Positions 1 through 35,004 of a stretch of DNA of 35,004 nt are shown piece by piece; the first letter of the stretch is position 1, and each line of letters opens with the position of its first letter. The position numbers were made by a program, and so were the translations under genes. Under the pieces are notes generated by a model. It was not told where the DNA came from. It saw only the letters and a program-made list of their open reading frames with translations, and did not search any database. This stretch comes from Acidimicrobiia bacterium (GTDB lineage Bacteria > Actinomycetota > Acidimicrobiia > Spongiisociales > Spongiisociaceae): assembly GCA_011523635.1 (NCBI GenBank), contig WTGI01000065.1:1-35004 (forward strand). Direction: 5' to 3'.

Positions 1-29
1 GCCTTGGCCTCACCGAGCGGGCGGCCGAT

Positions 30-548
30 CTACTTGCCGGCGTCGAAGTCCGGCGCCTGGACCTCCTCGACCACGTCCACCTCGCGGCCGTCCACAGTGG
101 CGGTGGCCTCCTGGCAGATCATCCGGAAGGGCTCCACGTTGGCCGCCCAGGGCGTGGCGTACGGGGTGTGGGTGTGGGCCACCGCCACTGCGTCGGGACG
201 GGCCTCGTGGATGGGAGCGTGGATGTAGTAGGCGGTCATGTTGATCGAGCCGCCGCCCTCCACCCGCCCATCCGGGCCGACCAGCACCAGGTCGTCGAGG
301 GTGGTGCGGTGGAACGGGACCCCGTAGCGGATCAGCCACATCGCGTCGGTGCGTTCCGGGTCCCGGGCCGTGATGTGCCCGTCTCCCAGCGATCCCCATC
401 CGAACGCGCCGAACAGGCGGTAGGAGGTGACGAGCATCCGTTTCCGGTGGGCGCGTAGTTCCTCGACCGAGGCGGATCCGGTTTCGGCGCGGGCGGCCGC
501 TCCCTCGGATGCGATGCCAGATCGCCAAACGGGGTAGGAATCGGCCAT
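30..548 (-). CDS. Class II aldolase/adducin family protein, interrupted by in-frame TAG and cut by window edge
   Basis: Class II aldolases are Zn-dependent enzymes acting on sugar phosphates or related hydroxy-acids; the exact substrate cannot be told here. Visible are the N-terminal GDGHITARD segment (family G-N-I/H-S-R region) and the metal-binding AHTHTPYA motif. I chose ATG at 548 because TAATCT lies exactly 7 nt upstream, a leaderless arrangement seen at other genes in the window. The frame ends in TAG at 30-32 after DFDAGK, yet the same frame continues to the window edge as IGRPLGEAKA, which looks like ordinary family sequence leading to the C-terminal third with the last zinc ligand. 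The protein is therefore either a nonsense pseudogene, a sequencing error, or (least likely) read through. It sits 33 nt downstream of asd on the same strand. Confidence 0.75.
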   Translation of the reverse strand: MADSYPVWRSGIASEGAAARAETGSASVEELRAHRKRMLVTSYRLFGAFGWGSLGDGHITARDPERTDAMWLIRYGVPFHRTTLDDLVLVGPDGRVEGGGSINMTAYYIHAPIHEARPDAVAVAHTHTPYATPWAANVEPFRMICQEATATVDGREVDVVEEVQAPDFDAGK

Positions 549-554
549 CGCCAA

Positions 555-560
555 CAGATT
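555..560 (-). promoter_or_regulatory. Leaderless -10 (TAATCT) of the aldolase gene
   Basis: On the minus strand TAATCT is followed by GTTGGCG and then ATG. There is no Shine-Dalgarno sequence. The spacing of 7 nt places the transcription start at the start codon. No convincing -35 is visible. Confidence 0.45.
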
Positions 561-581
561 ACCCGAGGATCACGACCTAGC

Positions 582-1598
582 TCAGATCAGCAGCTCGGCG
601 ATCTCCACCGCGTTGAGCGCCGCCCCCTTGCGCAGGTTGTCGCCCACCACCCACAGGCTGATTCCCCCGGGCACGCCGATGGTGGGACGGATGCGGCACG
701 CCAGCACCGGATCCTGGCCGGCCGAGTCCAGCGGGGTGGCTACCCGGTCATCGCTCCACAGCTCGACGCCCGGCGCGTCCGCGAGCACCCGTCGGGCGGT
801 GCCGGGGTCGACCGGCGAGTCGAACCACATCGAGGCGGAGATGCCGTGGCCCACCATGACCGGCACCCGCACGCAGGTCGGTTCCACCTCGATGCTGTCC
901 CGCTCGAGGATCTTGCGGGTCTCGTTCACCAGCTTCCACTCCTCGTCGGTGTGACCGGCATCGGTGAGCGTCCCGGCCAGAGGCAGGACGTTGAAGGCGA
1001 TGGGCCGCTGGAACGGATCGGTCTCGCCCTCGTTCCATCCGCCGCGCACCAGCGCTTCACGGTCGTCGCGGAGTGCGAGCGTCTGGTGCCAGAGGGTGTC
1101 CATGCCGGTCATCCCGGCCCCCGAGACCGACTGGTAGGACATGGCCACCATGCGGTCGAGCCCGGCGTAGTAGTGGAGCGGTCCGGCCGCCATCATCAGC
1201 GTCATGGTGGTGCAGTTCGGGTTGGCGATGATCCCGGTGCTGTCGGCGGCGGCGTGATCGTTGACGCCCGCCACCACCAGCGGAACCTCCGGCGCCATGC
1301 GGAAGGCGGACGAGTTGTCGATCACGACCGCTCCCCGGTCCACGAACGACGGGGCGAACTCCCTGCTCCTTCCCGCACCGGCGGAGAAGAGGGCGATGTC
1401 GATTCCCGATGGGTCGGCGCACGACAGATCCTCCACCGTGATGTCACCCCAGCGGGTGGTGACCACCCGGCCGGCCGAACGGGCCGACGCCATGAGGCGC
1501 AGCTCCGAGAGCGGGAAGTCCCGTTCTTCGAGGATCTCGAGCATGGTGCGGCCCACCGCTCCGGTGGCGCCGACAACGGCCACACGTGGATCAGGCAT
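582..1598 (-). CDS. asd: Aspartate-semialdehyde dehydrogenase
   Basis: It reduces beta-aspartyl phosphate to aspartate semialdehyde with NADPH, the branch step to lysine/diaminopimelate, threonine and methionine; it is a cytosolic dimer or tetramer. At 338 aa it has normal family length. The N-terminal nucleotide-binding loop is VAVVGATGAVGRTML, the catalytic cysteine lies in NPNCTTM, and the substrate-binding/dimer region includes SYQSVSGAGMTGM and the conserved VGHG histidine stretch. The start overlaps the end of lysC by 8 nt, which indicates an operon and translational coupling. Confidence 0.96.
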   Translation of the reverse strand: MPDPRVAVVGATGAVGRTMLEILEERDFPLSELRLMASARSAGRVVTTRWGDITVEDLSCADPSGIDIALFSAGAGRSREFAPSFVDRGAVVIDNSSAFRMAPEVPLVVAGVNDHAAADSTGIIANPNCTTMTLMMAAGPLHYYAGLDRMVAMSYQSVSGAGMTGMDTLWHQTLALRDDREALVRGGWNEGETDPFQRPIAFNVLPLAGTLTDAGHTDEEWKLVNETRKILERDSIEVEPTCVRVPVMVGHGISASMWFDSPVDPGTARRVLADAPGVELWSDDRVATPLDSAGQDPVLACRIRPTIGVPGGISLWVVGDNLRKGAALNAVEIAELLI

Positions 1599-2829
1599 CG
1601 GCGCCGACCTCCGCCGTGATCACGGGCGGGTCGAACTCGGCGTGCAAGGCGCGCACCGCGTCTTCCACCGAGTCCCGGTTCACCACGCACGAGATCCGGA
1701 TCGGGGACGTGGAGATCATCTCGATGTTGATGCCGGCGTCGCCCAGGGCGCGGAACACCCGGGCCGCCACCCCGTGCGTGGATCTCATCCCCGCTCCCAC
1801 CAGCGACACCTTGCCCACGTTGGCATCCACGGAGGAGCCCGTGGCGTCCAGCTCCACGACCAGCTCGGCGGTGGCCTGGCGGGCGACATCGACGTGGGCC
1901 TCCGGGACGGTGAAGCTGAGGTCGGTGCACTCGTTCTCGCCCACGTTCTGGACGATCATGTCCACGTTCACCCGGGCAGCCGCCAGCTTCTCGAAGATGG
2001 CCGCCGCGACGCCGGGCCGGTCGGGTACTCCCCAAAGGGTCACCTTCGCCTCCGAGGTGTCGTGCGCGATGCCGCTGATAATCGCTTCTTCCATCACCTT
2101 CTCCTTGACCCAGGTCCCCTCGTCCTCCACGAACGACGACCGCACGTGGATCGGGATGTTGAACTTTCTCCCCACCTCCACCGAGCGCGCCATCAGCACC
2201 CCGGCGCCCCCGGCGGCCAGCTCGAGCATCTCGTCGAAGGAGACCTCGCCGAGCTTGCGAGCGTCGGGCACCACCCGGGGATCGGCCGTGTACACCCCGT
2301 CCACGTCGGTGTAGATCTCGCACGCCGCCGCGGAGTGAGCCGAGGCCAGCGCCACCGCGGTGGCGTCGGAACCGCCCCGGCCCAGCGTGGTCACCTCCCT
2401 CGAATCGGGATTCACCCCCTGGAAGCCGGCCACGATCACCACCTGCCCGGCGGCGAGACCGTCCCCCACCCGGTTCCCCCGTATCGCCGTGATCTTCGCC
2501 TCGCCGTGTGCCGAGTCGGTGAGTATCCCGGCTTGGGCACCGGTGAGGCTGAGCGCCGGAATGCCCTTGTCGTGGAGAGCCATGGCGAGCAACGCCGTGG
2601 AGATGCGCTCGCCCGCCGTCAGGAGCATGTCCATCTCCCGGGCCGGTGGGCTGGCGCTCACCTGATGGGCGAGGGCGATCAAATCGTCGGTTTGCCGGCC
2701 CATGGCCGATACCACCACTACGACGTCGTTACCGGAGCGCTTGGTACGAGCCACCCGGCGGGCGACGCGCTCGATGCGCTCGGAGTCGGCTAGTGATGTA
2801 CCGCCGTACTTTTGGACAACCAGGGACAT
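1591..2829 (-). CDS. lysC: Aspartate kinase with C-terminal ACT domains
   Basis: It phosphorylates aspartate, the first committed step of the aspartate amino-acid family. It is 412 aa. The N-terminus VVQKYGGTSL is the kinase signature, and GRGGSDATAVALAS is the second active-site motif. The C-terminal part (about residue 260 onward, from AKVTLWGVPDRPGV) holds the paired ACT domains, so feedback inhibition by lysine and/or threonine is expected. It is first gene of lysC-asd. A TAGAAT at 2866-2871 (minus) is a possible -10 with a leader of about 30 nt; no riboswitch is seen. No clear SD precedes ATG 2829. Confidence 0.96.
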   Translation of the reverse strand: MSLVVQKYGGTSLADSERIERVARRVARTKRSGNDVVVVVSAMGRQTDDLIALAHQVSASPPAREMDMLLTAGERISTALLAMALHDKGIPALSLTGAQAGILTDSAHGEAKITAIRGNRVGDGLAAGQVVIVAGFQGVNPDSREVTTLGRGGSDATAVALASAHSAAACEIYTDVDGVYTADPRVVPDARKLGEVSFDEMLELAAGGAGVLMARSVEVGRKFNIPIHVRSSFVEDEGTWVKEKVMEEAIISGIAHDTSEAKVTLWGVPDRPGVAAAIFEKLAAARVNVDMIVQNVGENECTDLSFTVPEAHVDVARQATAELVVELDATGSSVDANVGKVSLVGAGMRSTHGVAARVFRALGDAGINIEMISTSPIRISCVVNRDSVEDAVRALHAEFDPPVITAEVGADA

Positions 2830-2915
2830 GGCAAGCAGTTCCAGGGAGGGGCGCGGGTGGGTCGCATTCTATTGCTCCGATCCGCGCTGGCGTGCTATGG
2901 CGCTTCGGAGACTCT

Positions 2916-2921
2916 TACAAT
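2916..2921 (+). promoter_or_regulatory. Leaderless -10 (TACAAT) for the 79-aa membrane protein
   Basis: TACAAT is followed by AGCCCCC and then ATG at 2929, a 7-nt gap, with no SD. This supports the downstream ATG over the longer open frame, and it supports expression of the gene. Confidence 0.55.
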
Positions 2922-2928
2922 AGCCCCC

Positions 2929-3168
2929 ATGGGGAGCGAGAAGAGAGCCCGGCAGAAGCAGAACCGCCAGGCGCGCCTCGAGGAGGAGCGCCGTGCCGCT
3001 CAGCGGGCCAAATGGCGGCGCCGGATCACCACGGGGCTGGTACTGGTCGCGATACTTGTGGTGATCTTCGTGGTCGGGAACCTGCTCACCGGCGACAGCG
3101 GCGCCGGCGTAGCGTCCACCACCGTCCCGGCCGTCACCGACACCTCCGCCGCACCGGGCGGCCCATAG
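2929..3168 (+). CDS. Small membrane protein resembling the N-terminal anchor of actinobacterial peptidyl-prolyl isomerases
   Basis: The protein is 79 aa. It has a strongly basic head (MGSEKRARQKQNRQARLEEE, then further Arg/Lys), one membrane helix (about residues 34-54, TTGLVLVAILVVIFVVG), and a short Thr/Ser/Pro/Gly-rich tail. The head is of the kind found at the N-terminus of membrane-anchored cyclophilin-type isomerases in Actinobacteria, but no isomerase domain follows in any frame, because repeat copy A begins about 50 nt downstream. It could be a free-standing small protein, or a truncated gene whose catalytic domain was lost. The start is fixed by the leaderless TACAAT box. Its function is unknown. 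Confidence 0.65.
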   Translation: MGSEKRARQKQNRQARLEEERRAAQRAKWRRRITTGLVLVAILVVIFVVGNLLTGDSGAGVASTTVPAVTDTSAAPGGP

Positions 3169-3220
3169 GGACCGGGTTCCGGGTGGCCTAGTAGCCGAAC
3201 ACATGAGGGACCCCGAGACG

Positions 3221-3440
3221 TCAAGAACGCGAAAATCGCCGAAACCCGCCGTCCCCGGCGGGCCCATCCCCCAGCCACCACCTCCTTCGGTCCGAGCGCG
3301 TCCCGCCATCCCCCCACGGGTCCGCTCCCAATCGATCCCAGTTCCGGTCCCCTCGACGTCGATTGGCAGAGAACCGGTGGTGCTTGTGACTGCCGTCCAG
3401 TATGCGTCGGGTCTGTGACGTTTTCAACCCCCTTGTCGGG
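3221..3440 (+). repeat. Structured intergenic repeat, copy A (diverged)
   Basis: Copy A starts with the AAGAACGCGAAAATCG unit. Hairpin 1 follows (arms 3245-3251 and 3256-3262, loop TCCC), then GGGCCC and a CCACCACCTCC stretch. It ends with the family tail GTCTGTGACGTTTTCAACCC at about 3411-3430. The middle is strongly diverged from copies B, C and E. There is no open frame with an SD. The rest of the gap to 3602 shows only an imperfect palindrome at 3566-3585. Confidence 0.6.
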
Positions 3441-3602
3441 GCGCCGGGGCCACGCCACCGCGACGGCCGGGTAACGGACGCAGCAACAGACGGCTCGGGA
3501 CCGGGTTCTCGGCGGCGGGCATCACCGGCACCTGCCCGCCACGGCCCGCCCGGCTCGTTACCGGCGCCCGATCCGGGGAATCGGGGTTAGCCTCATCTCC
3601 GG

Positions 3603-4448
3603 ATGGCCGTCGATCTTCACACTCACTCCACCGCCTCCGACGGCAGCGAGAGTCCGGCCGCGGTCGTGCGGCTGGCCGTCCGGGCCGGTCTTTCCGCGGT
3701 GGCCCTGACCGACCACGACACCCTCGAAGGGATCGAGGAGGCCCGAGCCGAGGCGGGCCGGGCCGGTATCGAGCTCATCCCGGGTGCGGAGGTGGCCTGC
3801 GAATGGAAGGGCGGCGGGCTCCACATGGTGGCGCTGTTCCTGGAACCGGGACCCGGCCCGCTCCAGGATCGCCTGGCGGAGTTCCGGGCCGGCCGGGACC
3901 GCCGCAACCGGGCCATCGCCCGGCGTCTTGACGAGATCGGTGTGGACATCGACTACGAGGAGGTCCTCGTCCAGGCCCGGGGCGGGAGCGTGGGCCGGCC
4001 CCACTTCGCGGCCCTCCTGGTCGCCAAGGGATACGTTCCCGACATCCCCACCGCCTTCCGGGAGTACCTCGGGTCGCGGGGCGTGGCCTACGCCACCCGC
4101 CCGCTGCTCCCGCCCGAGGAGGCCATCGGGTTGGCGCGCCGCTCGGGCGGAGTGCCGGTGGTGGCGCATCCCCACACGTTGGGATTGAACACGGCCGAGG
4201 AGTATGCGGACGCCTTCCGGCGCCTGGCCGGTTACGGTCTGGTGGGCGTGGAGTGCTACTACGGCGAGTACCCGGCCGAGACCCGCCGCCGGCTCGAGGC
4301 GACCGTCCGGTCGTTCGGCCTCCTTCCGTCAGGCGGGTCGGACTTCCACGGCTCCTACAAGCCCGGCCAGCGAGTGGGGGTCGGACGGGGCGATCTGGTC
4401 GTCCCCGACCGGATCCTGGAGGACCTGCAGGCCGCCCGGGACGGATGA
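3603..4448 (+). CDS. PHP-domain phosphoesterase (3',5'-nucleoside bisphosphate phosphatase / RNase AM-like)
   Basis: This family of metal-dependent phosphoesterases hydrolyses 3',5'-bisphosphonucleosides, or 5' ends of short RNA, in the cytosol. The 281-aa protein shows the PHP metal motifs in order: DLHTHSTASDGS (residues 4-15), TDHDT, PGAEV, VVAHPHTLGL, and the C-terminal SGGSDFHG. There is no strong SD. TAGCCT at 3588-3593 lies 9 nt before ATG, so a near-leaderless transcript is likely. The stop is 4 nt before murJ, forming a two-gene operon. The exact substrate is inferred from family only. Confidence 0.85.
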   Translation: MAVDLHTHSTASDGSESPAAVVRLAVRAGLSAVALTDHDTLEGIEEARAEAGRAGIELIPGAEVACEWKGGGLHMVALFLEPGPGPLQDRLAEFRAGRDRRNRAIARRLDEIGVDIDYEEVLVQARGGSVGRPHFAALLVAKGYVPDIPTAFREYLGSRGVAYATRPLLPPEEAIGLARRSGGVPVVAHPHTLGLNTAEEYADAFRRLAGYGLVGVECYYGEYPAETRRRLEATVRSFGLLPSGGSDFHGSYKPGQRVGVGRGDLVVPDRILEDLQAARDG

Positions 4449-4452
4449 AGCC

Positions 4453-6012
4453 ATGCGCCGGACGACAGAAGGGATAGCTCGGGCCGCCTCGGTGGTGGCG
4501 GTCGGGATCCTGGTATCCCGCATCCTGGGGTTCGCCCGCAACGTGGTGCTGGCCAACCGGTTGGGCGACAGCCCGGCCGCCGACGCCTACGAGGCCGCCT
4601 TCATCATCCCCGACTTCCTCAACTACCTACTGGCCGGGGGCTTCCTGGCGATCACGTTCATCCCCATCCTCAGCAGGTACCGGGCCAGGGGCGACGGCGC
4701 GGGCGCCCGGGCCGCGTTCAACGCGGTGCTCGGGCCGGTGGCGGTGCTCATCATCGCCCTGACCGTCGCGGCGGCGCTGGCCGCCGACCTGGTGGTGGGG
4801 TGGCTGTTCGGTTCGGGCGGCCGACTCGACGCCGTGCAACTGGCCGAGGTGGCCCGCCTCACCAGGCTGGTGCTGCCGGCGCAGGTCTTCTTCGTGGTGG
4901 GCGGGCTGTTCACGGCGGTCCAGTACGCCCACGGGCGGTTCCTGGTCCCGACCCTGGCCCCGATCATCTACAACCTCGGGATCATCGTGGGCGGCTTGCT
5001 GGGAACCTCGTCCGGCGAGGCTTCGGCCACCGGCTTCATCGTCGGCGCGGTGGCGGGGGCCTCGATCGGTAACTTCGCCCTCCAATGGTGGGGCGCCGCC
5101 CGGGCGGGCTTCCGGGTGCGCGTGAGGGTTCCCGACTTCCGGCATCCGGCCTTCCGCGAGTACCTGCTACTGGCATTCCCCCTGATGGTGGGCCAGTCGA
5201 TCGTGGTGCTCGACGAGTCCATCGGCAAGATCGTGGCGGCGGCGGCATCGGACGGGTCGATCTTCAGCCTGAACCTGGCCCGGCGGGTCAACATGTTGCC
5301 GGTGGGCGTGATCGCCCAGGCCGCCGGGGTGGCCGCCTTCCCGTTCCTCGCCCGGCTGGTGGCGGAGGGTCGCGGCGCCGAGATGCGGGAGTCGATGGGC
5401 CGCACCATCCGTACGGTCCTGTTCGCGTCCGGCGGGGCGGTGGCGGCCGCGGTGGCGGTCGGCCTGCCCGCCGTCCGGGTCGCCTTCCAGCACGGAGCGT
5501 TCAGCGAGGACGGCACGGTGCTGGTGGCGGCGGCCCTGGTGGGGTACTCGCTCGGTATTCCGGCGTGGGGCATCCACCAGCTGTTCGCCCGCAGCTTCTA
5601 CGCCCACCGCCAGATGTGGGCCCCGGTCATCGCCGGCACCGCCTGGGTCCTGCCCGCCGTACCCATGTACTTCCTCGGGTACCGGGTCGGAGGCGTCCCC
5701 GGCATCGCGGTGGCCGCCTCGATCACCGTCACCGGCCATGCGCTGACCCTCTGGCTGCTGTGGCGTCGCCTCCACGGCGGCGAGGGATTGGAGGGGATGG
5801 TGCGCTCGGTCGGGCAGGCGGCGCTGGGTGCGCTGGTCGCCGGAGGAGCCGGCTGGCTGGTCGCCACGGCGATAACCGGGGGGCGGGTGCCGGGCATGTC
5901 GACCGGCGTGCTGGCGACGCTGGCCGGAGGAGCGGTGGTGGCGGTGGTCTACCTGGTGACTACGTACGCGGCCGGCTCCGCCGAGGCGCGCTCGGTCGTG
6001 CGGCGCCGTTGA
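4453..6012 (+). CDS. murJ: Lipid II flippase MurJ/MviN family
   Basis: It moves lipid II across the cytoplasmic membrane for peptidoglycan synthesis. The open frame begins further upstream inside the PHP gene, but ATG 4453 is preferred: it lies 4 nt after the PHP stop and gives the family N-terminus (RAASVVAVGILVSRILGFAR, followed by GDSPAADAYEAAF and FLNYLLAGGFLAITFIPI). The product is 519 aa with a membrane-helix pattern consistent with about 14 segments. The C-terminal 53 nt overlap head-on with the carboxylase-epsilon-like gene. In actinobacteria MurJ may carry a C-terminal kinase-like domain; none is present here. Confidence 0.93.
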   Translation: MRRTTEGIARAASVVAVGILVSRILGFARNVVLANRLGDSPAADAYEAAFIIPDFLNYLLAGGFLAITFIPILSRYRARGDGAGARAAFNAVLGPVAVLIIALTVAAALAADLVVGWLFGSGGRLDAVQLAEVARLTRLVLPAQVFFVVGGLFTAVQYAHGRFLVPTLAPIIYNLGIIVGGLLGTSSGEASATGFIVGAVAGASIGNFALQWWGAARAGFRVRVRVPDFRHPAFREYLLLAFPLMVGQSIVVLDESIGKIVAAAASDGSIFSLNLARRVNMLPVGVIAQAAGVAAFPFLARLVAEGRGAEMRESMGRTIRTVLFASGGAVAAAVAVGLPAVRVAFQHGAFSEDGTVLVAAALVGYSLGIPAWGIHQLFARSFYAHRQMWAPVIAGTAWVLPAVPMYFLGYRVGGVPGIAVAASITVTGHALTLWLLWRRLHGGEGLEGMVRSVGQAALGALVAGGAGWLVATAITGGRVPGMSTGVLATLAGGAVVAVVYLVTTYAAGSAEARSVVRRR

Positions 6013-6232
6013 TCCGGGTCCCGGTGGCGGGCCTGGGCCTGTGGTAACGGTGGTTCCATCCGGCCACCGTCCAGTTGGTGAAGCGCCGCGCCGGGGCGGG
6101 CTTGCCGTTGCGGCGTTCCTCTGCCAGAGCGTGCTGGAGCACGGCGGCGATCACCGCCGCCTCGTACGGTCCGGCGGCGCCGTCGATGCGGAAATCCACC
6201 CCGGCGTGATCGGACGATCCGTTTTCTTTCAT
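5960..6232 (-). CDS. Probable acyl-CoA carboxylase epsilon subunit-like small protein
   Basis: The protein is 90 aa. Residues about 12-40 (VDFRIDGAAGPYEAAVIAAV and on) and the later NWTVAGW resemble the small AccE/PccE epsilon subunits of actinobacterial biotin-dependent acyl-CoA carboxylases, which stabilise the alpha-beta complex. The C-terminal 30 residues are basic and Pro/Arg-rich, and are encoded in the overlap with murJ, so they may not be functional. The ATG overlaps the TGA of methylmalonyl-CoA epimerase (ATGA), which implies co-translation. That neighbour supports a role in propionyl-CoA metabolism. The similarity is weak, so identity is an inference. Confidence 0.5.
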   Translation of the reverse strand: MKENGSSDHAGVDFRIDGAAGPYEAAVIAAVLQHALAEERRNGKPAPARRFTNWTVAGWNHRYHRPRPATGTRINGAARPSAPRRSRPRT

Positions 6233-6636
6233 GTAGGGAGTTCGACTAGCTCGACGAGGGTTTGGTTTCCACCTTTCGGATGAACGAAGGCGATCCGGGT
6301 GCCGCGCCCCCCGGTTCGGGGGGTCTCGTCCACCAGGCGGGCCCCTTCCGACTTCAGGTGGGCCAGGGCCGCCTCGATGTCCACCACCGCGAACGCCACG
6401 TGGTGCATTCCCTCGCCCCGGCGCTCCAGGAAGCGGCCCACCGGGGTGTCGGCGTCCAGGGGTTCGAGTAGCTGGACGAAGGACCCGCCCACCGCCAGCA
6501 TGGCCTCTTCCACCCCCTGGTCCTCCACCACCTCCCGGTAGAGGGGCTCTATCCCGTAGCGACGCCGGTACTCGTCCAGTGCCTGGTCGAGGTCGCGAAC
6601 GGCGATCGCCACGTGGTCGAGGTTGAGGAGCTTCAC
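6229..6636 (-). CDS. mce: Methylmalonyl-CoA epimerase
   Basis: It interconverts (R)- and (S)-methylmalonyl-CoA between propionyl-CoA carboxylase and methylmalonyl-CoA mutase. At 135 aa it has the normal length of a single VOC-fold protein with two beta-alpha-beta-beta-beta modules. The metal ligands appear in LDHVAIAVRDL (His), MHHVAFAV (His) and TLVELVE (Glu). The start is GTG 6636, with TACGCT exactly 7 nt upstream and no SD, so a leaderless transcript is likely. It is first gene of a pair with the epsilon-like gene. Confidence 0.94.
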   Translation of the reverse strand: MKLLNLDHVAIAVRDLDQALDEYRRRYGIEPLYREVVEDQGVEEAMLAVGGSFVQLLEPLDADTPVGRFLERRGEGMHHVAFAVVDIEAALAHLKSEGARLVDETPRTGGRGTRIAFVHPKGGNQTLVELVELPT

Positions 6637-6643
6637 GGCCGGG

Positions 6644-6649
6644 AGCGTA
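6644..6649 (-). promoter_or_regulatory. Leaderless -10 (TACGCT) of mce
   Basis: On the minus strand TACGCT is followed by CCCGGCC and GTG. This repeats the 7-nt geometry seen at three other starts in this window. Confidence 0.5.
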
Positions 6650-6681
6650 ACCCGATGGCCGGTCCGATCTGCATTCGGTTA

Positions 6682-6798
6682 GGAGGGTGCTGAAAAAGAC
6701 GGGGACTGGTTAGCCCGCGATCCCATGACGTGGGTGGGGCCTCGTTTCCTGACTCACTTCCTGAGACTGGGTCGACCGGACATTTTTCAGTACCCTCC
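6682..6798. mobile_element. MITE-like element, 117 bp with 16-bp terminal inverted repeats
   Basis: The left end GGAGGGTGCTGAAAAA (6682-6697) and the reverse complement of the right end (6783-6798, GGAGGGTACTGAAAAA) match at 15 of 16 positions. TA flanks both ends (6680-6681 and 6799-6800), as expected from TA-target insertions such as IS630/Tc1-type elements. The 85-bp interior has no coding capacity. It lies between divergent mce and the phosphofructokinase gene. The parent transposase is not in the window. Confidence 0.7.
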
Positions 6799-6810
6799 TA
6801 GCGTGCTCGG

Positions 6811-6816
6811 GATAAT
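6811..6816 (+). promoter_or_regulatory. Putative -10 (GATAAT) of the phosphofructokinase gene
   Basis: GATAAT lies 29 nt before ATG 6846, followed by an SD (GGGAGG, 6836-6841). The expected -35 zone falls inside the right terminal repeat of the MITE-like element, so the insertion may have supplied or altered the -35. No good -35 consensus is seen. Confidence 0.4.
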
Positions 6817-6845
6817 GGAGCAATCGCCGCCGACCGGGAGGCAGA

Positions 6846-7991
6846 ATGCGTATCGGAATCCTGACCGGCGGGGGTGACGTCCCGGGACTCAATCCGGCCA
6901 TAAAGTCCTTCACCAACCGGATGGACGAGGCGGGCCATTCCGTGCTGGGGCTGCGCCGCGGGTGGGGAGCGATGCTGGGCATCGATCCTGACGACCCCCG
7001 ATCTATCTCCGCCCACACCATGCCCCTCGACCCTCTGGCCGTGCGCACCATCGACCGCACCGGCGGGACCATCCTGCACTCCAGCCGCACCAACCCGGGC
7101 CGCGTGAGCGAGGAGGGCCTGCCCCCGTTCATCACCCCCTCCGAACCCGGGCCTCCCTACGACCTGACCGCCCACGCCGTGCGGGTGATCGAGCGCCTGG
7201 GCCTCGACGCGCTCGTGGCGATCGGCGGTGACGACACCCTCTCCTACGCCCTCCGGATGCACCACGAGGGCGTCCCGGTGGTGGCCATTCCCAAGACGAT
7301 GGACAACGACGTGCCGGGAACCGACTACTGCATCGGGTTCTCCACCGCCGTCACCCGCTCGGTGAGGTTCATCAACGACCTGCGGAGCGCGGTAGGAAGC
7401 CACGAGCGGGTGGCCGTGGTCGAGCTGTTCGGCCGGTACTCGGGAGAGACCAGCCTGGTGTCGGGCTACCTGGCCTCCGCCGATCGGACCCTGATCGCCG
7501 AGGTGCCCTTCGACATCGACCGGCTGGCCGCCATGGTGGTGGCCGACCGGGCGGCCAACCCGAGCCGCTACGCCGTGGTGGTGGTGTCCGAGGGCGCCAC
7601 GATGTCGGGCGGCGAGCGGGTGGAGAGCGGCGCCGCCGACGCCTACGGCCATCGCAAGCTGGGCGGGATCGGGGAGACGACCGGGAACCTCATCAAGCGG
7701 ATGACCGGTATCGGCGTCATGAACCAGCGGGTCGGCTACCTGATGCGGAGCGGTCCTCCGGACGTGCTGGACCTGATGGTGGGCACCAACTTCGGTACCA
7801 CGGCGGCCGAGATGCTGCTGGCCGGGACCAGCGGGGACATGGTGGCGATCCGCCGCGGCGTCTACACCACCGCGGGGCTCGAGGTGCTGGCGGAAGGCGC
7901 CCGCCGGGTGGACGTGGAGACCTTCTATGACGCCGAGGCCTACCGGCCCAGGGTCCGCGCCCTGGCCGGCAAGCCGATGTTCCTCTCCTGA
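6846..7991 (+). CDS. 6-phosphofructokinase, PPi-dependent-type active site
   Basis: It phosphorylates fructose 6-phosphate to the 1,6-bisphosphate. The product is 381 aa. The phosphate-donor loop is TGGGDVPGLN. The donor-selecting positions read GGDD (127-130) and PKTMDND (149-155). ATP enzymes of the E. coli type have GGDGS and PGTIDND, while Asp in the first motif and Lys in the second are the recognised PPi-dependent signature. Thus a reversible PPi-PFK is predicted from residues; this is inference, not assay. A clear SD (GGGAGG) precedes ATG. The quinone oxidoreductase gene follows after 29 nt in the same direction. Confidence 0.9.
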   Translation: MRIGILTGGGDVPGLNPAIKSFTNRMDEAGHSVLGLRRGWGAMLGIDPDDPRSISAHTMPLDPLAVRTIDRTGGTILHSSRTNPGRVSEEGLPPFITPSEPGPPYDLTAHAVRVIERLGLDALVAIGGDDTLSYALRMHHEGVPVVAIPKTMDNDVPGTDYCIGFSTAVTRSVRFINDLRSAVGSHERVAVVELFGRYSGETSLVSGYLASADRTLIAEVPFDIDRLAAMVVADRAANPSRYAVVVVSEGATMSGGERVESGAADAYGHRKLGGIGETTGNLIKRMTGIGVMNQRVGYLMRSGPPDVLDLMVGTNFGTTAAEMLLAGTSGDMVAIRRGVYTTAGLEVLAEGARRVDVETFYDAEAYRPRVRALAGKPMFLS

Positions 7992-8020
7992 TCCGGCCCG
8001 GTGGTCCAGGGAGGTAGGTA

Positions 8021-9001
8021 ATGAAGGCCCAGGTAGTCCACGAGTTTGGTGATTACCGCAACCTGAGCTACGAGGAGGTGGACGACCCGGCGCCTGGGCC
8101 CGGCGAGGTCCTGATCGGGGTCGAGGCGGTGGGGCTCAACTTCCCCGACATCCTGATGATCGCCGGCCTGTACCAGGACCGGCCCGAGTTGCCGTTCGTG
8201 GCCGGGGCGGAGGCGGCCGGGCGGGTGCTGGCCGTCGGTGACGGCGTCACCCAGGTGTCGGTAGGGGATCGAGCCATGGGCTACAAACTCCTGGTCGGGG
8301 CCATGGCGGGGCGGTTCGTGGCGCCTGCCGACCAGGTGTTCCGCCTGCCGGAGGGGGTGACGGTGGAGCAGGGCGCCTGCCTGTCGGTCACCTACGGCAC
8401 CGGCTACCACGCCCTGGTGGATCGAGCCCGGCTCGAGCCCGGCGAGACGGTGCTGATCACCGGCGCCACCGGCGGGGTGGGCTCGGCGGGCATCCAGATC
8501 GCCAAGGCGCTGGGCGCCCGGGTCATCGCGGCGGTCGGTACGGACGCCAAGGCGGAGACGGCCCGGTCGTTGGGCGCCGATGAGGTGATCATCTACACGA
8601 CCGAGTCCCTCAAGGACCGCACCAGGGAACTGACCGGAGGCCGGGGCGCCGACGTCATCTACGACCCGGTGGGCGGAGACACCTTCCTGGAGTGCCTGCG
8701 CTGCATCAGCTGGGAGGGCCGGATCCTGGTGGCGGGCTTCACGTCCGGCCGGATCCCCAAGGCCCCGATGAACCTGCCCCTGCTCAAGGGATGCTCGATC
8801 GTAGGAGTGTTCTGGGGGGCCTTCTCCGAGCGGGATCCGCAGGCCAACCGGGCCAACTTCGCCCGCCTCCTCGACTGGACCGCCGAGGGGATCATCGGCC
8901 CCCGGATCAGTGCCCGTTTCCCGCTGGAGTCGGCCGTGGATGCCCTGGACACCATCGCCAACCGGCAGGCAACCGGCAAGGTGGTGCTGAGTCCGGGCTG
9001 A
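8021..9001 (+). CDS. NADPH:quinone oxidoreductase-like MDR family enzyme
   Basis: This is a medium-chain dehydrogenase/reductase without zinc, which reduces quinones or enoyl-type carbonyls with NADPH. The 326-aa protein has the GroES-like N-terminal half (VGLNFPDILMIAGLYQ, then LPFVAGAEAAGRV). The Rossmann motif is TGATGGVGSAGIQIAKALGA (about 148-167), and FLECLRCISWEGRILVAGF is typical of the family. SD GGGAGGT precedes ATG. Substrate is not deducible. It is probably co-transcribed with the phosphofructokinase gene. Repeat array 1 begins about 65 nt after the stop. Confidence 0.9.
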   Translation: MKAQVVHEFGDYRNLSYEEVDDPAPGPGEVLIGVEAVGLNFPDILMIAGLYQDRPELPFVAGAEAAGRVLAVGDGVTQVSVGDRAMGYKLLVGAMAGRFVAPADQVFRLPEGVTVEQGACLSVTYGTGYHALVDRARLEPGETVLITGATGGVGSAGIQIAKALGARVIAAVGTDAKAETARSLGADEVIIYTTESLKDRTRELTGGRGADVIYDPVGGDTFLECLRCISWEGRILVAGFTSGRIPKAPMNLPLLKGCSIVGVFWGAFSERDPQANRANFARLLDWTAEGIIGPRISARFPLESAVDALDTIANRQATGKVVLSPG

Positions 9002-9065
9002 GGCACGTCCGGGGATTGCCCACGGAGAAGCCCGGTTCCCATCGGCGCCATCGATGGGTTCCCGA

Positions 9066-9445
9066 GCCTCAAGAACCCGAGAGACCGGCCGCGGCAACCG
9101 GTGTCCTGTTCCTCAGGCTCAGGGCGTCACTCATGGTGCCCTGTGCCTCAAGTTCCCGGCTCGAGGTCTTCTCGATGCACAGGGCGTCACCCATGGTGTC
9201 TTGTTCCTCAGGCTCAGGGCGTCACTTATGGTGCCCTGTGCCTCAAGTTCCCGGCTCGAGGTCTTCTCGATGCACAGGGCGTCACCCATGGTGTCTTGTT
9301 CCTCAGGCTCAGGGCGTCACTCATAGTGCCCTAAACCTGAGGATCAGGGCGTCATACATGACGTCCTCTGCCTCAAGAACCCGAAACGTACACAACCTGA
9401 GGATCAGGGCACCATCTATGACGTCCTCTGCCTCAAGAACAGCCA
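9066..9445. repeat. Palindrome array 1, 95-bp tandem period
   Basis: The unit starting CCTCAGGCTCAGGGCGTCAC recurs at 9111, 9206 and 9301, exactly 95 bp apart; the first two units are nearly identical and the third is partial. Each unit contains two imperfect palindromes of the form CAGGGCGTCAC-N-GTGCCCTG, joined by a spacer containing TCTCGATGCA. Degenerate half-units with CTCAAGAAC ends continue to about 9440. Open frames crossing it simply translate the repeat. It is not CRISPR: spacers are repeated, not unique. Confidence 0.85.
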
Positions 9446-9451
9446 GGCGCC

Positions 9452-9700
9452 AAAGTCGCGAAAATCCGGTGCATCGCACCGGGCCCCGCCCCCGCCACCA
9501 CCCATCCTGTTGGAGCGTGGTCGGCCATGCCCGGCTGGATGCCGGGCCTCGGCTGTTCGCTCCATGAAGCCTTGTGTTCCCTCGGACCGGCCGTCCGATC
9601 GGTCTCACCTCATCGGCCGGTGTTGGTGCTTGGCGATAGGCAACATATGGTGGGGATGTGACGGTTTCAACCCCTTGTTACAAGAACGCGAAAATATTCT
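9452..9700 (+). repeat. Structured intergenic repeat, copy B (full length)
   Basis: It reads in order: unit TCGCGAAAATCC; hairpin 1 (CCGGTGC 9466-9472 with GCACCGG 9476-9482); a CCACCACC stretch; outer stem GGAGCG (9512-9517) with CGCTCC (9558-9563) enclosing hairpin 2 (GCCCGGC 9529-9535 with GCCGGGC 9541-9547); hairpin 3 (ACCGGCCG 9586-9593 with CGGCCGGT 9614-9621); then the tail GGTGCTTGGCGATAGGCAAC and GGGGATGTGACGGTTTCAAC. Another GCGAAAA unit follows at about 9681-9696. The remaining gap to 9861 holds no recognisable gene. Confidence 0.75.
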
Positions 9701-9861
9701 CCGCACCAGGGTCACGACAGGCCATGCCCCCCGCGACGAGCCGGATCGCGCAGCTGCCACGAACAAGGGAATTCGTGGAGGAGGCAACGACCTGATCGCC
9801 TAGTGGTCAATCCCGGATGACGCGGCTCCGGGACGATCGGTGACGCGCTACGCGGCGTGGA

Positions 9862-11007
9862 CTAGGAGGCCCGCTCCGCCCGGTCCTCCAGCGATTCCTG
9901 GACCAGCGCGCTCGTCCGGTAGGTGGCGTGGACGAACTTGCCGTACGGCAGGCTCACGAAGAAGGCCGCCACCAGGGCCAGGTGTAATAGCAGGAGCAAC
10001 CCCATGGCTGTTGTCGACCGCAACGCCAGCAGCGCCAACCCCGACAGGTTCACGAGGACGAGAAGGACGATGAAGTCCATGTCGAGCCGCCGCGCCCCCG
10101 CCGTTCCGAGTTCCTCCCGGCTCCGGGCCCTCAACACCACCAGGCCGACGCACCCGGCGATGGTCGCGATCCCTCCCACGGTCCCGAAGATCACCGGTGC
10201 GCTCAGCAGCGGATAGGGCGGCATCCGACCGAGCAGTTCCTGCCAGATGGCGGCGATGACGGTGGCTATGAACGTGGCGAGGAACCCGTTGAACACCAGG
10301 GAATGCATGACCAGCCGGCTCTTCTCGGGTGTCTCCTCCGGATAGGTGCACCCCGGTCCTCCGCCGTGCATGTTCCTGAGGGTGAACGCGGCGTAGACCG
10401 CTTCCCGCATCGAACCCAGATCCGGTCTGCCGCTGGTGGTGTCCCGCCAGAAGGCCACCATACCGGCGCCGAGGAAGAGCAGGGCGAGGCCCGCGATCAC
10501 CGAGGCCGGGATCGTCATCACCAGGAACGGGATCACCTCGTAGAACGCCTCTTCATCGGCGGGCGGGGCCACCAGCCGGTCCCATCCCAGGATGAGGAAT
10601 CCGATCGCGCAGGTGACCGCTACCACGAAGAGCGCCAGCCAGGCCCGTCCCCGGGTCGGTCCCAGAAGGATGTCCCCGAGGGCCCTGGGACGGGCGTAAC
10701 TCTTGTAGGTCTCCTCCCGGATGGCGCTCATCAACGGGGGGATGTCCACCGCGAACTCGTGTGGCGTGGCGTAAGGGCACACGTCGTAGCAGCTGCGGCA
10801 GTCGTGGCACAGGTTGGCCAGGAAGAGGACGTCGCCCTCGCCGAACACCGAGCGTCGCTCGAGGGCCGGAAAGACCGCGCACAGGCCCTCGCAGTACCGG
10901 CAGGCGTTGCAGATGTCGAATTGCCGCTGGGCCTCGGCGAGAAGGCCGCGCTTGAGGATTCGCGGCGGGTCGGTCTCGATGGCGACGCTCGCGGTCGGAG
11001 CGCGCAT
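9862..11007 (-). CDS. tcuB: TcuB/CitB-type Fe-S membrane electron-transfer protein (tricarballylate utilization)
   Basis: In the Salmonella Tcu system this protein re-oxidises the FADH2 of TcuA and passes electrons to the membrane. The 381-aa product has two [4Fe-4S] cysteine sets, CNACRYCEGLC (C33, C36, C39, C43) and CHDCRSCYDVCP (C67, C70, C73, C77). These are followed by about six membrane helices, as in the TcuB heme-binding domain. ATG 11007 is preferred to the frame start at 11058, because it gives the family N-terminus; GTG slightly upstream is possible. It diverges from tcuA with 131 bp between. It could serve a related citrate-analogue dehydrogenase instead. Confidence 0.85.
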   Translation of the reverse strand: MRAPTASVAIETDPPRILKRGLLAEAQRQFDICNACRYCEGLCAVFPALERRSVFGEGDVLFLANLCHDCRSCYDVCPYATPHEFAVDIPPLMSAIREETYKSYARPRALGDILLGPTRGRAWLALFVVAVTCAIGFLILGWDRLVAPPADEEAFYEVIPFLVMTIPASVIAGLALLFLGAGMVAFWRDTTSGRPDLGSMREAVYAAFTLRNMHGGGPGCTYPEETPEKSRLVMHSLVFNGFLATFIATVIAAIWQELLGRMPPYPLLSAPVIFGTVGGIATIAGCVGLVVLRARSREELGTAGARRLDMDFIVLLVLVNLSGLALLALRSTTAMGLLLLLHLALVAAFFVSLPYGKFVHATYRTSALVQESLEDRAERAS

Positions 11008-11138
11008 GCTCGTGCCCGGTTGGTTCACGAAACGTACAATACAGCCATGTCCAGTCACTCCGTCGCCCGGCGTATGGAACCCGCGCAGCCGGATCCGGCG
11101 AAGCGTGGAGGCGCTATAACGGCAGGTGAGGCTTAGCC

Positions 11139-12533
11139 ATGAATGCAGCCGCCGATGTGATCGTGGTGGGCGGTGGCAACGCCGGGCTCTGCGCCGCCCT
11201 GACCGCCCGCCGGTTCGCCGACCGGGTCCTCGTCCTCGAGTCGGCGCCCATCGACATGCGGGGTGGGAACACGCGCCACACCCGCAACATCCGCCACATC
11301 CACGCCGGCGGCGACAAGGTCCTGACCGGCGCCTACACAGAGGACGAGCTCTGGGAGGACCTCGTCAAGGTGAGCGACGAGGACATCGACGAGCACATCG
11401 CCCGGATGGTGATCAGGGAGTCCGAGTCGGTCCCCGGCTTCATGGAACAGCACGGCGTCTACTGGCAGGCGTCCCTGAAGGGCACCCTTCACCTGTCACG
11501 CACCAACCGGTTCTTCCTGGGGGGCGGCAAGGCGATGCTCAACGCCCTGTACGCATCCGCCGGGAGGCAGGACATCGATGTCCGCTACGAGACGCCGGTG
11601 ACGGACATCCTGATCGAGGGCCGCCGCGCCTCCGGCGTGGTCGCCCTCATCGACGGCGAGCCCACCGAGCTGGCGGCACGCTCCGTTGTGGTCGCGTCGG
11701 GCGGCTTCGAAGCCAACAAGGCCTGGCTTCGCGACCTATGGGGCGAACCGGCGGATCGGTTCGTGATCCGCGGCTCGCCCTTCAACATGGGAGGCCCCCT
11801 CAGGGCCCTGCTCGACCGGGGCGCGCGGTCGGTCGGTAATCCGAAGGGGGCGCACGCGATCAGCGTGGATGCCCGCGCCCCGGACTTCGACGGGGGGATC
11901 GTCACCCGGATCGACTCGGTGCCGCTGTCGATCATGGTGAACAAGGCAGGCCTGCGCTTCTCGGACGAGGGCGAGGATCTCTGGCCCAGGAGATACGCCA
12001 GCTGGGGTCACCTGATCGCGGCCCAACCCGACCAGATCGCCTACTCGATCTTCGATTCGCAGGTCAACGACCTCTTCATACCGGGCCTGTACCCGCCGTA
12101 CAAGGCGGAGACGCTCGACGGTCTGGCGGAGCTGGCCGGGCTCCCGCCGGATGCCCTCGAGCGGACGATCCGGCAGTACAACGCGTCGGTCCCGGACGAT
12201 CCTCCCTTCGACCACGGCGGCCTCGACGGGCGGAGCACCACCGGCCTCGACATACCGAAGTCGAACTGGGCGCTGCGGATCGACACCCCGCCCTTCTACG
12301 CCTACCCCCTGCGGTGCGGCATCACCTTCACCTACCTCGGGGTCAAGGTTGACGCCGATGCCCACCTGCAGACCGACGAGGGCCGGGTCGACAACCTCTT
12401 CGCCGCCGGCGAGATCATGTCGGGAAACGTGCTGACCGCCGGCTACCTGGCGGGCTTCGGCCTCACGATCGGCGCGGTCTTCGGCCGGATAGCCGGGTCG
12501 GGTGCAGGCAGGTTCGCCTCGTCCGGGAGCTAG
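11139..12533 (+). CDS. tcuA: FAD-dependent tricarballylate dehydrogenase-like protein
   Basis: It oxidises tricarballylate to cis-aconitate in the Tcu system; it is related to fumarate reductase flavoproteins. The 464-aa protein opens with the FAD Rossmann motif DVIVVGGGNAGLCAAL (residues 6-21), followed by GGNTRHTRNIRH. VVVASGGFEANKAWL is the second nucleotide-binding strand, and the C-terminal FAD motif includes NLFAAGEIMSGNVLTAGYLA. The SD GCAGGTGAGG precedes ATG, and TATAAC (11115-11120) is a possible -10. The neighbouring divergent tcuB supports the assignment. No TcuC transporter is in the window. Confidence 0.87.
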   Translation: MNAAADVIVVGGGNAGLCAALTARRFADRVLVLESAPIDMRGGNTRHTRNIRHIHAGGDKVLTGAYTEDELWEDLVKVSDEDIDEHIARMVIRESESVPGFMEQHGVYWQASLKGTLHLSRTNRFFLGGGKAMLNALYASAGRQDIDVRYETPVTDILIEGRRASGVVALIDGEPTELAARSVVVASGGFEANKAWLRDLWGEPADRFVIRGSPFNMGGPLRALLDRGARSVGNPKGAHAISVDARAPDFDGGIVTRIDSVPLSIMVNKAGLRFSDEGEDLWPRRYASWGHLIAAQPDQIAYSIFDSQVNDLFIPGLYPPYKAETLDGLAELAGLPPDALERTIRQYNASVPDDPPFDHGGLDGRSTTGLDIPKSNWALRIDTPPFYAYPLRCGITFTYLGVKVDADAHLQTDEGRVDNLFAAGEIMSGNVLTAGYLAGFGLTIGAVFGRIAGSGAGRFASSGS

Positions 12534-12556
12534 CCGACGCCTCTAGCGTCATCCCG

Positions 12557-12586
12557 TATAGACATTCTGTCAGCAGTCCGTCTATA
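12557..12586. terminator. Stem-loop TATAGAC/GTCTATA between convergent genes
   Basis: Perfect 7-bp arms (12557-12563 and 12580-12586) with a 16-nt loop lie 24 nt after the tcuA stop. There is no T-run. It is probably part of the bidirectional termination region. Confidence 0.4.
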
Positions 12587-12592
12587 GGTAAG

Positions 12593-12628
12593 GCTTGTGG
12601 GCATCTTCCGGGGGGAATGCCCGCAAGC
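12593..12628. terminator. Strong bidirectional stem-loop terminator
   Basis: GCTTGTGGGCAT (12593-12604) pairs with ATGCCCGCAAGC (12617-12628) over 12 bp, with one G-U. It sits between the convergent ends of tcuA and korB, 10 nt from the korB stop. No T-tract is present, as is common in high-GC actinobacteria. Confidence 0.6.
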
Positions 12629-12638
12629 GTGAGGATCG

Positions 12639-13640
12639 TTACTCGACCGTCCAGGTGCCGAGGCTGGTGACCAGCTTGCCCAGGTCACCGCTGCCGCGGG
12701 CCGCCGTGGAGCGCGTGACGGCCTCCTGGAGCGCGTCGTCGTAGACCGGGCGGTAGACGTCGCGGAAGATGCCCAGGGGGGTCGGGCCGTAGGGTCCGTG
12801 GGCCAGGCGGGAGAGGGCGAACGCAGCGGATGCGTCCTCGGCATGAGCGTCGTGGACGATTATCTGCGACGGGTGGACCGAGGCCCGGTCGGCGATCGCC
12901 GCCCGGCCGCCGTCCCAGATCACGGCCTTCTCCTTGTCGGCGCCGAACACGATCGGCTGGCCGTGGACCAGGTCGATCCGGTTGGCGTAGCGCTCCTTCT
13001 TGCCGGTCAGCTGGATGAACGCCTTGTCGTTGAAGACGTTGCAGTTCTGGTAGATCTCGATGAGGGCCGAGCCGCGGTGGGCGTGGGCGGCCTTCAGCAT
13101 GGCGGTGGTGTGGTTCCTGTCCATGTCCAGGGTCCGGGCCACGAAGGTGGCTTCGGCGCCCAGCGCCAGGCTGACCGGGTTGAACGGGTAGTCGATCGAC
13201 CCGGCCGGCGAGGACTTGGTGGTCTTGCCGGGCTCGGAGGTGGGGGAGTACTGACCCTTCGTCAGCCCGTAGATCTGGTTGTTGAACAGCAGGAGGGTCA
13301 TGTCGATGTTGCGGCGCAGGGCGTGGATCAGGTGGTTGCCGCCGATCGACAGGAAATCCCCGTCCCCACCGACCACCCACACCGACAGCTCCGGGTTGGC
13401 CACGGCCACGCCGGAGGCGATGGCGGGGGCCCGGCCGTGGATGGCGTGCATGCCGTAGGTGTTCATGTAGTAGGGGAAGCGGGCCGCGCAGCCGATGCCG
13501 GACACGAACACCACGTTCTCGCGCTTGATGTCGAGCCCGGCGAAGAAGTTCTGGACCGCGGCGAGGATCGTGTAGTCGCCGCAGCCCGGGCACCAGCGGA
13601 CCTCCTGGTCGGTCTGGAAGTCGACCCTTGTGTAGCTCAT
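12639..13640 (-). CDS. korB: 2-oxoacid:ferredoxin oxidoreductase beta subunit
   Basis: It binds thiamine diphosphate and, with KorA, oxidatively decarboxylates 2-oxoglutarate (or another 2-oxoacid) to acyl-CoA, reducing ferredoxin. The true gene is 333 aa; the open frame upstream of ATG 13640 is a shadow of korA. Motifs: WCPGCGDYTIL, GIGCAARFPYY, HAIHGRAPAIASG, and the ThDP/Mg site GGDGDFLSIGGNHLIHA, followed by NNQIYGLTKGQ. The ATG overlaps the korA TGA (ATGA), so the two are translationally coupled. Confidence 0.94.
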   Translation of the reverse strand: MSYTRVDFQTDQEVRWCPGCGDYTILAAVQNFFAGLDIKRENVVFVSGIGCAARFPYYMNTYGMHAIHGRAPAIASGVAVANPELSVWVVGGDGDFLSIGGNHLIHALRRNIDMTLLLFNNQIYGLTKGQYSPTSEPGKTTKSSPAGSIDYPFNPVSLALGAEATFVARTLDMDRNHTTAMLKAAHAHRGSALIEIYQNCNVFNDKAFIQLTGKKERYANRIDLVHGQPIVFGADKEKAVIWDGGRAAIADRASVHPSQIIVHDAHAEDASAAFALSRLAHGPYGPTPLGIFRDVYRPVYDDALQEAVTRSTAARGSGDLGKLVTSLGTWTVE

Positions 13641-15541
13641 CGGCCTGCTATCTCCATGATCTTGGCGCTTATCTCGCCGAACTGGAACGGCACCCCCTCC
13701 ACCTTGCTGTAGGAGATGACCGGCCGGGCGAACTCGGCCTTCACCATCCGCGACAGCTGGCCGTTGTTCATCTCGGGGATCAGCACCTGGTCGTAGCTGC
13801 TCAGCACGGTGGTCATGTTGGGCGGTAAGGGGCTCAGGTACCGGATCCGGGCGTAGGCGACCTTGACGCCCTTCCGCCGGGCGTTGCCCACCCCGGCCTT
13901 GACCGCCGAGTACGTCGATCCCCAGCTCAGCACCAGCAGGTCCGCCCCGTCCGGGTCGTCGACCTCCACCTCCGGGATGTCGTTGGCGATGTTCGCCACC
14001 TTCCAGGCCCTGATGTCGGTCATGAGCTGGTGGTTGGCGGGGTCGTAGGAGACGTTCCCCGTCACCTCCTCCTTCTCCAGGCCGCCGATGCGGTGCTCGA
14101 GGCCGGGCATCCCCGGGATCGCCCACCGGCGGGCCATGGTCTGGAGGTCGCGCAGGTAGGGCAGGAACTTGTCGCCGGCGTTCGGCCCGGTCGCGAACGG
14201 AACCTCGAGGCTCGGCAGGGATGCGACGTCGGGCAGCCGCCACGGCTCGGAACCGGTGGCGATGTAGCCGTCCGAGAGGAGGATGACCGGGGTCATGTAC
14301 TTCACGGCGATCCGGGCGGCCTCGATCGCCACCTCGAAGGCGTCCGACGGGGAGGACGCCGCCACCACGGGCAGGGGGGACTCGCCGTGGCGGCCCCACA
14401 CCGCCAGGAACAGGTCGGACTGCTCGGGCTTGGTCGGGAGGCCGGTCGACGGGCCTCCGCGCTGCACGTCCACGATGATCATCGGCATCTCGGTGATCAT
14501 CGCCAGGCTGATCGTCTCGCCCTTGAGGGACAGACCGGGCCCGCTCGTGCCGGTGACGGCCAGCGACCCGGCGAAGGCCGCGCCGAGGGCGGCGCCCGCC
14601 GCGGCGATCTCGTCCTCGGCCTGGAAGGTCTTCACCCCGAAGTTCCGGTGGCGGACCAGCTCGTGGAGGATCTCCGAGGCCGGGGTGATCGGGTAGGAGG
14701 CGTAGAACAGCGGCAGGCCCGACAGCACCGAGGCGGCCACCAGGCCCCACGACAGGGCGGCGTTGCCGTTCACGTTGGTGTAGGTGCCGGGCGGGAGCGC
14801 CGCCGGCCGCACCTCGATCTGGCGGGCGAAGCTCTCGGTGGTTATCCCGTAGTTGTACCCCGCCTTGAGAGCCGCCAGGTTGGCGTTCATCACCGGCTCG
14901 ATGCGGCCGAACTTCTTCTTCACCCACTCGGCGGTCACGTCGGTCTCGCGTCCGAACATCCACAGGAGCAGCCCCAGGGCGAGGAAGTTCTTCGAGCGGA
15001 GCACCGCCCGGCCGCTCACCCCCGAGCCCTTGACGGCTTCCTTGGTGAGGGTCTCCATCGGCACCCGGTGGACGTCGAAACCGTCGAGCGTGCCGTCGTC
15101 CAGGGGGTTGGTCTCGAAGCCGGCCTTGTGGAGGTTGCGCTCGTCGAAGGCCTCCTCGTTGATGAGCAGGATCCCGTCCTCGCGCAGGTCCTGGAGGTGG
15201 ACCTTGAGGGCGGCCGGGTTCATGGCCACTAGCACTCCCGGCCGGTCGCCGGGGGTCAGGATGTCCCAGTCGGCTATCTGGAGTTGGAAGGACGAGACGC
15301 CGGGGAGGGTGCCGGCGGGGGCACGGATCTCGGCCGGGAAGGTGGGCAGGGTGGCCAGGTCGTTCCCGAAAATGGCCGCGGCGTCGGTGAACCGGTTGCC
15401 GGCCAGCTGCATGCCGTCACCCGAGTCGCCCGCGAAGCGGATGACCATCCGGTCCGTCCGGTCGACGCTCACCCCACCGTTGGTGCCCGTGACGCCGGGC
15501 GCCTCGGGCAAGGGGTTGACCGGGTTGTGGTCGCTGTCCAC
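13637..15541 (-). CDS. korA: 2-oxoacid:ferredoxin oxidoreductase, fused gamma-alpha subunit
   Basis: The 634-aa protein has an N-terminal gamma domain (about 30-190; RFAGDSGDGMQLAGNRF, TFPAEIRAPAGT) and a C-terminal alpha domain (about 215 on; FYASYPITPASEILHEL, GTSGPGLSLKGE). This is the KorA layout of aerobic actinobacteria, where KorAB replaces or supplements 2-oxoglutarate dehydrogenase. The start is GTG 15541, after a GAAAGAGAAAG SD-like run. It forms an operon with korB. 2-oxoglutarate is the likely but unproven substrate. Confidence 0.93.
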   Translation of the reverse strand: MDSDHNPVNPLPEAPGVTGTNGGVSVDRTDRMVIRFAGDSGDGMQLAGNRFTDAAAIFGNDLATLPTFPAEIRAPAGTLPGVSSFQLQIADWDILTPGDRPGVLVAMNPAALKVHLQDLREDGILLINEEAFDERNLHKAGFETNPLDDGTLDGFDVHRVPMETLTKEAVKGSGVSGRAVLRSKNFLALGLLLWMFGRETDVTAEWVKKKFGRIEPVMNANLAALKAGYNYGITTESFARQIEVRPAALPPGTYTNVNGNAALSWGLVAASVLSGLPLFYASYPITPASEILHELVRHRNFGVKTFQAEDEIAAAGAALGAAFAGSLAVTGTSGPGLSLKGETISLAMITEMPMIIVDVQRGGPSTGLPTKPEQSDLFLAVWGRHGESPLPVVAASSPSDAFEVAIEAARIAVKYMTPVILLSDGYIATGSEPWRLPDVASLPSLEVPFATGPNAGDKFLPYLRDLQTMARRWAIPGMPGLEHRIGGLEKEEVTGNVSYDPANHQLMTDIRAWKVANIANDIPEVEVDDPDGADLLVLSWGSTYSAVKAGVGNARRKGVKVAYARIRYLSPLPPNMTTVLSSYDQVLIPEMNNGQLSRMVKAEFARPVISYSKVEGVPFQFGEISAKIMEIAGR

Positions 15542-15731
15542 CGTCTTTCTCTTTCCAGCCGATCCTGAGGCGCGAATCCGGGCGCGCGCCTGGCTTTTTC
15601 AGCACGCGCACACTCCGCAAGAACCGGACGGTCAATCCGGGTGCGGATGCTCTGGAGTCTACCCCCTCCGTACGGGCATGTGAGGCGGATCGGCCGTGGT
15701 GTGCCGGTGCCGGCATCACTCGACAAGGGTA

Positions 15732-15760
15732 TTGTCATCACACCCGACTATACATAACGT
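15732..15760 (+). promoter_or_regulatory. Promoter of first duplicated small gene (TTGTCA-N17-TAACGT)
   Basis: The -35 TTGTCA (15732-15737) and -10 TAACGT (15755-15760) are 17 nt apart, in an AT-rich patch unlike the surroundings. The same layout is conserved in the second cassette. The predicted leader before ATG 15870 is about 100 nt. Confidence 0.6.
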
Positions 15761-15869
15761 TACCTAGATCTGATATTCACGATATATGGCCACATATTCA
15801 AACAGCATGGCGCTGTCGGGACATCGCTCCCTGATCGGCGTTACACTGGTGGCAGAAAGGATGCGCAGC

Positions 15870-16103
15870 ATGCCCGCTCTCGACTGGATCGGAATAGTCA
15901 GCCTCTTCGGAGTCGCCGTGAGCATCAACTGGTGGTTGGTGAAGAGCTACTTCGACCGGATGGAAAAGCGCTTCGATGGGCAGGACAAGCGCTTCGAAAG
16001 GCTGGAGGCGATCATGCTGGGTCTCGTGGCCGATGTCAGCCTGATGAAGGGTGCGATGGGGATCTACCCCACCGCCAGGGCGAAGGCCAGCTCCGCGGAG
16101 TAG
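15870..16103 (+). CDS. Small single-pass membrane coiled-coil protein, copy 1
   Basis: The product is 77 aa and of unknown function. Residues about 4-24 (LDWIGIVSLFGVAVSINWWL) form one membrane helix, followed by the heptad-like stretch SYFDRMEKRFDGQDKRFERL and a conserved end LGLVADVSLMKGAMGIYP. ATG 15870 is chosen over 15786 because the SD AGAAAGG lies 9 nt upstream, and because this is the only in-frame ATG shared near the SD with copy 2 (the earlier ATG is ACG there). It resembles phage XhlA-like or other small membrane/coil proteins only in outline. Confidence 0.8.
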   Translation: MPALDWIGIVSLFGVAVSINWWLVKSYFDRMEKRFDGQDKRFERLEAIMLGLVADVSLMKGAMGIYPTARAKASSAE

Positions 16104-16131
16104 TCAATCCCGGCATCACCTAACAAGGGTA

Positions 16132-16160
16132 TTGTCATTACACCGGATTGTACATACTGT
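16132..16160 (+). promoter_or_regulatory. Promoter of second duplicated small gene (TTGTCA-N17-TACTGT)
   Basis: The -35 TTGTCA (16132-16137) and -10 TACTGT (16155-16160) keep the 17-nt spacing of cassette 1. Spacer bases have diverged, but both boxes still fit the consensus, which suggests both promoters are under selection. Confidence 0.6.
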
Positions 16161-16269
16161 TACGGCGATCTGATATTCGCGATATATGGCTACCTATTGG
16201 AACAGTGTGGTGCTGTCGGGGCATCGTCTCCAGTCCGGCGTTACACTGGCGGCAGAAAGGACGCCCAAC

Positions 16270-16482
16270 ATGCCCCCTCTCGATTGGATCGGAATCGTCA
16301 CTCTTTTCGGTGTTGCCGTGAGCATCAACTGGTGGGTGGTAAAGAGCTACTTCGACCGGCAGGACAAGCGCTTCGATCGGCAAGAGGCGATAATGCTCGG
16401 TCTCGTGGCCGATGTCAGCCTGATGAAGGGTGCGATGGGGATCTACCCCGTCGCGAAGGCGAAGGCCGGCTCCGGCGAGTAG
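16270..16482 (+). CDS. Small single-pass membrane coiled-coil protein, copy 2
   Basis: This 70-aa paralogue of the preceding gene has the same membrane helix (LDWIGIVTLFGVAVSINWWV) and conserved end. Its coil reads SYFDRQDKRFDRQEAI, exactly seven residues (one heptad) shorter than copy 1. Most coding substitutions are silent, so the gene is under purifying selection. The SD AGAAAGG is kept. It ends 19 nt before the convergent amidase gene. Confidence 0.8.
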   Translation: MPPLDWIGIVTLFGVAVSINWWVVKSYFDRQDKRFDRQEAIMLGLVADVSLMKGAMGIYPVAKAKAGSGE

Positions 16483-16501
16483 CTCCGCACCGGGGACGTC
16501 C

Positions 16502-17890
16502 TCACCCGGATGACGGGTCGGCGAGCCCGGTCCGGATCAGCCCGGCCCGTTCCAGCGCCTCCCCGATACCCAGCAGCACGTTCTCTCCCCACCACGGCGC
16601 CAGGAACTGGACAGAGGGGGGAGGGGCGCCGGGATCGGTTGTCGGCAGGGCGATGGCCGGGCATCCGGTCAGGTTCACGAGCGAGCTGTAGCCGTTCAGT
16701 ACGTCCCGGTAGAAGTGGGCCTCACCGTCGATCGGCATGATGTCGTTGCCGATGGTCTTGCGGGAGTGGCCGACCGCAGGGGTGAGCAGCAGGTCGTGGT
16801 GGCGGAAGGCTTCGCGGGCGGCCTGCTGGAGGGCCGCTCTCCGGCCCATGGCCTCGGTGTACTGGTCTATCGTCACCTCCATCGCCGCCCCCAGGCGCAC
16901 CTCGAGGTCGGGACCGTACGGCTTGTCAGGGTCGTTGAGCCACTCCCGATGCACAGCCGCCACCTCTCCGGCCACCACCGCCATGTATGTCGGATCGGGC
17001 ACCAGGCCGGGAGCCTCCACCCGCTCGACATGGGCGCCCACGTTGCGGAGCCGGTCGCAGAAGCGATCGAACGAGCGGTGCATGGCGGCGGAGGTGGGCG
17101 CCGCGGACAGCCAGCCGGCCGGCACTCCGACACGCAGGTTCTCGAGCCGAGGAGCCCGATCCGGGGAATCGGGCGCCCGGGCCGACCGGGGATCCGCCGG
17201 GTCGAACCCTTTCATCGCGTCATACAGCAGGCGGGCGTCGCCCACGGTGCCGGTTATGGGTCCCACCGTGTCGAGGGAACCCGCCACGGGGAACACGCCG
17301 GTCAAGGGGACGGCGCCGTGGGTGACCTTCAGGCCGACCACACCGCAGAGGGCGGCGGGCACCCGCACCGAGCCTCCCGTATCGGTGCCGATCGCTCCCG
17401 CAGACATGCCGGCCGCCATGGCCGCCGCCGACCCGCCCGAGGACCCTCCCGGCGACAGGTCGCGATCCCACGGGTTGCGAACCGGCCCGAACCAGGGGTT
17501 CTCCGACGAGAACCCGAACGCGAACTCGTGCAGTCCGGTCCTGCCGATGATGATGGCGCCGGCCGCCTCCAGACGGCGCACCACCGTGGCGGATGCCGTT
17601 GCCCTATGCCGGTAGAAGGCCGATCCGGCCGTGCTCACGCGCCCGGCGTGGTCGATCAGATCCTTGAGAGCGATGGGTACGCCGCACAGCGTCCCGGCGG
17701 GCGATCCCTCCCGGAGCCCGGCATCGACCGAGTCCGCCCGCTCCAAGGCCCCCGCCCGGTCGATCTCCACGAAGGCGTTGAGTTCCGAGTTGAGCCGCTC
17801 CGCCACCTCCAGGTACTGCTCCACCACCTGGCGGGCGGTCCGGATGCCGCTCCGGACGGCCTCGGCGATGCTGGCGGCGGTCCCGGGCAT
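16502..17890 (-). CDS. Amidase (amidase signature family)
   Basis: It hydrolyses C-N amide bonds through a Ser-cisSer-Lys triad. The 462-aa protein shows K76 (VPIALKDL), the GGSSGGS loop with cis-Ser about S150, and the nucleophile about S174 (GTDTGGS). The substrate is not deducible. It could be a generic amide hydrolase rather than GatA, since no gatB/gatC is near. The open frame extends upstream, but ATG 17890 (or GTG 17893) starts just after the DUF3048 stop at 17896 and gives the family N-terminus. It is likely in an operon with the upstream lipoprotein. Confidence 0.9.
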   Translation of the reverse strand: MPGTAASIAEAVRSGIRTARQVVEQYLEVAERLNSELNAFVEIDRAGALERADSVDAGLREGSPAGTLCGVPIALKDLIDHAGRVSTAGSAFYRHRATASATVVRRLEAAGAIIIGRTGLHEFAFGFSSENPWFGPVRNPWDRDLSPGGSSGGSAAAMAAGMSAGAIGTDTGGSVRVPAALCGVVGLKVTHGAVPLTGVFPVAGSLDTVGPITGTVGDARLLYDAMKGFDPADPRSARAPDSPDRAPRLENLRVGVPAGWLSAAPTSAAMHRSFDRFCDRLRNVGAHVERVEAPGLVPDPTYMAVVAGEVAAVHREWLNDPDKPYGPDLEVRLGAAMEVTIDQYTEAMGRRAALQQAAREAFRHHDLLLTPAVGHSRKTIGNDIMPIDGEAHFYRDVLNGYSSLVNLTGCPAIALPTTDPGAPPPSVQFLAPWWGENVLLGIGEALERAGLIRTGLADPSSG

Positions 17891-17895
17891 CACCG

Positions 17896-19185
17896 TTACC
17901 AGACCAGCCCGGCGGTCTCCGGGTAGATCATGATCCACGTCCGGCCGGCCGGCATGGTCATCGCCTCGCCCCGGGGCCCGGTTAGGGTGAACCAGTCGCC
18001 GACATCGGGGCGGCTCCACCGCCCTTCCTGCGCCAGGCCCTCGGCGAACACAACGGCGCGGTTCTCCCCTGTGGTGTGCCAGGCCGGGACGCACGAACCG
18101 TCACCCGAAGGGCAGGCCGTGTAACGCTCGGCCATCAGCACCACCAGCACGTCGGCCGCGATCTGGGTGGTGGTGCCGTCCTGGGCGATCAATTGATGGG
18201 ACACCCCCTCCACCGAACGCAGGTACTGGCTGCCGTCCCAGTGCCACACCACATCGGTGGTGTCCGTCCAGTCGAGGAAGATGTAGGTGGCGACGTCCAT
18301 CGGCGAGGCGGTGGATGGACCCCGGTTGAACAGGGTGGGGGGAGGGTTCTGGTCGAGGCCCCGGTCCTCCGCGATCCGGCGGGCCTCGGCGGTGTTGGCA
18401 TAGAGATTGTGCGGCGCCTTGCGCTCATTCCAGCGGTCGGTCAGGGGCGGTCCCATGTCTCCGATCAACGGTACGAGTGACTTGCCGACTATCCACGACT
18501 GGCCTCCACTGATGGTCAGCGCCCCGTTGAGCGGCTTGATCAGGGTCGAGTCGGTGGGACGGAGCGACCGCACCGGTCCCACCCACGGGGAGTCGCTGTG
18601 ATGGAAGAGGGCGATGAACCTGGTGATCCCCGCCTCCACCACCAGCTCGAACACCGCGTCGGCATGCTCGAGTCCCGACTGGGGCCGGGAGTTCCAGTGG
18701 TTGTCGACCTTGACCGCGATCAGCTTGCGATCCACCAGGGAGGAGGACGCGACGGGCAGACCGCTGACCGGCGACACCGGGCCGGAGTAGACGGTGGTCG
18801 AGGGGGAGGTGTCGTCGGGCTCCGGGGTATCGGTGGGCTCCGAGGTCCCCGCGGTGGTCGTGGCGCCCGTTCCGTCCGGCTCGGTACCCCCATCGGTGGC
18901 GGCTCCCGCGGTGGTGCCCGTGGTGGCGCCGCTGGTGGTGCCGGCGTCCTGGCCAACCTCCCCGGTCGTGGTGGCGGCGGTCCCCGCCTCCGTCCCCGCC
19001 TCCGTCCCCGCCTCCCCGGCCGGCTCGCTACCGGATCCCGGGTCGGATGTGGGGGCGACGGTGTCCTCGCTGACCTGGGTGGACGTATCGGAGGGGGTGG
19101 TCGAGGGAACGGCGTCGTCCGCACTGCCGCAGGCGACGGAGAGCACCAGCCAGACAGCCACGAGCAAGAGGTTCTTTCGGGGCAT
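17896..19185 (-). CDS. DUF3048 domain lipoprotein (YerB-like)
   Basis: The 429-aa protein has a lipoprotein signal peptide (LLLVAVWLVLSVAC, lipidated Cys about 19). A long low-complexity linker follows, rich in Thr, Ser, Gly, Glu and Pro (about 20-135), including EAGTEAGTEAGT encoded by a short tandem DNA repeat. The DUF3048 domain runs from about 140 (PVSGLPV, AVKVDNHWNSRPQSGL, FIALFHHSD, VGPVRSLRPTD) to the C-terminus. It is expected to be anchored on the outer face of the membrane. Its biochemical function is not established. It precedes the amidase by 5 nt. Confidence 0.9.
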   Translation of the reverse strand: MPRKNLLLVAVWLVLSVACGSADDAVPSTTPSDTSTQVSEDTVAPTSDPGSGSEPAGEAGTEAGTEAGTAATTTGEVGQDAGTTSGATTGTTAGAATDGGTEPDGTGATTTAGTSEPTDTPEPDDTSPSTTVYSGPVSPVSGLPVASSSLVDRKLIAVKVDNHWNSRPQSGLEHADAVFELVVEAGITRFIALFHHSDSPWVGPVRSLRPTDSTLIKPLNGALTISGGQSWIVGKSLVPLIGDMGPPLTDRWNERKAPHNLYANTAEARRIAEDRGLDQNPPPTLFNRGPSTASPMDVATYIFLDWTDTTDVVWHWDGSQYLRSVEGVSHQLIAQDGTTTQIAADVLVVLMAERYTACPSGDGSCVPAWHTTGENRAVVFAEGLAQEGRWSRPDVGDWFTLTGPRGEAMTMPAGRTWIMIYPETAGLVW

Positions 19186-19269
19186 AGGTCGTCTCAGTCT
19201 CTCAGACTCGGGGGCCTATTCCAAGGATCGACCTGGCGTGGGGACGGCGCGTACAGACCACTTGGACCA

Positions 19270-19794
19270 CTAGATGCGTCCGGCTCGGCGCCAGGGCCAG
19301 TACCGGCCCACCACTCTCGAGTGGACGCTCGGGCGCCGGATCGGCCCGAGCGTCCGGCTGTCGGCGGACGAGTCGGCCCGGTTGTCGCCGAGGACGAACC
19401 AGGAGTCGGATGGCACGATCCACTCGCCTTCGGGACGGGTGGCGGCATGCCACCACGGATCAACGGCCGGCCGGCCCCCGATCATCAGCACCCCACCCTC
19501 GATGCCGACCGTCTCGCCTGGCAGGCCTACCACCCGCTTGATCATGTAGCGTCCGTCAGCCCGGAAGATCATGATGTCGCCCCGGGCGATCCCCCGCCGT
19601 TCCCAAGCCCGATCCGTCATCAGGTGGTCACCCGGCTCGATGGCGGGCAGCATGGAATGGTCCACTACCCGGAAGCGGCGGTAGCGGGACGCGAGCACGG
19701 TCCCGGCCAGTCCGACCAGGGCGACGGCGCTCCGGCGGGCATGCCGCCTCCAGGGACTCAAGGCGCGAGGGCGGGTAGAGGCTGCACGGGACAT
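19270..19794 (-). CDS. sodX: Ni-SOD maturation protease, S26 signal-peptidase family
   Basis: It removes the short propeptide of Ni-SOD so that His1 can bind nickel. The 174-aa protein has a basic N-terminus, one membrane helix (about 22-36), the Ser nucleophile in VVDHSMLPAIEPGD (S47), and the general-base Lys in YMIKRVVGLPGE (K86). The family box FVLGDNRADSSADSR is also visible. Its divergent position next to sodN, 55 bp away, is the classical pairing and separates it from general signal peptidase I. ATG 19794 is chosen, with TACACT 5 nt upstream; 19818 is an alternative. DUF3048 and the amidase follow in the same direction. Confidence 0.88.
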   Translation of the reverse strand: MSRAASTRPRALSPWRRHARRSAVALVGLAGTVLASRYRRFRVVDHSMLPAIEPGDHLMTDRAWERRGIARGDIMIFRADGRYMIKRVVGLPGETVGIEGGVLMIGGRPAVDPWWHAATRPEGEWIVPSDSWFVLGDNRADSSADSRTLGPIRRPSVHSRVVGRYWPWRRAGRI

Positions 19795-19849
19795 CGTTGA
19801 GTGTATTGTCTCCCTCATCCGGTAAACCACCAGACCCGAGGAGATGTTC

Positions 19850-20266
19850 ATGGGGATTCTCGCACCATCCAGGCAGGCCCACGCCCACTGCGACCTGTTC
19901 TGCGGCGTCTACGACCCGGCCCAGGCCAGGATCGAGGCCGAGTCGGTTCTCCAGGCCGCCAACAAGTACCACGGGAGCGATGACGAGGTGTTCCGCAGCC
20001 GTTGTATCGCGGTCAAGGAGGCGCAGGCCGAGCTGGTGAAGCACCACCTGTCGGTGCTGTGGACCGACTTCTTCAAGCCGCACCATCTGGAGCAGTTCCC
20101 GGAGCTGCACAATCTGTTCTGGAACGCCATCAAGGCGGCCGGCGACGCCAAGAAGTCGACCGATACGGCCGTGGCCGAGGACCTGGTGGCCCAGATCGAG
20201 GGCATCGCCGAGGTCTTCTGGCAGACCGCAGAGTCCGCCAACGTGGGACTGTACCCACCCTCCTGA
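19850..20266 (+). CDS. sodN: Nickel superoxide dismutase with atypical nickel hook (HCDLFC)
   Basis: It dismutates superoxide with nickel bound by the N-terminal hook of the mature protein. The 138-aa precursor starts with a 12-residue propeptide (MGILAPSRQAHA) followed by HCDLFCGVYDPAQARIEAES. The ligands His1, Cys2 and Cys6 are kept. The residue usually Pro at position 5 of the hook (HCDLPCG) is Phe (codon TTC). ATG 19850 is chosen because AGGAG lies 6 nt upstream; ATG 19844 touches the SD. The rest matches the four-helix body of the family. Repeat array 2 follows the stop. Confidence 0.94.
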   Translation: MGILAPSRQAHAHCDLFCGVYDPAQARIEAESVLQAANKYHGSDDEVFRSRCIAVKEAQAELVKHHLSVLWTDFFKPHHLEQFPELHNLFWNAIKAAGDAKKSTDTAVAEDLVAQIEGIAEVFWQTAESANVGLYPPS

Positions 20267-20289
20267 CCCGCCTCAGCGCCCACCTCTCC

Positions 20290-20570
20290 CACGAACCTAA
20301 GGCTCAGGGCGCAGCACACCGCGCCACGAACCTAAGGCTCAGAACGTCATCCGTGGTGCCCTGTTCCTCAGGTTCAGGGCGTCATCCGTGGTGCTGTGTG
20401 CCTCAAGTTCGTCGGCCGCACCATTCTCGATGCACAGGGCGTCATCCGTGGTGTCCTGTTCCTCAGGTTCAGGGCGTCATCGGTGGTGTTGTGTGCCTCA
20501 AGTTCGTCGGCCGCACCATTCTCGATGCACAGGACGTCATATATGGCGCCGTCTGCCTCAAGAATGCTCT
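20290..20570. repeat. Palindrome array 2, 95-bp tandem period
   Basis: Units starting CCTCAGGTTCAGGGCGTCAT occur at 20366 and 20461, again exactly 95 bp apart, with degenerate half-units on both sides. The palindrome core (GGGCGTCAT-NN-GTGGTGCCCT) and the TTCTCGATGCACAGG segment match array 1. The rest of the spacer (GTCGGCCGCACCA) differs from array 1 but is identical within this array. This indicates local expansion after the arrays separated. Confidence 0.85.
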
Positions 20571-20574
20571 GAAG

Positions 20575-20640
20575 TCCACGAACTCGCGAACAAGCAGACC
20601 GAACTCGCGAAAATCCGGCTCTCCGACCGGGCCCCGGCGC
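20575..20640 (+). repeat. Truncated structured repeat: two GCGAA units plus hairpin 1
   Basis: GAACTCGCGAACAAGC and GAACTCGCGAAAATCC are followed by CCGG...CCGGGCCCC, the start of the structured repeat. From about 20650 the sequence changes into the relic of an AAA ATPase instead of continuing as in copies B, C and E. Confidence 0.5.
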
Positions 20641-20651
20641 TCAACCCCACG

Positions 20652-20818
20652 GTCGCTCAGGTCAGATGGCGATTCCAGGTCGAGATAGACGGAGTCCAGC
20701 GCGTCGGCGATCTCCCCGGCCAGCGTGGTTCCCCACCTGCCGGGGTCCGATCAAAGCAACGGCGGGATGCTCCGAGAGGAGACCGTGACAGCCGTGAATA
20801 CAGACGGCGCGGAATCAT
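20652..20818 (-). pseudogene. Relic of AAA ATPase (AAA_14/DUF4143 type), N-terminal part, two frameshifts
   Basis: Reading from ATG 20818 on the minus strand gives MIPRRLYSRLSRSPL. A shifted frame then gives SEHPAVALIGPRQVG, and a further shift gives TTLAGEIADALDSVYLDLES and SPSDLSD. Together this is the start and Walker A region (GPRQVGKTTL) of the DUF4143 family of P-loop ATPases. Two bases of the Walker A Lys codon are missing at the second shift. Homology stops at about 20652, where the structured-repeat fragment begins, and no later domain remains. An AT-rich upstream region (20819-20870) may be its old promoter. Confidence 0.75.
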
Positions 20819-20879
20819 CCTTGTAATTGCGGCACAGAGCTCCAGAAATACAAGGTTGATGGGGAGGGAGCATCACATT

Positions 20880-20996
20880 TGGTGTCGTGTTCCTGAGGTT
20901 TAGGGCGTCATGGGTGGTGCGGTGTTCCTCAGGTTCGGGGCCCGCGCTGTTCCTGAGTTTAGGGCGTCATAGGTGGTGCCCTGTGTATTAAGAACC
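20880..20996. repeat. Palindrome array 3 (short, degenerate)
   Basis: Two to three copies of the TTAGGGCGTCAT-NN-GTGGTGC palindrome (at about 20899 and 20959), with CCTGAG/CCTCAG flanks, run directly into structured repeat copy C. They are more diverged than arrays 1 and 2. Confidence 0.65.
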
Positions 20997-21002
20997 GAGA
21001 TT

Positions 21003-21260
21003 CCGGGGAAAACTCGCGAAAACCTGGAAAACTCGCGAAAATCCGGTGTTCCGCATCGGGCCCTCCCCCACCACCACCTGTCCTGGCTTGGAGCGTGGTC
21101 GGCCATGCCCGGCTGGCTGCCGGGAATCGGCGGTTCGCTCCATGAAGCCTTGTGTTCCCTCGATCCGGCCGTTCCGATCGGTCTCACCTCATCGGCCGGT
21201 GTAGGTGCTTGGCGATAGGCAACGTATATCGGGGGTGTGACAGATTCGACCTTGCTGGAC
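21003..21260 (+). repeat. Structured intergenic repeat, copy C (full length)
   Basis: Two 19-bp tandem units (GGAAAACTCGCGAAAA...) precede hairpin 1 (CCGGTG 21043-21048 with CATCGG 21054-21059, one G-U). The outer stem GGAGCG (21090-21095) pairs with CGCTCC (21136-21141) around hairpin 2 (CCCGGC/GCCGGG). Hairpin 3 and the tail GGTGCTTGGCGATAGGCAAC follow, ending GTGTGACAGATTCGACC. It is closely similar to copy B across about 200 nt, although 11.5 kb away. It points toward the convergent ABC operon end. Confidence 0.75.
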
Positions 21261-21389
21261 AGACTGCGAAAAAACGGTCGCCATCGGTTGGTTGGAGAAG
21301 GTCGGGTAGCAGGTACGGGCTCTGCGGCCCGGACGCGCACTCGCGAGACCCACGCATCGGACTCGAAAGCTACCTGCTCGGGGCGGCGG

Positions 21390-22151
21390 TCACTCGCCGA
21401 CCAGGTCCCGCCGTTTCAGTATCGACCCTGTGAGCATCACCGAGACCAGCGCCATCACCGCGACCTTGGCGGCGGCGCCTCCCGCTCCGATCGTGACGCG
21501 GCCGAGTATCACGTCTACGGCGTCGTACGTGTCGACGGTCATCGAGGCGAAGTCCGCCCACGCCGAGACGACGATGCGGTAGATCGAGGATGCCTGTATT
21601 CCCGCGATGAAGCTGGAGAGGATCCCCTCCCACAGGAACAGGTAGCCGAGACCGAGCAGGGTGGCCCGGTTGAGCACCAGCCCCAGGGGCACGAACAGGG
21701 CGGCCGAGGCCACGCACTGGACGGCCACGCCAACCGTGGTGGCTATCCCCAGGGACCAGTCGCCGCTCATCACCGCGGCCACCACCCATGTGACCAGGAC
21801 CCCGGCCTCCACGATCACGAAGGCGGAGACGGCCGCGGCTATCAGGGCGCCCAGGGCGATGACCACCCGAGGCACCGGCTTGAGGAGGAGGAAGGGGAGG
21901 GTGTGCGCCTTGCGCTCCTCGCCGAGGGCGGCGGTCGACACGACGAGGGCCGCGACGGGGTAGACCGTGGCCATCCCCAGGCCGAACGTGAGGTTGTTGT
22001 ACATCTCGGCTGCGAACGACCCGGTGCGCCCCAAGGCCAGGAAGAACAGCAGCGGTGCCAGCGACGCGGTCAGGAAGAACATCGCGATCGACCGGCGGCG
22101 CCTCATCAAGCGGCCGGTTATCGAACCGACGACCAGGAACAGGGCCTTCAT
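21390..22151 (-). CDS. ABC-2 type transporter permease
   Basis: This is a 253-aa integral membrane protein with about six helices (for example LGMATVYPVAALVVSTAAL and VIALGALIAAAVSAFVIVEA). It is the last gene of a four-gene ABC operon and pairs with the ATP-binding protein at 22148-23104, whose TGA overlaps its ATG (ATGA). The open frame continues far upstream, but that part is a shadow of the ATPase gene. The GEERKAHTLPFLLLKPVPR loop resembles ABC-2 permeases such as Nos/Nat types. The cargo is unknown. Confidence 0.82.
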   Translation of the reverse strand: MKALFLVVGSITGRLMRRRRSIAMFFLTASLAPLLFFLALGRTGSFAAEMYNNLTFGLGMATVYPVAALVVSTAALGEERKAHTLPFLLLKPVPRVVIALGALIAAAVSAFVIVEAGVLVTWVVAAVMSGDWSLGIATTVGVAVQCVASAALFVPLGLVLNRATLLGLGYLFLWEGILSSFIAGIQASSIYRIVVSAWADFASMTVDTYDAVDVILGRVTIGAGGAAAKVAVMALVSVMLTGSILKRRDLVGE

Positions 22152-23104
22152 CGGGGGTTCACCAGGTAGCGGAAGACGCTGTCCAGGGACTCGTCCTCCG
22201 GGGAGACCGCCGTGATCCGGGCTCCGGCCTCCCGGGCGCCGGCTGCGATGTCGAGGCCGAGGGCCCGGGCGTCGCTGGTCCTGATCTCGATCCCGTCCTC
22301 GCCGACCCGTACCGACTCCACCCACTCTCCTCCCAGCAGCCTGCGCGCCAGCGGGCGCGGCCGGTCGGTGTCGATCCGGATGAGGCGAGGCTTGTCGGAC
22401 ATGGCATCGCGTAGCGCAGCCAGGGTTCCCGCCGCCGCCACCCGTCCATCGACCATGGCCACCACCCTTCCGGCCATGCGTTCCACCTCCGCGAGGACGT
22501 GCGATGAGACGATGATCGTCCGCCCTTGCTGCCCGAGATCCAGGAACAGCTCGATCAGGCGGGCGCGCTGCAGCGGGTCGGTCCCGTTGAGCGGTTCGTC
22601 GAGGAGCAGCACCTCGGGATCGTGGACCAGCGCCGCAGCCACCTTCGCCCTCTGGCGCATGCCCTTGGAGAAGGTCGACAGGGCTCGGTCGGCGTCCTTG
22701 GTGAGGTGGACGGTCTCGAGGGCCCGGCGGGCGGCCGCTCCGGTGTCCTCCACCTTCGACATGGCCGCGCTCCACTGTATGAAGCGCCGGGCCGTCATGT
22801 GCTCGTAGACGGCTTCATCCTCCGGGACGAACCCGAGATGCCGGTAGGCGCCGGGTTTGCGACCCGGATCCCGACCGAGGATGGTTGCGCCACCCGCCGA
22901 CGGCGTCAACAAGCCGGCCAGGACCCGGAGCAGGGTGGTCTTGCCGGCCCCGTTCGGGCCGAGCAGACCGGTCACCCCCGGTCCGAACGAGCAGTCCACC
23001 TCGGAGACCGCCACCTTCGGCCCGAACCACTTCGACAGCCGGTTGGCCACCACCGTTGGCTCGTCGACATGAAGAGCGTCGGTGGAGCGGTCCGGCGCCG
23101 TCAC
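22148..23104 (-). CDS. ABC transporter ATP-binding protein (second pair)
   Basis: The 318-aa ATPase has Walker A GPNGAGKTTLL, the signature-like LSTFSKGMRQRAKVA, Walker B EVLLLDEPLNGTDP, and the switch His in IIVSSHVL. I chose GTG 23104: its GTGA overlaps the stop of the upstream permease, and a GGAGG SD (within CCGGAGGTTGAC) lies just upstream. The longer ATG at 23125 would start inside the permease gene before that SD. It forms a likely exporter with the permease encoded next. The variant signature (SKGMRQR) is usual for DrrA/Nat-like exporters. Confidence 0.9.
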   Translation of the reverse strand: MTAPDRSTDALHVDEPTVVANRLSKWFGPKVAVSEVDCSFGPGVTGLLGPNGAGKTTLLRVLAGLLTPSAGGATILGRDPGRKPGAYRHLGFVPEDEAVYEHMTARRFIQWSAAMSKVEDTGAAARRALETVHLTKDADRALSTFSKGMRQRAKVAAALVHDPEVLLLDEPLNGTDPLQRARLIELFLDLGQQGRTIIVSSHVLAEVERMAGRVVAMVDGRVAAAGTLAALRDAMSDKPRLIRIDTDRPRPLARRLLGGEWVESVRVGEDGIEIRTSDARALGLDIAAGAREAGARITAVSPEDESLDSVFRYLVNPR

Positions 23105-24021
23105 GTCAACCTCCGGTAGCGCCATCCGACCAGCGCCGCGCTCACGACGGCCAGCCCGACTATGACGGCCAGCGAGACGCCGGGCCCGAATCCGGCCTGT
23201 GCCGGTATCCACTCCACCGATTCGTGGACCCCGAAGATCCAGTCGCGGACGTACCGGGGATGCTGCTCCGTGGCGAGCAGGGCCGCCCACCGGGAGCCGG
23301 GCGTGTCGTCCGCGGCCTCCTGGGCGAAGAGCGCCACCAGGTTGAGGCCCAGCGAGCCGATCAGGAAGGCGGCCGCGGCGGCGCCGACCCGGTTGATGAA
23401 GGATGCGGTGAGGAAGCTGAGCGACGCGTGAAGGACGAAGTAGGCGAGGGCTGCCAGCGGGACCTGCCAGAGGATGTCGGTGGTCCGGCCCAGGTAGGAG
23501 AGGAAACCTTCCCGGGAGAGCGCGGCCAGCCCCAGATGGAGCAGCAGTTGGGGCATCAGCCAGAAGCTGAGGATCACGGTGGCGTATGCCAGGACCTTGC
23601 CGATGAGGTAGTGACGGAGGGCCAGCGGACGCGAGAAGTAAACGTTGAGGACCCCGTCAGTCCGGTCGGGGATCAGGAGCTGGGCGCCGGCGTACGCGGC
23701 GAACAGCAGAGCCACCACCGAGATGAAGTCGAAGTACCCCCGGTAACGGGGGACCAGCTCGGTCAGCTCCTCGACCGGGGTCTGGGAGGTGGCCCAGGTG
23801 ATGGCGACCAGTATCACCACCGAGGCCAGCGCCACCACGATGAGCGTCCAGGGCAACAGCTTCCGCTTCGCCTTGCGGCGAAAGCCCATCACCCTGCGGA
23901 ACCCCTCTCGTACGATGGCCCGCACCGCGCCCCTCCTGCCGGTACGGGCCCCGTCGTAGTGTCGGTAGCCCCGGTCGACGATGGTCGCCTGGTCGCGGCC
24001 GGTCTCGCGGGCGTCAGCCAT
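23101..24021 (-). CDS. ABC-2 type transporter permease (first pair)
   Basis: The 306-aa membrane protein has a cytosolic N-terminus with DRGYRHYDGARTGRRGA, a motif common in ABC-2 permeases of high-GC Gram-positives. Helices begin near residue 57 (LLPWTLIVVALASVVILVAI), and a large extracytoplasmic loop (about 245-275) lies before the last one. The start overlaps the upstream ATPase stop by 8 nt and its end overlaps the next ATPase by 4 nt. This indicates tight translational coupling. Confidence 0.85.
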   Translation of the reverse strand: MADARETGRDQATIVDRGYRHYDGARTGRRGAVRAIVREGFRRVMGFRRKAKRKLLPWTLIVVALASVVILVAITWATSQTPVEELTELVPRYRGYFDFISVVALLFAAYAGAQLLIPDRTDGVLNVYFSRPLALRHYLIGKVLAYATVILSFWLMPQLLLHLGLAALSREGFLSYLGRTTDILWQVPLAALAYFVLHASLSFLTASFINRVGAAAAAFLIGSLGLNLVALFAQEAADDTPGSRWAALLATEQHPRYVRDWIFGVHESVEWIPAQAGFGPGVSLAVIVGLAVVSAALVGWRYRRLT

Positions 24022-24979
24022 TCGCTTCCCTGGCGGCGGCCACCAGCACGTCCTCGAGGCGGCTCAGGCTGGTTCCCAGCCTGCGGACCGACGATCCCGA
24101 CGACTCGAGAGCGTCGCGCATCACGGCGAAGGCGTCCTCGGATCGTGTCACGACGGTTACCACCGCCCCGTCCACGGTGACGGACACTCCCTGGCGGGTC
24201 AGCGCGTCGACCAGGGTCCCTGGGTCGCCGTAGACCTCCACGGACAGGCGATCACCCTCGCCCGGAGGGTCGAGCGGCGCCGAGTGGATCAGCCGCCCGG
24301 CGTCGAGCATCACCACCCAGTCACAGGTCCGCTCGATGTCGTCGAGGATGTGGGACGAGAACAGCACGTTCATGCCGAACTCGCGAAAGCGGGCTATCAA
24401 CTCCAGCATCTGGTCGCGCCCGGCGGGGTCGAGACCCGAAGCAGGCTCGTCCAGGAGCACCAGTTCGGGGTCGTGGACGATGCTCTGCGCCAGTTTCACC
24501 CTCTGCTGCATGCCGGTCGAGAAGTCCCCCAGGTAACGGAACCGTTCCTCGTGCAACCCGACCAGGAACAGGGTCTCCGAGGCCCTCCTCCGCGCCTCGA
24601 CCGGAGGGATCCCGCCGAGCTCCGCGGCATACGCCACGAAGTCGGCCGCGGTCTGGTCCAGGGGAAGGCACTTGTTCTCGGGCATGTAGCCGATCCGCTC
24701 CCGGAGTCCGGCCGGATCCTCGGCCACCGGCGTTCCGAACACCGAGATCTGCCCGTAGGTCGGCCGGATGAGACCGAGCACGAGCCTGATGAGGGTGGTC
24801 TTGCCGGCGCCGTTGGCCCCGATGAGGCCGGTCACGCCGGGCTGGACGTCCAGGTCGACGTCCTCGAGGGCCCTGATGTTCCCGTAGTGCTTGTAGAGGC
24901 CGCCGGTCTTGATGATCGGCGCGCCGGCCTCCGGGGTGGTCCGGTGTGCGGTCACGAGCTCGCTCTCACGCGAACGCAC
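24014..24979 (-). CDS. ABC transporter ATP-binding protein (first pair)
   Basis: The 321-aa ATPase has Walker A GANGAGKTTLI, the signature FSTGMQQRVKLAQ, Walker B ELVLLDEPASGLDP, and the switch His in VLFSSHIL. The C-terminal 90 residues form the accessory domain seen in exporter ATPases. The start is drawn at GTG 24979, but an internal GTG a few codons later is possible, since neither has a perfect SD. It is first gene of the operon; a promoter lies about 85-110 nt upstream. Confidence 0.9.
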   Translation of the reverse strand: MRSRESELVTAHRTTPEAGAPIIKTGGLYKHYGNIRALEDVDLDVQPGVTGLIGANGAGKTTLIRLVLGLIRPTYGQISVFGTPVAEDPAGLRERIGYMPENKCLPLDQTAADFVAYAAELGGIPPVEARRRASETLFLVGLHEERFRYLGDFSTGMQQRVKLAQSIVHDPELVLLDEPASGLDPAGRDQMLELIARFREFGMNVLFSSHILDDIERTCDWVVMLDAGRLIHSAPLDPPGEGDRLSVEVYGDPGTLVDALTRQGVSVTVDGAVVTVVTRSEDAFAVMRDALESSGSSVRRLGTSLSRLEDVLVAAAREANG

Positions 24980-25062
24980 CGTGTCTCATCCGGAAGTCCT
25001 TTCGGGAGCATCTCACCTTGCTCGCCCGTGACCGCCGGGCGGGCGGTGCGGGCAACAACCCT

Positions 25063-25091
25063 ACTATTCATAGGGTCGCGCAAAACGTCAA
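25063..25091 (-). promoter_or_regulatory. Promoter of the ABC operon (TTGACG-N17-AATAGT)
   Basis: On the minus strand TTGACG (25086-25091) and AATAGT (25063-25068) are 17 nt apart. The -10 sits in an imperfect palindrome CCCTACTATTCATAGGG (25059-25075), which could bind a dimeric regulator. No regulator gene is adjacent. The stretch up to 25224 shows nothing else. Confidence 0.55.
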
Positions 25092-25224
25092 TGGGGAATC
25101 ACCCTCCCAGTACCCGGATCGCTAGGGGGAACATCAGGAGAGTTCCCCCGGGCGGCCCTGACCGGCCTCACATCCACCTCGGACTCGGGGCGTTCGAACG
25201 TCGGCGAACCCTTCTCGTAACCGT

Positions 25225-25497
25225 TCAGTCCGGCGTAGGATCCGGGCCTTCGCGCCGGCGCCGTGGGCGGTACCACTTCTTGCCCTCAAGCTTGGCGGAC
25301 CGGTCCGCCAGCCAGGCGCGAACCCGCGCCAGGAGTTCCCTGGCCCACCGGAACTCGGAGGACCACACCAGCAGACCCGCCACCAGCAGCACGGTCCCCG
25401 GCAGGACGGGGAGTGCCAGCCCGGCCAGACCCACCAGGATGAGGAGGGCTCCGCCGATGGCCACCAATGCCCTCCGGACGTTCTTCTGGACGCTCAT
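25225..25497 (-). CDS. PGPGW-type small transmembrane protein
   Basis: The 90-aa protein has a paired membrane segment (VAIGGALLILVGLAGLALPV, then LPGTVLLVAGLLVWS) separated by the Pro-Gly turn LPVLPGT. A Trp/Arg-rich cytosolic part (FRWARELLARVRAWL) and a basic tail follow. This matches the general plan of the PGPGW/DUF454-like small membrane proteins of unknown function. It starts 33 nt after the metG stop, so it may be co-transcribed with it. The SD is weak. Confidence 0.7.
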   Translation of the reverse strand: MSVQKNVRRALVAIGGALLILVGLAGLALPVLPGTVLLVAGLLVWSSEFRWARELLARVRAWLADRSAKLEGKKWYRPRRRREGPDPTPD

Positions 25498-25530
25498 TTC
25501 TTCGTGGCTGCCACGCCGGCCCGGGCCCGC

Positions 25531-27174
25531 TCAACCGCGGCCCGCCGCCTCCACCTTCCGGTAGAGAGGGGATACCTCACCCAGGCCGGTCCCGGCGGGA
25601 ACCGGAGCGCCGACCCATCCCTGCTCGGCCACGGTGCCGGGAAGGCCCAGCATGGAGTGGAGCCGTTCGGTGGTCACGGGGAGGTAGGGGGAGAGCGCCA
25701 CCTTGAGGTGGTTGATGGCGTCGATGGAGTTCTTCAGGACGGTGGCGGCCTGTTCCCGGTCGGTCTTCACCAGCTTCCAGGGTTCGGTGGCGTTGAGGTA
25801 GGCGTTGATCCTCGCCGCCCCCTCCATCGCCGTCCTGAGCCCGGCCCGCAGCTCGACCCGCTCGATATGGGCCGCCACCTGGTCGAGGGTCCGCCCGGCC
25901 GAGTCCAGGACCTCCCGGCCCATGGCGGTCTGCTCGCCCCGTTGCGGGACCCGGGCCGAGAACCCCGACCGGGTCATGGAGAGCACCCGGTGGACCAGGT
26001 TGCCCCAGGTTGCTACCAGCTCGTCGTTGATGCGCCGGTCCAGCTCCTCCTCGGACACCTCGGTGTCGTTGTTCTCGGGCAGGTTGGCGGCCAGCGCGTA
26101 GCGCAGCGCGTCGGGCTCGTAGATCTCGAGGGCGGCGCCGATGGTCAGGCCGATGCCCCGGCTCGCCGAGGCCTTCCCGCCCCGGAACGTCACGTACTGG
26201 TTGGCGGGGACGTCGGTGGGTAGCTCCAGACCGCCGTATCCCATCAGCATGGCAGGCCAGATGATGGTGTGGAAGGGGATGTTGTCCTTGCCGATGAAGT
26301 AGTAGTGCTCCGCCTCGGGGTTCTCCCACCAGTCCTTCCACGCGTCGGGCGTGCGCTGGATCTTCGCCCACTCCTTGGCGGCCGACAGGTAGCCGATCAC
26401 CGCGTCGAACCAGACGTATATCTTCTTGCCCTCGCCGAGCCCCTCCACCGGGATGTCCACCCCCCAGTCGATGTCACGGGTGATCGCCCGCTCCTGGAGG
26501 CCCTCCTCGATCCAGCCCAAAGAGAAGTTCAGCACGTGGCGGCGCCAGCCCTTGCGGGAGCGCAACCACTCCTCGAGGCGGTCGGAGAAGTCGGGCAGGC
26601 GCAGGTAGAAGTGGTCGGTCTCCCGCCGGACCGGAGTGGCTCCGGACAGCTTGGAACGGGCGTCGATCAGGTCGACCGGGTCGAGGGTGCGGCCGCAGCC
26701 GTCGCACTGGTCCCCGCGGGCCTCGGCGTAGTCGCAGTGCGGGCAGGTGCCCTCGACGTAGCGGTCGGGGAGGAACCGGCCTGCGTCCGGGTCGTAGAAC
26801 TGCTCGGAGGTCCGGCGGTCGATGTGGCCGTTCTCGTGCAGCCGGCTGAAGATGTCCTGGGTGACGTCGTGGTGGTTCCGCGTACCGGTGGACGTGTACA
26901 GCTCCCACTGGATGGCCAGCGCCTTCCAGCCGGCCACGAACTCGGCGTGGTAGCGGTCGACGATCTCCTGCGGGGTGACGCCTTCCTGGTCGGCGCGGAC
27001 CGTGATCGGGGTGCCGTGGACGTCGCTCCCCGACACCATCAGGGTCCGGTCGCCGACCAGCCGGTGGTAGCGGGCGAAGATGTCGGCGGGAAGGTAGGCG
27101 CCGGCCAGGTGTCCCAGGTGCCTGGATCCGGATGCGTAGGGCCAGGCCACGGCCACGAGAATGTTTCGAACCAT
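25531..27174 (-). CDS. metG: Methionyl-tRNA synthetase
   Basis: It charges tRNA-Met. The 547-aa class I synthetase has the HIGH box as HLGH (residues 19-22), the connective-peptide zinc knuckle CPHCDY...CDGCG with four cysteines, and the WFDAVIGYLSA segment. The KMSKS loop reads KASAS (residues 334-338, in FRGGKASASRGIG). Loss of the second Lys recalls the KISTS-type loops of some MetRS subfamilies, but Ala there is unusual. There is no C-terminal tRNA-binding extension. TACCCT lies 6 nt before ATG, so the transcript is probably leaderless. Confidence 0.95.
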   Translation of the reverse strand: MVRNILVAVAWPYASGSRHLGHLAGAYLPADIFARYHRLVGDRTLMVSGSDVHGTPITVRADQEGVTPQEIVDRYHAEFVAGWKALAIQWELYTSTGTRNHHDVTQDIFSRLHENGHIDRRTSEQFYDPDAGRFLPDRYVEGTCPHCDYAEARGDQCDGCGRTLDPVDLIDARSKLSGATPVRRETDHFYLRLPDFSDRLEEWLRSRKGWRRHVLNFSLGWIEEGLQERAITRDIDWGVDIPVEGLGEGKKIYVWFDAVIGYLSAAKEWAKIQRTPDAWKDWWENPEAEHYYFIGKDNIPFHTIIWPAMLMGYGGLELPTDVPANQYVTFRGGKASASRGIGLTIGAALEIYEPDALRYALAANLPENNDTEVSEEELDRRINDELVATWGNLVHRVLSMTRSGFSARVPQRGEQTAMGREVLDSAGRTLDQVAAHIERVELRAGLRTAMEGAARINAYLNATEPWKLVKTDREQAATVLKNSIDAINHLKVALSPYLPVTTERLHSMLGLPGTVAEQGWVGAPVPAGTGLGEVSPLYRKVEAAGRG

Positions 27175-27180
27175 GCTCCT

Positions 27181-27186
27181 AGGGTA
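27181..27186 (-). promoter_or_regulatory. Leaderless -10 (TACCCT) of metG
   Basis: On the minus strand TACCCT is followed by AGGAGC and ATG. The AGGAG directly abuts the ATG and is too close to act as an SD, which favours leaderless initiation. Confidence 0.45.
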
Positions 27187-27267
27187 CCGGAGTCGTTCCC
27201 CCAGGCCACGCGGCCGCGCCGCACCGGGAGTTTCGGCGCCGCCGCCCGGGCCTACGATTGGGACGGC

Positions 27268-27984
27268 ATGAGTGCTGTGGCCTCCCTGGCGGCCGGCGTG
27301 GTCGCCACCCTGTTCTGCGTCGACCTGGTGCGACGCTACCGGGCCTCACCGAGCCCTCACACCGCCGCCTACGCGGCCGGTATCGGGTTCTTCGCCCTGG
27401 CCACCTGGGCCCTGTTCGTGGGGACCGCCACCGGGTGGACCTCGGCCAGCTACCGGACCTTCTTCCTGTTCGGGGCGATCGTGAACATCCCGGTCCTGGC
27501 GCTGGGCTCGATGTTCCTGGTGGTGGGGCGGAGGGCCGGGCACACGATGCTGCTGCTCATGTTCCCGTTCTTCGCCATCGCCCTGCCCACCACCCTGGCA
27601 CAGCCGTTCGACGCCGGCGTGCTGCCCCCGGGCGGGGTGCCGAGCGCACGGGACCTGTGGGCGGACGTGTTCGGACCGCGCCTGTGGTCGGTCATCGGTG
27701 GGCGTCTGGGCGGCACGATCATCATCGTGCTGGCCCTGGTGTCGCTGGTTCGCTTCCTCCGCAAGAACCCGCGGCTGGTGTGGGGCAACCTGGCCATCGT
27801 CGCGGGGACGCTGGCGGCCGCCACAGGGGGGACCATCCTGGCCCAGGGTGCGGACTGGGGGTTCGCAGCCTCGCTGCTGGTGTCGGTCACCTTCATCTGG
27901 GCCGGCTACCGCATCGCCTCCGGCGCCCGCCGCGCCCGCCCCGCCACAGCCGAGAGTGGGGCACAGCCCGTCCGGCGGGAATGA
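27268..27984 (+). CDS. Polytopic membrane protein of unknown function
   Basis: The 238-aa protein has about seven predicted membrane helices (for example VASLAAGVVATLFCVDLV near the N-terminus, TFFLFGAIVNIPVLALGSMF, and WGFAASLLVSVTFIWAGY near the end) and a basic tail. I do not recognise a family. The open frame extends upstream through the antisense of metG, but ATG 27268 is preferred: TACGAT (27253-27258) lies 9 nt upstream, and the frame from there has membrane-protein composition. It is divergent from metG with 93 bp between. Confidence 0.75.
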   Translation: MSAVASLAAGVVATLFCVDLVRRYRASPSPHTAAYAAGIGFFALATWALFVGTATGWTSASYRTFFLFGAIVNIPVLALGSMFLVVGRRAGHTMLLLMFPFFAIALPTTLAQPFDAGVLPPGGVPSARDLWADVFGPRLWSVIGGRLGGTIIIVLALVSLVRFLRKNPRLVWGNLAIVAGTLAAATGGTILAQGADWGFAASLLVSVTFIWAGYRIASGARRARPATAESGAQPVRRE

Positions 27985-28380
27985 CCCGGTCTGGTCTCGG
28001 CCCTCTCGCTCCGGGAAAGCGATCGCGCGGATTGTCCCCACTATTAATAGTTTATGGGCCATCTCTTAATAGCTCCGGGGCCGGTTGAGGAGAACTGAAT
28101 AGACGGACCACGGGGGGACGGGTCGCTACGGGGTCACGACTACCGGGAGCGAGGGGCTTCGTGCCTTCAACCCGCTGCTCCTGCCGCCCGTACTTGACGG
28201 ATCGCGCCTGCCAGCTCTCGCTTGTCGGAGGTTCCTGCTATCCGCCCGGTTGCCGATCGTGGAGGGAACTGAGCGGGCTGCCGGTGGCTGGTCTGTCCAG
28301 GCTGCGTTGGCCCTTCTAATCGGCGGGACGGACCTGCCCCCTCGGCTTCCGCGCCCGCTTAACGCACACGCGCTCTCCCT
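27985..28380. other. Gene-free stretch with AT-rich palindrome and a weak repeat relic
   Basis: CTATTAATAG (28041-28050) is a perfect palindrome in a short AT-rich patch, with a second TTAATAG at 28066-28072. A degenerate match to the structured-repeat tail (CTTCAACCCGCTGCTCCTG and CGCCCGTACT) lies at about 28165-28200. No gene is seen in either strand. Confidence 0.45.
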
Positions 28381-28566
28381 TCATGCCAGCACCGCGAGGA
28401 TGAGTCCGGTGGCCGACGCAACCATCGCGAAGACCAACCCGGCGAACCACATCGTCTGCCGGAACCTCGCCCGGTCGGACTCCCGCATTGCCTCGACCAG
28501 AGCGGCCATCGCCTCGGCCTTGATGCGCTCGGCCTGAGCCTCTACGAATCCCTCTGTGACCGTCAT
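28381..28566 (-). CDS. Small tail-anchored membrane protein with amphipathic helix
   Basis: The product is 61 aa. An alpha-helical N-terminal part (about 5-38, VEAQAERIKAEAMAALVEAM and RESDRARFRQ) with a coiled-coil-like pattern is followed by a single C-terminal membrane helix (about 40-60). This is the reverse topology of the other small membrane coil proteins in the window. A GAGGGGG SD lies 8 nt before ATG. TTGACA at 28637-28642 (minus) with TAGGAT just after may belong to its promoter. The function is unknown. Confidence 0.7.
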   Translation of the reverse strand: MTVTEGFVEAQAERIKAEAMAALVEAMRESDRARFRQTMWFAGLVFAMVASATGLILAVLA

Positions 28567-28773
28567 CGCTTGACCCCCTCGAAGACTCTCGCGTTATGCC
28601 CGGAGGTGCTGGACTGACCTCCATCCTATATGTCAACCGTTGTAACGGCTTTTTCCTTCGACCCTGCTACCCAGCACCAGGACGACGCACCGCGGAAGGG
28701 ACCGCCACCATGGATGAGACCTGAGGAATCCGGCTTCAGCAACCGGCTACCTGCACTTCTGCTGATGGTCCTT

Positions 28774-28980
28774 GTTCCTGCCTGGCTCTGGCGGGCCACG
28801 CAGGAACGCCCCGGTGATTGGAGATCGGCAACGTATCGCGGGGATGTGACAGGTTCAACCCCTTTGTTCCACCCCGGCCGGTCGTGCCCGCCTCCTCGGG
28901 GGTGATCGCCCCTCCGGGGGACAGGTAGCGCTAGCGGACCCCGGCCAATCCTGCGGTCATCCGTCGCAGCACCGGCCTCT
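28774..28980 (+). repeat. Structured intergenic repeat, copy D (3' part)
   Basis: The tail CGGCAACGTATCGCGGGGAT and GTGACAGGTTCAACCCC is kept (28827-28862). In place of hairpin 3 there is an unrelated stem of 8 bp, GTTCCTGC (28774-28781) with GCAGGAAC (28800-28807). Downstream sequence (GGTCGTGCCCGCCTCCTCGG, then CCTCCGGGGGACAGG and CAGC/AGCGGACC) matches the downstream of copy E for about 100 nt, so the repeat unit extends further than B and C suggest. Confidence 0.65.
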
Positions 28981-29054
28981 CCTCTCCACCTGCGATGCCC
29001 TGCCCCGCGTGAATTGCCACAAGGCACGCCGTCTCTCGGCGCCCACTCTCCGGG

Positions 29055-29500
29055 GTCCCGAGAGCGCGAAAGACAACCCAGGAAGAACGCGAAAAACTAC
29101 CCCAGCAGAACGGGAGAATCGCCCGGAAGAACGCGAAAAATGCCCGGCAGAGCGCGAAAATCGCCGCGAGCCGGCGTCCCCGCTGGGCCCGGCCCCCGCC
29201 GCCACCACCCGTCGGGTTCGGAGCGCGGCCGGCCATGCCGGGCCCTGCCGCCGTCGTAACCGGCGGTTCGCTCCGCAAACCTCTTATATGTTCCCTCCGG
29301 ACCGGCCGGACCGATCGGTTCTCGCCGCATCGGCCGGTGCAGGTGCTTGGCAATGGGGCAACGTATCGCGGAGATGTGACAGGTTCAACCCCCTTGTTCC
29401 GCCCCTACTGGTCGTGCCCGTCTCCTTGGGGGGATACTTTGCCCATCCGGGGGACGGGAGGAAACAGCGGACCCGGCCAGTTCCTCCCGGCATCCGTCCG
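29055..29500 (+). repeat. Structured intergenic repeat, copy E (longest)
   Basis: It opens with about five tandem units of 21-24 nt around AGAACGCGAAAA (29055-29165). Hairpin 1 is CCGGCG (29171-29176) with CGCTGG (29181-29186). The outer stem GGAGCG (29220-29225) pairs with CGCTCC (29269-29274), around a hairpin 2 of different sequence, CCGCCG (29248-29253) with CGGCGG (29261-29266). Hairpin 3 is ACCGGCCG (29301-29308) with CGGCCGGT (29331-29338). The tail at 29341-29400 and the downstream block shared with copy D follow. Confidence 0.75.
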
Positions 29501-29560
29501 CGGCCAGATCCACACCAACGGGATGGATCGCCGTGACTGTTGTGGTCGTAGCAACTGGGG

Positions 29561-29731
29561 CTAGTCGGACATGGAGTCCTTACTGGTACGTTCAACGGAG
29601 GACGCAGGCTTCGGATCGGGGAACCTGAGCTTCGAGACATCCACTCTCTTATCGGTGGTGTACCCGCCCCAGACTGCTGCCCCACGCATTTTCCTTTCCC
29701 TCGCCCATCGTTCCCTCCACTTACGCCACAT
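29561..29731 (-). CDS. Small protein downstream of the DUF6338 gene
   Basis: The product is 56 aa. It starts MWRKWRERWARERKMRGAAV, then GGYTTDKRVDVSKLRFPDPK, and ends ERTSKDSMSD. The head is Trp/Arg-rich and the tail is hydrophilic and probably disordered. A clear SD (GAAAGGA) lies 5 nt before ATG 29731, and the start is 10 nt after the DUF6338 stop, which indicates an operon. Small basic proteins of this sort commonly follow DUF6338 genes as I recall the family, but that is not checked here. The function is unknown. Confidence 0.65.
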   Translation of the reverse strand: MWRKWRERWARERKMRGAAVWGGYTTDKRVDVSKLRFPDPKPASSVERTSKDSMSD

Positions 29732-29741
29732 GATTATCCTT

Positions 29742-30386
29742 TCAATGTTCTATAAACTCTAGAAACTCGATTTCTTCCCATCTCACTAGGACTCCGAGAT
29801 CGAGCACTAGCGGTTCGTTGCTGCCGCTGGTCAGCATCTGACCTGTGTCGGGGTCGATGCCGAGCGTTCTGGGAAGGTACAGGTCTTGCGGCCCAGGATA
29901 ACGGGAGGCGAACGGTCGACCTGCGTCTGTTTCCGCGTAGACGCCTGCTATCCAGGTACCAGATTTCAGCTTGCAGCGAATACCCCCGGCGGGCCGATCC
30001 AGGAACAGATGATCCCAGGCGCGTGGTGCCCGGTCCCTTCCGATTATGAGCCGCGCTCCGGGCCAGTTCTTCTTCCATGCGTACCCCGACAGGCCACCCA
30101 CGACCAGCGGCGCGACGACGTAGACGATCGGGAGACCCCAGGACCACCCGGGCAAGGGCTCACGGTTCGCGAAGGCATCCCAGTAGTTCGCGTAGACCCA
30201 ATACAGCGGACCAGCAGCCATGGACAGCAGCACGGCGGACAGGCCCATGAGTCGCAGTGCCCGGTCCTTGAGTCCGATCCCGAACCGGCCGGCCCATCGT
30301 TCGAAGCTCCATGAGAACATGGCACCCGGGAGGAGGGCTACCAGCACAAGTGCGGCGGCGCCCAAACCTGCTGTCAAGGCCGTCAC
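29742..30386 (-). CDS. DUF6338 family membrane protein
   Basis: The product is 214 aa. Two to three membrane helices lie in the first half (LGAAALVLVALLPGAMFSWS, LMGLSAVLLSMAAGPLYWVY, GLPIVYVVAPLVVGGLSGYA). The cytosolic half has AWDHLFLDRPAGGIRCKLKS and GTWIAGVYAE, then DLYLPRTLGIDPDTGQ, and ends LVRWEEIEFLEF, the pattern I associate with DUF6338. The family has no established function; it is frequent in actinobacterial accessory regions. GTG 30386 is preceded by AAAGGA. It has lower GC than the core genes around it. Confidence 0.75.
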   Translation of the reverse strand: MTALTAGLGAAALVLVALLPGAMFSWSFERWAGRFGIGLKDRALRLMGLSAVLLSMAAGPLYWVYANYWDAFANREPLPGWSWGLPIVYVVAPLVVGGLSGYAWKKNWPGARLIIGRDRAPRAWDHLFLDRPAGGIRCKLKSGTWIAGVYAETDAGRPFASRYPGPQDLYLPRTLGIDPDTGQMLTSGSNEPLVLDLGVLVRWEEIEFLEFIEH

Positions 30387-30475
30387 GCCCTGGTCCTTTC
30401 CAAACGCCCCATGTTGAACCCCGTCACCTAACCCCCTGGGTCGTCATCCCCGTGTCCTCCGGCGCTCGCTACATA

Positions 30476-30620
30476 CACCACCGGGGAAGACCGGCCGGAC
30501 CCATCGGACCGGGGAAGACCGGCCGGCCCCATCGGTTCTCGCCGCATCGGCCGGTGCTGGTGCTTGGCGAACGGCAACGTATCGCGGGGATGTGACTGGT
30601 TCAACCCCCCTTTCATGCCG
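30476..30620 (+). repeat. Structured intergenic repeat, copy F (3' part) with 28-bp internal duplication
   Basis: A 28-bp sequence beginning ACCGGGGAAGACCGGCCGG is present twice in tandem (about 30479-30534). Hairpin 3 (CCGGCCG with CGGCCGG) and the tail (GGTGCTTGGCGAACGGCAAC, GTATCGCGGGGATGTGACTG) follow. The 5' half of the element is absent. It lies upstream of the antitoxin gene and downstream (head side) of the DUF6338 start. Confidence 0.65.
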
Positions 30621-30788
30621 GGCGCGGCACGGCGGAGTCCGGCTCCGGAGTCCGGGTTCTCAGATCCTTGAGGTGGTCCAGTTCTTGACCACCATCGGAG
30701 GCCCCGAAGAAACGTGGCGGTATCGCCGACACCTGATACCTGCCAACGGCACAACCGATGCCATGCCGATCACGCTTGAATGGAAGGC

Positions 30789-31037
30789 ATGAGAACAACG
30801 ATCGTGCTTCCGGACCACCACCACGCCGAAGCGAAGCGCAAGGCGGCTCGCCAGGGAGTCTCCATGTCCGAGTACATCCGTTGTCTCGTGGCTCGCGACC
30901 CGGACAAGGACGCTCCCGCCAGCGACCCGTCGGTCATCTTCGGTCTATTCGACAGCGGCGGATCGAGAATCGCCGACGGTAAGCAGGCGATGATCAGGGT
31001 GGCAATCGACCAACAGTTCGAGCCTGAAGGTATCTGA
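30789..31037 (+). CDS. Ribbon-helix-helix (CopG/Arc-like) antitoxin
   Basis: The product is 82 aa. An N-terminal beta strand (MRTTIVLPD), helix A (AEAKRKAARQG) and helix B (MSEYIRCLVARD) form the RHH DNA-binding fold. The C-terminal tail (about 45-82) would bind and neutralise the toxin. ATG 30780 in frame would add three residues (MEG); neither start has a well-spaced SD. It is followed after 3 nt by a PIN toxin relic, so it was probably part of a VapBC-type pair and may now be an orphan. Confidence 0.75.
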   Translation: MRTTIVLPDHHHAEAKRKAARQGVSMSEYIRCLVARDPDKDAPASDPSVIFGLFDSGGSRIADGKQAMIRVAIDQQFEPEGI

Positions 31038-31040
31038 TCG

Positions 31041-31175
31041 GTGGTTCCGGTGTTCGTGGACACCAGCATCCGGTACACGGCCGCGCCCGACGGGGACGCA
31101 CTTGCCATGGACACCGACTTCCGCGTATACCGCTACGGACCCCAGCGCCGCCGGGCATTCTCAGTGCGCCCGTAG
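31041..31175 (+). pseudogene. PIN-domain toxin with internal deletion (44 codons left)
   Basis: GTG 31041 begins VVPVFVDTSIRYTA, which keeps the PIN start with its first acidic residue (VFVDTS). After a few residues it jumps to ALAMDTDFRVYRYGPQRRRA and a TAG, which is the typical C-terminus of VapC proteins. A normal toxin has about 130 residues, so some 80-90 residues with the other acidic metal ligands are missing, in frame. It should be inactive as an RNase. Spacing to the antitoxin gene (3 nt) is as in intact pairs. Confidence 0.7.
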
Positions 31176-31201
31176 CCAGGTGGCCACGCCGGACGCCTGA
31201 C

Positions 31202-31222
31202 ACGGTGGGCGGACACCGTTTT
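31202..31222 (+). terminator. Rho-independent terminator
   Basis: ACGGTG (31202-31207) pairs with CACCGT (31214-31219) around a 6-nt loop, directly followed by TTTT. It lies 27 nt after the PIN relic and before the convergent rmuC end. Confidence 0.55.
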
Positions 31223-31284
31223 CCTGGCACCGTTGCCAAAGCACGTCGGCATGAAGGCGCGACAGGCTCAGGGGTGCGGCGGCG

Positions 31285-32478
31285 CTAGCCCGACTCGGCC
31301 AGATCCTCCGCCGGGGCGGGGGCAGGGTGCGCCGGGCTGTCGCCCTCGCTGTCGGCGGCACTCGCGAGGGCCGGTTTGGGGGTGCGGGTCTTGAGATCCT
31401 CGATGCGGTCCAGAGTCCGCTCCAGCTTCCGTTGCCGGGTGGTCGTCAGATCCCCGAACGCGGAGTTGAGACGGCCCAGGTGCCCCTCCACCTTCTCGGC
31501 CTGCTTCACGTAGCGGCCCCATTCCTCGGTGAACACGGCCAGGTGCTCGAGTATCTCCTGGGACGACCGTTCCAGGGCGATGGTGTCCATCGCCTGGCGC
31601 ACCAGCGAGACCATCCCGAACAGCGTGAAGGGGGAACACACCACCACCCGCACCGACAGGGCCTGGTCCAGCAATTGGGCGTGGTGCTCGTGGATGAAGG
31701 CGTAGACCCGCTCGTTGGGAACGAACATCAGCACGAACCCCACCGTGCTGATCGACTCCCGGTAGGCGTCCCGCCGGGACGTCTCCCGGATGTGGTGCCA
31801 TACCGCCCTCCCGAAGTCCTTGACCGCGGCCGTCTCCTCGTCGGGCGTTCCGGCTTCCAGGTAGCGGACGTAGGCCTCCAGGGGGAACTTCACGTCCATG
31901 TGGAGCAGCCGCCCGTCGGGCAGGCCGAAGCTGAAGTCGGGCCGGGTGCCGGCGCTGGTGGTCAGCTGCTTGCGGTAGTTCACCCCCTCGATCAGCCCGG
32001 CCGAGCGCAGGATGTCGTCGGCCATCCGCTCTCCCCACTGGCCCCGGGCCTGCGGGTTCCCCAGAATGTCGTTGAGCCGCTGGGTGGAGGCGAGGAGCCG
32101 GTTCTGCTGGTCGGCGGCGTTGCGCAGGCTCTCGGTGAGGCCCTCGTGCTGGGCCGCCCGGTCCTTCTGGAGCTCGGCCACCAGCCCCCGGATGCCGGAC
32201 AGCTCCTCGTTGACCCTGGCGACCAGCGGTTCCCACTTGGTGTCGAAGACCTCACGCTCGCGGGCGATCTCGGCGTGGCCGGTCCGGATCTCGGCCCGGC
32301 CGGTCTGGAGATGGGTCTGGAAGGCCTGCCCGGTCACCCGCACCACCTGCTCCACCAGTGCATTGGGATCGACCGCAGCGGCCGGGCCACGACCGCGCCG
32401 CCAGGCCAGGGCGAAAGCGGCCGCCGCGCCGAGCGTGCCGACCAGGGCAAGACCGAGAATGACGGTGATGATGTCCAT
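31285..32478 (-). CDS. rmuC: RmuC family DNA recombination protein
   Basis: RmuC proteins limit inverted-repeat recombination in E. coli and carry a predicted PD-(D/E)XK nuclease-like domain. The 397-aa protein has an N-terminal membrane helix (MDIITVILGLALVGTLGAAA), a coiled coil (about 55-135), and the conserved domain with NPQARGQWGE, RPDFSFGLPDG and MDVKFPLEAY (the acidic/Lys motif). A second coil (about 320-365) ends in a Pro/Ala-rich tail. ATG 32478 is chosen over the longer frame, because TACCAT lies exactly 7 nt upstream and the helix then begins at residue 2. Confidence 0.93.
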   Translation of the reverse strand: MDIITVILGLALVGTLGAAAAFALAWRRGRGPAAAVDPNALVEQVVRVTGQAFQTHLQTGRAEIRTGHAEIAREREVFDTKWEPLVARVNEELSGIRGLVAELQKDRAAQHEGLTESLRNAADQQNRLLASTQRLNDILGNPQARGQWGERMADDILRSAGLIEGVNYRKQLTTSAGTRPDFSFGLPDGRLLHMDVKFPLEAYVRYLEAGTPDEETAAVKDFGRAVWHHIRETSRRDAYRESISTVGFVLMFVPNERVYAFIHEHHAQLLDQALSVRVVVCSPFTLFGMVSLVRQAMDTIALERSSQEILEHLAVFTEEWGRYVKQAEKVEGHLGRLNSAFGDLTTTRQRKLERTLDRIEDLKTRTPKPALASAADSEGDSPAHPAPAPAEDLAESG

Positions 32479-32485
32479 GCCCGGC

Positions 32486-32491
32486 ATGGTA
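32486..32491 (-). promoter_or_regulatory. Leaderless -10 (TACCAT) of rmuC
   Basis: On the minus strand TACCAT is followed by GCCGGGC and ATG. There is no SD. The geometry matches the aldolase, mce and 79-aa genes. Confidence 0.5.
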
Positions 32492-32604
32492 AGGGCGGGG
32501 TGTGACACATTCCGGGATTGCCGCCGTATCGCCGCCGCGACCCCACCGGCTCCGCCCGTGCCGTGAGGCCACCCGATCACGGCGAGCACGCGTCATGGCT
32601 GCTT

Positions 32605-32700
32605 GGTCTATTCTGAGAATAATGAAAGAATGACAAAATTTTCTGCTATAGAGCAGTCAATAGAATAGAAGTATTGATATATAGTACATATGTTGGACGG
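32605..32700. other. AT-rich island upstream of a small membrane coil gene
   Basis: This roughly 95-bp patch is far richer in A+T than the surrounding high-GC sequence (for example GAATAATGAAAGAATGACAA and TATTGATATATAGTACATAT). It contains small inverted repeats (TATTC/GAATA; CTGCT/AGCAG). It lies 80-170 nt before the gene at 32777. TATAGAAT at 32747-32754 is a possible -10 nearer the gene. Confidence 0.5.
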
Positions 32701-32776
32701 TCACAGTCTAGGACAGGATACGCCGCAGTCCGTCGGTGCCCGAGCCTATAGAATCTCTTAGCGAAGGAGAGAACAG

Positions 32777-33217
32777 GTGAACCCACAGTTCGTTGATTGG
32801 GGAACACTCCTCGCGCTACTGGGACTGCTGGTCAGCGTCGTGGTCTCGGCGGTGGGGCTGGCGGTGGGGCTCCTCTGGCGTGCGATAGCCACGCAGATGA
32901 AGATGCTGAACGAGCGCTTCGACAAGCAGGACGGGCGCTTCGACAAGCAGGACGGGCGCTTCGACAAGCAGGACAACGACATGGCTGAGTTGAGGTCGGA
33001 TGTGGGGGTGTTGAAGACGGACATGGCGGTGGTGAAGAACGATCTCGGCCATGTGAAGGAAGATCTCGGTCATCTGAGGAACGATTTCCGCCGTCTCGAG
33101 TCTCGCTGCGATCTGATGGACACGAACATCGTCCAGGTCATGCGCGACGTCGGCAGGCTGGAGGGCGGGCAGGGGAGTGCCTCCCCGAAGGAGAAGGTCG
33201 GTGCCGGCGGCTCGTAG
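32777..33217 (+). CDS. Single-pass membrane protein with long coiled coil and heptad tandem repeats
   Basis: The 146-aa protein has one membrane helix (about 11-34, LLALLGLLVSVVVSAVGLAV), followed by an almost continuous coiled coil (about 36-130) and a short polar tail. Residues 47-67 are three copies of RFDKQDG/N encoded by perfect 21-bp DNA repeats (32915-32977). The motif KRFD/RFDKQD is shared with the duplicated genes at 15870 and 16270. Start GTG 32777 follows the SD AAGGAGA. It looks like XhlA-type or Bdr-type proteins only in layout. The function is unknown. Confidence 0.8.
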   Translation: MNPQFVDWGTLLALLGLLVSVVVSAVGLAVGLLWRAIATQMKMLNERFDKQDGRFDKQDGRFDKQDNDMAELRSDVGVLKTDMAVVKNDLGHVKEDLGHLRNDFRRLESRCDLMDTNIVQVMRDVGRLEGGQGSASPKEKVGAGGS

Positions 33218-33612
33218 GGCCCAAGGACAGGGTCCGGTTCGCAGCGGTTAACCAGCGCTCAGGCTTGTCCGGTCATAGCTCCGATCGCCTCCCCTAGTCA
33301 GATCGCCTCCCCTAGCTTCCCATGTGTTCGGGGACCATCCGCCGGAGCTGGAGGCGTCCTCCAGGACTCCTAGCTCCAGGTAGGCCGACGGCGGTCTGGG
33401 ACCAGAGTCGTCGCGTTCCGGATACAACCGCCTATCTGGTCGAGATGTAATGGTGAACATGCGACAATGCAATTTTTTCCATCAATTTCAGACGTATCGT
33501 TAACAAAACAACACTATCGTCATAGCAATAGGCACAGGGACCGGTCGATGGGGGCCACACCGCCCGCTTCTCTGGATACCCTTCTTGAACGCCCGAAGTA
33601 AGGAGTGAGCTG
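33218..33612. other. Gene-free stretch with stem-loop, short tandem repeat and AT-rich patch
   Basis: GATCGCCTCCCCTAG occurs twice (33283-33297, 33301-33315). A 7-bp stem-loop CTGGAGG-CGT-CCTCCAG (33348-33364) may end the preceding transcript. An AT-rich patch (about 33465-33530) lies upstream of the next small gene, as at the other loci of this kind. No coding region is seen. Confidence 0.5.
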
Positions 33613-33888
33613 ATGGATGTAGCGCTGGCATGGCTTTTTCTCCTGAGCCTGATCGGGGTGATCTTCGTGATCGTGCTGCCCGACAGGATGACGTTGAAAT
33701 CCTCGGAGAACCGCATCGAAAGTCTGGAGGAGAAGCTGTGGGACTTGCAGGCCGAGCTGCGGTCCATGCGGGTGGATGTGTCGACACTTGAGAGGGGCCA
33801 GGCGAGGTTGGACGACAGGGTTCCCGAGATGAGTTCGGCCCTCCGGAACCTGACGGTCGACCTGGCGTCTGTCAAGAGGTGGTCTTAG
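33613..33888 (+). CDS. Small single-pass membrane coiled-coil protein
   Basis: The product is 91 aa. An N-terminal membrane helix (about 4-23, ALAWLFLLSLIGVIFVIVLP) is followed by a coiled coil (about 30-66, SSENRIESLEEKLWDLQAEL and on) and a shorter helix to the end. A good SD (AAGGAG) lies 7 nt before ATG. It has no sequence motif in common with the KRFD genes beyond topology. The function is unknown. Confidence 0.78.
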   Translation: MDVALAWLFLLSLIGVIFVIVLPDRMTLKSSENRIESLEEKLWDLQAELRSMRVDVSTLERGQARLDDRVPEMSSALRNLTVDLASVKRWS

Positions 33889-34195
33889 CCACACGAACCG
33901 CGCCCGGAGAGCTTCGACCACGCGAGGCTGTCCAGATGGCTACAGGATCCCTGCGAAGCGGAAGGTCGGGTTGACCTCGTCCGTTTCCGATTTTGCGGGC
34001 CGCTACAGCCGGATGGTGCGGGCCGTTCCTGCCGGGCGGCCGCAAGCACTGCCTGAGGTTGGTTCCGCCCCCCACGCCACCCGTAGCACACCTATGTATA
34101 TGTGCACGAAGCGACCGCCTGCGTGCCCGGGTGGCCCTGGACAAGCGACCCGGTGCAGGCAACCCCCGGATCGGTACTCGCCACCGCCCGGCCAC
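33889..34195. other. Gene-free stretch
   Basis: No coding region or repeat that I recognise lies here. Frames on both strands lack starts with an SD and have no family resemblance. Confidence 0.4.
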
Positions 34196-34250
34196 CACCA
34201 CACGCCCCCCACGAACCGGCCAGCCGACGCTCGGGTGCCCTGCCCAGCTC
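34196..34250 (+). repeat. Direct repeat of the deoC upstream region (left copy)
   Basis: The sequence beginning ACCACACGCCCCCCACGAAC matches 34560-34612 at about nine of ten positions with a 2-nt gap. The deoC -10 TACCCT reads TGCCCT here, so this copy should be inactive as a promoter. The two copies bracket the small gene at 34314. Confidence 0.7.
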
Positions 34251-34313
34251 CGTTGTGCTGTTACGGCGCCGGCATCACGACACCTGTAGAATCGAGCAGC
34301 TAAGGGAGGGCGA

Positions 34314-34514
34314 ATGGATGCACAGCTGGGCGATTGGTTGTTCCCCACCCTGAAGGCTCTCGAGGTACTCGTACTCGGCGGGGTGGCAGCGGCGATGTCG
34401 TGGTCACTCAAGCGGAACGACGAGAAGCGAGAGGCCCGCCTGGCGAGCATGGAGCGGGATGCCCGGTTGGCGAGGATCGAGGAGCGCTTGGCCGGGATAG
34501 AGGGCCGCCTGTAA
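34314..34514 (+). CDS. Very small membrane protein with charged helical tail
   Basis: The product is 66 aa. A membrane helix (about 13-31, LKALEVLVLGGVAAAMSWSL) is followed by a highly charged helix (about 33-66) with the pattern RLASMERDARLARIEERLAG, able to form a short coiled coil. A strong SD (AAGGGAGGG) lies just before ATG 34314, and TAGAAT at 34287-34292 is a likely -10. The cassette is bracketed by copies of the deoC upstream region. The function is unknown. Confidence 0.75.
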   Translation: MDAQLGDWLFPTLKALEVLVLGGVAAAMSWSLKRNDEKREARLASMERDARLARIEERLAGIEGRL

Positions 34515-34559
34515 CCCGACCAGGGGCGGCGGTGGGCTACTCCCGGATCCCAAACCTCC

Positions 34560-34612
34560 CACCACACGCCCCACGAACCGGCCATCCGACACTCGGGTAC
34601 CCTTCCCGGCAC
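34560..34612 (+). repeat. Direct repeat and promoter region of deoC (right copy)
   Basis: This is the right-hand copy of the 34196-34250 repeat. It contains TACCCT (34598-34603), which lies 10 nt before ATG 34614 and probably serves deoC as a near-leaderless promoter. No SD is present. Confidence 0.6.
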
Positions 34613-34613
34613 C

Positions 34614-35004
34614 ATGTCAGCTCCGGCCACCACCGCCCCCGCATCCCCGATCCTCGGCCCCTCCGTCTCCCCGCGCACGATCGACTCCTTCCTGCGGGCG
34701 GTCCCCTCCGTGGACGAGGTGGGCGTGGCGGAGCGAGCCGGCGCCCTGTCCACCCGATCGGTGAAGCGGGAGTCCAAGCTGGCGGCCCTCGACCTCGCCA
34801 TCCGGATGTGCGACCTGACCACCCTGGAGGGCCGCGACACCCCCGGCAAGGTCATCCAGCTGGCCTCCAAGACGGTCCGCCCGGATCCCACCGACCCCTC
34901 CATCCCCCCGGTGGCAGCCCTCTGCGTCTATCCCAACATGGTCCCCCACGCCGTCGAAGCCCTCGCCGGAAGCGGCAGCGGCGTGGCCGTGGCCTCAGTG
35001 GCCA
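34614..35004 (+). CDS. deoC: Deoxyribose-phosphate aldolase, N-terminal part (runs off the window)
   Basis: It cleaves 2-deoxyribose 5-phosphate to glyceraldehyde 3-phosphate and acetaldehyde in deoxynucleoside catabolism. The visible 130 residues include SVKRESKLAALDLAIRMCDL, DLTTLEGRDTPGKV, a VRPDPTDPS segment and ALCVYPNMVPHAVEAL, matching the first half of actinobacterial DeoC. The catalytic Schiff-base Lys lies beyond the window. The frame stays open to the last base. Confidence 0.92.
   Translation, partial: MSAPATTAPASPILGPSVSPRTIDSFLRAVPSVDEVGVAERAGALSTRSVKRESKLAALDLAIRMCDLTTLEGRDTPGKVIQLASKTVRPDPTDPSIPPVAALCVYPNMVPHAVEALAGSGSGVAVASVA

Follow-up and report, generated by a model that had tools for sequence, protein, structure and literature searches.

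Tandem genus-specific genes for small predicted membrane coil proteins, each behind a conserved leader with a likely hairpin, in an acidimicrobial genus

In the window, by which we mean the whole 35,004-nt stretch of contig WTGI01000065.1 (GenBank assembly GCA_011523635.1, Acidimicrobiia bacterium) that was analyzed, two small genes lie in tandem between a porA-like gene and an amidase gene (Table 1). Each belongs to a unit that begins just 5' of a promoter-like block and ends with the small gene's stop codon, and a few bases separate the gene 1 stop codon from the start of unit 2. The two units, each of about 400 bp, are 81 to 89% alike overall and form direct repeats with a period of 400 bp (83% for 15710-15985 versus 16110-16385 and 89% for 15971-16103 versus 16350-16482). 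These repeats confirm the description in an earlier, sequence-only reading of a tandem cassette with hexamers, a Shine-Dalgarno site, and a start codon in both units, and the tandem small genes with their own control regions are real. Cassette DNA was not found elsewhere in the same genome, and we found no intrinsic terminator 3' of the two genes. Separately, ~320 kb of the genome was sampled as stretches.

Table 1. Features of the tandem array, its flanking genes, and the paralogue
Feature	Position	Strand	Remarks
Unit 1: promoter-like region, leader, and gene 1	15710-16103	+	Direct repeat; equivalent place in other species
Unit 2: promoter-like region, leader, and gene 2	16110-16482	+	Direct repeat
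Block ACAAGGGTA plus TTGTCA (-35-like), unit 1	15723-15737	+	TTGTCA at 15732-15737; identity 0.92-0.93 in 12 copies
Block ACAAGGGTA plus TTGTCA (-35-like), unit 2	16123-16137	+	TTGTCA at 16132-16137
TAACGT (-10-like), unit 1	15755-15760	+	TANNGT in 11/12 copies
TACTGT (-10-like), unit 2	16155-16160	+	
Block B, TCTGATATTCACGATATATGG, unit 1	15769-15789	+	Identity 0.84 in 12 copies; matches paralogue GGATAGCGATATATGG
Block B, unit 2	16169-16189	+	Also common to paralogue leader
Inverted repeat (predicted RNA hairpin), unit 1	15803-15848	+	18 pairs
Inverted repeat (predicted RNA hairpin), unit 2	16203-16248	+	
TACACTGGTGGCAGAAAGGA: conserved TANNNT plus ribosome-binding site, unit 1	15842-15861	+	
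TACACTGGCGGCAGAAAGGA: conserved TANNNT plus ribosome-binding site, unit 2	16242-16261	+	
Ribosome-binding site AGAAAGGA, unit 1	15854-15861	+	
Ribosome-binding site AGAAAGGA, unit 2	16254-16261	+	
Gene 1, 77 aa	15870-16103	+	Orthologues in eight other genomes; dN/dS < 1
Gene 2, 70 aa	16270-16482	+	Layout as gene 1, one heptad shorter
porA-like 2-oxoacid oxidoreductase gene, flank	15541-13637	-	
Amidase gene, other flank	18094-16502	-	
Paralogue, 111 aa	C83:36421-36759 (window's genome)		Orthologues in most genomes carrying the family

The true start codons are most likely the ATGs at 15870 and 16270, each placed behind a ribosome-binding site. Upstream ATGs at 15786 and 16186 were considered and rejected: this ATG is lost in several orthologues and one orthologue has an in-frame stop, so the stretch that begins there is noncoding. 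An upstream reading frame within the leader was likewise rejected: a three-base rhythm is present (P = 0.026), but every frame is closed or lacks a conserved start in at least one copy. Between the two window genes there are 13 synonymous and 10 nonsynonymous differences on 46.7 and 163.3 sites, respectively, giving a dN/dS of 0.183 (binomial P = 0.0004). The proposal that substitutions inside the genes are mostly silent is therefore clear per site but weak by count (13/23). Across the family, dN/dS is ~0.29 (ratio of means, all pairs), and none of 13 sequences contains a frameshift. As the sequence-only reading had held, both genes are genuine, protein coding, and under purifying selection. 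Leader divergence is 0.25, or ~0.74 of dS, so that constraint on the leader is no more than moderate overall, although it is strong in certain blocks.

The predicted proteins share a simple layout. A Trp-containing hydrophobic segment peaks in hydropathy at about residues 6 to 25 (with moderate values of 1.6 to 1.8), flanked by a net charge of -1 before it and +1 to +3 after it; positive charges are followed by a helical rod of coil repeats and a conserved GIYP-AKAK tail (GAMGIYPTARAKASSAE in the gene 1 product). With one hydrophobic segment beside a heptad coil, the proteins are predicted to be single-pass membrane coiled coils, in agreement with their earlier description as small membrane coil proteins. 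AlphaFold2 gave a single helix over residues 3 to 63 at low confidence (mean pLDDT, 65). Family proteins are 70, 77, 84, 102, 106, or 113 aa long, and the differences, which are located in the RFDxQDxR stretch, are all sums of 7 and 11. Seven and 11 residues are two common coiled-coil repeat lengths, and the length steps fit these periods.

Searches for relatives of known function or structure found none in Pfam (at an E value of 1), in NCBIfam, or among solved structures by sequence or fold search at the thresholds used, and matches to PHROGs were weak and coil-like. The best NCBIfam score was 17.3 bits against a cutoff of 36. The small Trp-rich proteins of TIGR04438 resemble the tandem proteins in size and in having Trp in the hydrophobic segment, but the match is weak (E values of 0.004 to 0.1; scores of 12.7 to 17.3), and the tandem proteins are thus not members.

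The family is present in eight other genomes of the genus (G001 to G008), and a ninth (G009) had no match. It lies between the porA-like gene and the amidase gene in at least seven of the nine other species (G001, G002, G003, G004, G005, G007, and G008); the G006 contig begins at the gene, so that the amidase side alone is visible. Two copies occur in the window's genome (G000), G001, G003, and G008, and one copy occurs in the remaining carriers, although the count for G006 may miss an upstream copy. In G009 and three genomes of other genera, porA adjoins the amidase gene with gaps of ~64 to 253 nt, i.e., the site is empty. No family match was found in other genera among 296 genomes drawn from the class; with a looser profile (A4), weak matches to coils appeared in three more of the order's genera. 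A phage or virus origin was rejected, as neither a set of 50,697 phage records nor viral contigs yielded a relative. On these searches, the protein appears so far to be known from its own genus only. Public relatives occur in the MAGs bacterium RHO1_bin_64, Acidimicrobiia SB0664_bin_25, and Acidimicrobiia p16x65bins.30, which we take from their bin names to be sponge derived, and the host actinobacterium is probably a sponge symbiont.

The empty sites, the one species without the cassette, and the variable copy number are what one would expect if a mobile or decaying cassette had recently duplicated and the duplication were functionally idle. We consider this most improbable, given purifying selection between the copies, intact reading frames in all 13 sequences, constant leader spacing, and the occurrence of the cassette at the same locus across the genus.

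The 5' regions were compared in an alignment of 12 copies from eight genomes, and the 149 nt before the ATG contain no indels in any of them. In both window units, TTGTCA is followed by a 17-nt spacer and a TANNGT hexamer. Pairwise identity is 0.92 for TTGTCA and 0.96 for the T, A, G, and T of TANNGT; promoter positions average ~0.94, versus 0.63 in the spacer, a difference reached in 0 of 10,000 permutations. Conserved hexamers at a 16- to 18-nt spacing with a drifting spacer are the pattern expected of a sigma-70-type promoter, and we regard the element as a candidate promoter, with the TTGTCA-N17-TANNNT layout noted earlier holding across the 12 copies. Closer to the gene, TACACTGG and AGAAAGGA are retained in all 12 copies. 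Two leader types, TATTCAAACAG and TATCGGAACAG, occur in the two-copy arrays, and their order in G001 and G003 (L057 and L060) is opposite to that in G000 and G008 (the window and L059). The swapped order suggests exchange or turnover between tandem copies; trees of the copies are poorly resolved. When the leader motifs were sought more widely as signs of a larger regulon, family members alone stood out, with other hits at or near the chance level.

Just 5' of the ribosome-binding site lies a 46-nt inverted repeat (alignment columns 83 to 128), 94% of whose cells are paired over the 12 copies. In most copies, this segment, which was picked from the tested data after the consensus had been seen, has a more stable fold than its dinucleotide shuffles (mean z = -3.2, 12 copies), and its consensus is more stable than column shuffles (z = -3.3, 1/200; 1/100 as the best of 20 scanned windows). 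Covariation is marginal (31/500 shuffles). The leader hairpin is likely real. Structure prediction on the leader, a check proposed in the sequence-only reading, gave a signal for this segment but not for the whole 5' region, which in the window copies is no more stable than expected (z of about +0.45). A larger leader fold with a three-way junction (columns 41 to 149) was set aside, with a z of only about -2 against column shuffles. Assignment to a known RNA family was likewise rejected, as neither the window stretch nor any of three relatives gave a gathering-score match in Rfam 15.

The genome also carries a single-copy paralogue at a different locus. Its protein is ~40% identical to the tandem proteins and resembles them in its N-terminal hydrophobic segment and coil repeats (here RFDRQD, with the tail LVRDVGLLTGA). 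Unlike the tandem units, its leader shows no TTGTCA block, but it shares GATA..GCGATATATGG and TACACTGGCRGCA with them at matching positions. The leader contains a 9-pair stem, the right arm of which, CTACAC, is the TACACTGGCRGCA site; the energy of this stem is no better than that of shuffles. In G008, the paralogue lacks ~88 nt of leader (L036:1360-1420 versus L008:1220-1340), a segment that sits between two ATATGGA copies in other genomes, which places its start ATG right at the GCGATATATGG block. A further membrane-plus-coil gene lies within the window at 32777-33217 (146 aa, with RFDKQDG repeats and RDVGRLEG near the tail), and it has relatives in G001, G005, and G008.

The conserved 5' region contains a second TANNNT, TACACT, at 15842 and 16242, which leads to a possible, if doubtful, alternative. 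If TACACT were the true -10 element, the leader would be short, the ribosome-binding site would be near the mRNA 5' end, and the upstream conserved region and inverted repeat would be regulator-binding DNA. TACACT lies 22 nt before the ATG and is invariant (12/12 copies), TACACTGGCRGCA stands 28 nt before the start in both the paralogue and the tandem units, and TAGAAT is found ~22 nt upstream of the GTG with which the coil gene at 32777 starts. TANNNT is also a genuine -10 signal in this genome, because it is in excess 6 to 9 nt before gene starts (20 observed versus about 2.6 expected; counts from L092-L107 and the window). Yet the motif is not enriched 12 to 25 nt before starts, TACACT has no clear -35 element at 16 to 18 nt, and it is the upstream TTGTCA/TANNGT pair that shows the typical pattern of conserved hexamers and drifting spacer. 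As a separate observation, the excess 6 to 9 nt before predicted starts suggests that this genome has many leaderless genes.

The array also recalls the type I toxin-antitoxin loci of Escherichia coli (ldr/rdl, ibs/sib, and zor/orz), in which tandem membrane toxins have leaders silenced by antisense RNAs. Like ldr/rdl and zor/orz, it consists of tandem units, each with its own promoter (here a candidate), a long leader, and a small membrane protein (here predicted), and tandem duplication of small hydrophobic proteins has served as a search criterion for type I systems (PMC8309996). However, the type I toxins cited in that work are 19 to 35 aa long, whereas the proteins here have 70 to 113 aa, with a selected, variable coil, and are two to three times longer than those of ldr/rdl and zor/orz, with a coil in addition. 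Nor is there a conserved antisense promoter over the leader or the gene. The sole conserved minus-strand TANNNT is TACCCT at the upstream edge of each unit (15726-15731 and 16126-16131; A2 columns 6 to 11), which faces away from the leader of its own gene and lacks a well-conserved -35 element; none was found in the coding tail. For these reasons, we think a type I array very unlikely. As to the direction of TACCCT, transcription from the unit 2 copy would read the end of gene 1 in antisense, and that from the unit 1 copy would head toward porA.

The genes most likely encode a coil protein that is restricted to this lineage and spans the membrane once, behind a 5' region that is conserved and in part structured. 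We favor, with a probability of roughly 0.55, a reading in which the array holds tandem genes of this kind, each transcribed separately with a hairpin leader. Each copy would be transcribed from its own TTGTCA-N17-TANNGT element to give a leader of about 100 nt. The hairpin, ending 5 nt before the ribosome-binding site, might leave that site accessible, shield the 5' end of the mRNA, or serve as a binding site, and its effect would be on mRNA stability or translation. Because of the charge distribution, the protein would be oriented with its N terminus out and its rod and tail in the cytoplasm, where it may serve as an oligomeric scaffold or adaptor anchored in the membrane; the two copies, with rods of different lengths, could mix. 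A more elaborate scheme, in which the hairpin leader would be a cis-regulatory RNA, peculiar to the genus and common to the two paralogue families, that couples the expression of a membrane coil "ruler" to a signal, with rods of different lengths coassembling, seems to us unlikely.

Overall, the sequence-only reading of the array was mostly right, and the array can be explained without the need for a new kind of system. Our analysis adds the conservation of the locus across the genus, the hairpin signal in the leader, the paralogue that shares leader blocks, and the empty sites in neighbors. What emerges is a well-bounded, genus-specific gene for a small predicted membrane protein that either originated at a fixed site or was acquired there and was duplicated together with its control region. 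The gene is maintained by selection, while the length of the coil shifts in steps that fit coil geometry. Its variants in promoter, leader, and coil length may provide a natural set for studying how uncultured symbionts control and use such small proteins.
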